64,000 nucleotides of DNA from Myxococcales bacterium 68-20 (lineage in GTDB: Bacteria; Myxococcota_A; Polyangia; Polyangiales; Polyangiaceae): assembly GCA_001899635.1 (NCBI GenBank), contig MKVQ01000040.1, forward strand, positions 375,915-439,914, read 5' to 3'. Positions 1 to 64,000 of this stretch are shown here, one piece after another; positions within the stretch are counted from its first letter, which is position 1, and each line of letters opens with the position of its first letter. A program made the translations under genes and the position numbers. The notes under the pieces were generated by a model. The model made no database searches. It was not told where the DNA came from and saw nothing but the letters and a program-made list of their open reading frames with translations.

Positions 1-83
1 GGACCGAACACCGGCTCGCTTCCGACGCATGCGTAGAGCACCGCGATGGAGGCGAAGAGGGAACCGCCAAGCCAAGCTTTCAT
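1..83 (-). CDS. Lipoprotein, N-terminal fragment (cut by window edge)
   Basis: Reading leftward from an ATG at 83, the first 27 codons form a clean type II signal peptide: short Lys-containing n-region (MKAW), hydrophobic core, then a lipobox ending LYAC at about residue 19, followed by VGSEP. The rest lies outside the window, so the function cannot be read. No strong Shine-Dalgarno is visible upstream. The signal-peptide pattern is the only evidence. It is typical of the exported lipoproteins elsewhere in this window. Confidence 0.5.
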   Translation of the reverse strand, partial: MKAWLGGSLFASIAVLYACVGSEPVFG

Positions 84-174
84 GCGGCGAGAATAGCCGA
101 TGCGCGACGCCGCGCCCCGTACCGGAAGAGTCGCTCGCGACCGAGATCGTCCTTTACAACGAGAGCTCCACCCC

Positions 175-375
175 CCTACAGACAAGCGAGTCTGGGCGAG
201 CGTCGAGAAGTCGGCGCGGTCGGTGATCCGCGACGCGTTCGCAGAGGCCCTGCGGCGCGACCCCGAAAAGACTCGCCGATGGGTCGTTCGGGTCGACGGC
301 AAGCCCAAGCAGCTTGGCGCCGTGAAGGGCCGAGGCGCGACGCGCGGGCGTCAAGGTCAGGATCGCGGCGCGCAA
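175..375 (+). pseudogene. Decayed ISKra4-type transposase fragment
   Basis: From 181 the reading frame gives [12 protein letters not shown], then [18 protein letters not shown] and RVDGKPKQL. These match from memory the conserved block of ISKra4-family transposases (KRVWAS-x-EK, EA-x-RRDP, W-V-x-VDG-x-x-x-QL). An extra G in the run near 330 shifts the frame; in the next frame the family text resumes ([11 protein letters not shown]). It then loses similarity before the expected HVLEYLW block. Both ends are missing and no inverted repeats are obvious, so this is a dead remnant just upstream of gltX. The 84-592 interval holds nothing else I recognise. Confidence 0.6.
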
Positions 376-592
376 GGCTGTCCGTGCCGGTGCCGGGCAC
401 GGTGCCGCCCGAACGGCCTCGTCGTCCTCGCGCTTCAGCCTCGAGCGATGCAGATCGGGCTGTCCGCATACTTCGAGGGCTACGCCGTGCGCTGCGGCCT
501 GCCGGCGGAGCCCCGGCCTGGTCGATCTCGACCGGACGAATGGCTGGTCTCGACCAAAAGGGCGCGAGTTTGCTACTCGTGAACGCTCCACA

Positions 593-2038
593 ATGACGAA
601 GCCTCGGCTCAGGTTCGCGCCCTCTCCCACGGGTTATCTCCACATTGGCGGCGTTCGCACGGCGCTGTTCAACTGGCTGTGGGCCAGGAAGACGGGCGGC
701 ACGTTCGTCCTCCGCATCGAGGACACCGATCTCGAGCGCTCCACGGAGGAGAGCCGCGAGATCATCCTCGACAGCCTCCGCTGGCTCGGTCTCTCGTGGG
801 ACGAGGGGCCGGGGGTCGGCGGCCCGCACGGGCCGTACATGCAGACCGAGCGTCTCGCGCTCTACAAGGAGTACGCCGAGAAGCTGATCGCGAGCGGTCA
901 CGCCTTCCGTTGCTATTGCACGAAGGAGGAGCTCGACGCGCAGCGCGAGGCCCTGAAGAAGCAGGACCCGAAGGCGCAGTTCAAGTACCCGGGTACGTGC
1001 CGCGATCGGACCGATCAGCCCGACAAGAAGAACGTGATCCGCTTCAAGGCTCCGCGCGAGGGAGCGGTCACGTACGTCGACAAGGTCTTCGGCGAGATCA
1101 CGACGCCGAACGTCGAGAACCAGGACTTCGTCATCATGCGGTCCGACGGGGTCCCGCTCTACAACTTCGGCGCCGTCGTCGACGACGTCACGATGGGGAT
1201 CACGCTCGTCGCGCGCGGCCGTGATCACATGATCAACACGCCGCCGCAGATCCTGCTCTACCAGGCGCTCGGCGCGCCGGTGCCCGAGTTCGCGCATCTG
1301 CCGATGATGCTCGCGGCGAACGGCGAGAAGCTCTCGAAGCGTCACGGCGCCGTCAGCGTCACCGACTATCGCGACAAGGGCTACGCGCCCGCGGCCGTCC
1401 TCAACTACCTCGCGCGCTTCGGCTGGTCGTTCGGCGATCAGGAGGTCTTCTCGCGCGACGAGCTCGTGCAGGCGTTCTCGTGGGAGAACTGCGGCCGCGG
1501 CGACGGCAAGTTCGACGAGAAGAAGTTCATCTCGATCAACCACGAGCACCTGAAGACCGAGCGGCTCGTCCCGGCCGGCGAGTACGCCGAGCGCGTCCTG
1601 CCGTTCCTCGCTCAGCGAGGGATCGAAGGCGTGACGAAGGAGGCGGTCCTCGCCGCCCTCTACACCGTGCGCGAGCGCGCCCGCACGTACGTCGAGGCCG
1701 CCGACATGCTCGACTACTTCTTCCGCGACACGCCCGTGATGGACGAGAAGGCGCAGAAGAAGTTCCTCGTGAAGGACGCCGCCGCGCGGCTTCGCGGCTT
1801 CCGCGATGCGCTCGCCGGGGCGGCCGAGTGGACCGAGGCTACGCTCGAGGCGGCGGCCAACGCGCACCTCGAGGCGGCGGGCCTCCAGATCAAGGACGTT
1901 GCTCAGCCGGCGCGCGTCGCGCTCACCGGGCGGAGCGCGAGCCCGGGGCTCTACCAGGTGCTCTTCGTGCTCGGGCGTGACGCGTCCCTCGCGCGCCTGT
2001 CCCGCGGCGCCGAGCTTGCGGACGCGAGCGCGAGCTGA
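593..2038 (+). CDS. gltX: Glutamyl-tRNA synthetase
   Basis: Charges tRNA-Glu with glutamate in the cytoplasm. The 481-residue product has the class I HIGH motif as PSPTGYLHIGG (residues 10-20) and the KMSKS motif as KLSKRHGA (about residue 246), followed by a C-terminal anticodon-binding half ending in the typical RxALTGRxxSPGL region. Length and order are normal for a discriminating or non-discriminating GluRS; which one cannot be decided by eye. The ATG at 593 directly precedes the conserved start KPRLRFAPSPTG. The next gene starts two bases after the stop, so the two are probably co-transcribed. The window also holds a short paralogue, gluQ, near 61.4 kb. Confidence 0.97.
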   Translation: MTKPRLRFAPSPTGYLHIGGVRTALFNWLWARKTGGTFVLRIEDTDLERSTEESREIILDSLRWLGLSWDEGPGVGGPHGPYMQTERLALYKEYAEKLIASGHAFRCYCTKEELDAQREALKKQDPKAQFKYPGTCRDRTDQPDKKNVIRFKAPREGAVTYVDKVFGEITTPNVENQDFVIMRSDGVPLYNFGAVVDDVTMGITLVARGRDHMINTPPQILLYQALGAPVPEFAHLPMMLAANGEKLSKRHGAVSVTDYRDKGYAPAAVLNYLARFGWSFGDQEVFSRDELVQAFSWENCGRGDGKFDEKKFISINHEHLKTERLVPAGEYAERVLPFLAQRGIEGVTKEAVLAALYTVRERARTYVEAADMLDYFFRDTPVMDEKAQKKFLVKDAAARLRGFRDALAGAAEWTEATLEAAANAHLEAAGLQIKDVAQPARVALTGRSASPGLYQVLFVLGRDASLARLSRGAELADASAS

Positions 2039-2040
2039 GC

Positions 2041-3165
2041 GTGCTGAACCTGCTGGGGCCCGGAAGGCTCCCGTCGGCGAAGGAGCTGACGGGCCTCGCG
2101 GCGTTCGTCGAGGACTACAAGCCGCTGCTGCCGATCCCGGCGCTCGCGGGGATCCTCCTCCTCGTCTGGCTCTTCTTCCGCGACACGTGGCGTGAGCTCG
2201 ACGAGGAGTCGCTCCGCCTTCGCGCCGAGGTCCACGCGAAGGGGCGGATGGATCACCGGCCGTTCATCGCGCTGGTCCTCGTCTCGATCATCCTGACGAT
2301 GCAGGAGTATTACGGCGGTCGTCAGTACTTCGAGACGACGATCTCGCCGCTCCTCACCAGCCTCGCCGCGAAGCATCCCGGGATGCAGCTCACCAAGTAC
2401 GAGGACCTCTACGGGTTCGCGTGGTGGGCCGGGACGCGTGTCTTCGGCTATGTGCTGCCGTTCCCGCTGTGGAAGCTCTTCTTCCCCAAGGACAGCCTCC
2501 TCGACCTCGGTCTCCGCACGAAGGGCTTCTTCGATCACGCGTGGATCTACGGACTGTTCCTCGCGTTCGTCGTGCCCGCGATGCTCGTCGTCGCGAAGAG
2601 CCCGGACTTCGGCACCTACTATCCGTTCTACAAGCTGTCGACGCGGAGCTGGTTCGACTTCCTCGTGTGGGAAGCGATGTACTTCGCCCAGTTCTTCGCG
2701 CTGGAGGTGTTCTTCCGCGGCTTCTGGCTCGGCTCGCTCCGGCGCAGCTTCGGCTCGGGGGCGATCTTCGTGATGGCCGTGCCGTACTGCATGATTCACT
2801 ACGGCAAGCCGTACCTCGAGGCGTGCGGCGCGATCGTCGCGGGGATCGCGCTTGGCTCGCTCTCGATGAAGACGAAGAGCATCTACCAGGGCTTCCTGGT
2901 CCACATCACGGTGGCCGCCCTGATGGACTGGCTCGCGCTTCGCCATCGGAAGGCGACGCCGCTCCACCTCTGGGCGTCGGACGCTTCGGTGGGCGCAGAG
3001 GCATGGATCCTCGAAGAAGAGAAGCGCGAGGCGCTCGCCCAGACGGTCGAGCGCGTCGGTGCGATCGTCTTCGCCGTCCTCTTCCTCTTCATGATTGTGA
3101 TGATCATCCGCAGCCGTCGTCGCCGCGGCGAGCGGTTCTGGACGCTCGCGCCGAAGAAGAGCTGA
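2041..3165 (+). CDS. CPBP-family intramembrane metalloprotease-like protein
   Basis: A multi-pass membrane protein of 374 residues (GTG start two bases after gltX). The C-terminal half carries the CPBP/Abi signature: LEVFFRGF (E-x-x-x-R motif, although the usual first Glu of the EE pair is Leu here), then a membrane segment ending MIHYGKPYLE (conserved His), then GFLVHITVAALMDW (second His). Family members are membrane-embedded metalloproteases that process lipoproteins, prenylated proteins or bacteriocins; the substrate here is unknown. The N-terminal third, with charged segments after the first helix, is not part of the domain. The loss of one Glu raises some doubt about catalysis. Confidence 0.75.
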   Translation: MLNLLGPGRLPSAKELTGLAAFVEDYKPLLPIPALAGILLLVWLFFRDTWRELDEESLRLRAEVHAKGRMDHRPFIALVLVSIILTMQEYYGGRQYFETTISPLLTSLAAKHPGMQLTKYEDLYGFAWWAGTRVFGYVLPFPLWKLFFPKDSLLDLGLRTKGFFDHAWIYGLFLAFVVPAMLVVAKSPDFGTYYPFYKLSTRSWFDFLVWEAMYFAQFFALEVFFRGFWLGSLRRSFGSGAIFVMAVPYCMIHYGKPYLEACGAIVAGIALGSLSMKTKSIYQGFLVHITVAALMDWLALRHRKATPLHLWASDASVGAEAWILEEEKREALAQTVERVGAIVFAVLFLFMIVMIIRSRRRRGERFWTLAPKKS

Positions 3166-3201
3166 ACGGCGGCGTTCGACCTCCGCGAGATCGACGTGAC
3201 G

Positions 3202-3705
3202 TCAGGCCGAGGGGGGCGCGTCGGCGGCGCCTGCGAGCGCTGCGAGCGCGTGCGCGATCGCCTGTGCCCGCATGCGATGCCGGGGCCGCTTCGAGTAGAT
3301 CCGCTCGAGCGTGCGGAGGCCGGCGAGCGCGGCCTCACGGCCCTCGCCCTCCCACGCGTGGGCGGCGAGGTGACGCCACATGAGGCGCTCGAGGGCGCCC
3401 GGGCGACGCGCGAGCCCGGCCGCCGTGCGCTCGACGATCCGCGCCGAGCGTGGATCCGATCGCAGGGCGCGCAGGTAGTAGCCGACGGCGCGGTTCGTTC
3501 GGCCGAGCGCGGCGCACGCGTCGGCGGCGTCGGCGAGCGCGACCGCTCGCGTTGCGTCGTCCTTCGACGCCTCGATTCGCTTCGTCGCGACCGCGAGCGC
3601 CGCGGCTCGCTCGCGCGCCCGCGGGGTCACCGCCGGCCGCATCCGGAAGACGAGGAAGGCCGCGAAGACAACGGCCGACACGAGTAGCGGGATCTGCCAG
3701 TCCAT
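3202..3705 (-). CDS. Small membrane-anchored TPR-like protein
   Basis: 167 residues. The start at 3705 gives MDWQIPLLVSAVVFAAFLVF, a single N-terminal membrane helix. A longer frame runs back to 3954, but that extension reads across the divergent promoter region and is Arg-rich noise. The rest is helical: pairs of helices around residues 50-90 (ADAADACAALGRTNRAVGYY) look like a tetratricopeptide repeat. It ends 36 bp from the convergent CPBP gene. No function can be assigned; a scaffold or assembly role is the usual guess for anchored TPR proteins. Confidence 0.65.
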   Translation of the reverse strand: MDWQIPLLVSAVVFAAFLVFRMRPAVTPRARERAAALAVATKRIEASKDDATRAVALADAADACAALGRTNRAVGYYLRALRSDPRSARIVERTAAGLARRPGALERLMWRHLAAHAWEGEGREAALAGLRTLERIYSKRPRHRMRAQAIAHALAALAGAADAPPSA

Positions 3706-3835
3706 GGCGCGGCGGGCGGGCGTGGGGCGTGGGGGGCGGGCGCGGAGAAAAGCGAGAGCGACTCTAGCCGGAATAAGGGCGGACGCCCCGCGGTAAGTTG
3801 CGTGACGGGTGCGGATGCGGCACGATCGCGAGACG

Positions 3836-4567
<732 letters not shown>

Positions 4568-4653
4568 GCCGATCGCGACCTGGTTGCCGGCCGGTCTCCA
4601 TCGCTTCATCGCTGGCCGCGCATCGCGACGCGAGACCGGCGGCGCGATGTTCG

Positions 4654-5607
4654 TCAATACACGTCGGGGACGTACATGCCCTCCGGAATGGTCGCGCGCG
4701 AGTAGTCGGGATGGTGCACGCGCGCAGGTAGCACGATCGATTCGCGAGGAACGTCCGCGTACGGGAAGCACGAGAGCAAGTGCGCGATGCAGTTGAGGCG
4801 CGCGCGCTTCTTGTCGTCGCCTTCGACGATCCACCATGGGGCTTCCGGGATGTTCGTCCGCGCGAGCATCTCCTCCTTCGCCTTCGTGTACTGCTCCCAG
4901 CGCCGTCGCGACTCGAGGTCCATCGGGCTCAACTTCCACTGCTTGAGCGGATCGCGGATCCGCATCGTGAATCGAAGGTGCTGCTCGTCGTCGCTGATCG
5001 AGAACCAGTACTTCACGAGGGTGATCCCCGAGCGGACGAGCATCTTTTCGAGCTCGGGGACGGTGCGGAAGAACTCTTCGACCTCCGCTTCGGTGCAGAA
5101 GCCCATCACGCGCTCGACGCCCGCGCGGTTGTACCAGCTGCGATCGAACAGGACGATCTCGCCGGCCGCGGGGAGGTGCGTGACGTAGCGCTGGAAGTAC
5201 CATTGCGTTCGTTCGCGCTCGCTCGGCGCGGGAAGCGCGGCCACACGGCAAACGCGCGGGTTGAGCCGCTGGGTGATGCGTTTGATCACGCCGCCTTTTC
5301 CTGCCGCGTCACGGCCCTCGAAGATCACGACGACCTTGCGCCTGTTCGCGACGATCCAATCCTGGAGCTTCACGAGCTCGGCCTGCAGTCGAAGCAGCTC
5401 GTGGAAGTACGTGCTGCGATCGAGCTCCGTCGTGGGGGGCCGACGTTCGGTCTCGTCGAGCAGCTTGGCGAGCCGCTCGTCGTCGATCTCCATCTCCAGC
5501 TCTTCGTCGAGGCTGTCCTGATGATCCTGTCGGAGCCGACGGCGGACCTCTTCTCGGGCTGCCGACCTCGAGCTCGTCTTCTTGGCCTCTGGCGATTGCT
5601 GCTTCAT
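4654..5607 (-). CDS. ppk2: Polyphosphate kinase 2 family protein
   Basis: PPK2 enzymes move phosphate between polyphosphate and nucleotides. The 317-residue product has the Walker A loop GRDAAGKGG (about 98-106), the Walker B/lid region FDRSWYNRAGVE (about 154-165), and the conserved tail WSISD-like, EQYTKAKEEML and WWIVEGDDKKRARLN. A charged N-terminal extension of about 60 residues (RRRLRQDHQDSLDEELE) precedes the core, as in many class I members. The ATG at 5607 is chosen; the frame is open to 5733 but that part lies in the divergent promoter region shared with pncB. GDP or ADP preference cannot be read by eye. Confidence 0.93.
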   Translation of the reverse strand: MKQQSPEAKKTSSRSAAREEVRRRLRQDHQDSLDEELEMEIDDERLAKLLDETERRPPTTELDRSTYFHELLRLQAELVKLQDWIVANRRKVVVIFEGRDAAGKGGVIKRITQRLNPRVCRVAALPAPSERERTQWYFQRYVTHLPAAGEIVLFDRSWYNRAGVERVMGFCTEAEVEEFFRTVPELEKMLVRSGITLVKYWFSISDDEQHLRFTMRIRDPLKQWKLSPMDLESRRRWEQYTKAKEEMLARTNIPEAPWWIVEGDDKKRARLNCIAHLLSCFPYADVPRESIVLPARVHHPDYSRATIPEGMYVPDVY

Positions 5608-5875
5608 TCTCGAACTTCGACGGGCCGCTCCCGATGGCGGGTTCAAGCAATTCCGGAACCGCACGCGCCCGGGGTACGCAAGAGGCCGCTTTCCGCGAGC
5701 CACCCCACCGCTACCCACCGCGATCGCAAGCATCCCTCGGGCCGCGCCGAAGACGACGTGCGTGGTACCGACGCCGCGGGCACCGCCGAGGCGATCATCC
5801 CGTGCCGGTCCGCCCAGATAAAGTCATTGACACTCTATTGGCGGGCCACATGTTGTTCGGCATAGGATCCCGCTG

Positions 5876-7318
5876 ATGTCGCTACCCACCCTCGGAATCG
5901 ACGCCTACCAGCTGACGACGCTGCTCACCCACGCGGATGAAGGCCGGCTCGATCACGAAGTGACGATGTCGTTCTTCTTCCGTCGGATGCCGCCGGGCCG
6001 GCGCTTCGTCCTCTTCTCGGGCCTCCGGCGCATCCTCGAGCATGCCGCGCAGATGTCGCTCGATCCGAACGAGCTCGCTGCGCTCGAGTCGCACTCCGCG
6101 ATCGGACCGGCGCTCCTCGCGCGTCCTGCCGTCGGCGAGCGTCTGAAGGCGCTGCGCGGGTTTCGCGGCTCGATCGACGCGATGGCCGAGGGCAGCGTGG
6201 CGTTCGCCGGTCCCGCCTCGCGCACCGACGGATCTCCGCTCGTGATCGGTGGCGCGCCGCTGTCGATCTACACGCCGCTCCTGCAGGTGAAGACCGACCT
6301 CCTCCGAGCGAAGCTGATCGAGACGCCGTGGCTCGGGTTCGTGAATCACATGTCGATGGTGGCGTCGAAGGCCGCGCGGGTCGTCTTCGCCGCGGGCAAT
6401 AAGAGCGTGATGGAGTTCGGCCAGCGCCGGACCCATCCGGCCGCGGCGCTCGACGCTGCCTGGGCCGCGTGGGTGGCGGGAGTGTCGGCGACGTCCAACG
6501 TCGCCGCGTTCGCGCGCTGGGGGATCACCACGACGGGGACGATGGACCACTTCGCGATCCAGGCGTCGGAGCGTCCGGGGGTCTCGCGTGCCGAGACCGA
6601 GCGCGGGTTCTTCGAGGCGTACGGGCGCACCTTCGACGGCTTCCCGACGACGATGCTCGTCGACACCTACGATACGGAGCGCGGCATCCGTCACGCGGTG
6701 GAATCCGCGTCGGCGCGCGGAACCAAGCTCGGCGCGATCCGGATCGACTCGAACGTCACTCCGGACTCGCTCTTCCGCGCACGCCAGCTGCTCACCGAGC
6801 TGGGATCGGCGGAGACCAAGATCTACGTCTCCGACGGCCTCGACGAGCACCGCGTCCTCGAGCTTCGCGAGCTCGCCGACGGGTTCGGGATCGGAGAGCA
6901 CATCGTCTGCTCGCCCGACGCTGCCATCGGCATCGGCGCCGTCGCGAAGCTGGTCACGAATGGCTACGGGGCGCTCACGATGAAGGTCGCGAAGGGCACC
7001 GGCAAGGCGACGCTTCCCGGTGAGCTCCAAGTGTGGCGCTTCTCGGACCACGACCTCGTGGCGCTCGCGAGCGAGCCTCCGCCGGGCGGTGGTGGTCGCC
7101 CGATGCTCGAGCCGGTCTGGCGTGGTGAGGCCCCGGTGAAGGAGACCGATGCGCGTGCCGACCTCGCCGCGGCGCGCGCTCACGCCAGCGAGGAGCTGGG
7201 GGCGCTGCCCGCGGAGCTGCGTCGGATCGACAAGGCCTCGACCCCTGCGTCCCGCAAGCTCGTTGCCTCCGACCAGCTCGTCGACGAGATCGAGCGCCTC
7301 GTCGGCGAGGCGTGCTAG
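5876..7318 (+). CDS. pncB: Nicotinate phosphoribosyltransferase
   Basis: Makes nicotinate mononucleotide from nicotinate and PRPP, the entry of the NAD salvage route. The 480-residue protein begins with the family's DAYQLTTL block (residues 10-17). It has the active-site region around VMEFGQRRTHP, the GTMDHFAIQA block (family GTxxH), and RIDSNVTPDSLFRAR in the phosphate-binding region. It is 42 bp upstream of nadE on the same strand, so the two form an NAD module. The 268-bp gap to the divergent ppk2 must hold the promoter; a TTGACA box lies at 5827-5832, but a convincing -10 is not seen. Confidence 0.94.
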   Translation: MSLPTLGIDAYQLTTLLTHADEGRLDHEVTMSFFFRRMPPGRRFVLFSGLRRILEHAAQMSLDPNELAALESHSAIGPALLARPAVGERLKALRGFRGSIDAMAEGSVAFAGPASRTDGSPLVIGGAPLSIYTPLLQVKTDLLRAKLIETPWLGFVNHMSMVASKAARVVFAAGNKSVMEFGQRRTHPAAALDAAWAAWVAGVSATSNVAAFARWGITTTGTMDHFAIQASERPGVSRAETERGFFEAYGRTFDGFPTTMLVDTYDTERGIRHAVESASARGTKLGAIRIDSNVTPDSLFRARQLLTELGSAETKIYVSDGLDEHRVLELRELADGFGIGEHIVCSPDAAIGIGAVAKLVTNGYGALTMKVAKGTGKATLPGELQVWRFSDHDLVALASEPPPGGGGRPMLEPVWRGEAPVKETDARADLAAARAHASEELGALPAELRRIDKASTPASRKLVASDQLVDEIERLVGEAC

Positions 7319-7360
7319 CACCCGATCCGGCTTCTCCTCTCGCCCCGGAAAACCGTTCCC

Positions 7361-9265
7361 ATGAGGCTCATCCGTATCGCAGTCGCGAGCGTGAACACCA
7401 CTGTCGGCGCCGTCCGCTCGAACGTCGACCGCGCCGTTGCGATCGCGAAGGACGCGGCGAAGGACGCGGCGACGATCGTCGCGTTTCCCGAGCAGCTGAT
7501 CGCCGGCTACTCGCCGGAGGACCTCGTCCAGTGGCGCGCGTTCGTCGATGCGCAGTGGGTCGAGCTCGAGCGCTTCGCCCGGGAGACGAAGGACCTCGCG
7601 TCCGTGTTCGCGCTCGGCCTCACGGTGTCGCGCGGGTCGCATCTCTACAACTCGGCGGCGCTCGTCCATCGCGGTCGGATCCTCGGGATTGTCCCGAAGG
7701 AGAAGCTCCCCACGTACAACGTCTTCTACGAGGCGCGCGTCTTCGCGCGTGGGACGCCCGGGCTCGTCGACGAGGTGAATGGCATCCCCTTCGGCGATCT
7801 CGTCTTCGATTTCGACTTCGGCGGCCTCGCCCTCGAGGTCTGTGAGGACCTCTGGTCCCCCGACGGACCGATGCGGCGGCGCTCGTATGCGGGCGCCGAG
7901 GTCATCGTGAACGTCTCCGCTTCGCCCTACCGCCTCGGCGTCGTCGCGACGCGTCGCGAGATGATCGCGACGCGTGCGGGCGACAACCAGTGCGTCGTCG
8001 CGTACGCGAACCTCGTCGGCGCGAACGACGGCCTCGTGTTCGACGGTGGCGGTTACGTCGCGCAGAACGGCCGTCTCGTCCTCGATCAGCCGCGGTACCG
8101 GGAGGGATTCGGTGCGGTGAACGTCGATCTCGATCGAACGCGCCGCCTGCGGAACGAGAACACGACCTGGCGCGCGGATCAGGAGACGTTTGCCGCTACG
8201 AGCCCCGGCATCCGGCGCGTGAAGGTCGACTCGGAGACGACCGGTCGCGACGGCCTCACGTATCCCGTCCCGGCGAACCGAAGCTTCTTCCTCCCGGGCC
8301 CGGGTCCGACGACGACGCCCCGCGAGGACTTCTGCGAGGACCTCCTCGACGCGCTCGCCCTCGGCATCGGGGACTACTTCGAGAAGGTCGGCGCGTTCAA
8401 GACGATCGGCGTTGCGCTCTCGGGTGGCCGCGACAGCTTGCTCTGCCTCTACATCGCGCGGCGCTGGATCAGCCGTCGCTTCGGTCATCTCGGTGCCGAT
8501 GCCGAGAGGGCGAAGGCTCGCGAGATCCTCCGCGCGTTCTTCATGCCGTCGCGCTACTCGTCGAAGGAGACACACGCCGCTGCCGAGCAGGCCGCGACGG
8601 ACCTCGACGTGCCGTTTGCGGTCATCCCGATCGACGATGCGTTCGAGTCGGAGCTCCAGGCGGTGGAGAAGATGCTCCAGCCCGGCGAGACGCTCGGGTC
8701 GATGGCGCGTCAGAACGTCCAGGCCCGCATCCGCGCGGAGCGCATGTGGACGTGGACGAACTCGGCGAGCGGGCTCTTCCTCCAGACGAGCAACATGAGC
8801 GAGAAGGCGGTCGGCTACACGACGATCGGCGGCGACATGGAAGGCGCGCTGAGCGTGATCGCGAACGTGCCGAAGACCGTCGTGAACTACCTCCTCGACT
8901 ACATCATCGAGAAGACGAACATGCCCGGCTTCGTCCTCACCCTGAAGAAGCCCGCCTCCGCGGAGCTCGCGGAAGACCAGGAGGACGAGAAGGATCTGAT
9001 GCCGTTCCCGGTGCTCGACGCCTGCTTCGCCCTCTACGCAGGCGAGAAGATGTCGCCCGGCGAGGTCCGCGACGTCCTCGTCACGATGTTCCCGGAGCAC
9101 GACGCGGCGAAGGTCGACGCATGGACGTCGCGGTTTGCGCGGCTCTTCACGCAGTCGATCTACAAGTGGGTGCAGACGCCACTCTGCCTCCACGTCGGCA
9201 ACCTCGATCTCGATCGCGAGCGCGCGCTCCAGCTCCCCGTGGTGCAGCGCACCGAGTGGGGCTAG
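7361..9265 (+). CDS. nadE: Glutamine-dependent NAD+ synthetase
   Basis: Last step of NAD synthesis: amidates nicotinate adenine dinucleotide with ammonia from glutamine. Two domains are visible in 634 residues. The N-terminal nitrilase-type glutaminase has its catalytic triad in FPEQLIAGYSPEDL (Glu), PKEKLPTYNVF (Lys, about 112) and LEVCEDLWSPDG (Cys about 161). The C-terminal synthetase has the PP-loop ALSGGRDSLLCL (about 353) and the substrate-binding stretch TSNMSEKAVGYTTIGGDMEG. This is the long form that does not need free ammonia. It lies downstream of pncB in one unit. Confidence 0.95.
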   Translation: MRLIRIAVASVNTTVGAVRSNVDRAVAIAKDAAKDAATIVAFPEQLIAGYSPEDLVQWRAFVDAQWVELERFARETKDLASVFALGLTVSRGSHLYNSAALVHRGRILGIVPKEKLPTYNVFYEARVFARGTPGLVDEVNGIPFGDLVFDFDFGGLALEVCEDLWSPDGPMRRRSYAGAEVIVNVSASPYRLGVVATRREMIATRAGDNQCVVAYANLVGANDGLVFDGGGYVAQNGRLVLDQPRYREGFGAVNVDLDRTRRLRNENTTWRADQETFAATSPGIRRVKVDSETTGRDGLTYPVPANRSFFLPGPGPTTTPREDFCEDLLDALALGIGDYFEKVGAFKTIGVALSGGRDSLLCLYIARRWISRRFGHLGADAERAKAREILRAFFMPSRYSSKETHAAAEQAATDLDVPFAVIPIDDAFESELQAVEKMLQPGETLGSMARQNVQARIRAERMWTWTNSASGLFLQTSNMSEKAVGYTTIGGDMEGALSVIANVPKTVVNYLLDYIIEKTNMPGFVLTLKKPASAELAEDQEDEKDLMPFPVLDACFALYAGEKMSPGEVRDVLVTMFPEHDAAKVDAWTSRFARLFTQSIYKWVQTPLCLHVGNLDLDRERALQLPVVQRTEWG

Positions 9266-9331
9266 AGCGGCGCTAGCGCGGCTAGAGCACGGTCTTCGCC
9301 CGCCGCTCATCGAGGTGCTACGCTCGAGCTC

Positions 9332-10117
9332 GTGTGGCTCCGGCGCATCTTCCTGCTGTCGATGGCGAGCGTGGCCTTCGCGTGCGGGCTCGACGTCGTG
9401 GGGACGGTCGTGGACCCAGGTGCTCCGGCGACTCCAGACTCGCTCGAGCCGCCGAACACACCGGACGCGACCGTCGACGACGCTCCGCCGACGGGACCCG
9501 ACGCGGAGATCGATGCAGGGAGCGATGCGGTGGTCGACGCGCCTCCGCAGACCTTCCTCTCGTTGACGACGACGACGCCTCCGGCGGATCTCGATCTCGA
9601 CGTCGAGGGTGTGCTGGGATGGGCGCACTGGGGGCTCGACGCGAACAAGGACGCCTTCAACCAGCGCGTCGGCTTCGTCGGTGCGATCCCGACCTTCCAG
9701 CTGACGGTCCAGTCGGGAGGGATCAACCTGCGGACGTTCCAGGACAATCGCACGACGATCCGCTGGGCGCAGGGGACGCCGACCCAGAGCACGACGGGGA
9801 CGAAGCACGGGGTCTATTCGAAGGACAACCGCCCCACCTTCACGCTCAGGGTTCCGGTCACGAGCGCCACGAACGAGCTCGTGGTCTACGCGAGCCTGTT
9901 CAAGGCTGCTGCGAGCTTCAGCGTGTCGCTCGGCGAAGGCGACGACGCGCCTACCAAGACCGCGACGTTTGACGAGGACGGCGACAACCTCGACCTCCGC
10001 TTCGCCATCGGGCATCACGTCGAGAAGGACACGATGCTCGTCGTCCGGTGGTCGCTCGACCAGAAGCACGACCAGGGCAACTCGAACGTCACGCTGATCG
10101 CGGCCACGCTTCGCTGA
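9332..10117 (+). CDS. Predicted lipoprotein of unknown function
   Basis: A GTG start gives a short lipoprotein signal (WLRRIFLLS, lipobox VAFAC, Cys at about residue 18). An Asp/Pro/Thr-rich linker to about residue 75 follows (PDATVDDAPPTGPD), the usual look of exported proteins in this window. The remaining 185 residues are beta-rich without a domain I recognise (FLSLTTTTPPADLDLDVEG at the start). It stands alone, 66 bp after nadE and convergent with the HTTM gene. A downstream ATG would destroy the signal peptide, which supports the GTG. Confidence 0.75.
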   Translation: MWLRRIFLLSMASVAFACGLDVVGTVVDPGAPATPDSLEPPNTPDATVDDAPPTGPDAEIDAGSDAVVDAPPQTFLSLTTTTPPADLDLDVEGVLGWAHWGLDANKDAFNQRVGFVGAIPTFQLTVQSGGINLRTFQDNRTTIRWAQGTPTQSTTGTKHGVYSKDNRPTFTLRVPVTSATNELVVYASLFKAAASFSVSLGEGDDAPTKTATFDEDGDNLDLRFAIGHHVEKDTMLVVRWSLDQKHDQGNSNVTLIAATLR

Positions 10118-10150
10118 TGGACGCGGTGAGCAGCGCCTCGACGGAGCTCG

Positions 10151-11251
10151 TCACCCACGGGTCGTCAGATCGCCGCGTCGGGTGAAGCTCGCAAAGAGCG
10201 CGATCGGAGCCCAGAGCGGGAAGAGCAGGGGGACGCAGCGAGCGATCATCGCGAATGCACGAATGCCCGTCGCACGCGCGCCGTCGCGTCGGATGACGAC
10301 GATGGAGTGGCCGCGCTGATCGTCCGGCTCCCACGGCTCGACCTGGAAGCGCGCGAACCAGTCGAGCGCAGGCACGACGGCGCCGGCGAGCTTTCCCCAG
10401 AAGCGTGACGGATCGAAGCGGAGCTTGCGGGCGCGGTAGTCGGGCGTGACGAACACCCCGTAGAGCGAGAGGGCGAGGACGCTGAAGGTCTCCACCTTCG
10501 ACGTGGCCTGGACGAGGACGTGGAACCAGAGCCCCCACCAGAGCGCGACGACCCGGGTGGGCCGCAGCCACAGCGCCGCGCAGAGGACGAGCTCCGTCAT
10601 GATCGCGAGCTTCGCGGTGGCGCTCGCGATGTCCGGTCGCGCGAGCAGCTCGACCACGCCATGCGGAACACCCTTCGCGATCGCGACGTGGGCATGGCGG
10701 GCGATACGGTCCGCGAGCACGAGCCCGTTGCGCCAGTCCGGGTCGAGGAGCTTCGATCCGCCCGACGCGAGGTAGACGAGCGAGACCTGGAGCTGCGCGA
10801 GCCGGACGCCCCACCACGCACCGCGTCGCGGCTCGGGGACGGACGGCTCGCTCGCGCGCCATGATCGATCGCACGGCGTCAGCGACAGGAGCAGCGCGTA
10901 GCAGTAGAGGGAATATCGGTTGTGGTGGAACTGGTTGCGATCGCAGAGAAGGAGCCAGAGCCCCAGGCCCGCGCTCGCGGCGAGCGCAGGACGTGCCCAC
11001 ACTCCGATGGCGACCATGACGGCGAGACACACGCGGGCTGCGAGGACGACCGCGTACACGCGCGGCGAGGGGACGAGCCCCTCCGGGATCATCGGGACGT
11101 GAAACGTGTCGCCGAAGTACCCGATCTTCGCGAGCTCCTCCGCGGCCGAGAGCGCATGCCAGCCGAGCAGCGCCCCGATGGCCGCACGTACGGGACCGAG
11201 GACGTGTCCGTCCGCGATCTCGTCGCGAAAGCGCGCGAGCATGGCCAGCAT
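10151..11251 (-). CDS. HTTM-domain membrane protein (vitamin K carboxylase-like)
   Basis: 366 residues with many membrane helices. The region LLCDRNQFHHNRYSLYCYAL followed by LAQLQVSLVYLASGGSKL, a DPDWRNG motif and a later SKVETFSVLAL stretch matches the HTTM family, named for horizontally transferred transmembrane domain and related to vitamin K-dependent gamma-carboxylases. Bacterial members have no settled reaction. Its start is one base after the stop of the upstream gene (11253-11912), so the pair is translationally linked; many HTTM proteins have such a small partner. Confidence 0.8.
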   Translation of the reverse strand: MLAMLARFRDEIADGHVLGPVRAAIGALLGWHALSAAEELAKIGYFGDTFHVPMIPEGLVPSPRVYAVVLAARVCLAVMVAIGVWARPALAASAGLGLWLLLCDRNQFHHNRYSLYCYALLLSLTPCDRSWRASEPSVPEPRRGAWWGVRLAQLQVSLVYLASGGSKLLDPDWRNGLVLADRIARHAHVAIAKGVPHGVVELLARPDIASATAKLAIMTELVLCAALWLRPTRVVALWWGLWFHVLVQATSKVETFSVLALSLYGVFVTPDYRARKLRFDPSRFWGKLAGAVVPALDWFARFQVEPWEPDDQRGHSIVVIRRDGARATGIRAFAMIARCVPLLFPLWAPIALFASFTRRGDLTTRG

Positions 11252-11252
11252 C

Positions 11253-11912
11253 TCAGGGCACCCCTCTGCCTTGCGGGGCGTGTGGTGCCGGTGCGTGCGC
11301 TGGAGCAGGCAGGCCTGTCCGCTCCGGGCTCACGAGATGGTGGACCACCGGCTCGCGACCGTTGCGCCGGACGGTGACGTCGAGGACGAAGCGTCGGGTC
11401 TCGAGGTCGTCGGACGGGCTGACGTGGGCCGCGAGATCGTCGAGCGCGGCCTGGAGCCGTGCGAGCTGCGTCGCCGCTCCGTAGGACGCATGCATCTCGC
11501 GATCGAAGACCCAGTAGGGCATGGGCACGCGGTCGTACCAGGTCAATCGATGGTGCGTCCCGTCGCTCGCGCGTGCGGACCAGACGCCGTCGTCGACACG
11601 GACGCGGAGGCGGCGACCGTCCTCCGTCTCGAGCTCGCGATGGAGCGAGAGCTCGACCGTCGACGACTCGTTGAACATCCGGAACCCGAACGCACCATCG
11701 GTGCGGCGGTTCGCCGTGATCACGAGGGTCGCCTGGACGACGAGCCAGACGAGCGCGATGAGGATGCGGTAGTTCGCCGGCGGACCTGGGGACGGTGGGA
11801 GCGATGCCAAGACGGACGGTCGCCTCGGAGGCGCCGCGGGCCCAGGGTCGCTTCCGCCGCTGTCGGGAGAAGACGCCCCGCGATCTTCCCCGCTCCGTTC
11901 ACCACCCTCCAC
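11253..11912 (-). CDS. Single-pass membrane partner of the HTTM protein
   Basis: 219 residues: a Gly/Ser/Pro-rich start of about 45 residues, one membrane helix (ILIALVWLVVQATLVITANR, about 49-68), then a compact domain with GFRMFNESSTVELSLHRELE and WYDRVPMPYWVFDREMHASY, and a His/Pro/Ala-rich tail. I know similar small proteins next to HTTM genes, where they are thought to act with the carboxylase-like enzyme, but no family name can be given with certainty. The ATG at 11912 is 40 bp from the divergent SGNH hydrolase start. Confidence 0.65.
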   Translation of the reverse strand: MEGGERSGEDRGASSPDSGGSDPGPAAPPRRPSVLASLPPSPGPPANYRILIALVWLVVQATLVITANRRTDGAFGFRMFNESSTVELSLHRELETEDGRRLRVRVDDGVWSARASDGTHHRLTWYDRVPMPYWVFDREMHASYGAATQLARLQAALDDLAAHVSPSDDLETRRFVLDVTVRRNGREPVVHHLVSPERTGLPAPAHAPAPHAPQGRGVP

Positions 11913-11951
11913 GCAGTCACGCTAAACAAACTTTTGCCCGCGCGCACCGGT

Positions 11952-13364
11952 ATGAAAAGATTGGATGTCGTGCGTCGCCTCGTACCCATCCTCGCGCTCC
12001 TGCCCGCGCTTGCGTGCGGCGAGGCGGTCGCCAAGCCCAAGCCGTCGGCGACGGGCGGTGCGGTGGGGAGCCGAGCGGTCGCCCTCGAGAGCGCGAGTGA
12101 GCGCCCCATCGCCACCCAGCCGGTCGACATCGTCCCGATGAGGGCGCAGTCGGTCGTGGGCGCGCTCGAGCGTCCGGTCGCGCTTCGCCGTTTTTTCGAG
12201 GCGCTCGTGCGTCTCGAGGACGGTCGCGCCCAGGACGACGTGCGGATCACGCAGTTCGGTGACTCGCACACGGCCGCGGACATCCAGACCGGCGCGGTCC
12301 GGCGCGCGCTCCAGATGCGCTTCGGTGACGGCGGCCGTGGCTTCGTCGCGATCGGACGGCCGTGGAAGCAATGGCTTCAGGACGGTGTGCGCGTCGGGAT
12401 GTCGACGGAGTGGGCCCCGGAGAAGGGGAAGCTCGAGCGCGGCAAGCTCACCGGCGACGGCCTCTACGGTCTGTCGGGGATCGGACTCCTCACGCGTCGC
12501 CCTGGAGCGCGTGCGTGGGCGGACGTGTCGACGCGGACGTCCCGCGCCGAGCTCGCCTACCTCGAGCAGCCGAACGGTGGCGCGTTCGACGTCTACGTCG
12601 ACGGTGTCCGGGTGGTCCGCGTGTCGACCCGCGGCGACCGGACGGCTTCCGCGTTTCGTGCGTTCGACGTGGCCGAAGCGTCGGCCCACCAGCTCGAGGT
12701 CCGGGCGGTGGGCGACGGCGACGTCCGCGTCTACGGGATGTCGCTCGACCGTGTGCAGCACGGGGTCGTGCTCGACGCGCTCGGCATCAACGGAGCGCGG
12801 ATCACGACGGCGCTCTCGTGGAACGAGCAGCACTGGGGCGAGCAGCTCAAGCACCGCGCGCCGGCGCTCGTCGTGCTCGCCTACGGAACGAACGAGTCGA
12901 CGGATCTCGAGCTGCCACAGCACGTCTACGAGCGTCAGCTCGTCGATGCGCTCGGGCGCGTCGCGCGCGCCGTGCCCAGCGCGTCGTGCTTGATCCTCGG
13001 CCCGCCGGACCGTGCGATCGACACGAAGGACGGCTGGGTGACCGCGGCGAAGATCGGCGAGATCATCGCGGCGCAGAGGCGTGTCGCCGAGGCCGCGGGA
13101 TGCGCCTTCTACGACCAGCTTGCCGCCATGGGCGGCGAGGGCTCGATCGCGATGTGGGCCGCAGAGGCTCCGCCGCGGGCGCAGCGGGATCGCGTGCATC
13201 TTACACGTGATGGCTACGCGCAGCTCGGGAGCTCGTTCGCGTCCGACTTGATGCGGGCCTACGCCGGTTGGCGTCGCGAGGCGGGGCTGCCTCCGAGCAC
13301 GACGCGCGATCTGCCGCTGGTCCCGTCTTCACTCCCGCCCGCCCCCGACAGCTTCGACCAGTAG
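11952..13364 (+). CDS. SGNH/GDSL-family hydrolase, exported
   Basis: 470 residues from the ATG at 11952; the frame is open far upstream, but that part lies on the antisense of the HTTM pair. The N-terminus (MKRLDVVRRLVPILALLPAL then ACG) is a lipoprotein signal. Catalytic blocks: ITQFGDSHTAADIQ (block I Ser, about residue 100), VLAYGTNESTDL (block III Asn), and DRVHLTRDGY (block V Asp and His). The domain between blocks I and III is a beta insert of about 200 residues as in AlgX/DUF459-like esterases that add or remove acyl groups on cell-surface glycans. A paralogue with the same layout lies at 27221-28693 beside an MBOAT acyltransferase. Confidence 0.85.
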   Translation: MKRLDVVRRLVPILALLPALACGEAVAKPKPSATGGAVGSRAVALESASERPIATQPVDIVPMRAQSVVGALERPVALRRFFEALVRLEDGRAQDDVRITQFGDSHTAADIQTGAVRRALQMRFGDGGRGFVAIGRPWKQWLQDGVRVGMSTEWAPEKGKLERGKLTGDGLYGLSGIGLLTRRPGARAWADVSTRTSRAELAYLEQPNGGAFDVYVDGVRVVRVSTRGDRTASAFRAFDVAEASAHQLEVRAVGDGDVRVYGMSLDRVQHGVVLDALGINGARITTALSWNEQHWGEQLKHRAPALVVLAYGTNESTDLELPQHVYERQLVDALGRVARAVPSASCLILGPPDRAIDTKDGWVTAAKIGEIIAAQRRVAEAAGCAFYDQLAAMGGEGSIAMWAAEAPPRAQRDRVHLTRDGYAQLGSSFASDLMRAYAGWRREAGLPPSTTRDLPLVPSSLPPAPDSFDQ

Positions 13365-13373
13365 TCGCGCGCG

Positions 13374-14018
13374 TCAGTCCTCTTCGCGCCGGATCGGCTT
13401 CCGAGCTCTCGCATTCGAGATGCCCGCCTTGTCGCTCACGGGAGGGCGGCTGCTTCGAGCCGGCGCCGGCTGTCGGCTGGGTGAACGAGCGGCAGCGGGA
13501 GGCGCGGACGAACGAGTCGCCGTGCGCGTCGAGGCGGCGGGCGCGCCTTTCGATGCGCCGTCGTCTCCGGTCGTTTTTCTCGTCTTCTCCTCCACGAGCT
13601 CGAGCCAGCTCATGTCCACTTCCATCGTGGCGTGGCGCCGTGGAGGTGGCCGCTGCGTCATCGAGACGATGGGCATCGGCGGGAGCGTTCGCGAGGCGCC
13701 TGGCAGTCGCGGTGGGCGCTTGCGCGGCGACGCGAGCGCTCCCTCGTTCGATGCGCCCGGTTCGGGCGAAGGGTCGAGCCACTCCGACTCCACATCGATA
13801 GGGCGTTGCGATGGACGGTCGAGCGTCGAGGCCGTCGTCCCGTCGCTCGGGTCGGGCTCGAGCCACGCCATCTGAACCTCCATCGTCTGCCGGCGTGGCG
13901 GCGGCGCCGTCATGCGCGCTGCGGGAGGCTTCGTGCTCTGGGACCTTGGTGGAGTCTTCGAAGGGCGTTTCGAGGGACGGCTCGGAGGTCGCGATTGCGC
14001 CACAGTCGAACCATACAT
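13374..14018 (-). CDS. Disordered Pro/Arg-rich protein with three copies of a WL motif
   Basis: About 214 residues of low-complexity Pro, Arg, Ser and Ala. Three copies of a short pattern stand out: MEVQMAWLEP, IDVESEWLDP and MEVDMSWLEL, i.e. [MI]-[ED]-V-x-x-x-W-L-[ED]. Two of them are preceded by PPPRR plus a short spacer. Such spaced tryptophan motifs in disordered chains usually bind a partner protein. No signal peptide or membrane helix is visible. A GTG six bases upstream of the ATG is an alternative start. It is convergent with the SGNH gene, 9 bp apart. The function is unknown. Confidence 0.55.
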   Translation of the reverse strand: MYGSTVAQSRPPSRPSKRPSKTPPRSQSTKPPAARMTAPPPRRQTMEVQMAWLEPDPSDGTTASTLDRPSQRPIDVESEWLDPSPEPGASNEGALASPRKRPPRLPGASRTLPPMPIVSMTQRPPPRRHATMEVDMSWLELVEEKTRKTTGDDGASKGAPAASTRTATRSSAPPAAARSPSRQPAPARSSRPPVSDKAGISNARARKPIRREED

Positions 14019-14053
14019 CGGCACGTGCCGGGCGCCAGAGGTCTCACGTGGCC

Positions 14054-14431
14054 TCAGCTCCAGTCGTTGTCACGTCCATTGAAGTGCTTGATCGGTGCCG
14101 CCTTCACATCCGCCTCGGCGTCGTCGAGACAGTTGAGGTTGATCGAGACGTACTCGTCGAGGATGCCCGGGAGGTCGCCGCGCCCGAACGCGTGGATGCC
14201 GCATGTCTTGCAGAAGAGGTGATGGCCCGTCTTCGAGTTGAACTGGTAGTTGGACAGACTCTCCTCGCCGGAGAGCAGGCGGAAGGCATCCGGCTTGATG
14301 ATCGCGCCGTGCCGGCCGACCTTCGAGCAGATCGAGCAGTTGCACTTGCCCGTGCCCTGGCTGAGGTCGATGTCCGCCTCGTAGCGAACGTTCCCGCAGT
14401 GACAGCCGCCCGTGTAGGTCTTCTTGCTCAT
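14054..14431 (-). CDS. GFA-family (Mss4-like) zinc protein
   Basis: 125 residues, full length for the family once called glutathione-dependent formaldehyde-activating enzymes. The zinc ligands are in place: GGCHCGNVRYEAD (Cys10, Cys12), KCNCSICSK (Cys30, 32, 35) and FCKTCGIHAFGRGD (Cys74, Cys77), followed by YVSINLNCLDD. Family members bind one or two zinc ions; most have no proven reaction, and a formaldehyde role should not be assumed. The start follows directly on the conserved opening MSKKTYTGGCHC. It stands alone. Confidence 0.9.
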   Translation of the reverse strand: MSKKTYTGGCHCGNVRYEADIDLSQGTGKCNCSICSKVGRHGAIIKPDAFRLLSGEESLSNYQFNSKTGHHLFCKTCGIHAFGRGDLPGILDEYVSINLNCLDDAEADVKAAPIKHFNGRDNDWS

Positions 14432-14592
14432 GCGAGACACGGTAGCGCTCAGGCCTGTCAGCCTTTTGTCAGTTTTGATGGCGCCAGTGTCCGATCGCGG
14501 AGCCGATCGCGGCGCTCCGCTCTCGTCGCCTCGGCCGAGGCCGAAACGCTGCCGCGTTCGAAGGCGCGCCCGGCCGGGCACGCCTTCGTCGA

Positions 14593-15255
14593 TCAGCGGA
14601 GGACGGCCCAGGTCCCGAGGGCGAGCACGAGGGCGAGGGCGATCCCGACGCGGAGCGTCGTGCGGATCTTCTGCCTGCGCGCTGCCTCGCGCGCCTCGAC
14701 CTCGTTGATGTTCGTGCCCGCGACCCACTCGGGGAAGAGCGATGCGCGAGGAGCCGCGGCCGGCTGCGCGGTGGACGCCGGAATCGGCGGCGCGGTGGAT
14801 GCCGGTGTCGGCTGCGCGGTGGACAGCGGAGCCGGCGGTTCGATCGGTGCGGCGGCCGGCTGCGAGATCGACGCAGCGATGGATCGAGCGATCTGTTCCG
14901 AGGCGAGGTTCTCGTCGATCCACGCGGCGTCGTCGTCATCGTCCGACGACAGGCGTGGAAGCTCCTCGAGCGTCGGCGGGACCGCGCTCGCCTCCGCCGG
15001 CAGCCTCGTCGCAGCCGGAGCGGGGGTGGCAGGCAAGCCGGCCGACTTCGCCTTCGCGGCATCCTCCGCGTCGCGACGCTGAGCGGCTTCGATCAGCTCG
15101 GCCCAGGCATCGGAGCTGATCACACCGACGCGTGTCGGCGCGTTGTACGCGTCACTCTCCCCAGCGGGAGGAGGAACCGTGTCCACCTTGTGAATCTTGC
15201 CGTCGTCCACGTTGCCCCAAGGCTGCGCATGAAGCGCTCCCCCCCTGAGGGTCAT
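14593..15255 (-). CDS. Tail-anchored membrane protein of unknown function
   Basis: 220 residues with a single hydrophobic segment at the very C-terminus (VGIALALVLALGTWAVLR, about 203-220) after a basic helix (EAREAARRQKIRTTLR). No signal peptide is present, so it looks tail-anchored with the bulk in the cytoplasm. The middle is acidic and Ala/Pro-rich (LSSDDDDDAAWIDENLASEQ, then repeated PxASTAxP units). A Polyangiales-specific scaffold or sensor is possible, but nothing identifies a function. Its neighbours are separately spaced, with gaps over 100 bp on both sides. Confidence 0.55.
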   Translation of the reverse strand: MTLRGGALHAQPWGNVDDGKIHKVDTVPPPAGESDAYNAPTRVGVISSDAWAELIEAAQRRDAEDAAKAKSAGLPATPAPAATRLPAEASAVPPTLEELPRLSSDDDDDAAWIDENLASEQIARSIAASISQPAAAPIEPPAPLSTAQPTPASTAPPIPASTAQPAAAPRASLFPEWVAGTNINEVEAREAARRQKIRTTLRVGIALALVLALGTWAVLR

Positions 15256-15376
15256 CTTCGAACCAATTGATCATGCTAACGGTCTCGCGTCGCCACTCCA
15301 TGAGAATAGTGCACGAGAGCTCTGCCGCACGGTGCCTCGTCTCATGGCCCGTCGCGCAGGCATCGCGAGCGAAGCC

Positions 15377-15880
15377 TCAGCCGATGCAGAACGTGAACGT
15401 CGCCTTGTCGAGGAGCGTGCTCGAGCCGTCCGAGGTGACGTCGAAGGTGACCTCCCAGACGCCGCCCATCGAGAGGTAGATCTTCTCGACCGTGAATGAT
15501 TTGCCGTCCGCGCCGGCTGTGAGCGTCGGCTGCGTCGACCATCCGTGCTGGTGGTCCGGCATCATCCCGGAGATGGTCACGGTCGGGTTCGGGATCGGGT
15601 TCCCCGCGCTGTCGACGATGTTCAGCGTCCAGTTGTTGAAGCCGCGGCGCGGAGGCGCCGGGTCCGCCGACGTGAGCGTGAAGCGAGCTCGATTCAGGAC
15701 GCCGTTCTTCTCGAGGTTCGCCACATAGGACTGGACGCGCGGATCGGAGGAGCACTCGAACGTGCTCGACCCGTCGGGGGACTCTCCGTGCGGGTGAGTG
15801 GGCTCGGAGCCGCTCTCCGTCGAACAGCCGAGGGCGAACATTGCCGAGAGAGCGAGGAACGAAAGGGAAACGAACTTCAT
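15377..15880 (-). CDS. Lipoprotein with YtkA/FixH-like domain
   Basis: 167 residues: lipoprotein signal with lipobox FALGC (Cys at about 19), a linker, then a beta-sandwich pattern seen in YtkA-like/FixH-like proteins: PRRGFNNWTLNIVDSAGNPI, ISGMMPDHQHGWSTQP and LSMGGVWEVTFDV. Family members sit in the cell envelope and several are linked to copper or cytochrome handling; the Met/His-rich MMPDHQHG stretch would suit metal contact. It is the last gene of a minus-strand set, 42 bp after the pentaheme cytochrome, which supports a redox connection. Confidence 0.75.
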   Translation of the reverse strand: MKFVSLSFLALSAMFALGCSTESGSEPTHPHGESPDGSSTFECSSDPRVQSYVANLEKNGVLNRARFTLTSADPAPPRRGFNNWTLNIVDSAGNPIPNPTVTISGMMPDHQHGWSTQPTLTAGADGKSFTVEKIYLSMGGVWEVTFDVTSDGSSTLLDKATFTFCIG

Positions 15881-15922
15881 GGGAGCCTCGATGGGAAGAG
15901 CGCGATGGCCCTGGCGGGCCGA

Positions 15923-17443
15923 TCAGAGCGAACAGAGCGTCGGATCGTCGGCGCTGCAGTGGGACTGGACGAGGTTCAGCGCGGTGGGGCGGTCGGGGAC
16001 GTTGGTGACGCAGGTGCCCGCCGCCTCGTTTCGTGCGCTGAAGGGAAGGTTCGTCGCCGCGGCGCGCTCGGGGGTCCACTCGAGCATCGTCCCGACGACA
16101 TGAGGTCCAGGCGTCGCCTGGCGAATCGCCGGATCGAGGTCGCCGGACGCCACGAGATTGTCGAGGACGTCGAGCCCGATCGGCTGGAGGAGGACGCGGA
16201 GGGTGACGCGGTCGGGCTTCGCCGTGAGGAGCGCGTTCGGATCCCGTGGGTAGCGCCGAATGAGATGCGTCGAGCGGAGCGGCGCGGGCGGAGGCTTGGT
16301 GGGCAGGAGATTCGACTCGTAGCGAGTCGCCTCCCAGAACATGTGCACCTCCTTGCCGGTCGCGTCGAAGAAGTGATCGCGGAACAGCCAGAGGTCGGGG
16401 TCGTTCAGCGAGCTCACGTCCTGTCCAGCCGGCACGACGCCGCTCCGGTAGATCGGCTCGGGGCTGTCGTTCCGGAACGCCTCCAGCTCGAACCAGAGGC
16501 GTCGATCTTGCGCGGAGCCGCTCGGGAAGCTGTGTCCGGCGCCGGCGTTGTCGGCGATCACTTGCACCGCGCCGCGCGTGCCGACGATCTGCACGCACAT
16601 CGCGACCGCGAGGGTCTCGGCGAGCATGAGCCGGATCTTCTCGGCCTGCGCTTCTTTCTCGGGCCACGGCGTGACCGCGGTGTCGACTGCTTCGAACGTG
16701 TGCTCGTGGCGATCGCGTAGATAGACGTTGGGCGCCTCCGCAATCGGGACGCGACTCACGGGCTTCATGTGGCACTGCGTGCACGAGAGCCCGTTCGGCG
16801 TGGGGGCGAACACGCTCGCCTGCCACTCCTGGAACGTCCGCTCGATCGCCACGCCATGCCCGTTGACGATGTCGTGGCACGCGCCGCACATCTTCGCGGA
16901 GTCGACCTTCGTCCCGTCGTGGAACGGCGAATAGCCCGCTGCGTGAGCCTTGTTCGGGACAGGGTCTGCGTAGCGTCCTCGCATCACGAGATCGTTTGCG
17001 AGGCGCAGCTTACCGTTGTGTGTGCCCTCGATCGCGTCTGCCTGGTGACAGAAGAAGCACGTTACGCCCTTCAGCTTCCGGTCGACCTTGTCGAGGTTCA
17101 GGCCGTCCGTCGTCGCGTTCTCGCGCACCGCCATCGGTGCGTGGCAGTTGACGCAGAAGGTGCCGAGCTGGCCGCCGGTCTCGCGCTGCCCGCGCGCGTT
17201 CATCGCGAGGAAGACGGGGTCGTCGGCCGCGTAGGCGTGCATGCTGCCCGACCACTCGCGATAGGTGTCGGCGTGGCAGCCCTTGCACGTCTCTGGATCC
17301 AGGAGCTCCTCGCGCGTGAGTCTGGTCGGTTCATCGGCCGCGGTCGAGGACGAGCATCCTGCGCCGTTTGCAAAGAGGCCCGCCGTCACCACCGCTGACA
17401 AGAACACTCCGCGACGCCAGAACGTGCGCGTCACGACTGCCAT
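15923..17443 (-). CDS. Pentaheme c-type cytochrome, exported (cytochrome c554-like)
   Basis: 506 residues with five CxxCH heme sites: CKGCH (53-57), CVNCH (97-101), CFFCH (129-133), CGACH (186-190) and CTQCH (221-225). The N-terminal signal ends in NGAGC (Cys30), so it is probably a lipoprotein. The heme half resembles the cytochrome c554/c' group (DPETCKGCHADTYREWSGSM); the C-terminal half is heme-free and beta-rich (NAGAGHSFPSG). Start and the stop of the upstream gene overlap as TGATG at 17441-17445. With lipoproteins on both sides, an electron-transfer role at the cell surface is likely, but the partner is unknown. Confidence 0.88.
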   Translation of the reverse strand: MAVVTRTFWRRGVFLSAVVTAGLFANGAGCSSSTAADEPTRLTREELLDPETCKGCHADTYREWSGSMHAYAADDPVFLAMNARGQRETGGQLGTFCVNCHAPMAVRENATTDGLNLDKVDRKLKGVTCFFCHQADAIEGTHNGKLRLANDLVMRGRYADPVPNKAHAAGYSPFHDGTKVDSAKMCGACHDIVNGHGVAIERTFQEWQASVFAPTPNGLSCTQCHMKPVSRVPIAEAPNVYLRDRHEHTFEAVDTAVTPWPEKEAQAEKIRLMLAETLAVAMCVQIVGTRGAVQVIADNAGAGHSFPSGSAQDRRLWFELEAFRNDSPEPIYRSGVVPAGQDVSSLNDPDLWLFRDHFFDATGKEVHMFWEATRYESNLLPTKPPPAPLRSTHLIRRYPRDPNALLTAKPDRVTLRVLLQPIGLDVLDNLVASGDLDPAIRQATPGPHVVGTMLEWTPERAAATNLPFSARNEAAGTCVTNVPDRPTALNLVQSHCSADDPTLCSL

Positions 17444-18216
17444 CAGGGCGCCTTCTTGTAGACCGCGTACAGCCGTGCAGTGCTCGGATCGAAGCCGCCA
17501 CCGTCGACCGAGCCGGGCGGATTCTTGAAGAGGCGGACCTCGTCACCCTTCGCGGTAAAGAAGCCTCCTTCGTACCAAGCCGTCAGGTCGATGCAGTTGA
17601 CCTGCGGCCACTTCGGCGGGCACCCACGTTCCGGCACTCCGATCAGCTCGGGCGGCGGCGGAGTGGCGCCCGCGTCACCAGCGTCGTCGGTGCCCGCATC
17701 GGGATCCGGATCTCCCGGCGGCGGCGGCGGGAGCCTGACGAACTGGCTCCCCGTCTTGCCGATCGCACCGTCGGCGCGTGCCGTGTATTCGGTCGTGACG
17801 TTGATGTAGATGTCGTTGTAGCGGAGCATCTCGACGAGCGTCTTCGGCTGCGCGCAGTTCGCCGTCAGGTCGTAGGCTTCCGTCAGGACGTAGTCGCCGA
17901 ACGCGAACTCGGGGAACGCCCCGCTCTTCGGGCGCTCGTCGGCGAGCGCGGCGGGGAGGCAGGCAGTCGTCACCGGCAACGCTGCGGGCGAGGACTGGGA
18001 GGCGAACGTGATGCACCTCTCGTAGTCCGCCGGCACCTGCGTCATCTTGCAGACGCCGCCATCGGACTCGGCATCGGGCATGCCGGTCTCCGGCGTCGTG
18101 CCGGCGTCATTCGCTGGCGCGTTCGGCGTGGTGTCGTTGCTGCCGTTGTCGCAGCCGTAAGCGATGGCGCTGACTCCGACGAAGAGAAACGTGCCGACTG
18201 ACTTGGTGTTGATCAT
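17443..18216 (-). CDS. Lipoprotein of unknown function preceding the cytochrome
   Basis: The ATG at 18216 gives MINTKSVGTFLFVGVSAIAY then GC, a lipoprotein signal; the frame upstream to 18294 is not needed. An Asp/Asn/Pro linker is followed by a domain with four or more cysteines (ADYERCITFASQSS, TACLPAAL, LTANCAQPKTLVEMLRYND) and a second Pro/Asp-rich loop (PPPPPGDPDPDAGTDDAGD), ending CPPKWPQVNCIDLTAWYEGG. No known family is recognised. Its stop codon overlaps the start of the pentaheme cytochrome gene, so the two proteins are probably made in fixed ratio and work together. Confidence 0.75.
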   Translation of the reverse strand: MINTKSVGTFLFVGVSAIAYGCDNGSNDTTPNAPANDAGTTPETGMPDAESDGGVCKMTQVPADYERCITFASQSSPAALPVTTACLPAALADERPKSGAFPEFAFGDYVLTEAYDLTANCAQPKTLVEMLRYNDIYINVTTEYTARADGAIGKTGSQFVRLPPPPPGDPDPDAGTDDAGDAGATPPPPELIGVPERGCPPKWPQVNCIDLTAWYEGGFFTAKGDEVRLFKNPPGSVDGGGFDPSTARLYAVYKKAP

Positions 18217-18385
18217 TGTGTGACGGCTCCACGCAGGTGGTTCTCGAGAAATCGATGCGATGCGGGCGCGCGACGTTCGCGCGCTTGCCCGCACGATGAG
18301 CGGCCTTCGCCGAGCGCCGACGCCACGCGGGCTCTCGGCGGTCGTGTCGCCCTCGCGCTCGAACAGATGCCGAGCACGGTCACGC

Positions 18386-19273
18386 TCAGTTCGGCGGGAC
18401 GGCGACGAAATCCGTGTAGACCATTCGATACGCGTCGACCGCCGGCAGGTAGGTCGCGACGTACTTGCTGGGCATGCGTGTCGCGACCTTGGCGCGCTTC
18501 GGCAATGGCAGCTTGATCTCGAAGTCCTTGCGCTTCTGGAGCTCCTCGACCGTGGCCTTCGGCTCGTACGACATGAACTCGCCGCGGGCGACGATGACGG
18601 ACATCGACGTCGTGAATCGTGCCCCGTTGAGCTCCGGCGCTTTCATGTCGAAGCCGTGCACGCCCATGTTGGGCAGGCAGTTGGGCACACCCGGGATCGG
18701 ATCGAAGTCCCAGGTTCCGTCCGGCACGAAATCGGCAGCCGGGACCTGATTGTCGTTCACCTCCCGGCAAGTCAGCTTGCTGACGTCGTCCTGCGTCCAG
18801 AAGAACGCGTGCGTCTCGACGTGCGGGACGTCATAGACCTTCGCCGGCGGGTGGCCCATCGGCATGAAGTCCACCTGGAAGCTCTTGATGAAGGTCTGCT
18901 CCATCACGGACGGAGGGACCTTGAGCCACTGGTACGACATGAACGCGCCCGGCGGGATGTTGCCGATCGAGGCCAGCGACGTGACCGTGCCGAAGTCCTT
19001 CACCGTCTTCCCGTCCGCGTCGAACGTCGCGTACGTGGCGATCGGATAGCCGTACCACTCCGCGACCTCGCCGATCTCGGCGCCCTCGGGGACGCCTGCC
19101 GGCAGGTCGACCGTCGCGGGGGTTGTCGTTCCAGATGACGACCCCGGTGCGGGCTGCCCCGGTGAACCGGATGTGGCTCCCAGACCGCCGACGGCAGCAC
19201 CGTCATCACATGCGGTTCCGAGGACGAGGCTCGCTGCGAGGCAACCAAGAGTCAGCCGCCAATACGTGTGCAT
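18386..19273 (-). CDS. Lipoprotein with TTHB210/DUF5602-like domain
   Basis: 295 residues from the ATG at 19273 (the frame runs to 19363). Lipobox VLGTAC at about residue 23, then a Gly/Ser/Thr linker. The domain reads like the TTHB210/DUF5602 fold: MPMGHPPAKVYDVPHVETHA (family GHPP-x-VYDVPHFDFH), PNMGVHGFDMKAPELNG, then an FTTSMSVIVARGEFMSYEP segment. In Thermus the TTHB210 gene is under an ECF sigma factor; its reaction is unknown. It lies 169 bp upstream of the cytochrome set on the same strand and may share its purpose. Confidence 0.75.
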   Translation of the reverse strand: MHTYWRLTLGCLAASLVLGTACDDGAAVGGLGATSGSPGQPAPGSSSGTTTPATVDLPAGVPEGAEIGEVAEWYGYPIATYATFDADGKTVKDFGTVTSLASIGNIPPGAFMSYQWLKVPPSVMEQTFIKSFQVDFMPMGHPPAKVYDVPHVETHAFFWTQDDVSKLTCREVNDNQVPAADFVPDGTWDFDPIPGVPNCLPNMGVHGFDMKAPELNGARFTTSMSVIVARGEFMSYEPKATVEELQKRKDFEIKLPLPKRAKVATRMPSKYVATYLPAVDAYRMVYTDFVAVPPN

Positions 19274-19893
19274 TCCATCTCCCTGCCCGTGGGCGCTTGC
19301 CGAGCCGCGTCCTTCCCCCGAAGCCCTTGGCCAGTCTCTGACTGTACCGAATGCGCGTCCCATTGGAATGTGGTTCTTGCGTGACGCTCTTGTCTCGTCA
19401 CGTCTCGCCCGTGCCTCGCTTCGTCACGCCGCGCGCGAGTGTCGGCGCGATGCGTGCCTGAATGCGCGAGAGGATGCGCTGATTGCGCGAGTGGGTGCGG
19501 GACTGAACGCGCGCGGGTGTGAATGCGCGCGAGGGTGCGGGGCTGAACACGCGCATGGTGTTCGAGCTCGGAGCACCTCGATCCTCATCGACTGCAAACA
19601 ACGGGGTCCGTCGCCCTCCACAGGAGAAGAGGAGTGAGGGGCTTGCAGATTTGAAGACGAGGCATGCGCGTTTGCGATCGCGGGCGCACCTCGTTTACGC
19701 TCGCGAATGAGACTCGCGATAGGGCGCGAGGTTCGCGATGCAACGCGAGTGCCTCGCCACGCGGTCGTCATCGCCACGACAGCGGCTCGCTACGGGAGAG
19801 ACGGGACTCGGTCACCAGCGAACTCGTGCAACCTGCACGCCTTCTTTGGCGTGTACGGCGTCCAGACAGACGCAGTAAGATCAGTTGCTTTCG
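19274..19893. other. 620-bp divergent intergenic region, no gene recognised
   Basis: This gap lies between the start of the TTHB210-like lipoprotein (minus) and the large kinase (plus), so promoters for both should be here. Open frames exist on both strands but show no protein-like text. The middle holds a degenerate tandem repeat (19458-19560). From 19620 on the base composition is less GC-rich (AGATTTGAAGACGAGG), and an imperfect palindrome TCGCGAATGAGACTCGCGAT sits at about 19703-19722. No clear -35/-10 pair was found. Confidence 0.5.
19458..19560. repeat. Five degenerate tandem copies of a ~21-bp unit
   Basis: Units begin CTGAATGCGCGAGAGGATGC, CTGATTGCGCGAGTGGGTGC, CTGAACGCGCGCGGGTG, TGAATGCGCGCGAGGGTGCG and CTGAACACGCGCATGGTG. 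The spacing varies between about 18 and 24 bases, so it is a worn minisatellite rather than a fresh array. It lies in a divergent intergenic region. Confidence 0.6.
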
Positions 19894-21954
<2,061 letters not shown>

Positions 21955-22069
21955 GCGCCATTGGATTGAGCCTGACGGAAGCGCCTCGGGGGGGGACGCG
22001 CGATGCGCCGCGTGCGGGGTTGCCACGATGCATCGCCGGGATTGCAAACCCTTGCCGGGGAGTAACGCC

Positions 22070-23506
22070 TTGAGAAGAACGTCGACGATTCGTTTTGTCT
22101 TCGCAGCCATCCTTGGCTTCGAGGGCGTCGCGATGGCCCAGCCGTCGGCGGTGGCTCCCTCTCCGGAAGCCGCGCCGCCTCCACATCCAGCGGCGGCCGC
22201 GCCGACAGCGCCGCCGCCGGCACCGCACCCGGCTCCGGAGCCCGAGCCGCCGCCGCCTTCCGCCCAGCCGGCTCCCGCGGCCGCGGCTGGAGCGGCAGCG
22301 GCGGCCGACGACGACGACACGATGACGTTCCACGCACGCCCCACGGACATGCAGCAGTTCGCGGCGGGCAGCCTGCAGGAGCTTCATGTCGGCCGCGCGC
22401 GAACGCGCTACGCGCTGAACCTGTTCGGCGATGCCGCGTTCGGGTTCTCGTCGGCGCGTGAAGGGTCGAACACGCCCGATGCCGCCTTCGCGTCCGGTGT
22501 GTTCGACATGCTCTTCAACGCCGAGCTCCACGACACGATCCTCGCGACGAGCGAGGTGACGTTCGCCTACGACCCCGCGGCGCCGGTCGCCGCCCTCGAG
22601 CGTCTCCACCTGCGCTGGAAGCCGTCGAAGTATTTCTTCATCGAGGTCGGCCGCTTCCACACGGACATCGGCTACTGGAACGTCGCCTATCACCACGGCA
22701 AGTGGCTGCAGCTCCCGATCGAGCGCCCGCGCCAGCTCGCGCTCCACGGCGGCCTCCTGCCGACGCACATGATCGGAGCCCAGTCAGGAGTGAGCCTGCC
22801 CGTGGGGAGCGGCGCGATCAACCTGGTGGCATCCACCGGCAGCGCGCGCGATCCGGCGGGCAACCCGGCGACCCACGGCGGAGGCAATCACTCCACCACG
22901 ATCACGCCGGTGAACGCGGTCCACTCCAAGCTCTCGGCTGACGACGTCTTCCTCAAGGATCTGCACTTCGGCGTGTCGGGCGTCTACTCGCGCATCCCGG
23001 GCGAGACGGCGGCCACCCGGCCGATCATGCCGCTCCAAGCATTCGACGAGTACGTCGGCAACGTCTTCGTCGCCCACGTCGGACTTCCGTTCACCTTCAT
23101 CGCGGAGGGCTACCAGGTCCTTCACCACGTTCCGAGCGGCGACGTCCTCGGCGCGAGCCGTGGCGGATCGACTCTCGCGGGAGGCAAGTGGCGCACGCTC
23201 GGCGCCTTCGCGCTCGCCGGCTATTCGTTCGGGATCGTGACGCCGTACGTGAAGGGCGAGTACATCACGACGAGCACGAAGGCACTCGTCGGAGATCCGT
23301 TCTACCTGCCCGAGCGCACTCCCGCCCATCCGCCGAAATACGCGCTCGACCTCCTCGAGGGCACGCTCGGGACGCGCGTCGACGTCAGCACCTGGAGCGC
23401 GCTCAAGCTCGAATACCGGGTCACGAGCGGCCAGGCGACGCACAGGCCAGCGGCTTCGTACCCGCTCATCCACACGGCAGCGGCGAGCTGGTCGTTCGGT
23501 ATCTGA
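22070..23506 (+). CDS. Outer-membrane porin-like beta-barrel protein
   Basis: A TTG start at 22070 is favoured by a GGGGAG box seven bases upstream and by the signal peptide it creates (RRTSTIRFVFAAILGFEGVA, cut after AMA). The next 75 residues are Ala/Pro-rich, then a beta-rich body: YALNLFGDAAFGFSSAR, VTFAYDP, RLHLRWKPSKYFFIEVGRF and FGVSGVYSRIPGE, ending in aromatic AAASWSFGI, a terminal beta strand suited to outer-membrane insertion. The lengths and strand pattern fit a 16-strand-type porin, but no substrate family can be named. It opens a three-gene plus-strand set 115 bp after the kinase. Confidence 0.75.
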   Translation: MRRTSTIRFVFAAILGFEGVAMAQPSAVAPSPEAAPPPHPAAAAPTAPPPAPHPAPEPEPPPPSAQPAPAAAAGAAAAADDDDTMTFHARPTDMQQFAAGSLQELHVGRARTRYALNLFGDAAFGFSSAREGSNTPDAAFASGVFDMLFNAELHDTILATSEVTFAYDPAAPVAALERLHLRWKPSKYFFIEVGRFHTDIGYWNVAYHHGKWLQLPIERPRQLALHGGLLPTHMIGAQSGVSLPVGSGAINLVASTGSARDPAGNPATHGGGNHSTTITPVNAVHSKLSADDVFLKDLHFGVSGVYSRIPGETAATRPIMPLQAFDEYVGNVFVAHVGLPFTFIAEGYQVLHHVPSGDVLGASRGGSTLAGGKWRTLGAFALAGYSFGIVTPYVKGEYITTSTKALVGDPFYLPERTPAHPPKYALDLLEGTLGTRVDVSTWSALKLEYRVTSGQATHRPAASYPLIHTAAASWSFGI

Positions 23507-23517
23507 AGGAGCAAGTC

Positions 23518-23961
23518 GTGGAGTCATCGATGCGCTCATACGTGCTCGTCTCGCTGGCGTTCGCCGCGCTCGCCGCGTGCTCGTCGTCGTCGAACGACTC
23601 TCCGAGCGGGGCGGCTTGCGTGGCGGTGCCGAGCGCCGACTGCAAGCCGCTCGTCGATCCGCCCACATTCGATGCGATCTACACGCAGATCCTCCGCCCG
23701 TCGTGCGCGTCGGGCGGCGTGAGCTGTCATGGGGCTGCTGCAGCGAGCAGCTTGTCCTTCAGCAGCGCCGACGAGGCCTACGCCATGCTCGTCGGGCAGG
23801 GGGACGGCGCACGCGTCGTCCCTGGAGACGCTACCTGCAGCCAGCTCATGAAACGAATCATGTCCGACGATCCGGCGGTGCGCATGCCGCGAGGCTCGCA
23901 GCTCTCGGAGCCGGAGACGTGCGCGATCACGAAGTGGATCGCGAACGGAGCGCCGCGCTGA
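23518..23961 (+). CDS. Small lipoprotein with c-type-cytochrome-like SCHG motif
   Basis: 147 residues. The GTG start at 23518 has AAGGAG six bases upstream, overlapping the stop of the porin gene; an ATG lies four codons later. Lipobox ALAAC, then a domain with ILRPSCASGGVSCHG. The CxxxxxxCHG spacing resembles the heme-type modules (planctomycete cytochrome C/PSCyt1-like) frequent in myxobacterial lipoproteins, and VRMPRGSQLSEPETCAITKW matches their usual end (MP-x-G, then IxxWI). The extended CxxCH spacing makes heme binding uncertain. It is coupled to the porin gene. Confidence 0.75.
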   Translation: MESSMRSYVLVSLAFAALAACSSSSNDSPSGAACVAVPSADCKPLVDPPTFDAIYTQILRPSCASGGVSCHGAAAASSLSFSSADEAYAMLVGQGDGARVVPGDATCSQLMKRIMSDDPAVRMPRGSQLSEPETCAITKWIANGAPR

Positions 23962-24088
23962 GGCGGAACCGTGCCAGTGCGGCCGCCATCGAAGTCGCGC
24001 CGAACCTCGTGCGAATGGCGTGAGCTCGGCGCGCGCCTCGAGAGCGTCCCAAGCGAACCACCGCTACCGGGGGGATGGAGCACAGACG

Positions 24089-25507
24089 ATGATCGATCGA
24101 GCTTCTCGTAATCTCCTCGGGCTCGCGTGCGCGGCCGGGATCCTTGCGACGTCGAGCCTCGCCGCCGCCAACGGTCGCTATCCCGGAGCAGACGAGCTCC
24201 TCGTCGCTCCGAACGACCCTCGCACGTTCGTCGTTCACGGCTCGTTCGGGCTCTTCGTCTCGAAGGATGCCGGAGGGAAGTGGCAGTGGGTCTGTGACGA
24301 GGTCATCGAGCCGACGCTCGCGGCGGACTCCGTCTCCCCGTCGATCGCGATCTTCGAGAGCGGTGCCATCGCGGTGAGCACCCTGGCGGGCGTCCGAACG
24401 AGCACGGACGGCGGCTGCACGTTCGTCTCGGCGCCCGGCACCGAAGGCCTGCGTGTCCGCGACATCGCCAAGGAACGCGGCGGGACGCGTGCCGTCGCGA
24501 TCACCGCGCCTGCCGATGGCTCGCCAGCCGAGGTCCTCGAGACGACCGACGACGGCGTGAGCTGGCACAAGCTCGGCGTGCCGTTGCCCCTCGAGCTCAT
24601 CCCCCAGAACATCGATCTCGCGAAGGGGCATGCCTCGCGGCTCTACGTGAGCGGCACCGCGCTGTTCTCGTACGACGAGGCTGGTCTCGTCGAAGCGGGG
24701 ATCCCCGCGAACCGTGTCGGCGTCATGTACGCGAGCGACGACAGCGGCCAGACGTGGACGCGCACGCTGGTACCGGAGGCGGTGAGCATCGCGTCGGACG
24801 TCTACATCTCCGCGGTGGATCCGGCGAACCCCGACATCGTCTACGCGCGCTCTTCGTTCCAGGTGACGCCGACGAGCCGCGACGCTGTGCTCCTCGTCTC
24901 ACGTGACGCCGCGAAGACGTACGAGGTCGCCTTCCGCGCCCCGCGGGCCGCGATGCCGGGGTTCGCGCTGTCCGCGGACGGTTCGCAGGTCTCCCTCGCC
25001 GTCATCAGCGGCGCGGAGAGCGACGGCGTGTGGGTCGCGCCGCGCGACACGATGCGGTTCGAGAAGCGCTCGCCCGACGTGCTCGCCTGCCTGAAGTGGC
25101 ACGGGGACACGATGTTCGCCTGCCAGAACCTCTACACGCCCTCGTGCAACCCGACGTGTCCGTACGTCATTGCGACCTCGAAGAACGAGGCGCGCACGTG
25201 GGACCCGCTGCTCGTCAGCTTGAGCGACGTCGAGGGGCCGCTCAGCTGTCCCTCGAACACCCCGTACGCGTCGACGTGCGCGCTCAACTGGGAGAACAAC
25301 TGGAAGTGCAAGCTCGAGGGCTGCGACGCGGGCGTGTCGGGCGGCGATGCCGGGACGCCGAGCGCGCCCCCTGCTGCCGGCGGCACGGACGGCTGCTCCT
25401 GCGGGGTGCTCGGAGGGAAGGGGACGGCGCTCTCGCTCGGGGCGATCGTCTCCGCGCTTGGCCTCACGACCCTCGTCGCCCGCAGGCGCCGCGGCCGATC
25501 ACGATAG
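24089..25507 (+). CDS. Surface protein with BNR/propeller repeats and MYXO-CTERM-like tail
   Basis: 472 residues from the ATG at 24089 (GGATGGAG upstream); the signal peptide ends SSLAAA. The body has BNR-type blades: SFGLFVSKDAGGKWQWV, LETTDDGVSWHKLG, YASDDSGQTWTRT, as in Asp-box propellers. The C-terminus has a CSCG motif, a hydrophobic segment (ALSLGAIVSALGLTTLVA) and a run RRRRGR. This is the three-part layout of MYXO-CTERM sorting tails, which are cut and lipidated for surface display. Ligand unknown. It follows the SCHG lipoprotein by 127 bp. Confidence 0.8.
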   Translation: MIDRASRNLLGLACAAGILATSSLAAANGRYPGADELLVAPNDPRTFVVHGSFGLFVSKDAGGKWQWVCDEVIEPTLAADSVSPSIAIFESGAIAVSTLAGVRTSTDGGCTFVSAPGTEGLRVRDIAKERGGTRAVAITAPADGSPAEVLETTDDGVSWHKLGVPLPLELIPQNIDLAKGHASRLYVSGTALFSYDEAGLVEAGIPANRVGVMYASDDSGQTWTRTLVPEAVSIASDVYISAVDPANPDIVYARSSFQVTPTSRDAVLLVSRDAAKTYEVAFRAPRAAMPGFALSADGSQVSLAVISGAESDGVWVAPRDTMRFEKRSPDVLACLKWHGDTMFACQNLYTPSCNPTCPYVIATSKNEARTWDPLLVSLSDVEGPLSCPSNTPYASTCALNWENNWKCKLEGCDAGVSGGDAGTPSAPPAAGGTDGCSCGVLGGKGTALSLGAIVSALGLTTLVARRRRGRSR

Positions 25508-25610
25508 CCCGGATGGGCCCGCGCCTGGGACGCCGGGCTCACGCCGCCGTCGCCCACGATAGCGGTGGTCGCTTGCACGGACCGATCTGAGCATTCGCTT
25601 CCTACCTTTT

Positions 25611-25641
25611 ACCCACAGCGCAACTCGGTTGCGCTGTAGGT
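25611..25641. terminator. Bidirectional hairpin between convergent genes
   Basis: A perfect 9-bp stem CAGCGCAAC (25616-25624), loop TCG, GTTGCGCTG (25628-25636), extended outward with one mismatch by ACC/GGT pairs. It lies midway between the convergent stops at 25507 and 25660. There is no long T run on either side, so it may need Rho or serve as an RNA end-stabiliser. Confidence 0.65.
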
Positions 25642-25659
25642 GGCGGCGGCGTCGAACGA

Positions 25660-26883
25660 TCAGGAGGCCTGAGCGACGGGGGCGGCGTCGACGCGGACGA
25701 CGATGACGGTGATGTTGTCCTTGCCGCCCTTCGCGTTCGCGACCTCGATGAGTCGCTCGACGGTGGCGCCCAGGTCCGTCTTCCCCTGCTCGAGCACCTC
25801 GACGATCTGCTTGGAGTCCACCATCTTCGTGAGGCCGTCCGAGCAGAGCAGATAGAGGTCGTTCGGCATCGGCTTCACGAGGCCGACGTCGACGGGGACG
25901 ATCGGCCAGATGCCGACCGCGCGACTCAAGTAGCCGCCCTGCGGCCCCTCGACGCCGAGCGTGCTCATCGTGTGGTCCTGGGTGATCTGCTCGAGCCCGC
26001 CGCCTCGCAGCCGATACAGGCGGCTGTCGCCGGCATGGGCCACATACAGGCGCTGCTTGTTCACCGAGAAGCGCGCGGCGACGACGGTGGTGCCCATCCC
26101 TTCGAGCTTCGAGTCGAGCTGGGCCTTCTCGAAGATCGCCGCGTTCGCCATCTGGACGGAGCGGGCCAGCTCCGAGGCGCGTCGCGGGATCTCCTCGTGC
26201 GGGGCCGCCGCGAACTCGTCCGCCTCGAAGGCGTCGCCGATGACTTGCACCGCGAGCTGGCTCGCGAGCTCGCCGCCCGAGTATCCGCCCATCCCGTCGG
26301 CGACGACGTAGAGACCGTGCGGCTCCGCGACGAGCAGGCTGTCTTCGTTGCGCTTCCTGCGCAGCCCGGCGTCGGTCTGCGCCGAGGCGCTCGTGAGGAT
26401 GAGCGGGGTCGAATGGGTCGGCTCGTCCTCTCCCGCTTCCGCGTCGAACACCCGCGGCAGCACCGGAGGCTGATGGATCGCCGGCACGCGGCGCACCGAC
26501 GGGTTGACCGCGTCGGCGTCGACGGATGCGACCTTCGTCGGGTCGACGTCGTCGTCGTCCTCGTATTCGAGCTTCGGCACGGCCGGCTCGGTGGCCTTCG
26601 AGACCTTGACCTCGAGGGGCGTAGCGGGGGTCTTGGTCTTCGCTGTCGCCGTAGCCTTCGTCTTCTTCTTTGCGGCCTTCGTCTTGGTTGCCGCTTTCGT
26701 CTTCGCTGCCGCCGTTGCCGTCGTCGTCGCCGTGGGCTTCGTCTCCGCGTGTTCGGGCGCGGGCGGAGCGGCGGCTTCCGTCGTCGTCCGACGCCTGGAT
26801 GTGATGACGAAGACCGCCACCACGGCGCCGAAGAGCGTTCCGAGCACGAGCCAGATGAGCTGCTGTCCGTCGAGCCCAGACAT
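25660..26883 (-). CDS. Membrane-anchored PP2C-family Ser/Thr phosphatase
   Basis: 407 residues. The N-terminal helix (LIWLVLGTLFGAVVAVFVI) anchors it, followed by a Lys/Ala/Thr-rich stretch of about 60 residues (TKAAKKKTKATATAKTK) and an acidic linker. The PP2C domain (about 165-400) has all motifs: GLRRKRNEDS, VADGMGGYSGGE, GMGTTVVAA, VAHAGDSRLYRLR, LLCSDGLTKM and KDNITVIVV, with the metal-binding Asp residues present. It would reverse kinase action such as that of the two Ser/Thr kinases in this window. The ATG at 26883 has GAGGT at good spacing; an upstream one at 26910 is less suited to the helix. Confidence 0.93.
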   Translation of the reverse strand: MSGLDGQQLIWLVLGTLFGAVVAVFVITSRRRTTTEAAAPPAPEHAETKPTATTTATAAAKTKAATKTKAAKKKTKATATAKTKTPATPLEVKVSKATEPAVPKLEYEDDDDVDPTKVASVDADAVNPSVRRVPAIHQPPVLPRVFDAEAGEDEPTHSTPLILTSASAQTDAGLRRKRNEDSLLVAEPHGLYVVADGMGGYSGGELASQLAVQVIGDAFEADEFAAAPHEEIPRRASELARSVQMANAAIFEKAQLDSKLEGMGTTVVAARFSVNKQRLYVAHAGDSRLYRLRGGGLEQITQDHTMSTLGVEGPQGGYLSRAVGIWPIVPVDVGLVKPMPNDLYLLCSDGLTKMVDSKQIVEVLEQGKTDLGATVERLIEVANAKGGKDNITVIVVRVDAAPVAQAS

Positions 26884-26887
26884 CCAA

Positions 26888-27073
26888 TTACCTCGCTTGG
26901 TCTCGCGCACGATCGAGACAGCGAGCGCGGACGTGGCCCGAAGGCGCGTCGCCCGGATTCTCGCTGGCGGCGGAGGCCTGCATCGCGGCCGTCGCGGCGG
27001 TGGCCACGAGGTCGTCGACTCCCCCCGCGAGCATGCGGGCCATGGAGTTCAATCTGCCGAGAGCGTAGGGCAT
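26888..27073 (-). CDS. Possible small protein upstream of the PP2C gene
   Basis: A 61-residue frame (MPYALGRLNSMARMLAGGVD, then Ala-rich helix, Arg-rich end) whose stop lies five bases before the phosphatase start. Position and spacing suggest co-translation, but no ribosome site is clear and no family is recognised. The frame remains open upstream to 27184. The rest of the 26884-27220 gap shows nothing else. Confidence 0.3.
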   Translation of the reverse strand: MPYALGRLNSMARMLAGGVDDLVATAATAAMQASAASENPGDAPSGHVRARCLDRARDQAR

Positions 27074-27220
27074 TGTCAATTTCGGAAATGGCCGTGCTTC
27101 GATGGCCGAAGCTGACGAATGCGACGCACGAAATGTGAGCACGTGCGCGATCGTCAACGGCGCTCGAGTGCGCAATTCGCGCATGTCTCTGCGCAGGCGA
27201 ACGAGGCTCGCGCCGCGGGC

Positions 27221-28693
27221 TCAGTCGGTCGGGTGAGGCTGACCGCCGGCCTTCGATCCGGGCCACGCCTCGTAGCCGCTCGTGAGCGCCTTGTAGAGGA
27301 GGTCGCCCAGGATCTCTGCGCCCTGTGGCGAGGGATGCGTGAGATCGCTTCCCGCGAGGCCCTTCTTCACCCAGCTCGCCATCGAGCCGTCGCCGCCCAT
27401 CGCCTCGTAGGTGTTCCAGAAGCCGACGTTCGCCTCCGCGGCGACCTTCTTCTGGCACTCGACGAGCTTCTTGATGACGGGCTTCGTGTGCAGCGCGCCG
27501 GTCGCCTCGTTCTTCTCCGCGCGATCGAGCGGAGCGACGACGAGGACGGACGCCTTCGGCGCGGCGGCCTTCACCTTGTCGACGAGCGCGCGGAGCGTCT
27601 TCTCGTACGCGTCCTTGCTCACCATGCCTTCGCTCTCGTTCGTCCCGTAGTGGAGCATCACGAGCGCCGGATCGCGCAGGTCCATCTGTTCTTTCCAATG
27701 GTCTGCGTCCATCGCTCCGAGGAGCTCGCCGCGACCGCCGTTGGCGCCGAGGGAGTCGTAGATGACGCCGGGCTCCTCACGCTCGAGCGCCACGCCGAAG
27801 AGGCGAGGGGAGCCGGACACCACCTTGAGAGTCATCTTCGCTTCGCCGTCCGGGACGGAGAACGACTTGATGCGCGACGTCTTCGTGTCGCCCTTCGTCG
27901 AGAAGCGCTCGTTCTTGCGCTCGCCGTTGATCTGCGCCTCGAGCTCGACCTCGCCTCCGTTCGGCGTCTCGAGGTAGTAGACGTCGAAGCGCGAGACCTT
28001 CTTGCCGTAGGTCTGCCCCGTCCCGGTGCCGTACCAGGAGCGCGCGCCGACCGAGCCCGTGAAGCTGACCCCGCCGACGCCGTACATCGTGTCCTTCACG
28101 AACGGACCGGTGACGCGGCTCGAGCTCCAGCCTTCGGTCGCACCCTGGATGACGTCGTTGTGGAAGTACCAGTCCCACGGTTTTGCCACGAGGATGAACC
28201 CGTGCCCGGCGTCGCCGAACTCGGCCTGCATCTTCCGACGCATCGTCCCGGAGACGTAGTCGCTCGTGAGGACACTGTCGCCGTAGTGGAGGATGCGCGT
28301 CACCGCGCCGGCCTCCTTGTTCTTCGTGTGCGCGAGCCGCGTGTAGAAGGCGTCGAGCGCGTGCCCCGACGGATCGTCGATCGCGATCGAGCCCTTGGTC
28401 TTGGCGAGGCTTGCGGCGGACGGCTGCGCGAGCGCCGGCGCCTCGGGCAGCGCGTTCGTCACGGTCGCCTCGTTCTTCGACGCCGCGAGCGAGGTCTCGC
28501 CCTGGGTCGGCGCCGGCGCGGGCACCCCGCCCGTCGCCGCCTCGGCCATCGTCTCCGCTGCGGGATCGGCCTTGTCCCACGGAGCCCGCGCGACGCGGAA
28601 GCGCGCGAGGCTCGGCGTCGTGTAGGGGATCGCCAGAAGCACGAGCATTACGCCGATGGCGATCGACGTCTTTCCGCCCAAGGGATGAGTCAC
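27221..28693 (-). CDS. SGNH/GDSL-family hydrolase, exported (AlgX/AlgJ-like role likely)
   Basis: 490 residues from a GTG at 28693 (THPLGGKTSIAIGVMLVLLA gives an N-terminal membrane anchor or signal); the frame upstream reads into the divergent MBOAT promoter and is dropped. SGNH blocks: ILHYGDSVLTSDYV (Ser), VMLHYGTNESEGM (Asn) and DLTHPSPQGAEI (Asp, His). The architecture equals that of the hydrolase at 11952-13364, including GDAGHGFILVAKPWDWY beside GDGGRGFVAIGRPWKQW there. Together with the divergent MBOAT acyltransferase it looks like a two-part glycan O-acylation system, with this protein working in the periplasm. Confidence 0.85.
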   Translation of the reverse strand: MTHPLGGKTSIAIGVMLVLLAIPYTTPSLARFRVARAPWDKADPAAETMAEAATGGVPAPAPTQGETSLAASKNEATVTNALPEAPALAQPSAASLAKTKGSIAIDDPSGHALDAFYTRLAHTKNKEAGAVTRILHYGDSVLTSDYVSGTMRRKMQAEFGDAGHGFILVAKPWDWYFHNDVIQGATEGWSSSRVTGPFVKDTMYGVGGVSFTGSVGARSWYGTGTGQTYGKKVSRFDVYYLETPNGGEVELEAQINGERKNERFSTKGDTKTSRIKSFSVPDGEAKMTLKVVSGSPRLFGVALEREEPGVIYDSLGANGGRGELLGAMDADHWKEQMDLRDPALVMLHYGTNESEGMVSKDAYEKTLRALVDKVKAAAPKASVLVVAPLDRAEKNEATGALHTKPVIKKLVECQKKVAAEANVGFWNTYEAMGGDGSMASWVKKGLAGSDLTHPSPQGAEILGDLLYKALTSGYEAWPGSKAGGQPHPTD

Positions 28694-28910
28694 GGTCGAC
28701 GAATAGAACGCGCGGGGGCGCGCATCAACTCCACGGCAGGTCGCGTTTGATCGGGCGCCCGGTTGGGGGCTCGCGCCCCGACCGGGCTTGGCAGCCATGC
28801 TCGAGCGGGGCGGCCGAGCTCCACCGAAGGCGTCTCGGCTCCTTCTCCTTGCCCATTCGGCACCGGCGCTGAGATAAACGGGGCCGCTCCCTTCCTGGCG
28901 GAGCGCGCCC

Positions 28911-30449
28911 ATGCTCTTCAACAGCCCCGTCTACGGCGTCTTCCTGCTCGTCACCTACGTGGCGTTCTGGGGACTGCGCCGACGCTCGTTCCTGCGGCCG
29001 CTGATGCTGATGGTCGCGAGCTACGTCTTCTACTTCGTCGGGACGTACGACGCCGCGCAGGAACAAGAGGTCCCGTTCGGTCCGCTCGGATGGACGCTCC
29101 TCTGCGTCGGGATCATCTTCTTCGGCAGCACGCTCGACTACTGGATCGGCCGTGCGCTCGGACGCACCGAGAACCCCGCCGCGAGGAAAGCGCTGCTGCT
29201 CGCGTCGGTCTTCTATTACCTGGGCGTCCTCTCGATCTTCAAATACTACGACTTCGCCGTCGACTCGGTGGCGACGGTCGCATCGTGGGTCGGCGTGAAC
29301 GTCGCGCCGGCGCATCTCCGGCTCGTCCTGCCCTTCGGCATCTCGTTCTTCACGTTCGAGACGATGAGCTACACGATCGACGTCTACCGGCGCGAGATCC
29401 CGCCGGCCGATCGGTACCTCGACTACCTCCTCTTCGTCGCGTTCTTCCCGCACCTCGTCGCGGGGCCGATCGTGCGGCCGAAGTCGATGCTCCCGCAGCT
29501 CGCCGCCGAGCCGGTCGCGAGCGACGCGCTGAGGGCCGAGGGGCTCTTCCTCATCGCCACGGGCCTGATGAAGAAGATCATCATCGGCGACTACCTCGGG
29601 CTCAACCTCGTCAATCGCGTGTTCGAGAACCCCGAGCGCTACACGTCGCTCGAGGTGCTCGTCGGCGTCTACGCCTACGCGATCAAGATCTACGCGGACT
29701 TCTCGGGCTACTCGGACGTCGCGATCGGGAGCGCGAAGCTCTTCGGCTACGAGCTCCCGCGGAACTTCGATGCGCCGTACACGTCGGGCGATCTCCAGGA
29801 GTTCTGGCGCCGCTGGCACATCTCGCTGTCGACGTGGCTTCGCGATTACCTCTACGTCACGCTCGGCGGAAACCGGGGCGGGACGTGGAGGACGTATCGG
29901 AACCTGTTCCTCACCATGGTGCTCGGCGGCCTCTGGCACGGCGCTTCGTGGAACTTCGTGATCTGGGGTGCGCTCCACGGCGGCGCGCTGGCCATCAACC
30001 GTGCGTGGCAGCGCTCACGTCAGGCGAAGCGGGCGGCGCCTCCGGGCGGGCCGTATCGCGCGACGAGTCCCGTCGCCGGCGGTGCGGAGATGAAGAGGCC
30101 GCCGGTCGTCGTCACTCCGGGGCGCATCGTCGCCGTCATCGCGACGTTCCACTTCGTGTGCTTTGCATGGATCTTCTTCCGTGCGCCGACGTTCGCGCAC
30201 GCGACGCTCATGCTGTCGCGCATGGCGAAGCTCTCGGAGGGGGCACCGAACCTCACCGCGCCGATCCTCGGCGTCCTCGGGCTCGGCCTCGTGACCCACT
30301 TCGTCCCGCGCTCCGTCTACGAGCGCATCCAGGGCACGTTCGTGCGGAGCCCGGCGATCGTCCAGGGCATCTTGCTCGCCGTGTGCGCGTACGCGCTGCA
30401 CTTCGCCGCGGGCGCGAAGGCGGAGCCGTTCATCTACGGCCAGTTCTGA
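28911..30449 (+). CDS. MBOAT-family O-acyltransferase (AlgI-like)
   Basis: 512 residues, about ten membrane helices. The start MLFNSPVYGVFL is the classical opening of AlgI/PatA-type proteins. Key blocks: a LVAGPIVRPKSMLPQL stretch, the SGYSDVAIGSAKLFGY segment, PYTSGDLQEFWRRWHISLST and LTMVLGGLWHGASWNFVIWG with the catalytic His (about 343). MBOAT proteins carry acetyl (or other acyl) groups across the inner membrane to be placed on exported polysaccharide. The target polysaccharide is not known and no glycan synthesis genes are nearby. It is divergent from the SGNH hydrolase (217 bp between starts). Confidence 0.93.
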   Translation: MLFNSPVYGVFLLVTYVAFWGLRRRSFLRPLMLMVASYVFYFVGTYDAAQEQEVPFGPLGWTLLCVGIIFFGSTLDYWIGRALGRTENPAARKALLLASVFYYLGVLSIFKYYDFAVDSVATVASWVGVNVAPAHLRLVLPFGISFFTFETMSYTIDVYRREIPPADRYLDYLLFVAFFPHLVAGPIVRPKSMLPQLAAEPVASDALRAEGLFLIATGLMKKIIIGDYLGLNLVNRVFENPERYTSLEVLVGVYAYAIKIYADFSGYSDVAIGSAKLFGYELPRNFDAPYTSGDLQEFWRRWHISLSTWLRDYLYVTLGGNRGGTWRTYRNLFLTMVLGGLWHGASWNFVIWGALHGGALAINRAWQRSRQAKRAAPPGGPYRATSPVAGGAEMKRPPVVVTPGRIVAVIATFHFVCFAWIFFRAPTFAHATLMLSRMAKLSEGAPNLTAPILGVLGLGLVTHFVPRSVYERIQGTFVRSPAIVQGILLAVCAYALHFAAGAKAEPFIYGQF

Positions 30450-30832
30450 CTCGCCGAGACGCTCATCCAGGTTTCGGGGGGGCCCGAGCCGATGAAGGGT
30501 TCTCGAGCCGACGAGGACGGAGCCGCGAGCCGTTGCCCTCGGCTTCGTCTCCAGCGGCGGGCTCTCCGGACCAGTCATCTCCAGAGGACCAAGGTGAGTC
30601 GACCAGGAGGGATGCGGCCGCACAAATTCGCAGGGCGCGTTGAAGCGCGTTGTGAGACCGGAGAGATCGCGTGCCCACAGAATGTCCGGGGCCGGAGCCT
30701 TCTCCCCCAGCCCCATCCGCAAACCCCGCCCCAACCTCGCGCCGCGCCCTCGCCCGCAATCCCGGCCTCGCCCTCGCCCTCGTGCCCAGTGCCTCGCCCT
30801 CGCCCCGAAGAGCGAGTGCGAGGAGGCGCGGC
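30450..30832. other. 383-bp gap without a recognisable gene
   Basis: The stretch between the MBOAT stop and the four-helix-bundle gene is C-rich on the plus strand from about 30700, with irregular CCTCGC units (CCTCGCCCTCGCCCTCGTGC). Frames on both strands give only Pro/Arg/Ala noise. No terminator with a T run was seen. Confidence 0.5.
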
Positions 30833-31189
30833 TCAGCGCACCAGGCCAGTCAGGAGAGCGACAAGTCGATCTCCGAGCACGACGCAGCGATGCGCCGCTT
30901 CTTCGGTGCAATCGCCTGCGTGAGCGGAGATCTCGACCGCGGCGACGGCTTCCACCGTTTCACCGCGAGCGATGGCGAAGGCCCGAGCCTTGTCAGCGCG
31001 CGTCACACGACCGGCGCCTTCCGCGCAGTTGAGGCACGCGCTCTTCGCTGAGCCCAGCGCATGGGCACGCAGCTTTGCGTCCCGGAGGTTGGCAGCCCTG
31101 ACGGCTGCAAGCAACTCGACGGCAACTCCGTAAGCGATGAGCTTGTGGTGGGGGAGAACGAGAGGGCGAGACGTGTTCGGGTTGGTCAT
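30833..31189 (-). CDS. Four helix bundle protein (23S rRNA IVP-type family)
   Basis: 118 residues from the ATG at 31189. The text follows the family closely: LPHHKLIAYGVAVELLAAV, then LRAHALGSAKSACLNCAEGA and GRVTRADKARAFAIARGETV (family: NIAEGAGR, DK-x-RF, ARGSAxE). The family was first seen encoded in intervening sequences of Leptospira 23S rRNA genes; most members, like this one, are stand-alone and of unknown use. The frame continues upstream to 31324 without resemblance. It is a single gene with no coupled partner. Confidence 0.85.
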   Translation of the reverse strand: MTNPNTSRPLVLPHHKLIAYGVAVELLAAVRAANLRDAKLRAHALGSAKSACLNCAEGAGRVTRADKARAFAIARGETVEAVAAVEISAHAGDCTEEAAHRCVVLGDRLVALLTGLVR

Positions 31190-31608
31190 GCCGGCCTTCG
31201 CGCAGAATCCGTGACGGCGCGGAGCGACGACGTACCCATGCAGTAGCGGGGAGCACGCGCCGGCGCGGATTGTGCGCGGTAGGTCCTCTCGAGTCTGCCT
31301 CGCGAATCCTTCGCCAACGCACAATGGCTTCGTGTCGTGCGGCTTCCGTGTCCCGCTTCGTCGCTAGCGAATCGTGCACCAGCCGCCCATTCCATCTTCG
31401 AGGACGATTTCGAATTTCGCAGTTGACGTCCCCCCGGGACGAATGACCGCCCGAAAGCACGGGCGGGTGCCTCGACCGGTCCGTGCCGGCAACGAGGCGC
31501 GTCCTCCGTGGCGATCGCGCGCGGGAGGCCTGGCGACGTCATCGGAGCGTCGATCGCCCGCGGGCTGGGCCTTCCCGCGCCCCTCGAAAGTGCATGTTAG
31601 AAGCGGAC
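31190..31608. other. 419-bp gap, divergent promoter region
   Basis: Between the starts of the four-helix-bundle gene (minus) and the HNH gene (plus). Frames here are short, Arg-rich and unlike any protein. Promoters for both genes should lie here, but none matches a consensus well enough to call. Confidence 0.45.
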
Positions 31609-33222
31609 ATGGACAAGCTGGGGGATCTGTCCGACGAGGAGCTGCTCGCGCGTGTGCGCGGCCATGTCGGCAAGGGGAGCGTCTGGTGCGCGGAGCTCAT
31701 CGCGTATCTCGTCGAGGTCGACGAGCGGCGGCTCGATCGCGTTCACGCGTGTTCGTCGATGTGGGACTTCTGCACGCGCAAGCTCGGGATGAGCGAGGGC
31801 GAGGCGCACCGTCGGATCGCGGCGGCGCGCGCCGTCCAGCGCTTCCCCCAGGTGCTCGGGTACATCCAACAGGGCGAGCTCCACCTCTGCGCTCTCTACG
31901 CGCTGCGGAAGCACCTGACGAAGGACAACGTCGACGAGCTTCTCCGTGAAGCGTCCGGCAAGAGCACGCGGGAGGTCGAGAAGATGGTGGCCGCGCGCTT
32001 TCCGCGACCGGACGCACCGATGTGCGTCGAGCCCGTCGCACCGCAAGCGCTGCTGTCGCCGGTATCGCTGGTCTCCGTAGCGACGCCATCGCCGGCGTCC
32101 GTAGCGATGCGCTCGGATTCAGCGCCCGCGTGGTCGCTGTCGCTGGCGGCGTCGCCCGCGCCAGGACCTCGGGCGCGGTCCGGGAAGCGCGTCGAGCCGC
32201 TCTCCTCGACGAGGTACCGCATCGAGCTGACCGTGAGCGCAACGACGAAGGAAACGATCGACCACATCAAGGACCTGATGCGCCATCGCAACCCGACCGG
32301 CGACCTGGAGGCCATCCTCGACGCGTCGCTCGCGCTCTTGCTCGCCAAGCTGGAGAAGGAGCGGCTCGGCAAGACGCCTCGTCCAGGTGGCAGGAGGCGC
32401 AAGCCCGCCGAAACGACGAGCGCGCGCGCTTCGCCCTCCTCGACGCATGCGGAGATCACGACTCGAGCTCCGACCGCGCCTGTGTGGCTGGAGTCGACGG
32501 TGAACGATCCGGCCTCGCCCTCGCCATCGGAGACCACGACGCGCGCCCCGCACCGCCTCGCTCATGCGGAGGCGGTGGCCGGCGATCCAGCCACGCCCGT
32601 GCGCTCGGAGGCCAGGACGCAGGAGCCGGGCGCGCACGCGCAAACGCTCACGGACGCGGATGCAGAGGCGGACGCGGACACGGCCGCGGCCGCAGCCAAC
32701 GGCGATCAGAGCGTGCCCGCGCCTGCGAGCGCCGACACGGGCGCGACGGAGCCGGCCGCGTCCACGCCTCCATCCAAGGCGTCGCGGCCGGGATCTCGGT
32801 ATGTCCCGGTAGAGGTGCGCCGGGAGGTCTTCGCGCGCGACGGCGAGCGTTGCACCTACGTCGGCCCGGACGGCGATCGCTGCCCTGCGCGCGGATACCT
32901 CGAACTGGATCACGTCCGCCCGAAGGCGCGCGAAGGGACGGAGACGGCAGGCAACCTGCGAGTGAGGTGCAGAGCGCACAACGCGCTCTACGCCGAGCAG
33001 GTGTTCGGCCGGGCGCACGTTGCGGGCCGCACGCACTTGCGACGCCGAAAGTGCGCGCCGACGACGACGGCGTCCTTCGAGACCGTCGCCCGAGGTCTGC
33101 GGTCGCTTGGCTTTCGCGAGCCCGAAGCGCGACGAGCGCTGGAGACGCTCGCGGCGAAGCGGGACATGGATGCCGCTCCCGTCGAGACGATCCTCCGCGA
33201 GGCGCTACTCGTTCTCACGTAG
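31609..33222 (+). CDS. HNH endonuclease with N-terminal helical domain and RuvA-C-like tail
   Basis: 537 residues. The ATG at 31609 (AGAAG upstream) precedes a helical N-terminal domain (LVEVDERRLDRVHACSSMWD and RKLGMSEGEAHRRIAAARA), as in DUF222/13E12-type HNH proteins. The middle 200 residues are a disordered Ala/Thr/Pro linker. The HNH nuclease (about 396-455) reads VRREVFARDGERCTY, LELDHVRPKAREGTE and NLRVRCRAHNALYA, with the metal His and Asn present. The last 50 residues (VARGLRSLGFREPEARRALE) look like the RuvA C-terminal helical domain. Probably a DNA nuclease; the genome role of such proteins is unsettled. Confidence 0.88.
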   Translation: MDKLGDLSDEELLARVRGHVGKGSVWCAELIAYLVEVDERRLDRVHACSSMWDFCTRKLGMSEGEAHRRIAAARAVQRFPQVLGYIQQGELHLCALYALRKHLTKDNVDELLREASGKSTREVEKMVAARFPRPDAPMCVEPVAPQALLSPVSLVSVATPSPASVAMRSDSAPAWSLSLAASPAPGPRARSGKRVEPLSSTRYRIELTVSATTKETIDHIKDLMRHRNPTGDLEAILDASLALLLAKLEKERLGKTPRPGGRRRKPAETTSARASPSSTHAEITTRAPTAPVWLESTVNDPASPSPSETTTRAPHRLAHAEAVAGDPATPVRSEARTQEPGAHAQTLTDADAEADADTAAAAANGDQSVPAPASADTGATEPAASTPPSKASRPGSRYVPVEVRREVFARDGERCTYVGPDGDRCPARGYLELDHVRPKAREGTETAGNLRVRCRAHNALYAEQVFGRAHVAGRTHLRRRKCAPTTTASFETVARGLRSLGFREPEARRALETLAAKRDMDAAPVETILREALLVLT

Positions 33223-33926
33223 CCGTTGCGCACGGATCACCGCCGACCCGCTCGACCGCTTCACACGAGCGCGCCGGACCTTCCCTCCCAGCGCGCGGGC
33301 CTTCATCGTCGCTCGTCGTCCAGCGCCGAAGGATCGCCGATGACGCCTCGCGCCCTTGGGGACGTTGCTGGGCCCGGGGCCGGCATGTCGCGTCGAGCTG
33401 TCGAGCGTCCGTCCCGACCTCGAGCGTCACGGGCATGGACGTGCGCCGAGACAGTGATGACCTCGGTCTCATCCGTCGAAAGGCCCACCCACGAGCCGGA
33501 TGGACCGTCGAAGATCGGAGATCAGGGGCGTACTCGCGCGAGGCTGTCTTGCGTCGTTCCGTGGCGTTTGGAGCCTGAAGCCCGAGACTCTCGCGAACCG
33601 CGTGTTCTGGCCCGCGCGTGCCGAGGACAATCCGTCGAGGCCGCCATCGAGCGCGGCGCCGTCGACTTCTACAGGCGGCTGGGGCCACCTCGATGGCCTT
33701 GCGTGCCGTGTCGCCGGCGTGCTCCGTCTCGTCCTGCCGCGCCGCCGCCGACGGCGTCGATGGCGCCAGCGCCGTTCGGGAAGGAACATGAAAGTCGCGT
33801 CGGAGAGCTCGTCGGTTCGCGATCGGCCCGTTGGCGGGCGGTCGAATCCGTTCGGCGAGTGCAAGAGGAAGCCTGTCGGACCATCGATGATGGCGACTGC
33901 GACCGCGTGGTAGCCTCCTCGGAACC
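33223..33926. other. 704-bp gap without a supported gene
   Basis: All six frames are partly open because of the high GC, but none reads like a protein: the longest on the minus strand (33215-33946) and plus strand (33500-33913) are Arg/Ser-rich throughout. I see no transposase text, repeats or terminator. It could be a decayed gene, or regulatory DNA for the TTG-started gene at 33927. It begins the gene-poor patch that runs to 36.5 kb. Confidence 0.45.
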
Positions 33927-34973
33927 TTGCGTCTTGGTGTGCTCATTGCGCTCGCGATCGTGCTGGTGGCGCCAGCTGCCCTCGCGACGGAGACCGAGCC
34001 CGAGACGGTATCGCTCGTCTATCGCGTCCCTGATGGCTGTCCGAACGAGAGCGCGTTCGTGTCGGCGGTCGGCGCTCGGACGCGTCGCGCGAAGTTCGTG
34101 GACCGAGCGGCGAACGCGCGGCGGTTCGTCGTCGACGTCCGGCGTCTCGGGGGTAGCTACAGCGGCCGACTCGTCATCGAGGCCGGAGGAGAACGCGCGA
34201 CGCGCGACGTCACGAGCGCGCGCTGCGAAGACCTCGTCGATGCGTTCGTCCTCTTCACGGCGATCGCGATCGATCCGGGCGGGGCTTTCGCGTCGGTGGA
34301 GGCTGCGCCGCCGCCGGCATCCGCGGAGCCTGCGGCGCCCCCAGCGTCGCCGCCGGCATTGCCTCCGCCTCCTCCGGCATCGCCTCCGCCCGTTCCACGC
34401 CGCGCCCCCGCTGCGGTGGAGCGACAGCCGCCCGCTCGGCCGTCATGGCACTTGTCGGTCGGATCGGGCGGCATCGCGGCGACCGGCATCGCCGAGTCCG
34501 CGATGATCGCGGCACACCCCGTCCTCGATCTCGCTTGGAGCGCGACCGGCCCCTCGCCGAGCATGCGCATCGGCCTCGTCTGGGCGAACGGTGCTTCTCA
34601 GCCGGCGCCCCCGGGCAGGCTCACGTTCGGGCTCCGCGCGCTCGCCCTCTCGGGCTGCGGATACCATCTGCGTTTTGGCGAGAGTGCTGGGGTCGGCGTT
34701 CGACTTTGCGTCGTCTTCGAAGGCGGGGTTCTGCAGATCCGCCCCTTCGCACTCGAACGTCCAAGGTCTACGGATCGTCCGTGGTTTGCCGCTGGGCCGC
34801 TCGTGCGGCTCGACGTGCCGATCCTTCCCGGACGCCTGGCCGCCTTCGCCGACGGCGCCATCGCGATCCCGCTCGAACGCGAAAGCGTCTACGTTTCTCC
34901 CGGTCCTACCGTCGCCGCGGTCGAGGCCGTCGGCCTGCGTCTCGCGCTCGGGATCGTCCTCCAAGCTTTCTGA
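33927..34973 (+). CDS. Exported protein of unknown function with Pro-rich linker
   Basis: 348 residues. A TTG start gives a signal peptide (LIALAIVLVAPAALA, cut before TETEP); a GTG four codons later would also work. The N-terminal domain (to about 120) has two cysteines and VRRLGGSYSGRLVIEAGGER. A Pro/Ala-rich linker follows (PPASPPALPPPPPASPPPV), then a beta-rich C-terminal domain of about 180 residues (MRIGLVWANGASQPAPPG, FAAGPLVRLDVPILPGR) that could be a small outer-membrane barrel. I know this layout from myxobacterial proteins next to ECF sigma genes; the sigma gene is 1.5 kb downstream here. Confidence 0.7.
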   Translation: MRLGVLIALAIVLVAPAALATETEPETVSLVYRVPDGCPNESAFVSAVGARTRRAKFVDRAANARRFVVDVRRLGGSYSGRLVIEAGGERATRDVTSARCEDLVDAFVLFTAIAIDPGGAFASVEAAPPPASAEPAAPPASPPALPPPPPASPPPVPRRAPAAVERQPPARPSWHLSVGSGGIAATGIAESAMIAAHPVLDLAWSATGPSPSMRIGLVWANGASQPAPPGRLTFGLRALALSGCGYHLRFGESAGVGVRLCVVFEGGVLQIRPFALERPRSTDRPWFAAGPLVRLDVPILPGRLAAFADGAIAIPLERESVYVSPGPTVAAVEAVGLRLALGIVLQAF

Positions 34974-34994
34974 TCCTCGAAGTCGATCTGCGCG

Positions 34995-35055
34995 ATTCGG
35001 GTCGAGGCCGCGCGACTGGATGAGCCCGCGGCCTGGGAGCCTACGGTCGAGGTAG
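34995..35055. repeat. Direct repeat, copy A
   Basis: About 60 bp, shared with copy B at 36355-36412. The core CTGGGAGCCTACGGTCGAGG is identical in both, preceded in both by a CTGGATGAG block and a TCGAGG-C block. Copy A has one extra base in the middle and few substitutions. It starts 22 bp after the stop of the gene at 33927. The pair brackets a 1.3-kb patch of small genes and palindromic repeats. Confidence 0.75.
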
Positions 35056-35098
35056 ATTCCCGCGTCGACAATGCAGCCCGGGAGCGCCGCGAAAAGGG

Positions 35099-35476
35099 CT
35101 ACGGCGTAGGACCGCGCTCCTCTTCGAGCCAGTCATGGATCGGGTTCATGGGATCCCCTTCCCACGTCTTTGTGTCGTGCCACCAAGAGTCGAACCTGGG
35201 CGCACGAGCGCGAACCATGATCGCTCGCCCCGCTTGGCGGATCTCGAGATCGGCCCAAGCCACGATGCGGCGCGTACGCTCCTCCTGCTCTCGCAGAGGC
35301 CTCCCCTTCCACGCCGTCGCCTCGGCCGCGAGGAGCGCGAACTTCCGTACCGCGGACGCCTCGTCCGGCATCGGGAGGCTCCTCCAATGGAAGCCGCCCA
35401 TCGTCTCGTTCTTCTCGAAGCCGTCGACGAGGACATCGAGCAACGTGACATCCTCCTGCCTCGTTCCTTCGCTCAT
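35099..35476 (-). CDS. Small protein of unknown function
   Basis: 125 residues from the ATG at 35476 (MSEGTRQEDVTLLDVLVDGF). The text is well-formed: a Trp-rich soluble protein with EKNETMGGFHWRSLPMPDEA and AWADLEIRQAGRAIMVRARA, ending DPMNPIHDWLEEERGPTP. No signal peptide or membrane helix. Similar lone cytoplasmic proteins occur in myxobacterial accessory regions, but no family is recognised. It follows, by 100 bp, the broken small gene at 35576-35761 on the same strand. Confidence 0.65.
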   Translation of the reverse strand: MSEGTRQEDVTLLDVLVDGFEKNETMGGFHWRSLPMPDEASAVRKFALLAAEATAWKGRPLREQEERTRRIVAWADLEIRQAGRAIMVRARAPRFDSWWHDTKTWEGDPMNPIHDWLEEERGPTP

Positions 35477-35575
35477 GAAGCCAGCGACTGTACAAGGCCG
35501 TCCGCTCACCGACCAGCCAAGGCCGCGCCGCTCGCGGCGACTGTGCGCCGCACGTTCGCTGTCTGCCCGACGGGC

Positions 35576-35761
35576 TCAACGATGCGCGCGCAACCTGCGC
35601 CAGCTCGCCTGCGCCCCGGGCGGGGCGACGCGCATCGTGAACTCGCGCATCTCCTCGAGCCACCTCAATCGCTCCGAGGGTGAACGCGCTCCAAACGCCT
35701 CGAGCTGGGCATCGGAGACCCAGTACTAGAAGCCTGCCGGCGGCTCTTCGTTCTCAGCCAT
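35576..35761 (-). pseudogene. Small gene interrupted by an in-frame amber codon
   Basis: From an ATG at 35761 the frame reads MAENEEPPAGF, then TAG (35726-35728), then continues without break as YWVSDAQLEAFGARSPSERL, a WLEEMREF stretch and RLRAHR to a TGA at 35576. The part after the TAG looks like a genuine small protein of the type GFEYWVSD-x-QL-x-AF (from memory of such partners of toxin-like genes), in which the TAG position is normally Glu (GAG). A single G-to-T change explains it. It is either a nonsense mutant or a sequencing error. The start overlaps the end of the frame at 35754-35915. Confidence 0.55.
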
Positions 35762-35915
35762 TACGGTCCCTCGCGATTCGTTCGAGGTGCACGAGATCGT
35801 AGGTCATCCGAGGCACGCGAGCGAACGCCCTCCGCTGACGCTCGAGCTTCGCGCACGACGCCTGAATCACGTCGAGCGTCGCGGGCGGTTCTCGACGGCC
35901 CCGAGGCCGTCCCAT
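35754..35915 (-). CDS. Small upstream partner of the amber-interrupted gene
   Basis: 53 residues from an ATG at 35915: a Arg/Pro start, then LDVIQASCAKLERQRRAFAR and VPRMTYDLVHLERIARDRNG. The C-terminal 40 residues look like a real helical protein. Its TGA (35754-35756) lies inside the start region of the next gene (overlap of eight bases), the usual sign of a coupled pair. The N-terminus abuts the first palindromic repeat (35917), and the frame continues open through the repeats, so the true start may be further upstream or the gene may have been truncated by the array. No family is recognised. Confidence 0.4.
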   Translation of the reverse strand: MGRPRGRREPPATLDVIQASCAKLERQRRAFARVPRMTYDLVHLERIARDRNG

Positions 35916-35916
35916 G

Positions 35917-36186
35917 CCGGTCGCGACCGCTCTTCGACTCCGACCGGGCAGCATCAGGCCGGTCGCAGCCGGCCTTTCAGCCCCAGCGGGCAGCAAAAGG
36001 CCGGTCGCAACCGGCCTTTCAGCCCCAGCGGGCAGCATCAAGCCGGTCGCAACCGGCTTTTCGATCCCTTCGAGCCAATTCAAGGTCGGTCGCAACCGGC
36101 TTTGCGAAGCCTCTGGGCAGCTGCAGGCCGGTCGCGACCGGCCCGACGATGCCGCTGACCACCCCGGAGGCGGTCGCGACCGGCAG
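35917..36186. repeat. Seven palindromic repeats at 42-bp spacing
   Basis: Units start at 35917, 35959, 36001, 36043, 36086, 36128 and 36170: all 42 bp apart except one at 43. Each opens with GCCGGTCGCAACCGGC or a close variant, a hairpin of six pairs closing on a four-base loop. In the two best copies the remaining bases are also shared (CTTTCAGCCCCAGCGGGCAG); in the others they have diverged. Being a multiple of three, the unit could be translated as a 14-residue repeat (RPVATGLMLPAGAE) in the frame of the small gene downstream on the minus strand. Confidence 0.85.
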
Positions 36187-36354
36187 GAGGCTCGTCGCCG
36201 CGCCGTCAGAAGATGCTCTCGGAGCCGGCCGAGCGAATCGTCCGGCTGAAGACGAACGCTGGATGCACCGGACGCTGAGGAATGCGCTCGCGTAACCGCG
36301 TCCGCGCTTCGACGGCCCGATCGCGGACTCCATGTTCGTCGGCTATCGTGCCGG

Positions 36355-36412
36355 CATCGGAGTCGAGGCGCGTCTGGATGAGTTCGCGCCTGGGAGCCTA
36401 CGGTCGAGGTAG
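36355..36412. repeat. Direct repeat, copy B
   Basis: Second copy of the 34995-35055 element, same orientation, with the identical core CTGGGAGCCTACGGTCGAGG. Read on the plus strand it would end a frame VEARLDEFAPGSLRSR with TAG; copy A keeps ARLDE in another register, so both could be worn pieces of one former gene. Apart from this repeat the stretch 36187-36518 holds no gene; the sigma-factor promoter must lie there, but no -35/-10 pair with correct spacing is visible. Confidence 0.75.
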
Positions 36413-36518
36413 CTCTCCCCCGGCTCGCTCCGATGGTTTCTTCGAGGCGTCCGAGCGCGCCCGAAATGTGTCGGCGCAGAAATGAACCGAGCGGTCTCCG
36501 TACATTGCTCTTTCTTGG

Positions 36519-37118
36519 ATGCGGGCCGTCACGAACGTTCACGAGCTCGAGCTCGCTCTGCCGGAGTCTCGGCGCGTGCCTGAGACGACCGAGCTCGGTG
36601 CCCTCTTCCGTGAGCACGCGCAGTTCATCGCACGTTCGCTACGGCGCCTCGGTGTCCCGGCGAGCGACGTCGAGGACACGGTGCAGGAGGTCTTCGTCGT
36701 CGCCTCGCGCAAGATCGACGCGATCGAAGCGGGCTCCGCACGCGCGTTTCTCTACGGGACGGCGATGCGCGTGGCGTCGAACGCGCGGCGCGTCGATCGC
36801 CGCACACAAGCGCGACGCGCCGAAGCGCCGATCGAGCGCGCGGAGGTGGAGATCGACCGCGGGCCCACGCCGGAGGAGCTCATCGAGCGACGCCACGCGC
36901 GCGCCGCGCTCGATGCGGTCCTCGAGACGATGACCGTCGAGATGCGTGCGGTCTTCACGCTCTTCGAGCTCGAGGAGATGACGACCTCCGAGATCGCGTC
37001 GTTCCTCGGCGTGCCCGCGGGCACCGTGAGCTCCCGGCTTCGACGCGCGCGAGAACACTTCGACGAGCAGGTGCGCGAGCTACAGGCGCGGATCGAGCGA
37101 GAAGGACACACGACATGA
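36519..37118 (+). CDS. ECF-type RNA polymerase sigma factor
   Basis: 199 residues. Region 2 reads LFREHAQFIARSLRRLGVPA, then DVEDTVQEVFVVASRKIDAI, with the promoter-melting helix after it; region 4 reads FTLFELEEMTTSEIASFLGV then PAGTVSSRLRRAREHF, a helix-turn-helix for the -35 element. No region 1 or 3, as expected for ECF factors. The gene heads a seven-gene operon; its stop overlaps the start of the next gene as ATGA. It probably drives the surface-protein genes that follow. Confidence 0.93.
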   Translation: MRAVTNVHELELALPESRRVPETTELGALFREHAQFIARSLRRLGVPASDVEDTVQEVFVVASRKIDAIEAGSARAFLYGTAMRVASNARRVDRRTQARRAEAPIERAEVEIDRGPTPEELIERRHARAALDAVLETMTVEMRAVFTLFELEEMTTSEIASFLGVPAGTVSSRLRRAREHFDEQVRELQARIEREGHTT

Positions 37119-37879
37119 GCAATCCTCGCCGCTACTTGGACGATGAGAGGGCCGCGCCGCTCGCGCGTGCTCTCCTGCAATCAGCCGCTGACGACGGGCT
37201 CGACGAGACCCGGGTGGCGGAGCTCGCGCGCGCCCTCAGCGCCGGGGCTGGCGGTGCCGCCGCCGGCGAGCCCTTCGTCGCAGACGCACGGTCGAGGCTG
37301 CCCTACGCTCTCTTCGCGGCATCGAAGTGGGCGCTCCTTGCGATCCTCCCGCTCGCCGTCGCCGGCGGCGTCTTCATCGCCAGGGACGATGGTCGTGCGC
37401 CGACCTCGAACGCTGTGCCTTCGGACGGGACGGCCGCTCCTCCGATCGCCGAGCCCGCTGTCGTCTCCACCACGTCCGAGAGGCCTCCTCCGGACGCGGT
37501 CCCCGTCGCGCTCCTGCCCGAGGCGCCGCCGGAGTCCGTCGCGCGCGTGACTCGTAAGTCCGGCGCTGGTGGGGCGGCAACGCCTGCGTCGTCGGCTTCC
37601 GGCGACCTGGCCGCGGAGGTCCGCGCCCTCGAGCGCGTACGCGGCGCGATCGCCGAGCGCCGTCTGTCCGACGCGCGAGCGGGGCTCGAGAGCTACGAGC
37701 GTGCGTTCCCGAAGAAGCTCCTCGGAAGCGAAGCGCGCGTCCTCGAGATCGAGCTCCTTCTTGCCGACGGCCGCCGTGAGGAGGCCGAGGCGCGCGCACG
37801 GGCCTTCTTGGCTTCTTCCGCCGACAGCCCCTACGCCGCGCGCGTTCGCTCGCTCATCGCGCGCCCCCGTCTTCCCTGA
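37115..37879 (+). CDS. Single-pass membrane protein, probable anti-sigma/partner of the ECF factor
   Basis: 254 residues. An N-terminal cytoplasmic part of about 60 residues (RALLQSAADDGLDETRVAEL), one membrane helix (WALLAILPLAVAGGVFIA, about 71-88), a Pro/Ala/Thr linker, then a helical TPR-like end (ALERVRGAIAERRLSDARAG then LLADGRREEAEARARAFLAS). Overlap with the sigma gene (ATGA) and the anti-sigma-like layout point to a membrane regulator of the sigma factor. The HxxxCxxC motif of zinc anti-sigma factors is absent, so the sigma-binding mode would differ. Such TPR-tailed partners are common beside ECF genes in myxobacteria. Confidence 0.75.
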   Translation: MSNPRRYLDDERAAPLARALLQSAADDGLDETRVAELARALSAGAGGAAAGEPFVADARSRLPYALFAASKWALLAILPLAVAGGVFIARDDGRAPTSNAVPSDGTAAPPIAEPAVVSTTSERPPPDAVPVALLPEAPPESVARVTRKSGAGGAATPASSASGDLAAEVRALERVRGAIAERRLSDARAGLESYERAFPKKLLGSEARVLEIELLLADGRREEAEARARAFLASSADSPYAARVRSLIARPRLP

Positions 37880-37890
37880 GGACACTCGAA

Positions 37891-39075
37891 ATGCTCCGCC
37901 ATACTGCCATTGTCACGATCGCCGTCATGGCGATCTCCATCCCGCTCTGGAGCGGGGGATGTTCGCACCGCGATCCGCTGAACTACCCACCGCCCGTCGA
38001 GGTCGGGCCGCCGTCTTTCACGTCTCTCGACGCTGCGGTCGTCGAGGAAGACGCCGGCCTTACGTCGTATTGCCCCTCGAACAAGTGCCCTTCGGGTCAC
38101 ACGACGTGTCCGATCTCGCGGTTCCCGTGCGACGTGAATCTGAAGGCGGATAGAGACAACTGCGGCGCGTGCGGCTTCGCTTGCCCGTCTTCCGGTGACC
38201 TTTATGAGTGCATCGATGGTCACTGCGTACTTCAATGCGATATCAGCTACAATCGAGACTGCGACGGATTCGACGATAACGGTTGTGAGACTAGGCTCGG
38301 GACGAACGACAACTGCACTGGATGCGGGGACAAATGCCTGGATCCGGCAAATCCTTGCGTGCAAAGATCATCAGCGCCCGGTGACTACGGATGCGGCTGC
38401 GGGGCAGGGCGGCTGTACTGCAATGGGAAGTGTGTCGATCCGAAGGGGGACGACCAGAACTGCGGAGGATGCGGTAACGTCTGTGATCCGAGTGGCGATG
38501 GCGGAGCTAGCCGGCCGAATACCTATTTCGGCTGCATCGACGGCGAGTGCGGCCGCTACAAATGCAAGGATGGCCACATCGACTGCGACGGGGATCGATT
38601 GAACGGGTGTGAGGCCGATCTCCTGTCGCGGGAGCATTGCGGCGGCTGCGGCAACGCCTGCGCTCCCGGTCAAGAGTGCCAGCTCGATCTGGATTCCGTG
38701 CCCCAATGCATGTGTCCCGCAGGCCAGACCTTCTGCGCCTTCTTCTGCGCCGGAGCTCACTGTATCGGTGAATGCGCCGATATCTCCTCGGACCCACTCA
38801 ACTGCGGAGCTTGCGGCGTCCTCTGTGGAGGAACGGCGGAAACGAAGCTCAATGAATGCAGATACGGCGTATGCACCCAGGTCTGCGGAAAGGGACAAGC
38901 GGACTGCAACGGCAATCCTGCGGATGGTTGCGAAGTGAATGTCGATCAGGATCCGCTAAATTGCGGCGCTTGCGGAAAAGTCTGCGACGCCGTCAGCGGA
39001 CAAGCGTGCGTCGGCGGCCAGTGCGTGGTCGAACCGTGTGACGAGGTCCAAGACGCTGGAGAGCTCGCGCGATGA
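37891..39075 (+). CDS. Cys-rich lipoprotein with repeated NCGxCG motifs
   Basis: 394 residues. Signal with lipobox WSGGC (about residue 24), then an Asp/Pro linker. The rest is built of repeats, each with the pattern DC-[DN]-G-x-NGCE, about ten residues, then NCG-[AG]-CG-x-x-C: six NCGxCG-type sites can be counted (DNCGACGFAC, QNCGGCGNVC, EHCGGCGNAC, LNCGACGVLC, LNCGACGKVC, and the variant DNCTGCGDKC). Databases often misname such proteins after tryptophan synthase or Stig1; they are secreted disulfide-rich proteins of unknown role. Codon use is less GC-biased than in the neighbours (many AAT, TGT, AAG). It is 11 bp after the partner gene and overlaps the next by ATGA. Confidence 0.85.
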   Translation: MLRHTAIVTIAVMAISIPLWSGGCSHRDPLNYPPPVEVGPPSFTSLDAAVVEEDAGLTSYCPSNKCPSGHTTCPISRFPCDVNLKADRDNCGACGFACPSSGDLYECIDGHCVLQCDISYNRDCDGFDDNGCETRLGTNDNCTGCGDKCLDPANPCVQRSSAPGDYGCGCGAGRLYCNGKCVDPKGDDQNCGGCGNVCDPSGDGGASRPNTYFGCIDGECGRYKCKDGHIDCDGDRLNGCEADLLSREHCGGCGNACAPGQECQLDLDSVPQCMCPAGQTFCAFFCAGAHCIGECADISSDPLNCGACGVLCGGTAETKLNECRYGVCTQVCGKGQADCNGNPADGCEVNVDQDPLNCGACGKVCDAVSGQACVGGQCVVEPCDEVQDAGELAR

Positions 39076-40292
39076 AAACGCGATGGTTGATGATCGTCGC
39101 AGGTATTACCGCATGCGCTTCGACGGACGCGTTGCTCGAGGAGTCGCCGGATGTCGCTTCGGCGGTGCCCGACGCGTCACCTCCGCCGGACGCGGATTCC
39201 GACGCCGCAGTACCCGAATTCGATGCAGGACCATGCGTCGATTGCGAATATTTCCCCGAGGTTTGCACCCCCGACGCGCTCTGCTCGAGCGAGCTCTTCG
39301 ATCCGAACCAGCCCGGCGAAAGCCTCGACTTGCGGACGCAGATCATGGTCATCCGAGGCCGCTCTGCCAGCGACGTCTGGGCCGCCGGGGCGCTCGGGGC
39401 ACTCGCTCACTTCGACGGCAGCTCGTGGAAGCGCTCGGATCCCGGTGAAAGAGAGACGCTGCGGGCTCTTTGGCTACGCGACTCAGGAGAGGTGGCGCTC
39501 GGCGTGCTCGATCATGTCTTTGCGCGCGGGCTCGATGACGCTGGCGCTCCGCCTTCCGCGGGAGGCTGGACGCGCCAGGTGTCATCGGCGACGCTCGCGT
39601 ACAATCCCTCTCCCTGGGTTCCGCTGCCCCTCGTCGCTAGGTCCTTGAAGTTCCAGTCCGCGTGGGCTGCTCCGGGTTCGGAGTCGCTTTGGTGCGCGAC
39701 GCTCGCCACGAATGCAGGGTCCTCGAGCGGCCTCTGGCGTCTTCGCCAAACACCTTCCTCGACGTTCGAGATCGGTGTCGGCATCGCCCCGGAAGTGTGC
39801 CGGGTCCTCCCGTGCAGCCAGATGACGAGCATCCACGGAGCCTCGGCGAACGAGCTCTGGGCCGTGGGGGCGGAGGGCTCGACGGTTCGTATCACGGACG
39901 CCGAGAGCGATACGCCGAATGTCGAGGTGTTCAACAGCCAGACGTGGAACGCGCTCCATGGCGTTTGGGCTGCATCCGCATCGGAGGCATGGTCGGTTGG
40001 CGTGAGGGGGACCATCCGCCGCTACACGGGGGATCCGGAGTTCTGGGATGTCGTTTCGGACGTCCCGACGACCGAGAACCTCAATGCCGTATGGGGCTCG
40101 TCGGCCACCGACATCTGGGCTGTCGGCGATCGGGGCGTCGTCCTTCACTATGACGGCAAGAGCTGGTCCCGCGTGAAGGTCGCGGGGCTTGGCGTGCGTC
40201 GTCCCACTCTCAGTACCGTCTGGCTCGCCGGAACGGGCCACGTCTGGGTGGGTGGCCAGGGGGTGCTTCTTTCTCTTGGAGGGAATCCATGA
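39072..40292 (+). CDS. Lipoprotein with beta-propeller-like repeats (I)
   Basis: 406 residues. Lipobox GITAC (about residue 15), an Asp/Ala/Pro linker and a CVDCEYFPEVC cysteine patch, then repeated blades of the type [IV]-x-G-x-S-[AS]-x-[DE]-[VIL]-W-A-V-G: RGRSASDVWAAGALGALAHF, HGASANELWAVGAEGSTVRI, WAASASEAWSVGVRGTIRRY and WGSSATDIWAVGDRGVVLHY. About five such blades are visible. This is the common myxobacterial exported propeller; binding of glycan or protein is likely but unproven. Start and stop overlap both neighbours (ATGA each), so it belongs firmly to the operon. Confidence 0.85.
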   Translation: MKTRWLMIVAGITACASTDALLEESPDVASAVPDASPPPDADSDAAVPEFDAGPCVDCEYFPEVCTPDALCSSELFDPNQPGESLDLRTQIMVIRGRSASDVWAAGALGALAHFDGSSWKRSDPGERETLRALWLRDSGEVALGVLDHVFARGLDDAGAPPSAGGWTRQVSSATLAYNPSPWVPLPLVARSLKFQSAWAAPGSESLWCATLATNAGSSSGLWRLRQTPSSTFEIGVGIAPEVCRVLPCSQMTSIHGASANELWAVGAEGSTVRITDAESDTPNVEVFNSQTWNALHGVWAASASEAWSVGVRGTIRRYTGDPEFWDVVSDVPTTENLNAVWGSSATDIWAVGDRGVVLHYDGKSWSRVKVAGLGVRRPTLSTVWLAGTGHVWVGGQGVLLSLGGNP

Positions 40293-41593
40293 GGGACTCG
40301 TATTGGCTCGCCTGCGCGATGGCCGTGCTTGCCGCCGCTGCAGGCGTGGCGTGCGCAACGTCAGAAAACGATGTGGAGCTGTCGCTTGCGCCGGACTCGG
40401 GCGGAAGCGAAGCCGCGATCCCGGACGGTGGTTCGGTCGAAGACACCGATGCCGATGCCGACGTCGACGTCGACGGACTTCTGTGCAGCAAGGCGGGGTG
40501 GTGCGCGACCTCCTTGCCGGACGCCGACCTGTCGATGCGGGACATCTGGCCACTACCGGGGCGCGCCTTCGCGATCGCGGAGAGTCAAACACTCGGTGTC
40601 AAAGTTCTCGAGTGGGACGACGCCGAGGCCAAGTGGAAGTACATCGACGACAGCACCCAGGTCGAACCTGGAATGGGCCATTACGCAGGGGGTATCTGGG
40701 CGCCCAACGAGAGCGAAGTATATTACGCGGTTGCGCCGGGGTATATCTATCACGGAAATCGGTCTGCGACACCCGGGGCGCCTTGGTCGTGGACGCGCCA
40801 CCGACTCGAAGACAATAGCCATCCCGGCGGCGCTATCGATCCGGAGGACGGTTACCCGCTGTACTCGCAGATCGGAATACGCCGACCCGCGCTCGGGGTG
40901 TGGGGGACGAGCTCTGGCGACGTCTACGCGTGGTTCACGAACACGATCTATCGCTGGAAGAGCGTCGACGGAGGCGCGCCGGGCTGGGTCTCCGAGCACG
41001 TTGCGGACGACTCCGAGAACCCCGACGAGCATCTGTTCTTCGTCGCCGCCGGCGGTACGGGGCCTGACGACGTCTGGTTCTCGGGCGCAAGGTCTCGAAA
41101 GTGGGCCGCTTGCGCGCTCGCCGTGCGCAAGACCCCCGCAGGCTACCAGAGGGTCGCGGACGGCATCCTCCCGAGCACCTTTCAACCGTGCACGCCGCGA
41201 GCAGGAACATTGATGATCGGCGGAAGCGAGGGATGGCTCACCGACATTCAGGCGCTGGCGGCGGATCAGCTCGTTGGCCTCAAGGGCGGTGGCAACGTGG
41301 TGAGGATCTCGGTAGCGGGTGACAGCTATTCGGTCGCCCTTTCGACGGTCCCGCCTGCGCTCTCCAAATCCAAACCGTGGGACTCGCTCTCGGCCGTGCA
41401 GGGGACGCCGTGGCTGAGCGGATGGGGGCTCGTCATTCGAGGCACCGACGTCTGGGACGACGGTGGCTACGCGATCTCGACGACCTCCATGCGCGGACCG
41501 CTCGGACGACGCGTGTACCGGGTTCGAGGTGCGTCCAATACCAACCTCTGGGCGATCGGTGACGGCTATGCGCTTCACAAGACGACTCCTTGA
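40289..41593 (+). CDS. Lipoprotein with beta-propeller-like repeats (II)
   Basis: 434 residues. Lipobox AGVAC (about 22), an Asp-rich linker (EDTDADADVDVDG), then blades more diverged than in the preceding gene: GIWAPNESEVYYAVAPGYIY, LGVWGTSSGDVYAWFTNTIY, AGGTGPDDVWFSGARSRKWA and RGASNTNLWAIGDGYALHKT. It is probably a paralogue or partner of propeller I. Its last 26 bases overlap the start of the RCC1 gene. No catalytic residues are recognised. Confidence 0.82.
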   Translation: MRDSYWLACAMAVLAAAAGVACATSENDVELSLAPDSGGSEAAIPDGGSVEDTDADADVDVDGLLCSKAGWCATSLPDADLSMRDIWPLPGRAFAIAESQTLGVKVLEWDDAEAKWKYIDDSTQVEPGMGHYAGGIWAPNESEVYYAVAPGYIYHGNRSATPGAPWSWTRHRLEDNSHPGGAIDPEDGYPLYSQIGIRRPALGVWGTSSGDVYAWFTNTIYRWKSVDGGAPGWVSEHVADDSENPDEHLFFVAAGGTGPDDVWFSGARSRKWAACALAVRKTPAGYQRVADGILPSTFQPCTPRAGTLMIGGSEGWLTDIQALAADQLVGLKGGGNVVRISVAGDSYSVALSTVPPALSKSKPWDSLSAVQGTPWLSGWGLVIRGTDVWDDGGYAISTTSMRGPLGRRVYRVRGASNTNLWAIGDGYALHKTTP

Positions 41594-42959
41594 TCCGTAC
41601 TTCTCTGCTGCGCTGGTGCTCGTCGGCTGCTCGGCTACGGCAGGCGCGGCCGTTAGCTGTTCGAGCGACGAAGTCGTCGGTATAGCCGAGCCGCTCGACC
41701 CTGGATCGGACGCGTCCAGCGCGACCGACGACGCTTCGGCGCTCGACGCCGGGCCGCTCGACGATGCTCGCTCGCGGGACGCGGCATGGTTCGACGGCGG
41801 TCCTCTCCCCGTCTCTTGCACCTCTGCACCATGCGCGGTGTCGCTCGTCACGACGCTCGGTGCGAGCGATGCCGATCGCGGCGAGGGCTTCTGCGCGCTG
41901 CTCCAGGACAGCACGGTGGCATGCTGGGGGGCAAACCAGGCCGGCCAGCTCGGGCGAGGTGAGGAGGCAGACCCGCTCGGCAGCGCGACGGCCGCGCGTG
42001 TCACCGGCCTCACGGACGTCAGCCAGCTCGATCACACGTGCGCTGTCGACAAGAGCGGCGGCGTCTGGTGCTGGGGAACGGGACCCTATCTCCGGAACGA
42101 CGCGGGCGCGTCCACCACGGAGCGCACACCGGTGAAGCTCCCCCTCCCACCAGCGAAGCGAGTGGCCATGGGAGCAGAGGTCGCGTGCGCGACGGTCGAC
42201 GATGGCCTTCTCTGCTGGGGAACGAACACGTCCGGTCAGCTCGCGTCCTTCGAGACCTCGTCGGCGTCCGATGTGCTGCCTCCACGATCGATGGCCATCC
42301 CGCCCGGTGCGCCGATCCGCGATCTCGTCGTCGGCAAGGCCACCTTCACGCTTCGCGAGGACGGCGCGACGTTGAGCTGGGGAGCGAATCCCCCGCTCGC
42401 ACGCGTCTCCTCGCTCGTCCCCGATCCACGTCCCGCTCGGATCGTGCTCGATCGCATCTCGTCGATCGATATCGCGAGCGACAGCGCGTGCGCGACAGTC
42501 GGGGGCATCGGCTATTGCTGGGGGACGGTCATTCCGACGGTCGAGGAGGAACAATCGGAGGCCAAGGAGTCCCTCCGCCGCGCTCTTCCGGAGCCGGTCG
42601 TAGCACCCGAGCCGCTCGTTCAGATCGCCACCACGCGCACCTTCATCACCAAAGAAGCATCCAGCCGGATCATCGAGCCGCAGCGGTGGTGCGCGGTGGC
42701 GGTGTCCGGCGCCGTGTACTGCTGGGGATACAACGCGAGCGGTCAGGCGGGGAACGGGACGAAGGACTACGCGTTCGAGCCGGTCACGGTCAAAGGCCTT
42801 CCGGAGCCCGCTGTTCAGGTGAAGACAATGCCCAACGCCACGTGTGCACTCTTGGTGAGTGGTAAAGTGTATTGCTGGGGAGGTAATGCGAGTGGCCAGC
42901 TCGGAAATGGCAAATTTCGCGTACCGAGCATCGTTCCTCAGGAAGTGGTGCTCCCGTGA
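41568..42959 (+). CDS. RCC1-repeat lipoprotein
   Basis: 463 residues from the ATG at 41568 inside the end of the previous gene (26-bp overlap); the frame is open back to 41463. The N-terminus (LLDPYFSAALVLVGC) is a lipoprotein signal with Cys at about 20. After an Asp/Ala linker, RCC1 blades recur: FCALLQDSTVACWGANQAGQ, HTCAVDKSGGVWCWG, VACATVDDGLLCWGTNTSGQ, WCAVAVSGAVYCWGYNASGQ and TCALLVSGKVYCWGGNASGQ. Two cysteines per blade are shared, a common trait of bacterial exported RCC1 proteins. A seven-blade propeller is likely; ligand unknown. It is coupled to the next gene by GTGA. Confidence 0.9.
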   Translation: MRFTRRLLDPYFSAALVLVGCSATAGAAVSCSSDEVVGIAEPLDPGSDASSATDDASALDAGPLDDARSRDAAWFDGGPLPVSCTSAPCAVSLVTTLGASDADRGEGFCALLQDSTVACWGANQAGQLGRGEEADPLGSATAARVTGLTDVSQLDHTCAVDKSGGVWCWGTGPYLRNDAGASTTERTPVKLPLPPAKRVAMGAEVACATVDDGLLCWGTNTSGQLASFETSSASDVLPPRSMAIPPGAPIRDLVVGKATFTLREDGATLSWGANPPLARVSSLVPDPRPARIVLDRISSIDIASDSACATVGGIGYCWGTVIPTVEEEQSEAKESLRRALPEPVVAPEPLVQIATTRTFITKEASSRIIEPQRWCAVAVSGAVYCWGYNASGQAGNGTKDYAFEPVTVKGLPEPAVQVKTMPNATCALLVSGKVYCWGGNASGQLGNGKFRVPSIVPQEVVLP

Positions 42960-44752
42960 GGCGCATTCGAATGTCTCGCGGCGCCGTGGCGGCGGCCCTT
43001 GCTCTCGTCCTCTCGATCGTGTGGATGGCTGCCTGCGGGGATGATCGAGATGGCGGGTTCTTGCGTCGCGACTCGAGCTTCGAGACGGACGCCTCCACCT
43101 CCGTGGACGCTCCGGACTGTCGCCTGCAATGCTCACTCGACGGACGTTCGCTCGTCGAAGACTGCACTGGCAAGGTCGTCGAGACGTGCCGGCCCGAGCT
43201 CGCGTGTGGCGGCGGCGTATGCCAAGAACCGTGCGCGGCCGCCGCCGCCGATCGGAGCTCGAACGGCTGCGAGTTCTATCTCCAGGTTCCTCCGAGCTCG
43301 AATCAATTCAGCCCCGCATCCTGTTACGCCGCGTACGTCGTCAATACGTCGAACCAGCCCGCCGACGTGTCGTTCGAGCTGGAAGGACGCGGCCTCGATA
43401 TCTCGAAGTCGATGTACCGCACGAATCCGGGCGATGCCGCGTTGACTCCCCACGTCGGCGCCATTCCCCCGGGTGAGAGCGTCGTCCTCTTCATCTCCGA
43501 CAGCGACCCGAACTCGCCCCCCGCCAGCAGCCCGACGGCCCACCCCGTGCGTTGTCCGGACGGCATCGTTCCCACGAGAGTCTCGAGTCGCGTGCTGAGC
43601 GGCACGACCTTCGCCTCCTCGTACCATCTGAGGACCAACGTGCCGGTGGCCGCCTCGACGATCTACCCGTTCGGCGGAGCCAGGAGTTACGTTCCAACGG
43701 CGACACTTCTCCTCCCGGTTGCTACGTGGGGCAAGCAGCACATCCTCGTCAATGCTTGGGAACTCGGGCGCGGACCGTCGGCGCAGATCATCGCTTCGGA
43801 GGACGACACCGAGGTGACCATCGTTCCGACGCGCGACATCCAGGACGGCAACGGTGTCGTCGGCGGCCCGGCGCAAGTACCGATAACGTATCGCCTCGAC
43901 AAGGGGCAGCTCTTGCAGCTCGTCCAGCCGCAGGAGCTCACCGGGAGCATGGTCGCTTCGAGCAAGCCGATCACGACCGTCGGCGGGAATGTCTTGGCGT
44001 GCATCCCATGGGATCACGGTGCGTGCGATATCGCAGCTCAGCAGATCCCGGCGTTCGAGCAGTGGGGATCGGAGTACGTCGGCGTCGGCTATCGCCCGCG
44101 CGCTGGCAACGAGCACGAGTCGATGCCGTATCGCATCGTCGCGGCGCGGGATGGGACGCGGCTCGACTACGATCCCGCGGTGCCGCCCGGCGCGCCGACG
44201 ACCATGTCTGCCGGAGAAGTCGCGACCTTCTCTTCCGGAACCGGTGACGCGTTCGTCGTCCGCACCCAAGACGTCGACCATCCGATCTATCTCGCCGCGT
44301 ACATGACCGGAGGAGACGGCGCCGGCGTGGGTGGCGGCTACGGGGGCGCGGGAGACCCGGAGTTCGTCAACGTCGTTCCGGCGGGGCAGTACTTGAACGC
44401 GTACAGCTTCTATGCGGATCCGACCTACGCCGAGACGTCCCTCGTGATCGTGAGAGCCAAGACCCGCGGCGAGTTCAAGGACGTCTGGCTCGAGTGCGCC
44501 GGAAACGTCACGGGATGGAGGCCCATCGGCACGAGAGCCGAATACGAGTTCGTCAGGCTCGATCTCTCGCGTGACCACGGACCCGGCGATACGTTCGGCA
44601 CGAGCATATGCCAGTATGGCCTCCAGCGTATGCGGAGCGAGGGCCCGTTCACCGCGACGCTGTGGGGCTGGGACACCCACGCGAGCTACGCCTACCCCGG
44701 CGGCATGGCCCAGCGGAAGCTCGTCGAAACTCCGTTGCCGCTGATCCGCTGA
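42956..44752 (+). CDS. IgGFc-binding-type lipoprotein
   Basis: 598 residues from a GTG overlapping the RCC1 stop (GTGA). Signal with lipobox WMAAC (about 27), a Cys-rich segment (CRLQCSLDGRSLVEDC, CGGGVCQEPC), then a domain as in the IgGFc-binding N-terminal family: FYLQVPPSSNQFSPASCYAA, STIYPFGGARSYVPTATLLL, IIASEDDTEVTIVPTRDI and SSKPITTVGGNVLACIPWDH. The name comes from a human mucus protein; in bacteria it marks large exported surface proteins of unknown ligand. It is the last gene of the sigma operon and is followed by a strong hairpin. Confidence 0.85.
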   Translation: MRRIRMSRGAVAAALALVLSIVWMAACGDDRDGGFLRRDSSFETDASTSVDAPDCRLQCSLDGRSLVEDCTGKVVETCRPELACGGGVCQEPCAAAAADRSSNGCEFYLQVPPSSNQFSPASCYAAYVVNTSNQPADVSFELEGRGLDISKSMYRTNPGDAALTPHVGAIPPGESVVLFISDSDPNSPPASSPTAHPVRCPDGIVPTRVSSRVLSGTTFASSYHLRTNVPVAASTIYPFGGARSYVPTATLLLPVATWGKQHILVNAWELGRGPSAQIIASEDDTEVTIVPTRDIQDGNGVVGGPAQVPITYRLDKGQLLQLVQPQELTGSMVASSKPITTVGGNVLACIPWDHGACDIAAQQIPAFEQWGSEYVGVGYRPRAGNEHESMPYRIVAARDGTRLDYDPAVPPGAPTTMSAGEVATFSSGTGDAFVVRTQDVDHPIYLAAYMTGGDGAGVGGGYGGAGDPEFVNVVPAGQYLNAYSFYADPTYAETSLVIVRAKTRGEFKDVWLECAGNVTGWRPIGTRAEYEFVRLDLSRDHGPGDTFGTSICQYGLQRMRSEGPFTATLWGWDTHASYAYPGGMAQRKLVETPLPLIR

Positions 44753-44778
44753 CGGGCGCGCCTCCGTGCCCGAGCGAA

Positions 44779-44814
44779 GGTGGCCCGCACCAGGCCTGAT
44801 CTGGCCGGGCCACC
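44779..44814 (+). terminator. Hairpin ending the sigma-factor/lipoprotein operon
   Basis: A perfect 9-bp outer stem GGTGGCCCG (44779-44787) with CGGGCCACC (44806-44814), plus an inner CCAG/CTGG stem (44790-44793/44801-44804). It lies 27 bp after the last stop of the operon. A T run is missing, as is usual in high-GC genomes, so Rho may assist. Confidence 0.7.
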
Positions 44815-44956
44815 CTAGGCGCGGTCGCAAGCGCGCGGAACGAGCGGGCTTCGATCGCGGCGCACGAGCTGCTGAGGCAGGAGCGTGACCACGCCGCTGC
44901 CGCGAGCCGGAGCTCGACGTCGTGACGAGCACGCGCCATCGGCATACGCTGAAGCC

Positions 44957-45694
44957 ATGCGAGCTCCCAAGAAGAGGTCGTCGCCGGTGCTGGTCTACCC
45001 GGAGACCGACGACATGGGAGAGCACGAGCTGCAGCGTCTCATCGCCGAGCTCCTCCGGCCATTGCTTGAGCGCTTTCTCGCCGAGCGCGGCATCGTCGCT
45101 CACGCAGGCGCCGACCAGTTCGTCTACTGGGCGGAGGGCGAGCCCACGAAGCGCATCGCCCCCGACCTCTACGTCCTCCCCGGCGTCAGGCAGGACGTCG
45201 TCATTCGCTCCTGGAAGACGTGGCAGACGGGCATCGTGCCGAGCTTCGTCCTCGAGATCGCCGGCGACGACTACGCGAAGGACTACGAGGACAACCCGGT
45301 GCTCTACGGCGACCTCGGCGTCGAAGAGCTCGTCATCTTCGACCCCCACGCGCGCCCAGGCTCCCGCAGCAGCCGTGTCCGCTGGCAGGTCTATCGCCGC
45401 ATCCGGCGGCGCGGTCTCGTTCGCGTCGAGGTCTCCCAGAGCGATCGCGTGCGCTCCAAGCACCTCGGGGTCTGGCTGCGCGCCGTCGGCACCGGAGACG
45501 ACGTCCGCGTTCGCATCGCCCTCGGCCCTCAAGGCGACGAGCTCTATCCCACGGAAGCCGAGGCCGAATGCGCTGCGAAGGAGCAAGAGCGCGCCCAGCG
45601 GCTGCGGGCCGAAGCGGAGGTCGAGCGGCTGCGCGCGCTCCTTGCGGCGAAGACGGGGCGACGGTCTCGATCGCGTGCGAAGCGATCGCGCTGA
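44957..45694 (+). CDS. Uma2-family (PD-(D/E)xK-like) endonuclease domain protein
   Basis: 245 residues from the ATG at 44957 (MRAPKKRSSPVLVYPETDDM). Core blocks: RIAPDLYVLPGVRQDV (the PD), PSFVLEIAGDDYAKDYEDNP (the E-x-x residue) and LYGDLGVEELVIFDP, as in Uma2 proteins. They form a restriction-like fold and are often present in many copies with unknown targets. A Lys/Arg/Ala-rich coiled tail (AAKEQERAQRLRAEAEVERL) follows. It stands alone between the operon hairpin and the ilv leader. A second Uma2 is only a remnant at 51665. Confidence 0.85.
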   Translation: MRAPKKRSSPVLVYPETDDMGEHELQRLIAELLRPLLERFLAERGIVAHAGADQFVYWAEGEPTKRIAPDLYVLPGVRQDVVIRSWKTWQTGIVPSFVLEIAGDDYAKDYEDNPVLYGDLGVEELVIFDPHARPGSRSSRVRWQVYRRIRRRGLVRVEVSQSDRVRSKHLGVWLRAVGTGDDVRVRIALGPQGDELYPTEAEAECAAKEQERAQRLRAEAEVERLRALLAAKTGRRSRSRAKRSR

Positions 45695-45811
45695 CGCGCG
45701 CGATCCGTCTGCACGGGAGCGTCGTCACGTCGAGTGCACACGTCGAGCGCCGGGGACTCGGTTCGATCGAGCACTCGACCCCATCCACGACCTCGATTTC
45801 GATAAAACACT

Positions 45812-45840
45812 TTGACAACTCCATAGCCGAACTCGATGAT
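45812..45840 (+). promoter_or_regulatory. Sigma-70-type promoter of the ilv operon
   Basis: TTGACA (45812-45817), a 17-bp spacer, then GATGAT (45835-45840; four of six matches to the -10 consensus), in the AT-rich spot GATAAAACACTTTGACAACT, which is unusual for this region. Transcription would start near 45847, upstream of the leader peptide at 45929. The rest of 45695-45811 holds nothing recognised. Confidence 0.6.
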
Positions 45841-45928
45841 GCGCACCCTCGTGGCTCCCCGCATCTCGTCCTTCCAGATCCCCGCCGCCGTCGCGAACGT
45901 CGCGATTGCCGCGCCGATCTGCGTAGGA

Positions 45929-46015
45929 ATGAACGCTCGTGGCGCCGAGGCGCGCGCGCTCGCCAGCAGCATTATTGCCATTATTTCCGGCATTCGTTGC
46001 GAGGTGCGCGCCTAG
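45929..46015 (+). CDS. ilv leader peptide (isoleucine-rich)
   Basis: A 28-codon frame after the predicted transcription start: MNARGAEARALASS, then IIAIISGI, then RCEVRA and TAG. Five Ile codons fall within eight positions (45971-45994), all ATT. This is the pattern of amino-acid-controlled attenuators. The ATG has a GTAGGA just upstream, at short spacing. In frame, the reading is open back to ATGs at 45836/45839, but those lie in the promoter. The peptide itself has no other role; ribosome stalling at the Ile codons is the sensor. Confidence 0.75.
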   Translation: MNARGAEARALASSIIAIISGIRCEVRA

Positions 46016-46075
46016 TCCTGAGTTCGTGAACGCAGTGAACTGGCCCCGCACCTCGGAAGAGGGAGCGGGGTTTTT
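46000..46075 (+). promoter_or_regulatory. Attenuator of the ilv operon (antiterminator and terminator)
   Basis: Terminator: CCCCGC-A-CCTC (46044-46054), loop GGAA, GAGG-GA-GCGGGG (46059-46070), followed by TTTTT (46071-46075). Antiterminator: CGAGGTGCG (46000-46008), directly after the Ile codons, is the exact complement of CGCACCTCG (46047-46055), the left arm of the terminator. A ribosome stalled at Ile leaves 46000-46008 free to pair and prevents termination; a ribosome that runs to the stop at 46013 covers it and lets the terminator form. ilvD starts 47 bases after the T run. Confidence 0.85.
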
Positions 46076-46122
46076 CGTATCTGCTCTCTGATCTGCGGTC
46101 CGGGGCCTCCGTCGGAGGTCCC

Positions 46123-47799
46123 ATGAACAGCGATAGAATCAAGAAGGGGCGGAGCCGTGCGCCCGCACGGGCGATGCTGCGCGGCGCAGGCTTGCCGCTC
46201 GCCGCGATCGGACGGCCGCTCGTCGCCGTCGTCAACACCTGGGCTGAGGTCACGCCCTGCAACGTCCACCTGCGCGAGCTCGCGCGCGCGGTGAAGGAGG
46301 GGATCGTCGATGCGGGCGGCACCCCGATCGAGTTCAACACCATCGTCGTCTCCGATGGCATCGCGATGGGCACGCCCGGCATGCGTGCGTCGCTCGTCTC
46401 GCGCGAGGTCATCGCCGACTCGATTGAGCTCGTCGTCGATGGGCATTCGCTCGACGGCCTCGTCGTCCTCGCGGGATGTGACAAGACCCTTCCCGCGGCG
46501 GCGATGGCGCTCGCGCGGCTCGACGTGCCGGGACTCGTGCTCTACGGCGGATCGATCCGCCCTGGACGGTACCGCGGACGTGACGTCACCATCCAGGACG
46601 TCTTCGAGGCCGTCGGCGCGACCGCAGCCGGACACATCGAAGAGCGCGATCTCGATGAGCTCGAGAGCGCTGCGTGCCCCGGGGCAGGGGCGTGCGGCGG
46701 ACAGTTCACAGCCAACACGATGGCGATGGCGCTCTCGCTGCTCGGTCTCTCGCCGATGCTCGCCAGCGATGTCCCGGCGACGGACCCGCGCAAGCCGGAG
46801 CTCGCTCGAGCCGCCGGGCAGCGCGTGATGGCGCTGGTCGGGGACGCGGTCCGGCCGAGCACCATCCTGTCGCGCGCTTCGTTCGAGAGCGCCGTCGCCG
46901 GCGTCGCGGCGAGCGGCGGATCGACGAACGCGGTCCTCCATCTGCTCGCGATCGCGCGGGAGGCCGGGGTGCCGCTCACGCTCGACGACTTCGACGCGAT
47001 CGCGCGGCGGACGCCGTGGCTCGCCGATCTGAAGCCGGGAGGGCGGTTCACGGCGCCCGACCTCGAGGCCGTCGGTGGGACTCGCCTCGTGGCGAGCCGC
47101 CTTCTCGAGGCAGGGCTCCTCCGAGACGCGCCTACGGTGACCGGTGAGAGCCTCTTCGATCACGCACGCGCGGTAAGCGAGAGCCCCGCGCAAGAGGTCG
47201 TGCGCCCGCTCGATCGACCGCTCAGCACGACGGGCGGGCTCGCCGTCCTCCGCGGCTCGCTCGCACCGGAGGGCTGCGTGGTGAAGCTGTCCGGCCACGA
47301 GCGCGTCCACCATCGCGGCCCGGCACGCGTCTTCGACGGCGAACAGCCGGCGTTCGACGCGATCACGCGCGGTGAGATTCGACCAGGAGACGTCGTCGTC
47401 ATCCGCTTCGAAGGTCCGGTCGGCGGACCGGGAATGCCGGAGATGCTCGCCGTGACCGCAGCGCTCGTCGGCGCAGGGCTCGGAGACTCCGTCGCCCTGA
47501 TCACGGACGGGCGCTTCAGCGGCGCCACGCACGGCCTCGTCGTCGGCCACGTCGCTCCGGAGGCCGCGCTCGGCGGACCGCTGGCGCGGCTCGAGGACGG
47601 TGACGTCATCGTGATCGACGTCGAAGCGCGCCGCATCGACACCGAGGCCCGGCTCGACGCTCGCCCGCTGACCCCTGCACCAACGCCAACGCGACAAGCC
47701 CGCGCCCGAGGCGGTGCGCTCGCGAAGTACGCGCGTCTCGTTTCGTCGGCGTCCGAAGGCGCCGTCACCACGTTCGATCACCCCACGAGGACCTCATGA
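46123..47799 (+). CDS. ilvD: Dihydroxy-acid dehydratase
   Basis: Third step of valine and isoleucine synthesis. 558 residues with the Fe-S cysteine blocks: [17 protein letters not shown] (Cys about 117) and [19 protein letters not shown] (about 184), and the usual C-terminal [17 protein letters not shown] with [16 protein letters not shown] lies four bases before the ATG. It is the first structural gene after the attenuator, and its stop overlaps ilvC as ATGA. Length is normal for the shorter bacterial form. Confidence 0.95.
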
Positions 47800-48821
47800 G
47801 CACATCCGCATCCCGATCCACTGCCGACCTCCATCACCTCGACGGAAAGCGTGTCGCGATCCTCGGCTACGGCAGCCAGGGACGCGCCCAGGCGCTCAAT
47901 CTCCGCGACGCGGGCGTCGACGTCGTCGTCGGGCTCCGACCGAACGGACCGACGGCCGAGCGGGCGACCGCCGATGGCTTCCGCCCGGTCGCTCCGCTCG
48001 AAGCCGTACGCGACGCCGCGGTAGTGGCGATGCTCGTCCCCGACACCGCGCAACCGGCGCTCTTCCGGGAGCAGGTCGCCCCCGCGCTGCGCGAAAGCAG
48101 CGCGCTCCTGTTCGCCCACGGCTTCAACGTGCACTTCGGTCAGATCCGCGCTCCGCGAGGGGTCGACGTCGTGCTCGTCGCTCCGAAGGCGCCGGGCGAT
48201 CTGGTCCGGCGGCAATACGCCGAAGGGCGCGGCGTCCCCTGTCTCGTGGCCGTCCACCAGAACGCGACTGGGAACGCCTTGGATACGGCACTCGCCTATG
48301 CGCACGGCATCGGCGGCACGCGCGCGGGCGTGCTGCAGACGACCTTCGCCGAGGAGACGGAGACGGATCTCTTCGGCGAGCAGGCCGTCCTCTGCGGAGG
48401 CGTGACCGAGCTCGTCGTCGCGGGGTTCGAGACGCTCGTGGCCGCGGGGTACCAGCCCGAGGTCGCGTACTTCGAGTGTCTGCACGAGCTGAAGCTGATC
48501 GTCGATCTGCTCCATGAAGGCGGCCTCGCGAGGATGCTTCGCTTCGTCAGCGAGACCGCGAAGTACGGCGACCTCACACGCGGCCCACGCGTCGTCGACG
48601 ATCGCGTGCGCGCGACCATGCGGACCATCCTCGAAGAGATCCGCTCGGGGGCGTTCGCGTCCGAGTGGGTGCTCGAGAACCAGGCAGGTCGTCCGCGCTA
48701 CGAGCGCCTGCTCGAGCGCGACCTCGCGCACCCGATCGAGGAGGTCGGCGCGTCGCTCCGCGCACGGATGTCGTGGCTGAACGGCAAGAGTGATCAGGAG
48801 GAACGACATGAAGGCCGCTGA
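47796..48821 (+). CDS. ilvC: Ketol-acid reductoisomerase (class I)
   Basis: Second step of valine/isoleucine synthesis. 341 residues: the Rossmann loop [18 protein letters not shown] (about 25-42), VVVGLRP for cofactor choice, then the knotted C-terminal domain with [40 protein letters not shown] and SETAKYGD. These acidic positions hold two magnesium ions. The order of genes puts it after ilvD. Its end overlaps the acetolactate synthase start by 14 bases, with AGGAGG inside the ilvC end as the ribosome site. Confidence 0.96.
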
Positions 48822-50460
48822 GCTCCTCGTCCGCGCGCTCGAGCACCAGGGCGTCGACGTCCTCTTCGGATATCCGGGCGGAGCGATCCTCCCGTTCTAC
48901 GACGCGCTCGTCGGCTCACGGCTCCGGCACATCCTGGTGCGCCACGAGCAGGCCGCTGCGCTCGCCGCGGACGGCTATGCGCGTGCAACCGGCCGCGTCG
49001 GCGTGTGCGTCGCGACGTCGGGCCCGGGCGCGACCAACCTCGTCACCGGCATCGCGAATGCGTTCCTCGACTCCGTCCCGATGGTCGCCATCACCGGGCA
49101 GGTGCCGACGACGCTGATGGGAACGGACGCGTTCCAGGAGGTCGACATCTTCGGCCTCACGTTGCCGGTCGTGAAGCACAGCTTCCTCGTGCGGAGCGCG
49201 GACGAGCTGCCCGGTGTCGTCGCGGATGCCTTCCGGATCGCGTCGTCCGGCCGTCCTGGACCCGTCCTCGTCGATCTGCCCAAGGACGTCGCGAACGTCG
49301 AAGCGGGGGAGCTCGAGCTGCACGATCGCCAGCGGGTCGAGCCAGCGCCTCCGCCGGATGGCGCTGCGCTCGAACGTGCACGCGAGCTCCTTCAACACTG
49401 CGAGCGTCCCGTCGCCTACGTCGGCGGCGGCGTGGGGATGGCCGGCGCCGTCGAGGAGCTCCGGGCGTTCGTCGCGAGCTCCGGTGTGCCCGTCGTCACC
49501 ACGCTCAAGGGGATCGGCGCCGTCGACGGCAACGATCCGCTCTCGCTCGGAATGCTTGGAATGCACGGCTCGCGCGCGGCCAACCTCGCCGTGCAGCGAT
49601 CGGACCTCCTCCTGTGCTTCGGGGCGCGCTTCGACGACCGCGCCACCGGTCGGCTCGACGGCTTCGCGCCGCGAGCGCGCGTGATCCACGCTGATGTCGA
49701 TCCGGCGGAGGTCGACAAGCTTCGCCGCTCGGACGTCGCGCTGGTCGGCGACATCCGCGCTTCTCTCCGCGCGCTTGCACTCCGTGCGGGCACCGATGCC
49801 TGGCGCAAGGAGTGCCTCGGCGAGAAGGAGCGAGAGCGCATGCCGGCGCGCCCTCGCACGGGCGTCGACGCACCGCGCCTCCTCCGTGCTCTCTCCGACC
49901 GGCTCGATGACCGCACGTTCGTCACGTGCGACGTCGGCCAGCACCAGATGTGGGTCGCGCAACATGTCCGCTTCCGCCGCCCGGAGCTTCACCTCTCGAG
50001 CGGCGGCCTCGGCACGATGGGCTATGGCCTACCCGCGGCGATCGGCGCGCAGCTCGGTCGCCCGGACGCACGTGTAATCGCCGTCAGCGGTGACGGCTCG
50101 TTCCTGATGAACGTGCAGGAGCTCGCGACGGTCCGCCGGCACTCGCTGCCCGTGAAGATCCTGCTCTTCGACAACCAGAGGCTCGGCCTCGTGCGCCAGT
50201 GGCAAGAGCTCTTTCACGCCGAGCGGTACAGCGAGGTCGACCTCTCCGACAACCCCGACTTCGTGCGCGTGGCCGAGGCGTTCGGGATCCCGGCGATGCG
50301 CATCGATCACGATCACGAGGTCCCCGCTGCGCTCGATCGCGTCCTCGACGATCCCGGACCGCTGCTCGTCCACGTGATGCTCGATTCGGGCTCGATGTGC
50401 TGGCCGCTCGTGCCACCGAACAAGACCAACGAAGAGATGATGAACGGAGAAGACCGATGA
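48808..50460 (+). CDS. ilvB: Acetolactate synthase, large subunit (IlvG-like)
   Basis: Condenses pyruvate with pyruvate or 2-oxobutyrate (first common step). 550 residues from the ATG at 48808 (AGGAGG seven bases upstream); an ATG at 48790 lies before that site. ThDP enzyme blocks: [16 protein letters not shown], catalytic Glu in [16 protein letters not shown] (E47), [16 protein letters not shown], and the ThDP-binding [17 protein letters not shown] with [13 protein letters not shown]. The neighbouring short IlvM-type subunit suggests the isoform is nearest to enterobacterial IlvG; the symbol ilvB is used in the general sense. Confidence 0.94.
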
Positions 50461-50687
50461 CCCACGACCTGAAGCTCGCCATCTCCCGCGTCGAGGGGGT
50501 TCTCGTGCGCGTGCTCGGCCTGTCCGTGCGGCGAGGCTACGACCCCGTCGAGGTGGCAGCGGCCCCTGCGCCGGAGCCCGGGGTGATGGTCCTACGCATG
50601 CGCGTCGAGAGCACGCGACCTGCCGAAGCGCTGGCGCGGCAGCTGTCGAAGCTCCACGACGTCCGCCATGTGGAGGTGGTGCCATGA
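50457..50687 (+). CDS. ilvM: Acetolactate synthase, small regulatory subunit (IlvM type)
   Basis: 76 residues, overlapping both neighbours by ATGA. It reads as one ACT-type domain: LAISRVEGVLVRVLGLSVRR, then GVMVLRMRVESTRPAEALAR and KLHDVRHVEVVP, the same layout as the short IlvM of enteric bacteria (about 85 residues) rather than the longer IlvH/IlvN. It should bind the large subunit. Position between large subunit and ilvA is as in the enteric ilvGMEDA operon, although ilvE is missing here. Confidence 0.88.
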   Translation: MTHDLKLAISRVEGVLVRVLGLSVRRGYDPVEVAAAPAPEPGVMVLRMRVESTRPAEALARQLSKLHDVRHVEVVP

Positions 50688-51616
50688 CCGGCCCCGTTCC
50701 AGAGCTCGCCGACGTCGCAGCAGCGGCCGCGCGCCTGCGCCCGCTGCTCGCGCCGACGCCGCTCGTGCGCTCCGAGCGTTTCGACGGCTGGCTCAAGCTC
50801 GAGACGCTGCAGGTGACCGGCTCCTACAAGGTCCGGGGCGCGCTCAACGCGATGCTGGTCGCCCTCGCTGCGGGCGACCGGCGCCCGGTCATCGCCGCAT
50901 CCGCAGGCAACCATGCGCGCGGCGTCGCCTGGGCCGCGCAGCGACTCGGCCTCACGGCGCAGACCGTCGTGCCGGTGACGGCGCCACGAACGAAGGTCCG
51001 CGGAACGGAGGCGCTGGGCGCGAGCGTCATCCGATGGGGCGACACCTTCGAGGAGGCGCTAGAGCACGCGCGGCAGCTCGCCGACCGACACGACTGGCGC
51101 TTCCTGCCGGCGTTCGACGACGCGGACGTGATCGCCGGGCAGGGGACCGTCGGTTGGGAGCTGCTCGAGCTGCTTCCGGACGTCGTGCTGGTGCCGCTCG
51201 GTGGAGGAGGCCTCGCCGCCGGCATCGGACTCGCACTCAAGTCGCGAGGCGTGAAGGTGATCGGCGTGCACGTCGACGGGCTCGACGCGATGGCCCGCGC
51301 GCTCGCCGGAAGGGCTCCGCTCGAAGAGGTACGGACGACGATCGCCGATGGCGTTCGCGTGCGCGCCGTGGGCGAGCTGACGCGAGGCATCTGCGCGCAC
51401 GTGCTGGACGACATCGTGGTCGTCCCCGAGGCGATCGTCCAGAAGACCATCGTCGACCTGGCCGCGTTCGATCGCGTCGTGGCCGAAGGAGCCGGTGCCC
51501 TCGCCTGCGCGGCGCTCGCGCGCGTGAAGGCACGACGTAAGGTCGCCGTGGTCTCGGGCGGCAACATCGACGTCGAGACGCTGGCTGCGCTCACGCGAGA
51601 CGAGCGACCGAGCTAG
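50684..51616 (+). CDS. ilvA: Threonine ammonia-lyase (threonine deaminase), short form
   Basis: Makes 2-oxobutyrate from threonine, the entry of the isoleucine branch. 310 residues: PLP lysine in TGSYKVRGALNAM (K49), SAGNHARGVAWAAQRLG, GQGTVGWELLELLPDVV, the phosphate-binding LGGGGLAAGIGLAL, and the closing VVSGGNIDVE. The C-terminal ACT-like domain that senses isoleucine in the usual biosynthetic IlvA is absent, so feedback by isoleucine would have to come from the attenuator or other means. A serine/threonine dehydratase of broader use is possible, but the operon supports ilvA. Confidence 0.88.
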   Translation: MTGPVPELADVAAAAARLRPLLAPTPLVRSERFDGWLKLETLQVTGSYKVRGALNAMLVALAAGDRRPVIAASAGNHARGVAWAAQRLGLTAQTVVPVTAPRTKVRGTEALGASVIRWGDTFEEALEHARQLADRHDWRFLPAFDDADVIAGQGTVGWELLELLPDVVLVPLGGGGLAAGIGLALKSRGVKVIGVHVDGLDAMARALAGRAPLEEVRTTIADGVRVRAVGELTRGICAHVLDDIVVVPEAIVQKTIVDLAAFDRVVAEGAGALACAALARVKARRKVAVVSGGNIDVETLAALTRDERPS

Positions 51617-51664
51617 CGTTCGCGAGTGGCGGCCCTGCTGCGTGCCTTCGGTGGCCGGTCGGAT

Positions 51665-51857
51665 TCACCACAAGATTCCGGTATCGATGTCGAGGCCTGG
51701 CAGCAGCGGATCACCCGGGAGCCGCGAAGGTGCTTCGAGACATTCGACGGAAAGCCCCGGACGATAGACGTACTCGCGCCGCTCGTCCGGGGCGATGAGC
51801 CAGCCGAGCGACGTCCCGTTCTCGACGTCCTCGAGCATCTCACGAGCCCGAGGTCGA
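51665..51857 (-). pseudogene. C-terminal remnant of a Uma2-family endonuclease
   Basis: On the minus strand the frame reads REMLEDVENGTSLGWLIAPD, then ERREYVYRPGLSVECLEAPS and LPGDPLLPGLDIDTGILW, ending in TGA. This is the standard end of cyanobacterial- and myxobacterial-type Uma2 proteins (YxxNG-x-x-LGWLIDPxxRxVxVYRPG, LxGxPVLPGF). The text upstream (WNRPATIAAAPRP) has no Uma2 core, and there is no plausible start, so the PD and catalytic part are lost. It fills most of the 311-bp gap after ilvA. Confidence 0.7.
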
Positions 51858-51927
51858 GGGGCGGCGGCAATGGTGGCCGGTCGGTTCCAGTCGGCCCGGC
51901 GGCGCTGGTACGGTACAACCGAGACCC

Positions 51928-52500
51928 ATGGCCATCGAGGCGAGGGATCGACGGGCGCGCATCGGCTTTGGCATCGCCAACCTGGCGGTCGCGACCTTCG
52001 CCGTCATCGGCGTGTTCCGGCTCTTGCCGGCGCGTTGGTGGGTCGTCGACACCGGCGCGGTGGTGGTTGGGCTGCTCCTCGGATCGTCGGGCCTGGCGCT
52101 CCTCGCGAAGGCGCCGATCGCCGAGCCGCTCACGCGTGCGGCCTCGGCAGTGGTTCTCGTGATCGGCCTCGCGCTCTTCACCGCGCTCGTGACGACGGCC
52201 GGATGGATCGGCGGCGTCTACGGACAGGTCGGGATGAGCGGCGCGATCATCTTCGGTCTCGTCTCCGCGCTCGTCCTCCCTTACATCGTCGTGCTCCCCG
52301 CCGTGGAGCTCGCGTGGATTGGCCCGCGGCCGATGGCTGCTCCCGCAAAGCCTGCGGCCGTGCCGGAGACGGACGCCGCGATGGAGGACGGCGCCGAGGA
52401 GGCCGCTCTCGAATCGCGATCGCGATCGCGAGAGCACGAGAGCTCGACGAGCGCCGTGAAGCCGAAGAGCGCATCGAACGAGAAGAAGGGGCGGAGATGA
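51928..52500 (+). CDS. Integral membrane protein of unknown function
   Basis: 190 residues: about four membrane helices between residues 12 and 125 (AVATFAVIGVFRLL, GAVVVGLLLGSSGLALL, AVVLVIGLALFTALVTTAGW, IIFGLVSALVLPYIVVLPAV), then a charged Ser/Glu/Lys tail ending EKKGRR. The helices carry few polar residues. The stop overlaps the next start as ATGA, so it probably works with the enzyme-like membrane protein that follows. No family is recognised. Confidence 0.7.
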   Translation: MAIEARDRRARIGFGIANLAVATFAVIGVFRLLPARWWVVDTGAVVVGLLLGSSGLALLAKAPIAEPLTRAASAVVLVIGLALFTALVTTAGWIGGVYGQVGMSGAIIFGLVSALVLPYIVVLPAVELAWIGPRPMAAPAKPAAVPETDAAMEDGAEEAALESRSRSREHESSTSAVKPKSASNEKKGRR

Positions 52501-54194
52501 ACGCGCGGACGCTGCGCCGTCTCCTCGGTGGCTACGCAGTTTTCCTCTTCTTCCTGTGTGTCGGCGTTCGGTCGTGGTTCGCGCTCTCCACGCCTTCGAG
52601 AGAAGTCGTGGTCGAGAGCTGGTGGAAGGACGGCAAGCGCGTCCAGCGGACGGTCCACGATGTCGCCGATCCGCCGAAGAAGCAGGCTCCTCCCGACAAC
52701 GCCGTGTCCGAAGAAGTGATCACCGGCGAGGCTCCGCTCTACGCATCGCCGTTCCTCTTCACGCTCGGGTTGGTCCCGGGGCGCGACGGGGTGAAGGCCG
52801 AGATCGACGGCAAGGTCGCCTACGCGACGGTCGACGACATCATGGCGCTTCAGGCGTACGACCGCGCGCATCTCTGGGTCGAGGCGAGCTTCGGTTGGGG
52901 GACGCACCGCGCGAGCGTGCTCTACATCCTGTCCGAGCAGCTCGGTGTGCGTGCGTGGGAGATCGCCGAGCGCGCGAAGCTCACCCGCATCCGCTTCGAG
53001 CGGCGCCGATCGCGGCCGCCGGAGACGATGCCGCTCGAGCGGGGCTCGCCGCGCCCGGAGCGGATCACGGAGGCCAACCTCACGCGAGAGCTCGTGCTGG
53101 ATGGCGTGCGTGAGGCGGCGACCCACCTCGCGCGCTCCGTCGACGACAACGGGCGCTACCGGTACATGGTCAACGCGCCGACGAACACGGCCATCCCCGG
53201 CTACAACTGGCCGCGGCACTCCGGCACCACGTTCTTCCTCGCGCAGGCGGCGTCGGTCCTCGACGATCCGTTCGTTCGGTTCGCGAGCCTTCGAGCGGCG
53301 GCACGCCTGCGCGACGACATGATGCGCGACTGCGGAGCGAACCGTTGCGTCTGCGAGGACTATCCGGTTGCCGAGATCGGCTCGAGCGCGCTCGCGCTCA
53401 TCGCGTTCACCGAGGTGGTGCGGACGGGCGCCGACGGTGCCTATCGACCCGCGGTCGCCGAGCTCGCCGCATTCCTTCGCAGCCAGCAGCGGCCCGATGG
53501 CGAGTTCATGCATCAGTACGATCGCACGACCGAGGAGCCGATCGACATCCAGTTCCTCTACTTCAGCGGCGAAGCGACGCTCGCGCTCGCGCGGGCGCAT
53601 CGAATCACCGGCGACCCGGCCGACCTCGAAGCTGCTCGCCGCGGTCTCGCGCGTCTTTCGGGCAGCGGTTGGAGCTTCTTCGGAAGCCGCTACTACTTCA
53701 GTGAGGAGCACTGGACCTGCCAGGCGGTGGCCGAGCTCTGGGATCGTGCACCCGACCAGGAGGCCCTCGAGTTCTGCTCTCGGTGGCACGAATACCAAAG
53801 GCGGCTCCAGCAGGACGCGGACGAGACCCCGTTCGATGCGGACGGCGCGTTCGGGTTCGGTCCGCTCGTGTCGCCGCGTGTCACGCCCGCGTCGAGCCGC
53901 GGGGAGGCAGCTGGGGCGCTTCTCGACGTGCTCGTGCACGAGCGCCTTGCCGGTCGGGGCGCACGGAACGAAGAGCTCCGTTTGGTCGATCGCGAGCTGC
54001 GCCGTGCGCTCGCGTTCGTTTTACGAAGTCAATTCAGTCCCGGGCCCTCGCATCTGTTCGCGGACCCTGTGGCAGTTCGCGGCGCAGTACCAGGAAGCCC
54101 CGTCGACTGGCAGCTCCGGATCGATTACGCCCAACACGCCGGCAGCATGATGGCGAGGTGGCTCGAGGTCGACGCCCTTGCCGCATCGAACTGA
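52497..54194 (+). CDS. Membrane-anchored six-hairpin-fold protein
   Basis: 565 residues from the ATG at 52497. One N-terminal helix (LLGGYAVFLFFLCVGVRSWF) is followed by a linker domain of about 180 residues. The rest (about 200-565) shows the repeated helical hairpins of (alpha/alpha)6 enzymes: GYNWPRHSGTTFFLAQAASV, VAEIGSSALALIAFTEVVRT, FMHQYDRTTEEPIDIQFLYF, YYFSEEHWTCQAVAELWD. Such folds serve in glycoside hydrolases, epimerases and lyases; which one cannot be read. It is coupled to the upstream membrane protein, so a role in the cell envelope is likely. Confidence 0.75.
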   Translation: MNARTLRRLLGGYAVFLFFLCVGVRSWFALSTPSREVVVESWWKDGKRVQRTVHDVADPPKKQAPPDNAVSEEVITGEAPLYASPFLFTLGLVPGRDGVKAEIDGKVAYATVDDIMALQAYDRAHLWVEASFGWGTHRASVLYILSEQLGVRAWEIAERAKLTRIRFERRRSRPPETMPLERGSPRPERITEANLTRELVLDGVREAATHLARSVDDNGRYRYMVNAPTNTAIPGYNWPRHSGTTFFLAQAASVLDDPFVRFASLRAAARLRDDMMRDCGANRCVCEDYPVAEIGSSALALIAFTEVVRTGADGAYRPAVAELAAFLRSQQRPDGEFMHQYDRTTEEPIDIQFLYFSGEATLALARAHRITGDPADLEAARRGLARLSGSGWSFFGSRYYFSEEHWTCQAVAELWDRAPDQEALEFCSRWHEYQRRLQQDADETPFDADGAFGFGPLVSPRVTPASSRGEAAGALLDVLVHERLAGRGARNEELRLVDRELRRALAFVLRSQFSPGPSHLFADPVAVRGAVPGSPVDWQLRIDYAQHAGSMMARWLEVDALAASN

Positions 54195-55013
54195 GCGCCC
54201 GGGTCTACCTCTTGCTCACACGAAAGGCAGCGCTTCGTCACACGCCGACACACGAGCGCAGGTGATACTGAGGGCTGCGCTGCTCATGGCGACCGCCCGG
54301 GCCCGACTGCTGGGGCCCAACCAGGAGAGTCGGAGAGAGGGGGAATGCGAACGGCAGTTGGGGGGCTGATCGTGGGTTCGTGTGCGGGGCGCCTACATCT
54401 ACCTCCCGAAATGAGCAAGAAAAGTGGTCACACCGTAGGTGCGATCGTACGTTCAGTAGAACGTGGGGTGATTCGTCACTCGAGCTCGAGAGTTTTCAAG
54501 GAACAGGGAGGGTGATGCCGAACGATTGCTGGCAACGGTGGGAGTCGCCGCTCGAACAGAGCGAAGTCGAGGCTTACGCCGTGCTCCAAGCCAGCATCGA
54601 GCAAGGCCCCTTGCGGCGGGACCCGCGGGGAACCTTCCGTGCACGAGGCGACAGTACCGGCCCTGCACGACGACGACGACACGCAACAAGACCGAGACCA
54701 AGACCAACACCACAGCGCGCCTCCGCGATGGGCAGCTCTGTGGAAACGAACAGGCGTTCGCGTGGCTCTGATGGGACGTTCGCGCATCCCATCGAGCCCA
54801 CGACGAACGTCGCGCCATTCGGCGTCAGCGCGGTCACCCGCCTGGCGCATGTCAACGGAGCGCTCGAATCGAGCGCGGGTCACACCTACGAGGTCCAAGA
54901 AACCGACGGTGTCGATCCGAGCCTGCTTCGAGCCTCTCAAGCCACCGTCGGGGACGGGTGCCCCGGCGATGACACGATGAATCAGCTGCGTGTAGCAGCC
55001 CATGAGGTAATGG
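54195..55013. other. 819-bp region with at most one weak gene
   Basis: The bases from 54195 to about 54514 hold nothing recognisable; the stretch near 54400-54480 is richer in A/T than its surroundings (AAATGAGCAAGAAAAGTGG). From 54515 a frame with a good ribosome site opens, described separately. Frames on both strands of 54640-55013 are open but contradictory, so the region may be a decayed gene. Confidence 0.4.
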
Positions 55014-55123
55014 ATGGCCCTCTCAACATGTCCCCGCGACTCTGCGAGGACTCCAATCATCACGTCTCTCGAGTCACTCACACTCGAGGAGGCACTGGCC
55101 TACTTGGATTCGGCGGAAGGTGA
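54515..55123 (+). CDS. Doubtful or frameshifted protein
   Basis: The ATG at 54515 follows GGGAGGG at good spacing, and the first 42 codons look protein-like (MPNDCWQRWESPLEQSEVEA, YAVLQASIEQGPLRRDP). At about 54640 the frame turns into Arg/Pro noise, while the neighbouring frame continues with EATVPALHDDDDTQQDRDQD; later the first frame looks better again. This may be a gene broken by one or two frameshifts. It also overlaps the better-supported gene at 55014 by 110 bases. Function unknown. Confidence 0.3.
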   Translation: MPNDCWQRWESPLEQSEVEAYAVLQASIEQGPLRRDPRGTFRARGDSTGPARRRRHATRPRPRPTPQRASAMGSSVETNRRSRGSDGTFAHPIEPTTNVAPFGVSAVTRLAHVNGALESSAGHTYEVQETDGVDPSLLRASQATVGDGCPGDDTMNQLRVAAHEVMDGPLNMSPRLCEDSNHHVSRVTHTRGGTGLLGFGGR

Positions 55124-55301
55124 CGAGCTCTCGGCGGCGTGTTCGCTCGCGAGCGATCGGAATCTTCTCGACGGAGACAGGGACGAGCCAGATGAGGCGG
55201 AGGTACACCATGCTCTGTTCCTGCTGCGCCGCGCACGCGGGCTCGATGCTCCCAGCTTCGACCTGATGCGCGTCCAGCTCCGCAGGCTTCTCGCAGCCTA
55301 G
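55014..55301 (+). CDS. Small acidic helical protein of unknown function
   Basis: 95 residues from the ATG at 55014, with GAGGT six bases upstream. Text is regular and helical: SLESLTLEEALAYLDSAEGD, ELSAACSLASDRNLLDGDRD, then EAEVHHALFLLRRARGLDAP and LMRVQLRRLLAA. No signal peptide, membrane helix or metal site. Two strong hairpins follow its stop, suggesting it is transcribed and ends there. No family is recognised. Confidence 0.55.
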   Translation: MALSTCPRDSARTPIITSLESLTLEEALAYLDSAEGDELSAACSLASDRNLLDGDRDEPDEAEVHHALFLLRRARGLDAPSFDLMRVQLRRLLAA

Positions 55302-55313
55302 GGGGGACCGAGG

Positions 55314-55361
55314 ATCGAGCCCGGGCCGAGAAAGTCACCCACTCCTCGGCCCGGGATCGAT
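55314..55361. repeat. Long inverted repeat after the small gene
   Basis: CCCGGGCCGAG (55320-55330) pairs perfectly with CTCGGCCCGGG (55345-55355) around a 14-base loop; outward, after one mismatch, ATCGA pairs with TCGAT. This gives about 16 pairs. No T run follows. It lies 15 bp before the terminator at 55377 and may be a second stop or an RNA-processing hairpin. Confidence 0.7.
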
Positions 55362-55376
55362 GACGAAGAGAACGGA

Positions 55377-55412
55377 CGCGGCGCCCCGAGATCGAGGGCG
55401 CCGCGTTTTTTT
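55377..55412 (+). terminator. Rho-independent terminator
   Basis: Perfect 10-bp stem CGCGGCGCCC (55377-55386) with GGGCGCCGCG (55396-55405), loop CGAGATCGA, then seven T (55406-55412). The best intrinsic terminator of the window. It ends transcription from the small gene at 55014 and separates it from the monooxygenase gene. The remaining bases to 55608 hold no gene. Confidence 0.9.
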
Positions 55413-55608
55413 CTGGATGAGCGACCGAGCCCGGCGGCTCCGTTGAGCTAGCGGATCGGCAGGGACGAGTTGGCGACGGCCGCGGCTGCCGCGCCGCGGC
55501 ATGGCCGACCCTGCGCGTGAGGAGCGACGCTGCGGCCGGAGGCGTCCTGCTCGCACGCGCGCGACCGAGATGGTAGAGCGACGACGCAAGGAAAGGCGTC
55601 GGGCTCTC

Positions 55609-57861
55609 ATGAAGATCGTGTGCATCGGCGGTGGCCCCGCGGGCCTCTACTTCGCGCTCCTCTACAAGAAAGCGCGACCGGAGACGGAGATCACCGTCGT
55701 CGAGCGCAATGCGCCGGGCGTGACCTTCGGATGGGGCGTCGTGTTCTCCGACGAGACGCTCTCCTACCTGGAGGAGAACGACAGGCCCACGCACGAGGCG
55801 ATCACGAAGCGCTTCGCGCACTGGGACGCGATCGACATCCACTACAAGGACGTCACCCTCCGCTCCGGCGGGCACGGCTTCTCGGGCATCGCCCGGAAGG
55901 ACCTCCTGCACATCCTCCAGGATCGTTGTCGCGAGCTCGGCGTGAAGCTCGTGTTCGACACCGAGGTGGACGATCACGAGGAGGTGGTGAAGCGCCTCGG
56001 CGGCGCCGATCTCGTGATCGCCTGCGACGGGGTGAAGAGCAAGATCCGCGACCGCTACGCAGATGCGTTCAAGCCGTCGCTCGACCTTCGCCACGCGCGG
56101 TACATGTGGCTCGGGACGAAGAAGAAGTTCGACGCGTTCACCTTCTACTTCGAAGAGAACGAGCACGGCATGTTCCAGGTGCATGCCTACCGCTTCGATG
56201 CGGACACGAGCACCTTCATCGCCGAGTGCGATGAGGAGTCGTTCCGCGCCGCGGGGCTCGACCGGATGTCGACGGAGGAGAGCATCGCCTACCTCGAGAA
56301 GCTCTTCGGAAAGCACCTCGGCGGAGAGAAGCTCCTCGCGAACCGCTCCCAGTGGGTCCAGTTCCCGACGGTGAAGAACGAGAAGTGGAGCCACGGGAAC
56401 ATCGTCCTCATGGGCGATGCCGCGCACACGGCGCACTTCTCGATCGGCTCCGGGACCAAGCTGGCGATGGAGGACTCGATCGCGCTGGTGAAGGCGCTGC
56501 TCGAGCATCCGACGAGCATCCCGGAGGCGCTCGAGGCCTACGAGGAGGCACGCCGGCCGATCGTCGAGCGCACGCAGAAGGCGGCGCAGGACAGCCTCGT
56601 GTGGTTCGAGAACGTGAAGCGCTACCGCGAGCTCGATCCGACGCAGTTCGCGTTCAGCCTCCTCACGCGGAGCAAGCGGATCACGTTCGACAACCTGAAG
56701 CTCCGCGACACGGCCTTCGCCGAGCACGTTCGCTCCTGGCACGAGGAGCGCGCCGCCGGCGCGAAGCCGGGCGCCCCCGCGATGTTCACGCCGCTCGCTC
56801 TCCGCGAGCTCGTCATCCCGAACCGCGTCGTCGTCTCGCCGATGTGCATGTACTCCGCGGTCGACGGCCTTCCGAACGACTTCCACTTCGCGCACTACCT
56901 CGCCCGGGCGATGGGCGGCGCCGGCCTCGTCATGTGCGAGATGACCGATGTGTCCCGCGAGGGACGCATCTCGCCGGGGTGCGCGGGGATGTACCTGCCG
57001 GAGCATGCCGACGCTTGGCGGCGCATCGTGACCGCCGTTCACTCGCAGAGCGGGTCGAAGATCGGGATGCAGCTCGGTCACGCCGGGCGCAAGGCGGCCA
57101 CGAAGGTCATGTGGGAAGGCAGTGATCGTCCGCTCGAGAGCGGCGCCTGGCCGATCATGAGCGCCTCGCCGATCCCCTACTTCCCCGACAGTCAGGTCCC
57201 GCGCGAGATGGACCGCTCCGACATGGACGCGGTGAAGGCCGACTACGTGCGCTCGGCGCGGTGGGCGGACGAGGCGGGCTTCGACCTCCTCGAGGTCCAC
57301 ATGGCCCACGGGTATCTCCTCGCGAGCTTCCTCTCGCCGCTGACCAACGTCCGGACCGACACGTACGGTGGCTCGCGCGAGGGCCGTATGCGCTACCCGC
57401 TCGAGGTGCTCGAGGCGGTGCGCGCGGTCTGGCCGAAACGCAAGCCACTCAGCGTGCGCATCTCGGCAACCGACTGGCTCCCCGGCGGGATCGAGGACGA
57501 AGACGTCATCGCCCTCGCGCAAGCGCTCAAGGAGCGCGGCACCGACGTGATCGACGTCTCGTGCGGCATGACCACGCCGAGCTCACGGCCGAAGTTCTAT
57601 GGCCGCATGTACCAGGCCTATTGGGCCGACATGGTGAAGAACGAGGTGAAGATCCCGACGATCGCCGTCGGAAACATCTCGAGCGCCGATCAGATCAATA
57701 CGCTCATCCTGTCGGGCCGCGCCGATCTCTGCGCGCTCGCGCGGCCTCACCTCGCGAACCCGCACTTCACCATCGGAGCGGCGATCGAGCAGGGCTGGCG
57801 CGACGTCTTCATTCCGAGCCCGTACGGGATCGTGCGGCCACTTCCGCCGCGTTCTGCCTAG
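55609..57861 (+). CDS. Anthraniloyl-CoA monooxygenase-type bifunctional flavoprotein
   Basis: 750 residues with two fused enzymes. Residues 1-390: FAD monooxygenase (dinucleotide loop CIGGGPAGLYFALLYKKARP, then GDAAHTAHFSIGSGTKLAME). Residues about 394-750: an Old-Yellow-Enzyme-type FMN reductase (LVIPNRVVVSPMCMYSAVDG, QLGHAGRKA, HMAHGYLLASFLSPLTN). This is the layout of 2-aminobenzoyl-CoA monooxygenase/reductase from aerobic anthranilate breakdown and of the related salicylyl-CoA 5-hydroxylase. Start at the ATG 55609, just before the FAD loop. No CoA ligase or beta-oxidation genes are beside it, so the true substrate is open. Confidence 0.92.
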   Translation: MKIVCIGGGPAGLYFALLYKKARPETEITVVERNAPGVTFGWGVVFSDETLSYLEENDRPTHEAITKRFAHWDAIDIHYKDVTLRSGGHGFSGIARKDLLHILQDRCRELGVKLVFDTEVDDHEEVVKRLGGADLVIACDGVKSKIRDRYADAFKPSLDLRHARYMWLGTKKKFDAFTFYFEENEHGMFQVHAYRFDADTSTFIAECDEESFRAAGLDRMSTEESIAYLEKLFGKHLGGEKLLANRSQWVQFPTVKNEKWSHGNIVLMGDAAHTAHFSIGSGTKLAMEDSIALVKALLEHPTSIPEALEAYEEARRPIVERTQKAAQDSLVWFENVKRYRELDPTQFAFSLLTRSKRITFDNLKLRDTAFAEHVRSWHEERAAGAKPGAPAMFTPLALRELVIPNRVVVSPMCMYSAVDGLPNDFHFAHYLARAMGGAGLVMCEMTDVSREGRISPGCAGMYLPEHADAWRRIVTAVHSQSGSKIGMQLGHAGRKAATKVMWEGSDRPLESGAWPIMSASPIPYFPDSQVPREMDRSDMDAVKADYVRSARWADEAGFDLLEVHMAHGYLLASFLSPLTNVRTDTYGGSREGRMRYPLEVLEAVRAVWPKRKPLSVRISATDWLPGGIEDEDVIALAQALKERGTDVIDVSCGMTTPSSRPKFYGRMYQAYWADMVKNEVKIPTIAVGNISSADQINTLILSGRADLCALARPHLANPHFTIGAAIEQGWRDVFIPSPYGIVRPLPPRSA

Positions 57862-57867
57862 AGCAGG

Positions 57868-58467
57868 TCAGCGCCGTTCGCGGATGCGGTCGTAGTCGGC
57901 GGCGGCGGCCTCGACGACGTCGAGGTCGCGCGTCGCCTTCTCGGCCTCCGCGAGGAGCTCGGCGGTGAAGACCGTGAGGCCCCAGATCCCGTTGTCACGC
58001 TTGCGGAACGGCCAGCGTGTTCCCTGGACCGTCACGACGCTCGCGCGCTCGCCCTTCGCATCGGTCTCGACGCGCACGCTCCCGGACATGTCCTTGCGGA
58101 GGCGTCGTGACCACTGCTTCGTCCGATACAGGTGGGCGAACACGTCGCTGCCGTCGGGGGCGTCCGCGAACGGTGCGTAGGCGGCGGTGAGCTCGCTGCG
58201 CTGCGGCTCGGGGTAGCTCGCCATCACGCGCTCACGTGCTTTTCGGCGCATGTCGCGGATCGTGTAGCAAGCCCACTGCGCCTCCGTCTCGAGGTAGGCG
58301 AAGAAGACGCTCGGGTTGTCGCTCGTGACGCCTCGCGCGACGCGCATGTACGCGCCTTCGGGCGTGCGATCGGACGGGTAGGGCCGATACAGAGCCGCGA
58401 AGGCGGCGCCGGTGACGAGCATCGTGCCCGCGACACCCAAAAGGATCTTTCGACGCGATACGGTCAT
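57868..58467 (-). CDS. Exported/anchored protein of unknown function
   Basis: 199 residues from the ATG at 58467: basic start TVSRRKILLGVAGTMLVTGA and a hydrophobic core, so anchored or secreted. The next part, SDRTPEGAYMRVARGVTSDN, then PSVFFAYLETEAQWACYTIR, and a SELTAAYAPFADAPDGSDVF segment read like a small exported helical domain found in myxobacteria, for which no function is known. It is convergent with the monooxygenase gene (six bases between stops) and divergent from egtB. Confidence 0.65.
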   Translation of the reverse strand: MTVSRRKILLGVAGTMLVTGAAFAALYRPYPSDRTPEGAYMRVARGVTSDNPSVFFAYLETEAQWACYTIRDMRRKARERVMASYPEPQRSELTAAYAPFADAPDGSDVFAHLYRTKQWSRRLRKDMSGSVRVETDAKGERASVVTVQGTRWPFRKRDNGIWGLTVFTAELLAEAEKATRDLDVVEAAAADYDRIRERR

Positions 58468-58903
58468 GAAAGGAGCCTGGACGTCACGAGCGAACCGCCG
58501 ATGCGCGCGTGACGTCCGGCAACGAATCACGTCGTCGCGTGCGCGTCCAGGGGAGCCGGCGCTGCGCTCGAGCTCCGGGCGGCTGCTCTCGGCTACGACT
58601 GCAACCGAAGGAGGGCACGCTCGTCTGCGCGACCGCGACCACCTTCGACAACTGGGGGCTGTCGAGCTCGGGCGCCGACATCCGTTGCTCCGTCCCGACG
58701 AGTGGCAGGCAGCCTTCGACGCCGGAACGCTGGTGCAGGCGTCCGGACGTCACGCACGGACCGTCGGTGCGGCGATGCACCACGCTGTCGAGTGCGCGTC
58801 GAGGGCGGCTCTCCGCCGCGCGCGACGCGAGATCGTTTGTGTTCAAAGGACTCGAGGGTGCTTCGGGCTTGTCGCTCGCCGATCGGCCGTCTATTCGGTG
58901 AGG
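58468..58903. other. 436-bp divergent gap upstream of egtB
   Basis: The egtB frame is open through the whole gap to 58412, but the text is Arg/Ala noise and egtB proteins normally start close to the DinB-like domain that begins after 58904. Other frames are no better. Promoters of egtB (plus) and of the gene at 57868 (minus) should be here; none is clear. Confidence 0.45.
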
Positions 58904-60259
58904 ATGTCTGCGAGCGAGGGCAGCGGCTTGCAAGCGAGGAGCGAGCAGAGCGAGCGCTGGAGCTGCCTGCAAAGCGGTCTCGTGGCACGAGTGCTTGCCG
59001 CTCGGCGAGCGACGATGCGGCTCGCGCAGCCGCTCGAGGTGGAGGACTGGGTCGTGCAGTCGATGCCCGACGCGAGCCCGGTGAAGTGGCACCTCGCCCA
59101 TACGACGTGGTTCTTCGAGCGCTTCGTGCTCCGCCCGCTCGGCGTGCCGCCGGTCTCGGAGGCCTACGACTACCTCTTCAACTCGTACTACGAGAGCGTC
59201 GGCTCGCGTCACCCGCGCGCGCGTCGCGGGATGCTCACTCGGCCGACCGCGGCGGAGGTCGTCGCGTATCGCAGCGCCGTCGATGCGCGACTCGCCGAGC
59301 TCGAGGGCTCGACGCGGCTCGCCGAGGTCGCGGAGGCGCTCGAGCTCGGGAAGAACCACGAGGAGCAGCATCAGGAGCTCCTGCTCACGGACCTGAAGCA
59401 CTTGTTCGGCGAGAACCCCCTCGCGCCTGCGTATCTCGTCGAGCGCGAGGACGAGGTGCGCTCGCCCGGCGAAGCGACGACGATGACCTGGCATCGCTTC
59501 GAAGGCGGCCTTGCCTCGATCGGTCACGACGGATCGTCGTTCGCGTTCGACAACGAGCACCCGCGGCACCAGGTCTTCGTCGCGCCCTTCGAGCTCGCGT
59601 CGAGGCTCGTGACGTGTGGCGAGTACCTCGCCTTCATCGAGGACGGCGGCTACCGGCGCCCGGAGCTGTGGCTCTCCGAAGGCTGGGCATGGGTGAACGC
59701 CCCAGGATGCGCGGCTCGACGCGCCCCGATGTACTGGGACCTCGACGCCGGAACGCTCTTCACGCTCCGCGGCAAGCGCGCGCTCGTCGCGAACGAGCCC
59801 GTGTGTCACGTCACCTACTACGAAGCCGATGCGTATGCGCGGTGGGCGCGGTCAAGGCTGCCTCGCGAGGCGGAATGGGAGGTGGCTGCGGAGCGCTGCG
59901 GGGCAGAGCAGCGGATGGCGGAGACGTCGAGAGCCGCGCGCTCGCATGACGCGAACGGCGCGTTCATGGAGGACGAAGCGCTGCACCCGCTTGCCGCGCG
60001 CCGCGGCGCAGGGATCGCGCAGCTGTTCGGTGACGCATGGGAGTGGACTGCCAGCGCCTACGAGCCCTACCCCGGCTTCGCTCCGCTCCCGGGCGCGTTC
60101 GGTGAGTACAATGGCAAGTTCATGGTCAGCCAGATGGTCTTGCGTGGAGGCTCGTGCGCCACACCGAGAGACCACATACGTGCGACCTATCGGAACTTCT
60201 TCCCGCCAAGCGCGGCATGGCAGTTCACCGGCATTCGCCTTGCGAGGGACATCCCATGA
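58904..60259 (+). CDS. egtB: Ergothioneine biosynthesis sulfoxide synthase EgtB
   Basis: Joins cysteine-type thiol (gamma-glutamylcysteine or cysteine) to hercynine with O2 at a non-heme iron. 451 residues. N-terminal DinB-like helical domain with iron ligands in KWHLAHTTWFFERF (H66) and KNHEEQHQELLLTD (H152, H156; the HxxxHxE signature); C-terminal FGE-sulfatase domain with NEPVCHVTYYEADAYARWA, LFGDAWEWTASAYEPYPGF, VLRGGSCATPRDH and RNFFPPSAAWQFTGIRLARD. The ATG at 58904 gives a usual length. Its stop overlaps egtD as ATGA. Confidence 0.94.
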   Translation: MSASEGSGLQARSEQSERWSCLQSGLVARVLAARRATMRLAQPLEVEDWVVQSMPDASPVKWHLAHTTWFFERFVLRPLGVPPVSEAYDYLFNSYYESVGSRHPRARRGMLTRPTAAEVVAYRSAVDARLAELEGSTRLAEVAEALELGKNHEEQHQELLLTDLKHLFGENPLAPAYLVEREDEVRSPGEATTMTWHRFEGGLASIGHDGSSFAFDNEHPRHQVFVAPFELASRLVTCGEYLAFIEDGGYRRPELWLSEGWAWVNAPGCAARRAPMYWDLDAGTLFTLRGKRALVANEPVCHVTYYEADAYARWARSRLPREAEWEVAAERCGAEQRMAETSRAARSHDANGAFMEDEALHPLAARRGAGIAQLFGDAWEWTASAYEPYPGFAPLPGAFGEYNGKFMVSQMVLRGGSCATPRDHIRATYRNFFPPSAAWQFTGIRLARDIP

Positions 60260-61248
60260 CCCCGCTCGACGGTTCACGCGCCAGCAGGGCTGCGCGCTCG
60301 CCGCACGGTGCGACGGCATTCCTTCAGGATGCCGTCGCCGGCCTTCGCTCGACGCCGAAGAGGATCTCGCCGAAGTATTTCTACGACAGCGAGGGTTCGC
60401 TCCTGTTCGACGCGATCTGCGAGCTGCCCGAGTACTACGTGACGCGCACGGAGCTCTCGATCCTCGAGGCCAAGGCCGGCGAGATCGCGGCGAGCCTCGC
60501 GGCGGGTGGGCCGTGCCGGGTCGTCGAGCCCGGTGCCGGGAGCGGGACGAAGACCCGGCTCCTCCTCCGCGCCCTCGGCCCGAAGCGATGTGTGGCCTAT
60601 GTGCCGGTCGACATCGCAGGCGACCACCTCGAACAGACGGCGGCTCAGCTTCGCGACGAGAACCCGTGGCTGCGCGTGGTGCCGATCGCTGCGGACTTCA
60701 GCGAGGGGCTCCCACTGCCGGAGGCCGATGCTCGCGCCGCGCGCACGGTCGTGTACTTCCCTGGGTCGACGATCGGAAACTTCGACCCCGACGAAGCGCG
60801 GCGACTGCTCGCGCGATTCCGCGAGGCGATCGGTCCGAAGGGGCACGTGCTCCTCGGCGTCGACCTGAAGAAGGATCCGGCGAAGCTCCACGCCGCGTAC
60901 AACGACTCCGAGGGCGTCACGGCCGCGTTCAACAAGAACGTCCTCCGCCGGATGAACGTGGAGCTCGGCGCCGACTTCGACCTCGATGCCTTCCACCACT
61001 ACGCGTTCTACGCGCCCGTCCCAGGACGGATCGAGATGCACCTCGTCAGCGCGCGCCGGCAGGTGGTTCATCTCGGCGGTCATGCCTTCACGTTCGAGGA
61101 CGGCGAGTCGATCTGCACGGAGCATTCGCACAAGTACGACCTGGCGACGGCCGAGCGCCTCGGCCGGTCCGCCGGGCTCTCCCTCGCCGACTCCTGGCTC
61201 GACGACGGCCGTCGCTTCGCCATTCTCCTGTTTCACGCGGCCGCCTGA
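60256..61248 (+). CDS. egtD: L-histidine N-alpha-methyltransferase EgtD
   Basis: Trimethylates histidine to hercynine, the first step of ergothioneine synthesis. 330 residues from the ATG overlapping the egtB stop. Family blocks: STPKRISPKYFYDSEGSLLF, CELPEYYVTRTELSILE, the SAM loop VVEPGAGSGTKTRLLL, FPGSTIGNFDPDEARRLL, LLGVDLKKDPAKLHAAYND and the end ESICTEHSHKYDLATAERL. With egtB it makes a two-gene operon sufficient for the hercynine sulfoxide steps; the final lyase (EgtE-like) is not in the window. Confidence 0.95.
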   Translation: MTPLDGSRASRAARSPHGATAFLQDAVAGLRSTPKRISPKYFYDSEGSLLFDAICELPEYYVTRTELSILEAKAGEIAASLAAGGPCRVVEPGAGSGTKTRLLLRALGPKRCVAYVPVDIAGDHLEQTAAQLRDENPWLRVVPIAADFSEGLPLPEADARAARTVVYFPGSTIGNFDPDEARRLLARFREAIGPKGHVLLGVDLKKDPAKLHAAYNDSEGVTAAFNKNVLRRMNVELGADFDLDAFHHYAFYAPVPGRIEMHLVSARRQVVHLGGHAFTFEDGESICTEHSHKYDLATAERLGRSAGLSLADSWLDDGRRFAILLFHAAA

Positions 61249-61328
61249 CCCCGGTCGGGTAGCCGAGCCGCAGCGCTCGCGTGTCGAGCACGATGATCGA
61301 CCGAGCAGCGAGCGGCTATCATCGGCCC

Positions 61329-61412
61329 ATGTGCGTGTCGATTGACGGACTCGGCGAGATTCCAGCTGAGCTTGTCGCACGGGCGTGGGAGCGGGAGATC
61401 GCCCCGAGATGA
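61329..61412 (+). CDS. Possible 27-residue protein coupled to gluQ
   Basis: A frame MCVSIDGLGEIPAELVARAW then EREIAPR, stop TGA at 61410-61412 overlapping the gluQ ATG (61409) as ATGA. The overlap type is the one seen between real genes in this window. There is no recognised ribosome site or family; it may be a leader that sets gluQ translation, or chance. Confidence 0.35.
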   Translation: MCVSIDGLGEIPAELVARAWEREIAPR

Positions 61413-62349
61413 TCACGACGCGCTTTGCTCCGTCGCCGACGGGCGATCTCCACCTCGGGAGCGCGTGGACGGCGCTCGCGTCCTGGGCGCTCGCGCGAGG
61501 CGCAGGCGGTCGGACGGTGCTCCGCGTCGAGGACATCGACACGCCGCGCGTGGTGGCGGGCTCGGCCGCGCGCATCCTCGAAGACCTCGCCTGGCTAGGC
61601 CTCGACTGGGACGAAGGCCCGATCGCGCAGTCGTCGCGAACGCATGTCTACGAGGCAGCGCTCGAACGGCTCGCTGCTGCCGGCCTGACGTACCCGTGCG
61701 ACTGCTCGCGCGCGGAGATCGCGCGCGCAGCGAGCGCGCCCCACGCAGGAGAGGAGGGGAAGGAGACGATCTATCCGGGAACGTGTCGGGACGCCCCGCG
61801 CGACCGGGTGCTCAAGCGAGACCCCGCGATCCGGCTGCGGGTCCCGGAGGACGCGCGCATCGCCTTCGAGGATGCCGTGTGCGGAGCGGTCGAGGAGAAC
61901 GTGGCGCGGACAGCAGGGGACTTCGTCCTCCGGCGAGGTGACGGCGTCTTTGCCTACCAGCTCGTCGTTGCGATCGATGACGCCGAGATGCGCGTGAGCC
62001 ACGTCGTCCGTGCGGACGATCTGCTCGGCTCCACCGCGCGGCAGATCCTGCTCATGCGCCTGCTCGGGTATGCGTCGGTGCCGGCGTACGCGCATGTCCC
62101 GCTCGTCGTGGCGCCGGGCGGCGAGCGCCTCGCCAAGCGAACACGTGGCGCGACGGTTCGGGAGCTCGCTGCTGCCGGCATCGCGCCGGAGACGATCATC
62201 GGAGTGCTGGCGCGTGGGCTCGGCCTGGTGTCGGCCGTCGGCCCTAGTCCGCTCACGCCGAGAGAGGTCGCCGCCGCGCTTCGTCCGCCGAGCGAGTGGC
62301 GCAGATCACCGTGGCCGATGCCGATCGAGTGGTCGCGCGCCGAGCCCGA

Positions 62350-62371
<22 letters not shown>
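61409..62371 (+). CDS. gluQ: Glutamyl-Q tRNA(Asp) synthetase
   Basis: A short paralogue of GltX that adds glutamate to queuosine in tRNA-Asp. 320 residues; it lacks the anticodon-binding half. HIGH motif as SPTGDLHLGS (residues 9-18), zinc site YPCDCSRAEIARA with later YPGTC, and the signature loop GERLAKRTRGATVREL (KMSKS position, changed as usual in this family). The ATG at 61409 starts MITTRFAPSPTG; an upstream ATG at 61385 is less likely. Its last 22 bases overlap the convergent kinase gene. It implies that the organism makes queuosine. Confidence 0.92.
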
Positions 62372-63564
<1,193 letters not shown>

Positions 63565-63627
63565 GACCGCATCCTATCGCGATGCGGCGCCTCCAGGGCG
63601 CGCCGTCTTGTTCTTTGTGGCCGGCGC

Positions 63628-64000
63628 CTACTTCGTGGCGCAGGCGGCGCGGATCTTCGGGGAGACGGACCGAGCGTCGAGCCGGATCTCGCCGTCGCTG
63701 CTGGCCTTCCATGCGGAGCACGCTCCGGCGGCAAGCCCGGGGGCATCGAGGGCGACATACGCTTCGAGGAGCGCGCGATGGATCGAGGCGAGCTGCGGGC
63801 GAGTCAGCTCACCCGACCCGAGGAGGCGGTTGCCCTTCGCGACCGCGTCGACGTAACGGCCTGCGCGGACGTCGGCCAAGAGGGGCGGGATGTCGGCCTC
63901 CGCATGGCGCTGCGCTTCGTAGGCCTGCCCGCCGCCCTCGGTGCGCGTGCGCTCGGCGGCCGCGCGCGCCGCCTTCTTCCCTTCCTCGGTGAGTGAGAGA
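63628..64000 (-). CDS. C-terminal part of a helical protein upstream of the kinase (partial)
   Basis: The frame is open to the window edge; its last 124 residues are SLTEEGKKAARAAAERTRTE, a Gln/Ala-rich piece, then LLADVRAGRYVDAVAKGNRL, LTRPQLASIHRALLEAYVAL and IRLDARSVSPKIRAACATK. This is TPR-like helical text with two Cys (AACSAWKASS, AACATK). No family is recognised. Same strand and 63 bp from the kinase start, so a partner or substrate of the kinase is possible. The start lies outside the window. Confidence 0.65.
   Translation of the reverse strand, partial: LSLTEEGKKAARAAAERTRTEGGGQAYEAQRHAEADIPPLLADVRAGRYVDAVAKGNRLLGSGELTRPQLASIHRALLEAYVALDAPGLAAGACSAWKASSDGEIRLDARSVSPKIRAACATK

What the first reader, a model, noticed from the sequence alone, without database searches (positions are those of the whole stretch)
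36519..44752. Seven-gene ECF-sigma operon making a set of five surface lipoproteins
Sigma factor, a membrane protein and five predicted lipoproteins (Cys-rich repeats, two propellers, RCC1, IgGFc-binding type) run head-to-tail: overlaps ATGA, 11-bp gap, ATGA, ATGA, 26 bp, GTGA, then a hairpin. Each lipoprotein has its own signal and a different binding-type fold. Nothing enzymatic is seen, so the output may be an adhesive or recognition coat switched on by one sigma factor. I know of no described system with exactly this set.
Basis: partly seen in the sequence, partly recalled or inferred. Interest (0 to 1): 0.75.

Follow-up and report, generated by a model that had tools for sequence, protein, structure and literature searches.

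The report
Shuffled family of 122 surface operons
This bacterium carries about 122 versions of one operon of up to eight genes (over 9% of its genome), most with their own control genes and a set of five predicted surface proteins, and evolution has re-paired the control halves and the surface halves like interchangeable parts.

Summary
The seven genes, their junctions and the terminal hairpin are real. The main discovery lies outside the coordinates: the operon is one of 122 paralogous copies in this 11.9 Mb genome. 111 of 122 keep S-M-C-P-Q-R-I in strict order (sigma, membrane protein, five predicted lipoproteins). 94 have an eighth gene, X (predicted 8-strand outer-membrane barrel), within 600 bp upstream of S. 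The family covers about 1.12 Mb, 9.4% of the genome.

Across 112 copies with all seven genes (88 with X), X, S and M are inherited together, and so are C, P, Q, R and I, but the halves show almost no co-inheritance (rho -0.05 to 0.11, against 0.36-0.40 and 0.70-0.83 within halves; trees share 1 of 47 splits). The exchanged unit runs from just after the C signal peptide to the stop of I, between two conserved DNA boxes. Swaps also appear between two species. 72% of copies score above background for a bipartite promoter before S.

Best reading: separately controlled surface coats in which recombination re-pairs a sensing head with a lipoprotein body. Architecture and shuffling are shown; sensing, surface location and purpose are inferred. 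The window's own copy is atypical: X is displaced by 1.5 kb and no family-type promoter was found.

The parts
33927..34973 (+). X: signal-peptide-like start, alpha/beta N-domain, Pro-rich linker, predicted 8-strand outer-membrane beta-barrel
   Evidence: Profile match of this copy 3.3e-77 (the window copy was in the profile's training set); AlphaFold2 mean pLDDT 86.7; Foldseek to NspA 4.6e-6, OmpA, Ail, OmpX
34974..36518 (.). Segment separating X from S in this copy (gap under 600 bp in 94 of 97 copies with X); holds a minus-strand ORF 35099-35509 and a 42-bp tandem repeat 35916-36062; no family-type promoter
36519..37118 (+). S: ECF-type sigma factor
37115..37879 (+). M: predicted single-pass membrane protein, short N-terminal helices, TPR-like C-terminal domain; putative anti-sigma factor
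   Evidence: TM-like segment in 106 of 119 family members; AlphaFold2; TPR Pfam matches in some of 41 members, none in the window's
37891..39075 (+). C: Cys-rich predicted lipoprotein; its first ~60 codons lie on the head side of the exchange border
38068..38157 (+). 5' exchange box: conserved DNA from the YCPS codons of C, about where body similarity begins
39072..40292 (+). P: predicted propeller lipoprotein
40289..41593 (+). Q: predicted propeller (tectonin-like, weak) lipoprotein
41568..42959 (+). R: RCC1-repeat predicted lipoprotein
42956..44752 (+). I: IgGFc_binding-domain predicted lipoprotein
   Evidence: PF17517 342.7 bits, cut-off 25.6
44693..44752 (+). 3' exchange box: conserved last 60 bp of I up to the stop codon; no conserved columns in the 120 bp after it
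44779..44814 (+). Hairpin after I (9-bp stem), no T-run

Best explanation
The operon is one member of a genome-wide repertoire of about 122 operons built from two interchangeable halves. Head: X (predicted outer-membrane barrel with an N-domain), S (ECF sigma factor), M (single-pass membrane protein with a TPR-like domain). Body: five predicted lipoproteins C, P, Q, R, I. SHOWN by sequence: copy number, strict order, co-inheritance within each half, near-absence of co-inheritance between halves, exchange borders at two conserved DNA boxes, and swaps between species. INFERRED: X and M pass an envelope signal that frees S; S transcribes its own operon from the promoter between X and S; the five lipoproteins go to the outer surface as a recognition or adhesion coat; homologous recombination (gene conversion, favoured between tandem neighbours) copies bodies behind different heads, so which signal turns on which coat keeps being rewired.
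For: Copies: 141 PF17517 matches in the genome; 122 operons, 111 with all of S-M-C-P-Q-R-I; 1.12 Mb = 9.4%. X within 600 bp of S in 94 of 122. Independence of halves: n=112 (88 for X), rho S-M .395, X-S .36, X-M .39, within body .70-.83, between -.05 to .11; same nearest neighbour 51/112 (S-M), 60-70/112 (within body), 2-6/112 (S or M against body), 2-5/88 (X against body). Trees of S+M and of P+R+I share 1 of 47 splits, P against R+I 26, S against M 20; each data set rejects the other's tree (50 of 112 operons, 1000 replicates, fewer than the program advises). Replicated in G003 (23 operons): M-body .01-.10, within body .68-.90. Border: rho with the body rises from .09 for the first 40 columns of C to .50 and .63 for the windows starting at columns 20 and 40; in 13 of 13 pairs chosen for similar bodies the DNA match begins inside C and ends within -15 to +86 nt of the I stop. 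Conserved DNA at both ends, none after the stop. Interspecies swaps: G003 L261 and L250. Tandem neighbours share bodies more (mean .58 against .38 overall; 12 pairs.30-.83), heads hardly (.335 against .313). Promoter: of 72 copies with a -35 score over 6 (of 122), best -10 at gap 12-13 in 43, 5.9 expected. Loosest junction is M|C: 4-nt overlap in 41 of 115 placed, against C|P 117/121.
Against: No expression, binding or localisation data. M has no anti-sigma Pfam match in 41 members, and its model is weak outside the TPR part. The promoter was found by EM on the same sequences; EM likelihoods of two controls were about as high (far upstream 434 and reverse complement 401, against 413; shuffled 64), so the spacing and background tests carry the weight; about 28% of copies, the window's among them, show no promoter above background; exact-consensus genome scans were uninformative. 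S-C (.106) and M-Q (.085) slightly exceed their null maxima; in G003 X and S against the body reach .16-.28. Within C the correlation with the rest of the body varies (.13-.63 beyond the first window). Whole operons are also inherited intact: 11 of 23 G003 operons have one G000 operon as best match in every component, and 3 pairs of G000 operons are in the top 1% for both halves, 0.7 expected.
Confidence: 0.6

Rival explanations
1. Coat switching: bodies are variable surface antigens (against phage, predators or rivals); only one or a few copies are expressed at a time, and recombination of bodies is the way to change coat.
For: Large mosaic family, conserved boxes at both cassette ends, bodies shared among tandem neighbours; fairly high dN/dS, medians C .46, P .35, R .44, I .28 over 9 pairs.
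Against: Donor cassettes are not mostly partial: 122 operons carry their own S, 111 the full set, and only 7 loci were body-only; 72% score above background for a promoter; 11 of 23 G003 operons keep their pairing.
Confidence: 0.2
2. Ligand-specific sensing in the manner of Fec or Sus systems: the lipoproteins catch a ligand and pass the signal through X and M to S, so each operon is a matched receptor-regulator set.
For: Predicted OM barrel, single-pass M, ECF sigma and lipoproteins lie in one locus; Q weakly resembles tectonin lectins.
Against: Head and body hardly co-evolve; no Pfam FecR, SusC, SusD or TonB-receptor match in the proteins scanned.
Confidence: 0.1
3. Mostly non-adaptive amplification: the operon spread by duplication and conversion, with little need for so many copies.
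For: One genome has far more PF17517 first-look candidates than its relatives: 144 against 47 (G003) and at most 22 in the other 106 genomes of the family searched; no function known. Transposases near the operons were not looked for.
Against: Gene sets mostly complete, median dN/dS below 1 for C, P, R and I, orthologues kept between species.
Confidence: 0.1

Closest known systems
ECF sigma / anti-sigma operons in general
   Same: ECF sigma followed by a single-pass membrane protein with start-stop overlap, promoter directly before the sigma gene in most copies
   Different: M has no recognised anti-sigma domain; 122 paralogous operons in one genome; output half inherited independently
FecI-FecR-FecA cell-surface signalling (recalled)
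   Same: OM barrel, inner-membrane protein and ECF sigma encoded together and co-inherited
   Different: X is a predicted 8-strand barrel, not a TonB-dependent receptor; no FecR domain; output is lipoproteins
Bacteroides ECF/anti-sigma-SusCD families (recalled)
   Same: Dozens of ECF-controlled surface operons per genome
   Different: No SusC/SusD or enzymes found; head and body shuffled
Cassette antigenic variation such as pilE/pilS, vlsE, VSG (recalled)
   Same: Surface-protein cassettes exchanged by recombination between conserved sequences
   Different: A 6.8-kb multigene body is exchanged; nearly every copy has its own sigma gene

Membership tests
ECF sigma factor | Regions 2 and 4 and little else | tested here: met
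   PF04542 33.2 bits (cut-off 24), PF08281 53.2 bits (cut-off 25.7), 199 aa
ECF sigma / anti-sigma operon | Neighbouring membrane anti-sigma factor that binds the sigma | tested here: inconclusive
   M overlaps S by 4 nt in 96 of 118 and has one TM-like segment in 106 of 119, co-inherited with S; no anti-sigma Pfam in 41 members; binding not testable
ECF sigma / anti-sigma operon | Autoregulated promoter before the sigma gene | tested here: inconclusive
   Bipartite motif with preferred gap 12-13 in 43 of 72; not found for the window copy; recognition by S not testable
Fec-type cell-surface signalling | TonB-dependent receptor with signalling domain | tested here: not met
   X model is an 8-strand barrel; no TonB-receptor Pfam in 40 X proteins
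Fec-type cell-surface signalling | FecR-domain anti-sigma | tested here: not met
   0 of 41 M proteins match FecR in Pfam at 0.01
SusCD / polysaccharide utilisation system | SusC and SusD homologues | tested here: not met
   None among the seven window proteins in Pfam or among 40 X proteins
Cassette antigenic variation | Recombination of surface-protein cassettes between paralogues | tested here: met
   Mosaic pattern: (surface location itself not tested)
Cassette antigenic variation | Donor cassettes mostly partial, without their own expression signals | tested here: not met
   122 operons have their own S, 7 body-only loci; promoter above background in 72%; silence as such not tested
Cassette antigenic variation | Switching observed within a lineage | not testable with these tools
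   Needs repeated isolates or long-read population data
PF17517 IgGFc_binding domain | Score over the Pfam cut-off | tested here: met
   342.7 against 25.6 bits; binding of IgG not tested

The most novel reading that the evidence does not exclude
A bacterial combinatorial repertoire at the scale of operons: more than 100 input heads (outer-membrane barrel, sigma factor, membrane regulator) and more than 100 output bodies (five-lipoprotein coats) are re-paired by recombination at fixed borders, so the genome keeps generating new links between a signal and a surface identity: a rewiring device rather than a simple gene family.
Probability: 0.4. Interest if true: 0.95.

Novelty: categorically new. 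Interest (0 to 1): 0.85.

Why it matters
Nearly a tenth of a bacterial genome is devoted to one operon design, and its two halves evolve as interchangeable parts. If borne out, it would give a natural, large-scale case of input-output rewiring in gene regulation, a set of over 100 related sigma/promoter/regulator sets for studying specificity and crosstalk, and a new candidate basis for recognition or adhesion in this group of bacteria. Four of its protein families (X, M, P, Q) got no function from the family scans made here: Pfam for all four, NCBIfam for the window's M, P and Q.

Tried and rejected
First-pass gene calls used over-extended ORF starts; two attempts to clean them lost genes and were dropped; searches are the clean version and give the same result. 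rest on the first-pass calls. The dN/dS of Q (above 1 in 3 of 9 pairs) is not used: in 3 pairs only 85-92 codons and in one 194 at 29% identity were compared, which I take for wrongly framed ORFs. Clade-by-clade promoter search mostly found the coding end of X and settled nothing; whether promoters are private to sigma clades is open (-35 identity .60 within against .50 between clades, -10 .54 against .41, spacer .33 against .29, on 87 promoters picked by the same matrix). Eight pairs with similar heads are not a mirror image of the 13 body pairs: in 2 of 8 the match stops near the start of C; in the others it runs further or resumes in the body, whose DNA is there about 65-77% alike. Exact-consensus genome scan for the promoter: 18 hits, of which by position 2 are S promoters, 8 at a wrong spacing: uninformative. 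Naming relatives with protein Q found none; with profile A3 of P the closest are MAGs Labilithrix sp. ACE_MYX5, ACE_MYX7 and ACE_MYX8, several of whose contig lengths equal those of G003, G006 and G009. Considered and rejected: assembly artefact (median identities between copies 25-44%; 36 contigs; orthologues in other species); a single unique coat operon.

Papers: ten searches; listings and beginnings of abstracts were seen, no paper was opened. None of the listed papers appears to describe this family. The library holds open-licence papers only.
Full report
OBSERVATION. The Cys-rich gene is just over the Pfam Stig1 cut-off and below that of NCBIfam MXAN_6577-like. Genes 4 and 5 reach no family cut-off; profiles of family members point to propellers. 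The terminal hairpin exists but lacks a T-run.

A FAMILY OF OPERONS. PF17517 has 141 matches in the window's genome. Around 138 of them (three fragments dropped) I fetched 135 stretches and built profiles of each gene. There are 122 operons with a sigma gene: 111 have S-M-C-P-Q-R-I exactly, the other 11 lack or duplicate a gene; 7 further loci have only C-P-Q-R-I, and 9 hits are alone or share an operon already counted. The operons lie on 36 contigs and sum to 1.12 Mb, 9.4% of the genome. 87 of the 150 listed sigma region-2 matches, a capped list, are S genes of this family. In 108 genomes of the family the own genome has 144 first-look candidates, G003 47, the other 106 at most 22; in 377 genomes of the phylum the next highest is 27 (G003 is not in its list). 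The full order with X occurs in G003, G006 and G009; stretches of it near contig ends in G004, G011 and G210; in the one locus each fetched from G007, G010, G014, G024 and G149 the order was not seen.

AN EIGHTH GENE. Upstream of S a further gene, X, lies within 600 bp in 94 of 122 operons (97 within 3.5 kb). The window's X is 33927-34973. Its model (pLDDT 86.7) has an N-terminal helix, an alpha/beta domain, a Pro-rich linker and a strand pattern that I read as an 8-strand barrel, like NspA, OmpA, Ail and OmpX. In the window X is 1545 bp from S, with an ORF on the other strand and a 42-bp repeat between them.

TWO HALVES. On 112 operons with all seven genes (88 with X) I compared pairwise distance matrices. 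S-M, X-S and X-M correlate at .36-.40; the five lipoproteins at .70-.83; the cross-correlations are -.05 to .11, with null maxima of .07-.10 from 100 permutations for S and M (S-C .106 and M-Q .085 slightly exceed theirs). Nearest neighbours agree in 51 of 112 (S-M), 37 and 44 of 88 (X-S, X-M), 60-70 of 112 (within body), and across in 2-6 of 112 or 2-5 of 88. On 50 randomly drawn operons, trees of S+M and P+R+I share 1 of 47 splits, while P against R+I share 26 and S against M 20; topology tests reject the other half's tree in both directions, with fewer replicates than advised. Clusters of heads and bodies are unrelated (adjusted Rand index .035; the largest body cluster has 11 operons in 10 head clusters on 9 contigs). 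In G003 (23 operons) the halves are also separate, though X and S reach .16-.28 with the body; in G006 (8 operons) the cross values are -.18 to .20, within head .26-.39, within body .50-.81.

THE BORDER. Sliding windows place the change within the first 60 columns of C; further along C the correlation with the rest of the body varies between .13 and .61. In 13 of 13 pairs chosen for similar bodies the DNA match (78-88%) starts inside C, 115-224 nt after the called start in at least one copy, and ends within -15 to +86 nt of the stop of I; for one pair (R093/R114) it is in two pieces. At that place in C lies a conserved DNA stretch (YCPS codons onward), and the last 60 bp of I are conserved while nothing in the 120 bp after the stop is. 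M|C is also the loosest junction: of 115 placed, 41 overlap by 4 nt, 6 otherwise, 28 have gaps up to 30 bp and 40 longer ones; C|P overlaps by 4 nt in 117 of 121 and P|Q in 114 of 117.

SWAPS. G003 locus L261 matches the head of R002 at 83.7% DNA up to C+233 and the bodies of R063 and R071 at 80-81% from C+142/156 to the stop; R063 is the tandem neighbour of R002 in the own genome. G003 L250 matches the head of R079 (69.5%, to C+118) and the body of R062 at 91.7% over 6773 bp, more than the 83-86% of whole-operon matches L267/R105, L248/R069 and L272/R090, which suggests transfer between lineages. Against constant shuffling, 11 of 23 G003 operons have one G000 operon as best match for every component. 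Neighbours in tandem arrays share bodies (mean .58 against .38; range .30-.83) but hardly heads (.335 against .313; 12 pairs; 23 of 122 copies in arrays).

REGULATION. Before S an EM search finds TTTTCGTGATCAA, 12-13 bp, cGGCATT, usually a few bases before the start codon. Its likelihood is not special: far-upstream and reverse-complement controls reach 434 and 401 against 413, shuffled 64. Two further tests carry the weight: of 72 copies with a good -35, 43 have the best -10 at gap 12-13 against 5.9 expected; 72% of S upstream regions score above the 95th percentile of coding background, but only 4% of 94 regions upstream of X. One sigma clade of 13 scores poorly. The window copy has no site above background (best 5.6, threshold 6.0). 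M has one TM-like segment in 106 of 119, a confident TPR-like C-terminal domain and short N-terminal helices; its fold matches are weak (E about 0.1). That M is the anti-sigma factor is inference.

CONSTRAINT. Median dN/dS over 9 pairs: C .46, P .35, R .44, I .28, so these proteins are on average under purifying selection but change fairly fast. Asp directly after the lipobox Cys is rare: 1 in Q and 2 in R, none for C, P and I in a listing of the eight commonest residues; by the E. coli rule (recalled) this would favour the outer membrane.

READING. Best explanation: a repertoire of separately controlled surface coats made of interchangeable heads and bodies. What is shown is anatomy, copy number, shuffling and borders; signal flow, surface location and purpose are inferred. 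That no described system matches rests on ten full-text searches of an open-licence library, none of which listed one, and on my own knowledge. The label 'categorically new' is for the arrangement (private regulator heads re-paired with multigene bodies across more than 100 loci); the parts belong to known kinds.

Noticed in passing
window 35099-35509 (-) and 35916-36062: A 136-aa ORF without Pfam match and a 42-bp tandem repeat (3.3 copies) lie in the 1.5 kb that separates X from S in this copy; possibly an insertion that silenced or rewired the window operon.
   Followed up: partly
window 44885-45694 (+): Uma2-family (putative restriction endonuclease, PF05685) gene directly after the operon.
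   Followed up: no
L286 (G006): An extra RCC1 gene sits between M and C (X-S-M-R-C-P-Q-R-I), at the exchange border.
   Followed up: no
G000:C48:255528-256006: Fragments of an IgGFc-binding gene with stop codons inside, close to a full-length match: probably a decayed copy.
   Followed up: no
L250 (G003) against R062 (G000:C16:404483-405478): Body DNA 91.7% identical between species, higher than three whole-operon matches (83-86%): suggests horizontal movement of bodies.
   Followed up: partly
sigma clade 38 (13 operons, e.g. R009, R012, R114): Different region 4.2 helix and poor match to the common promoter; possibly its own -35 element.
   Followed up: partly
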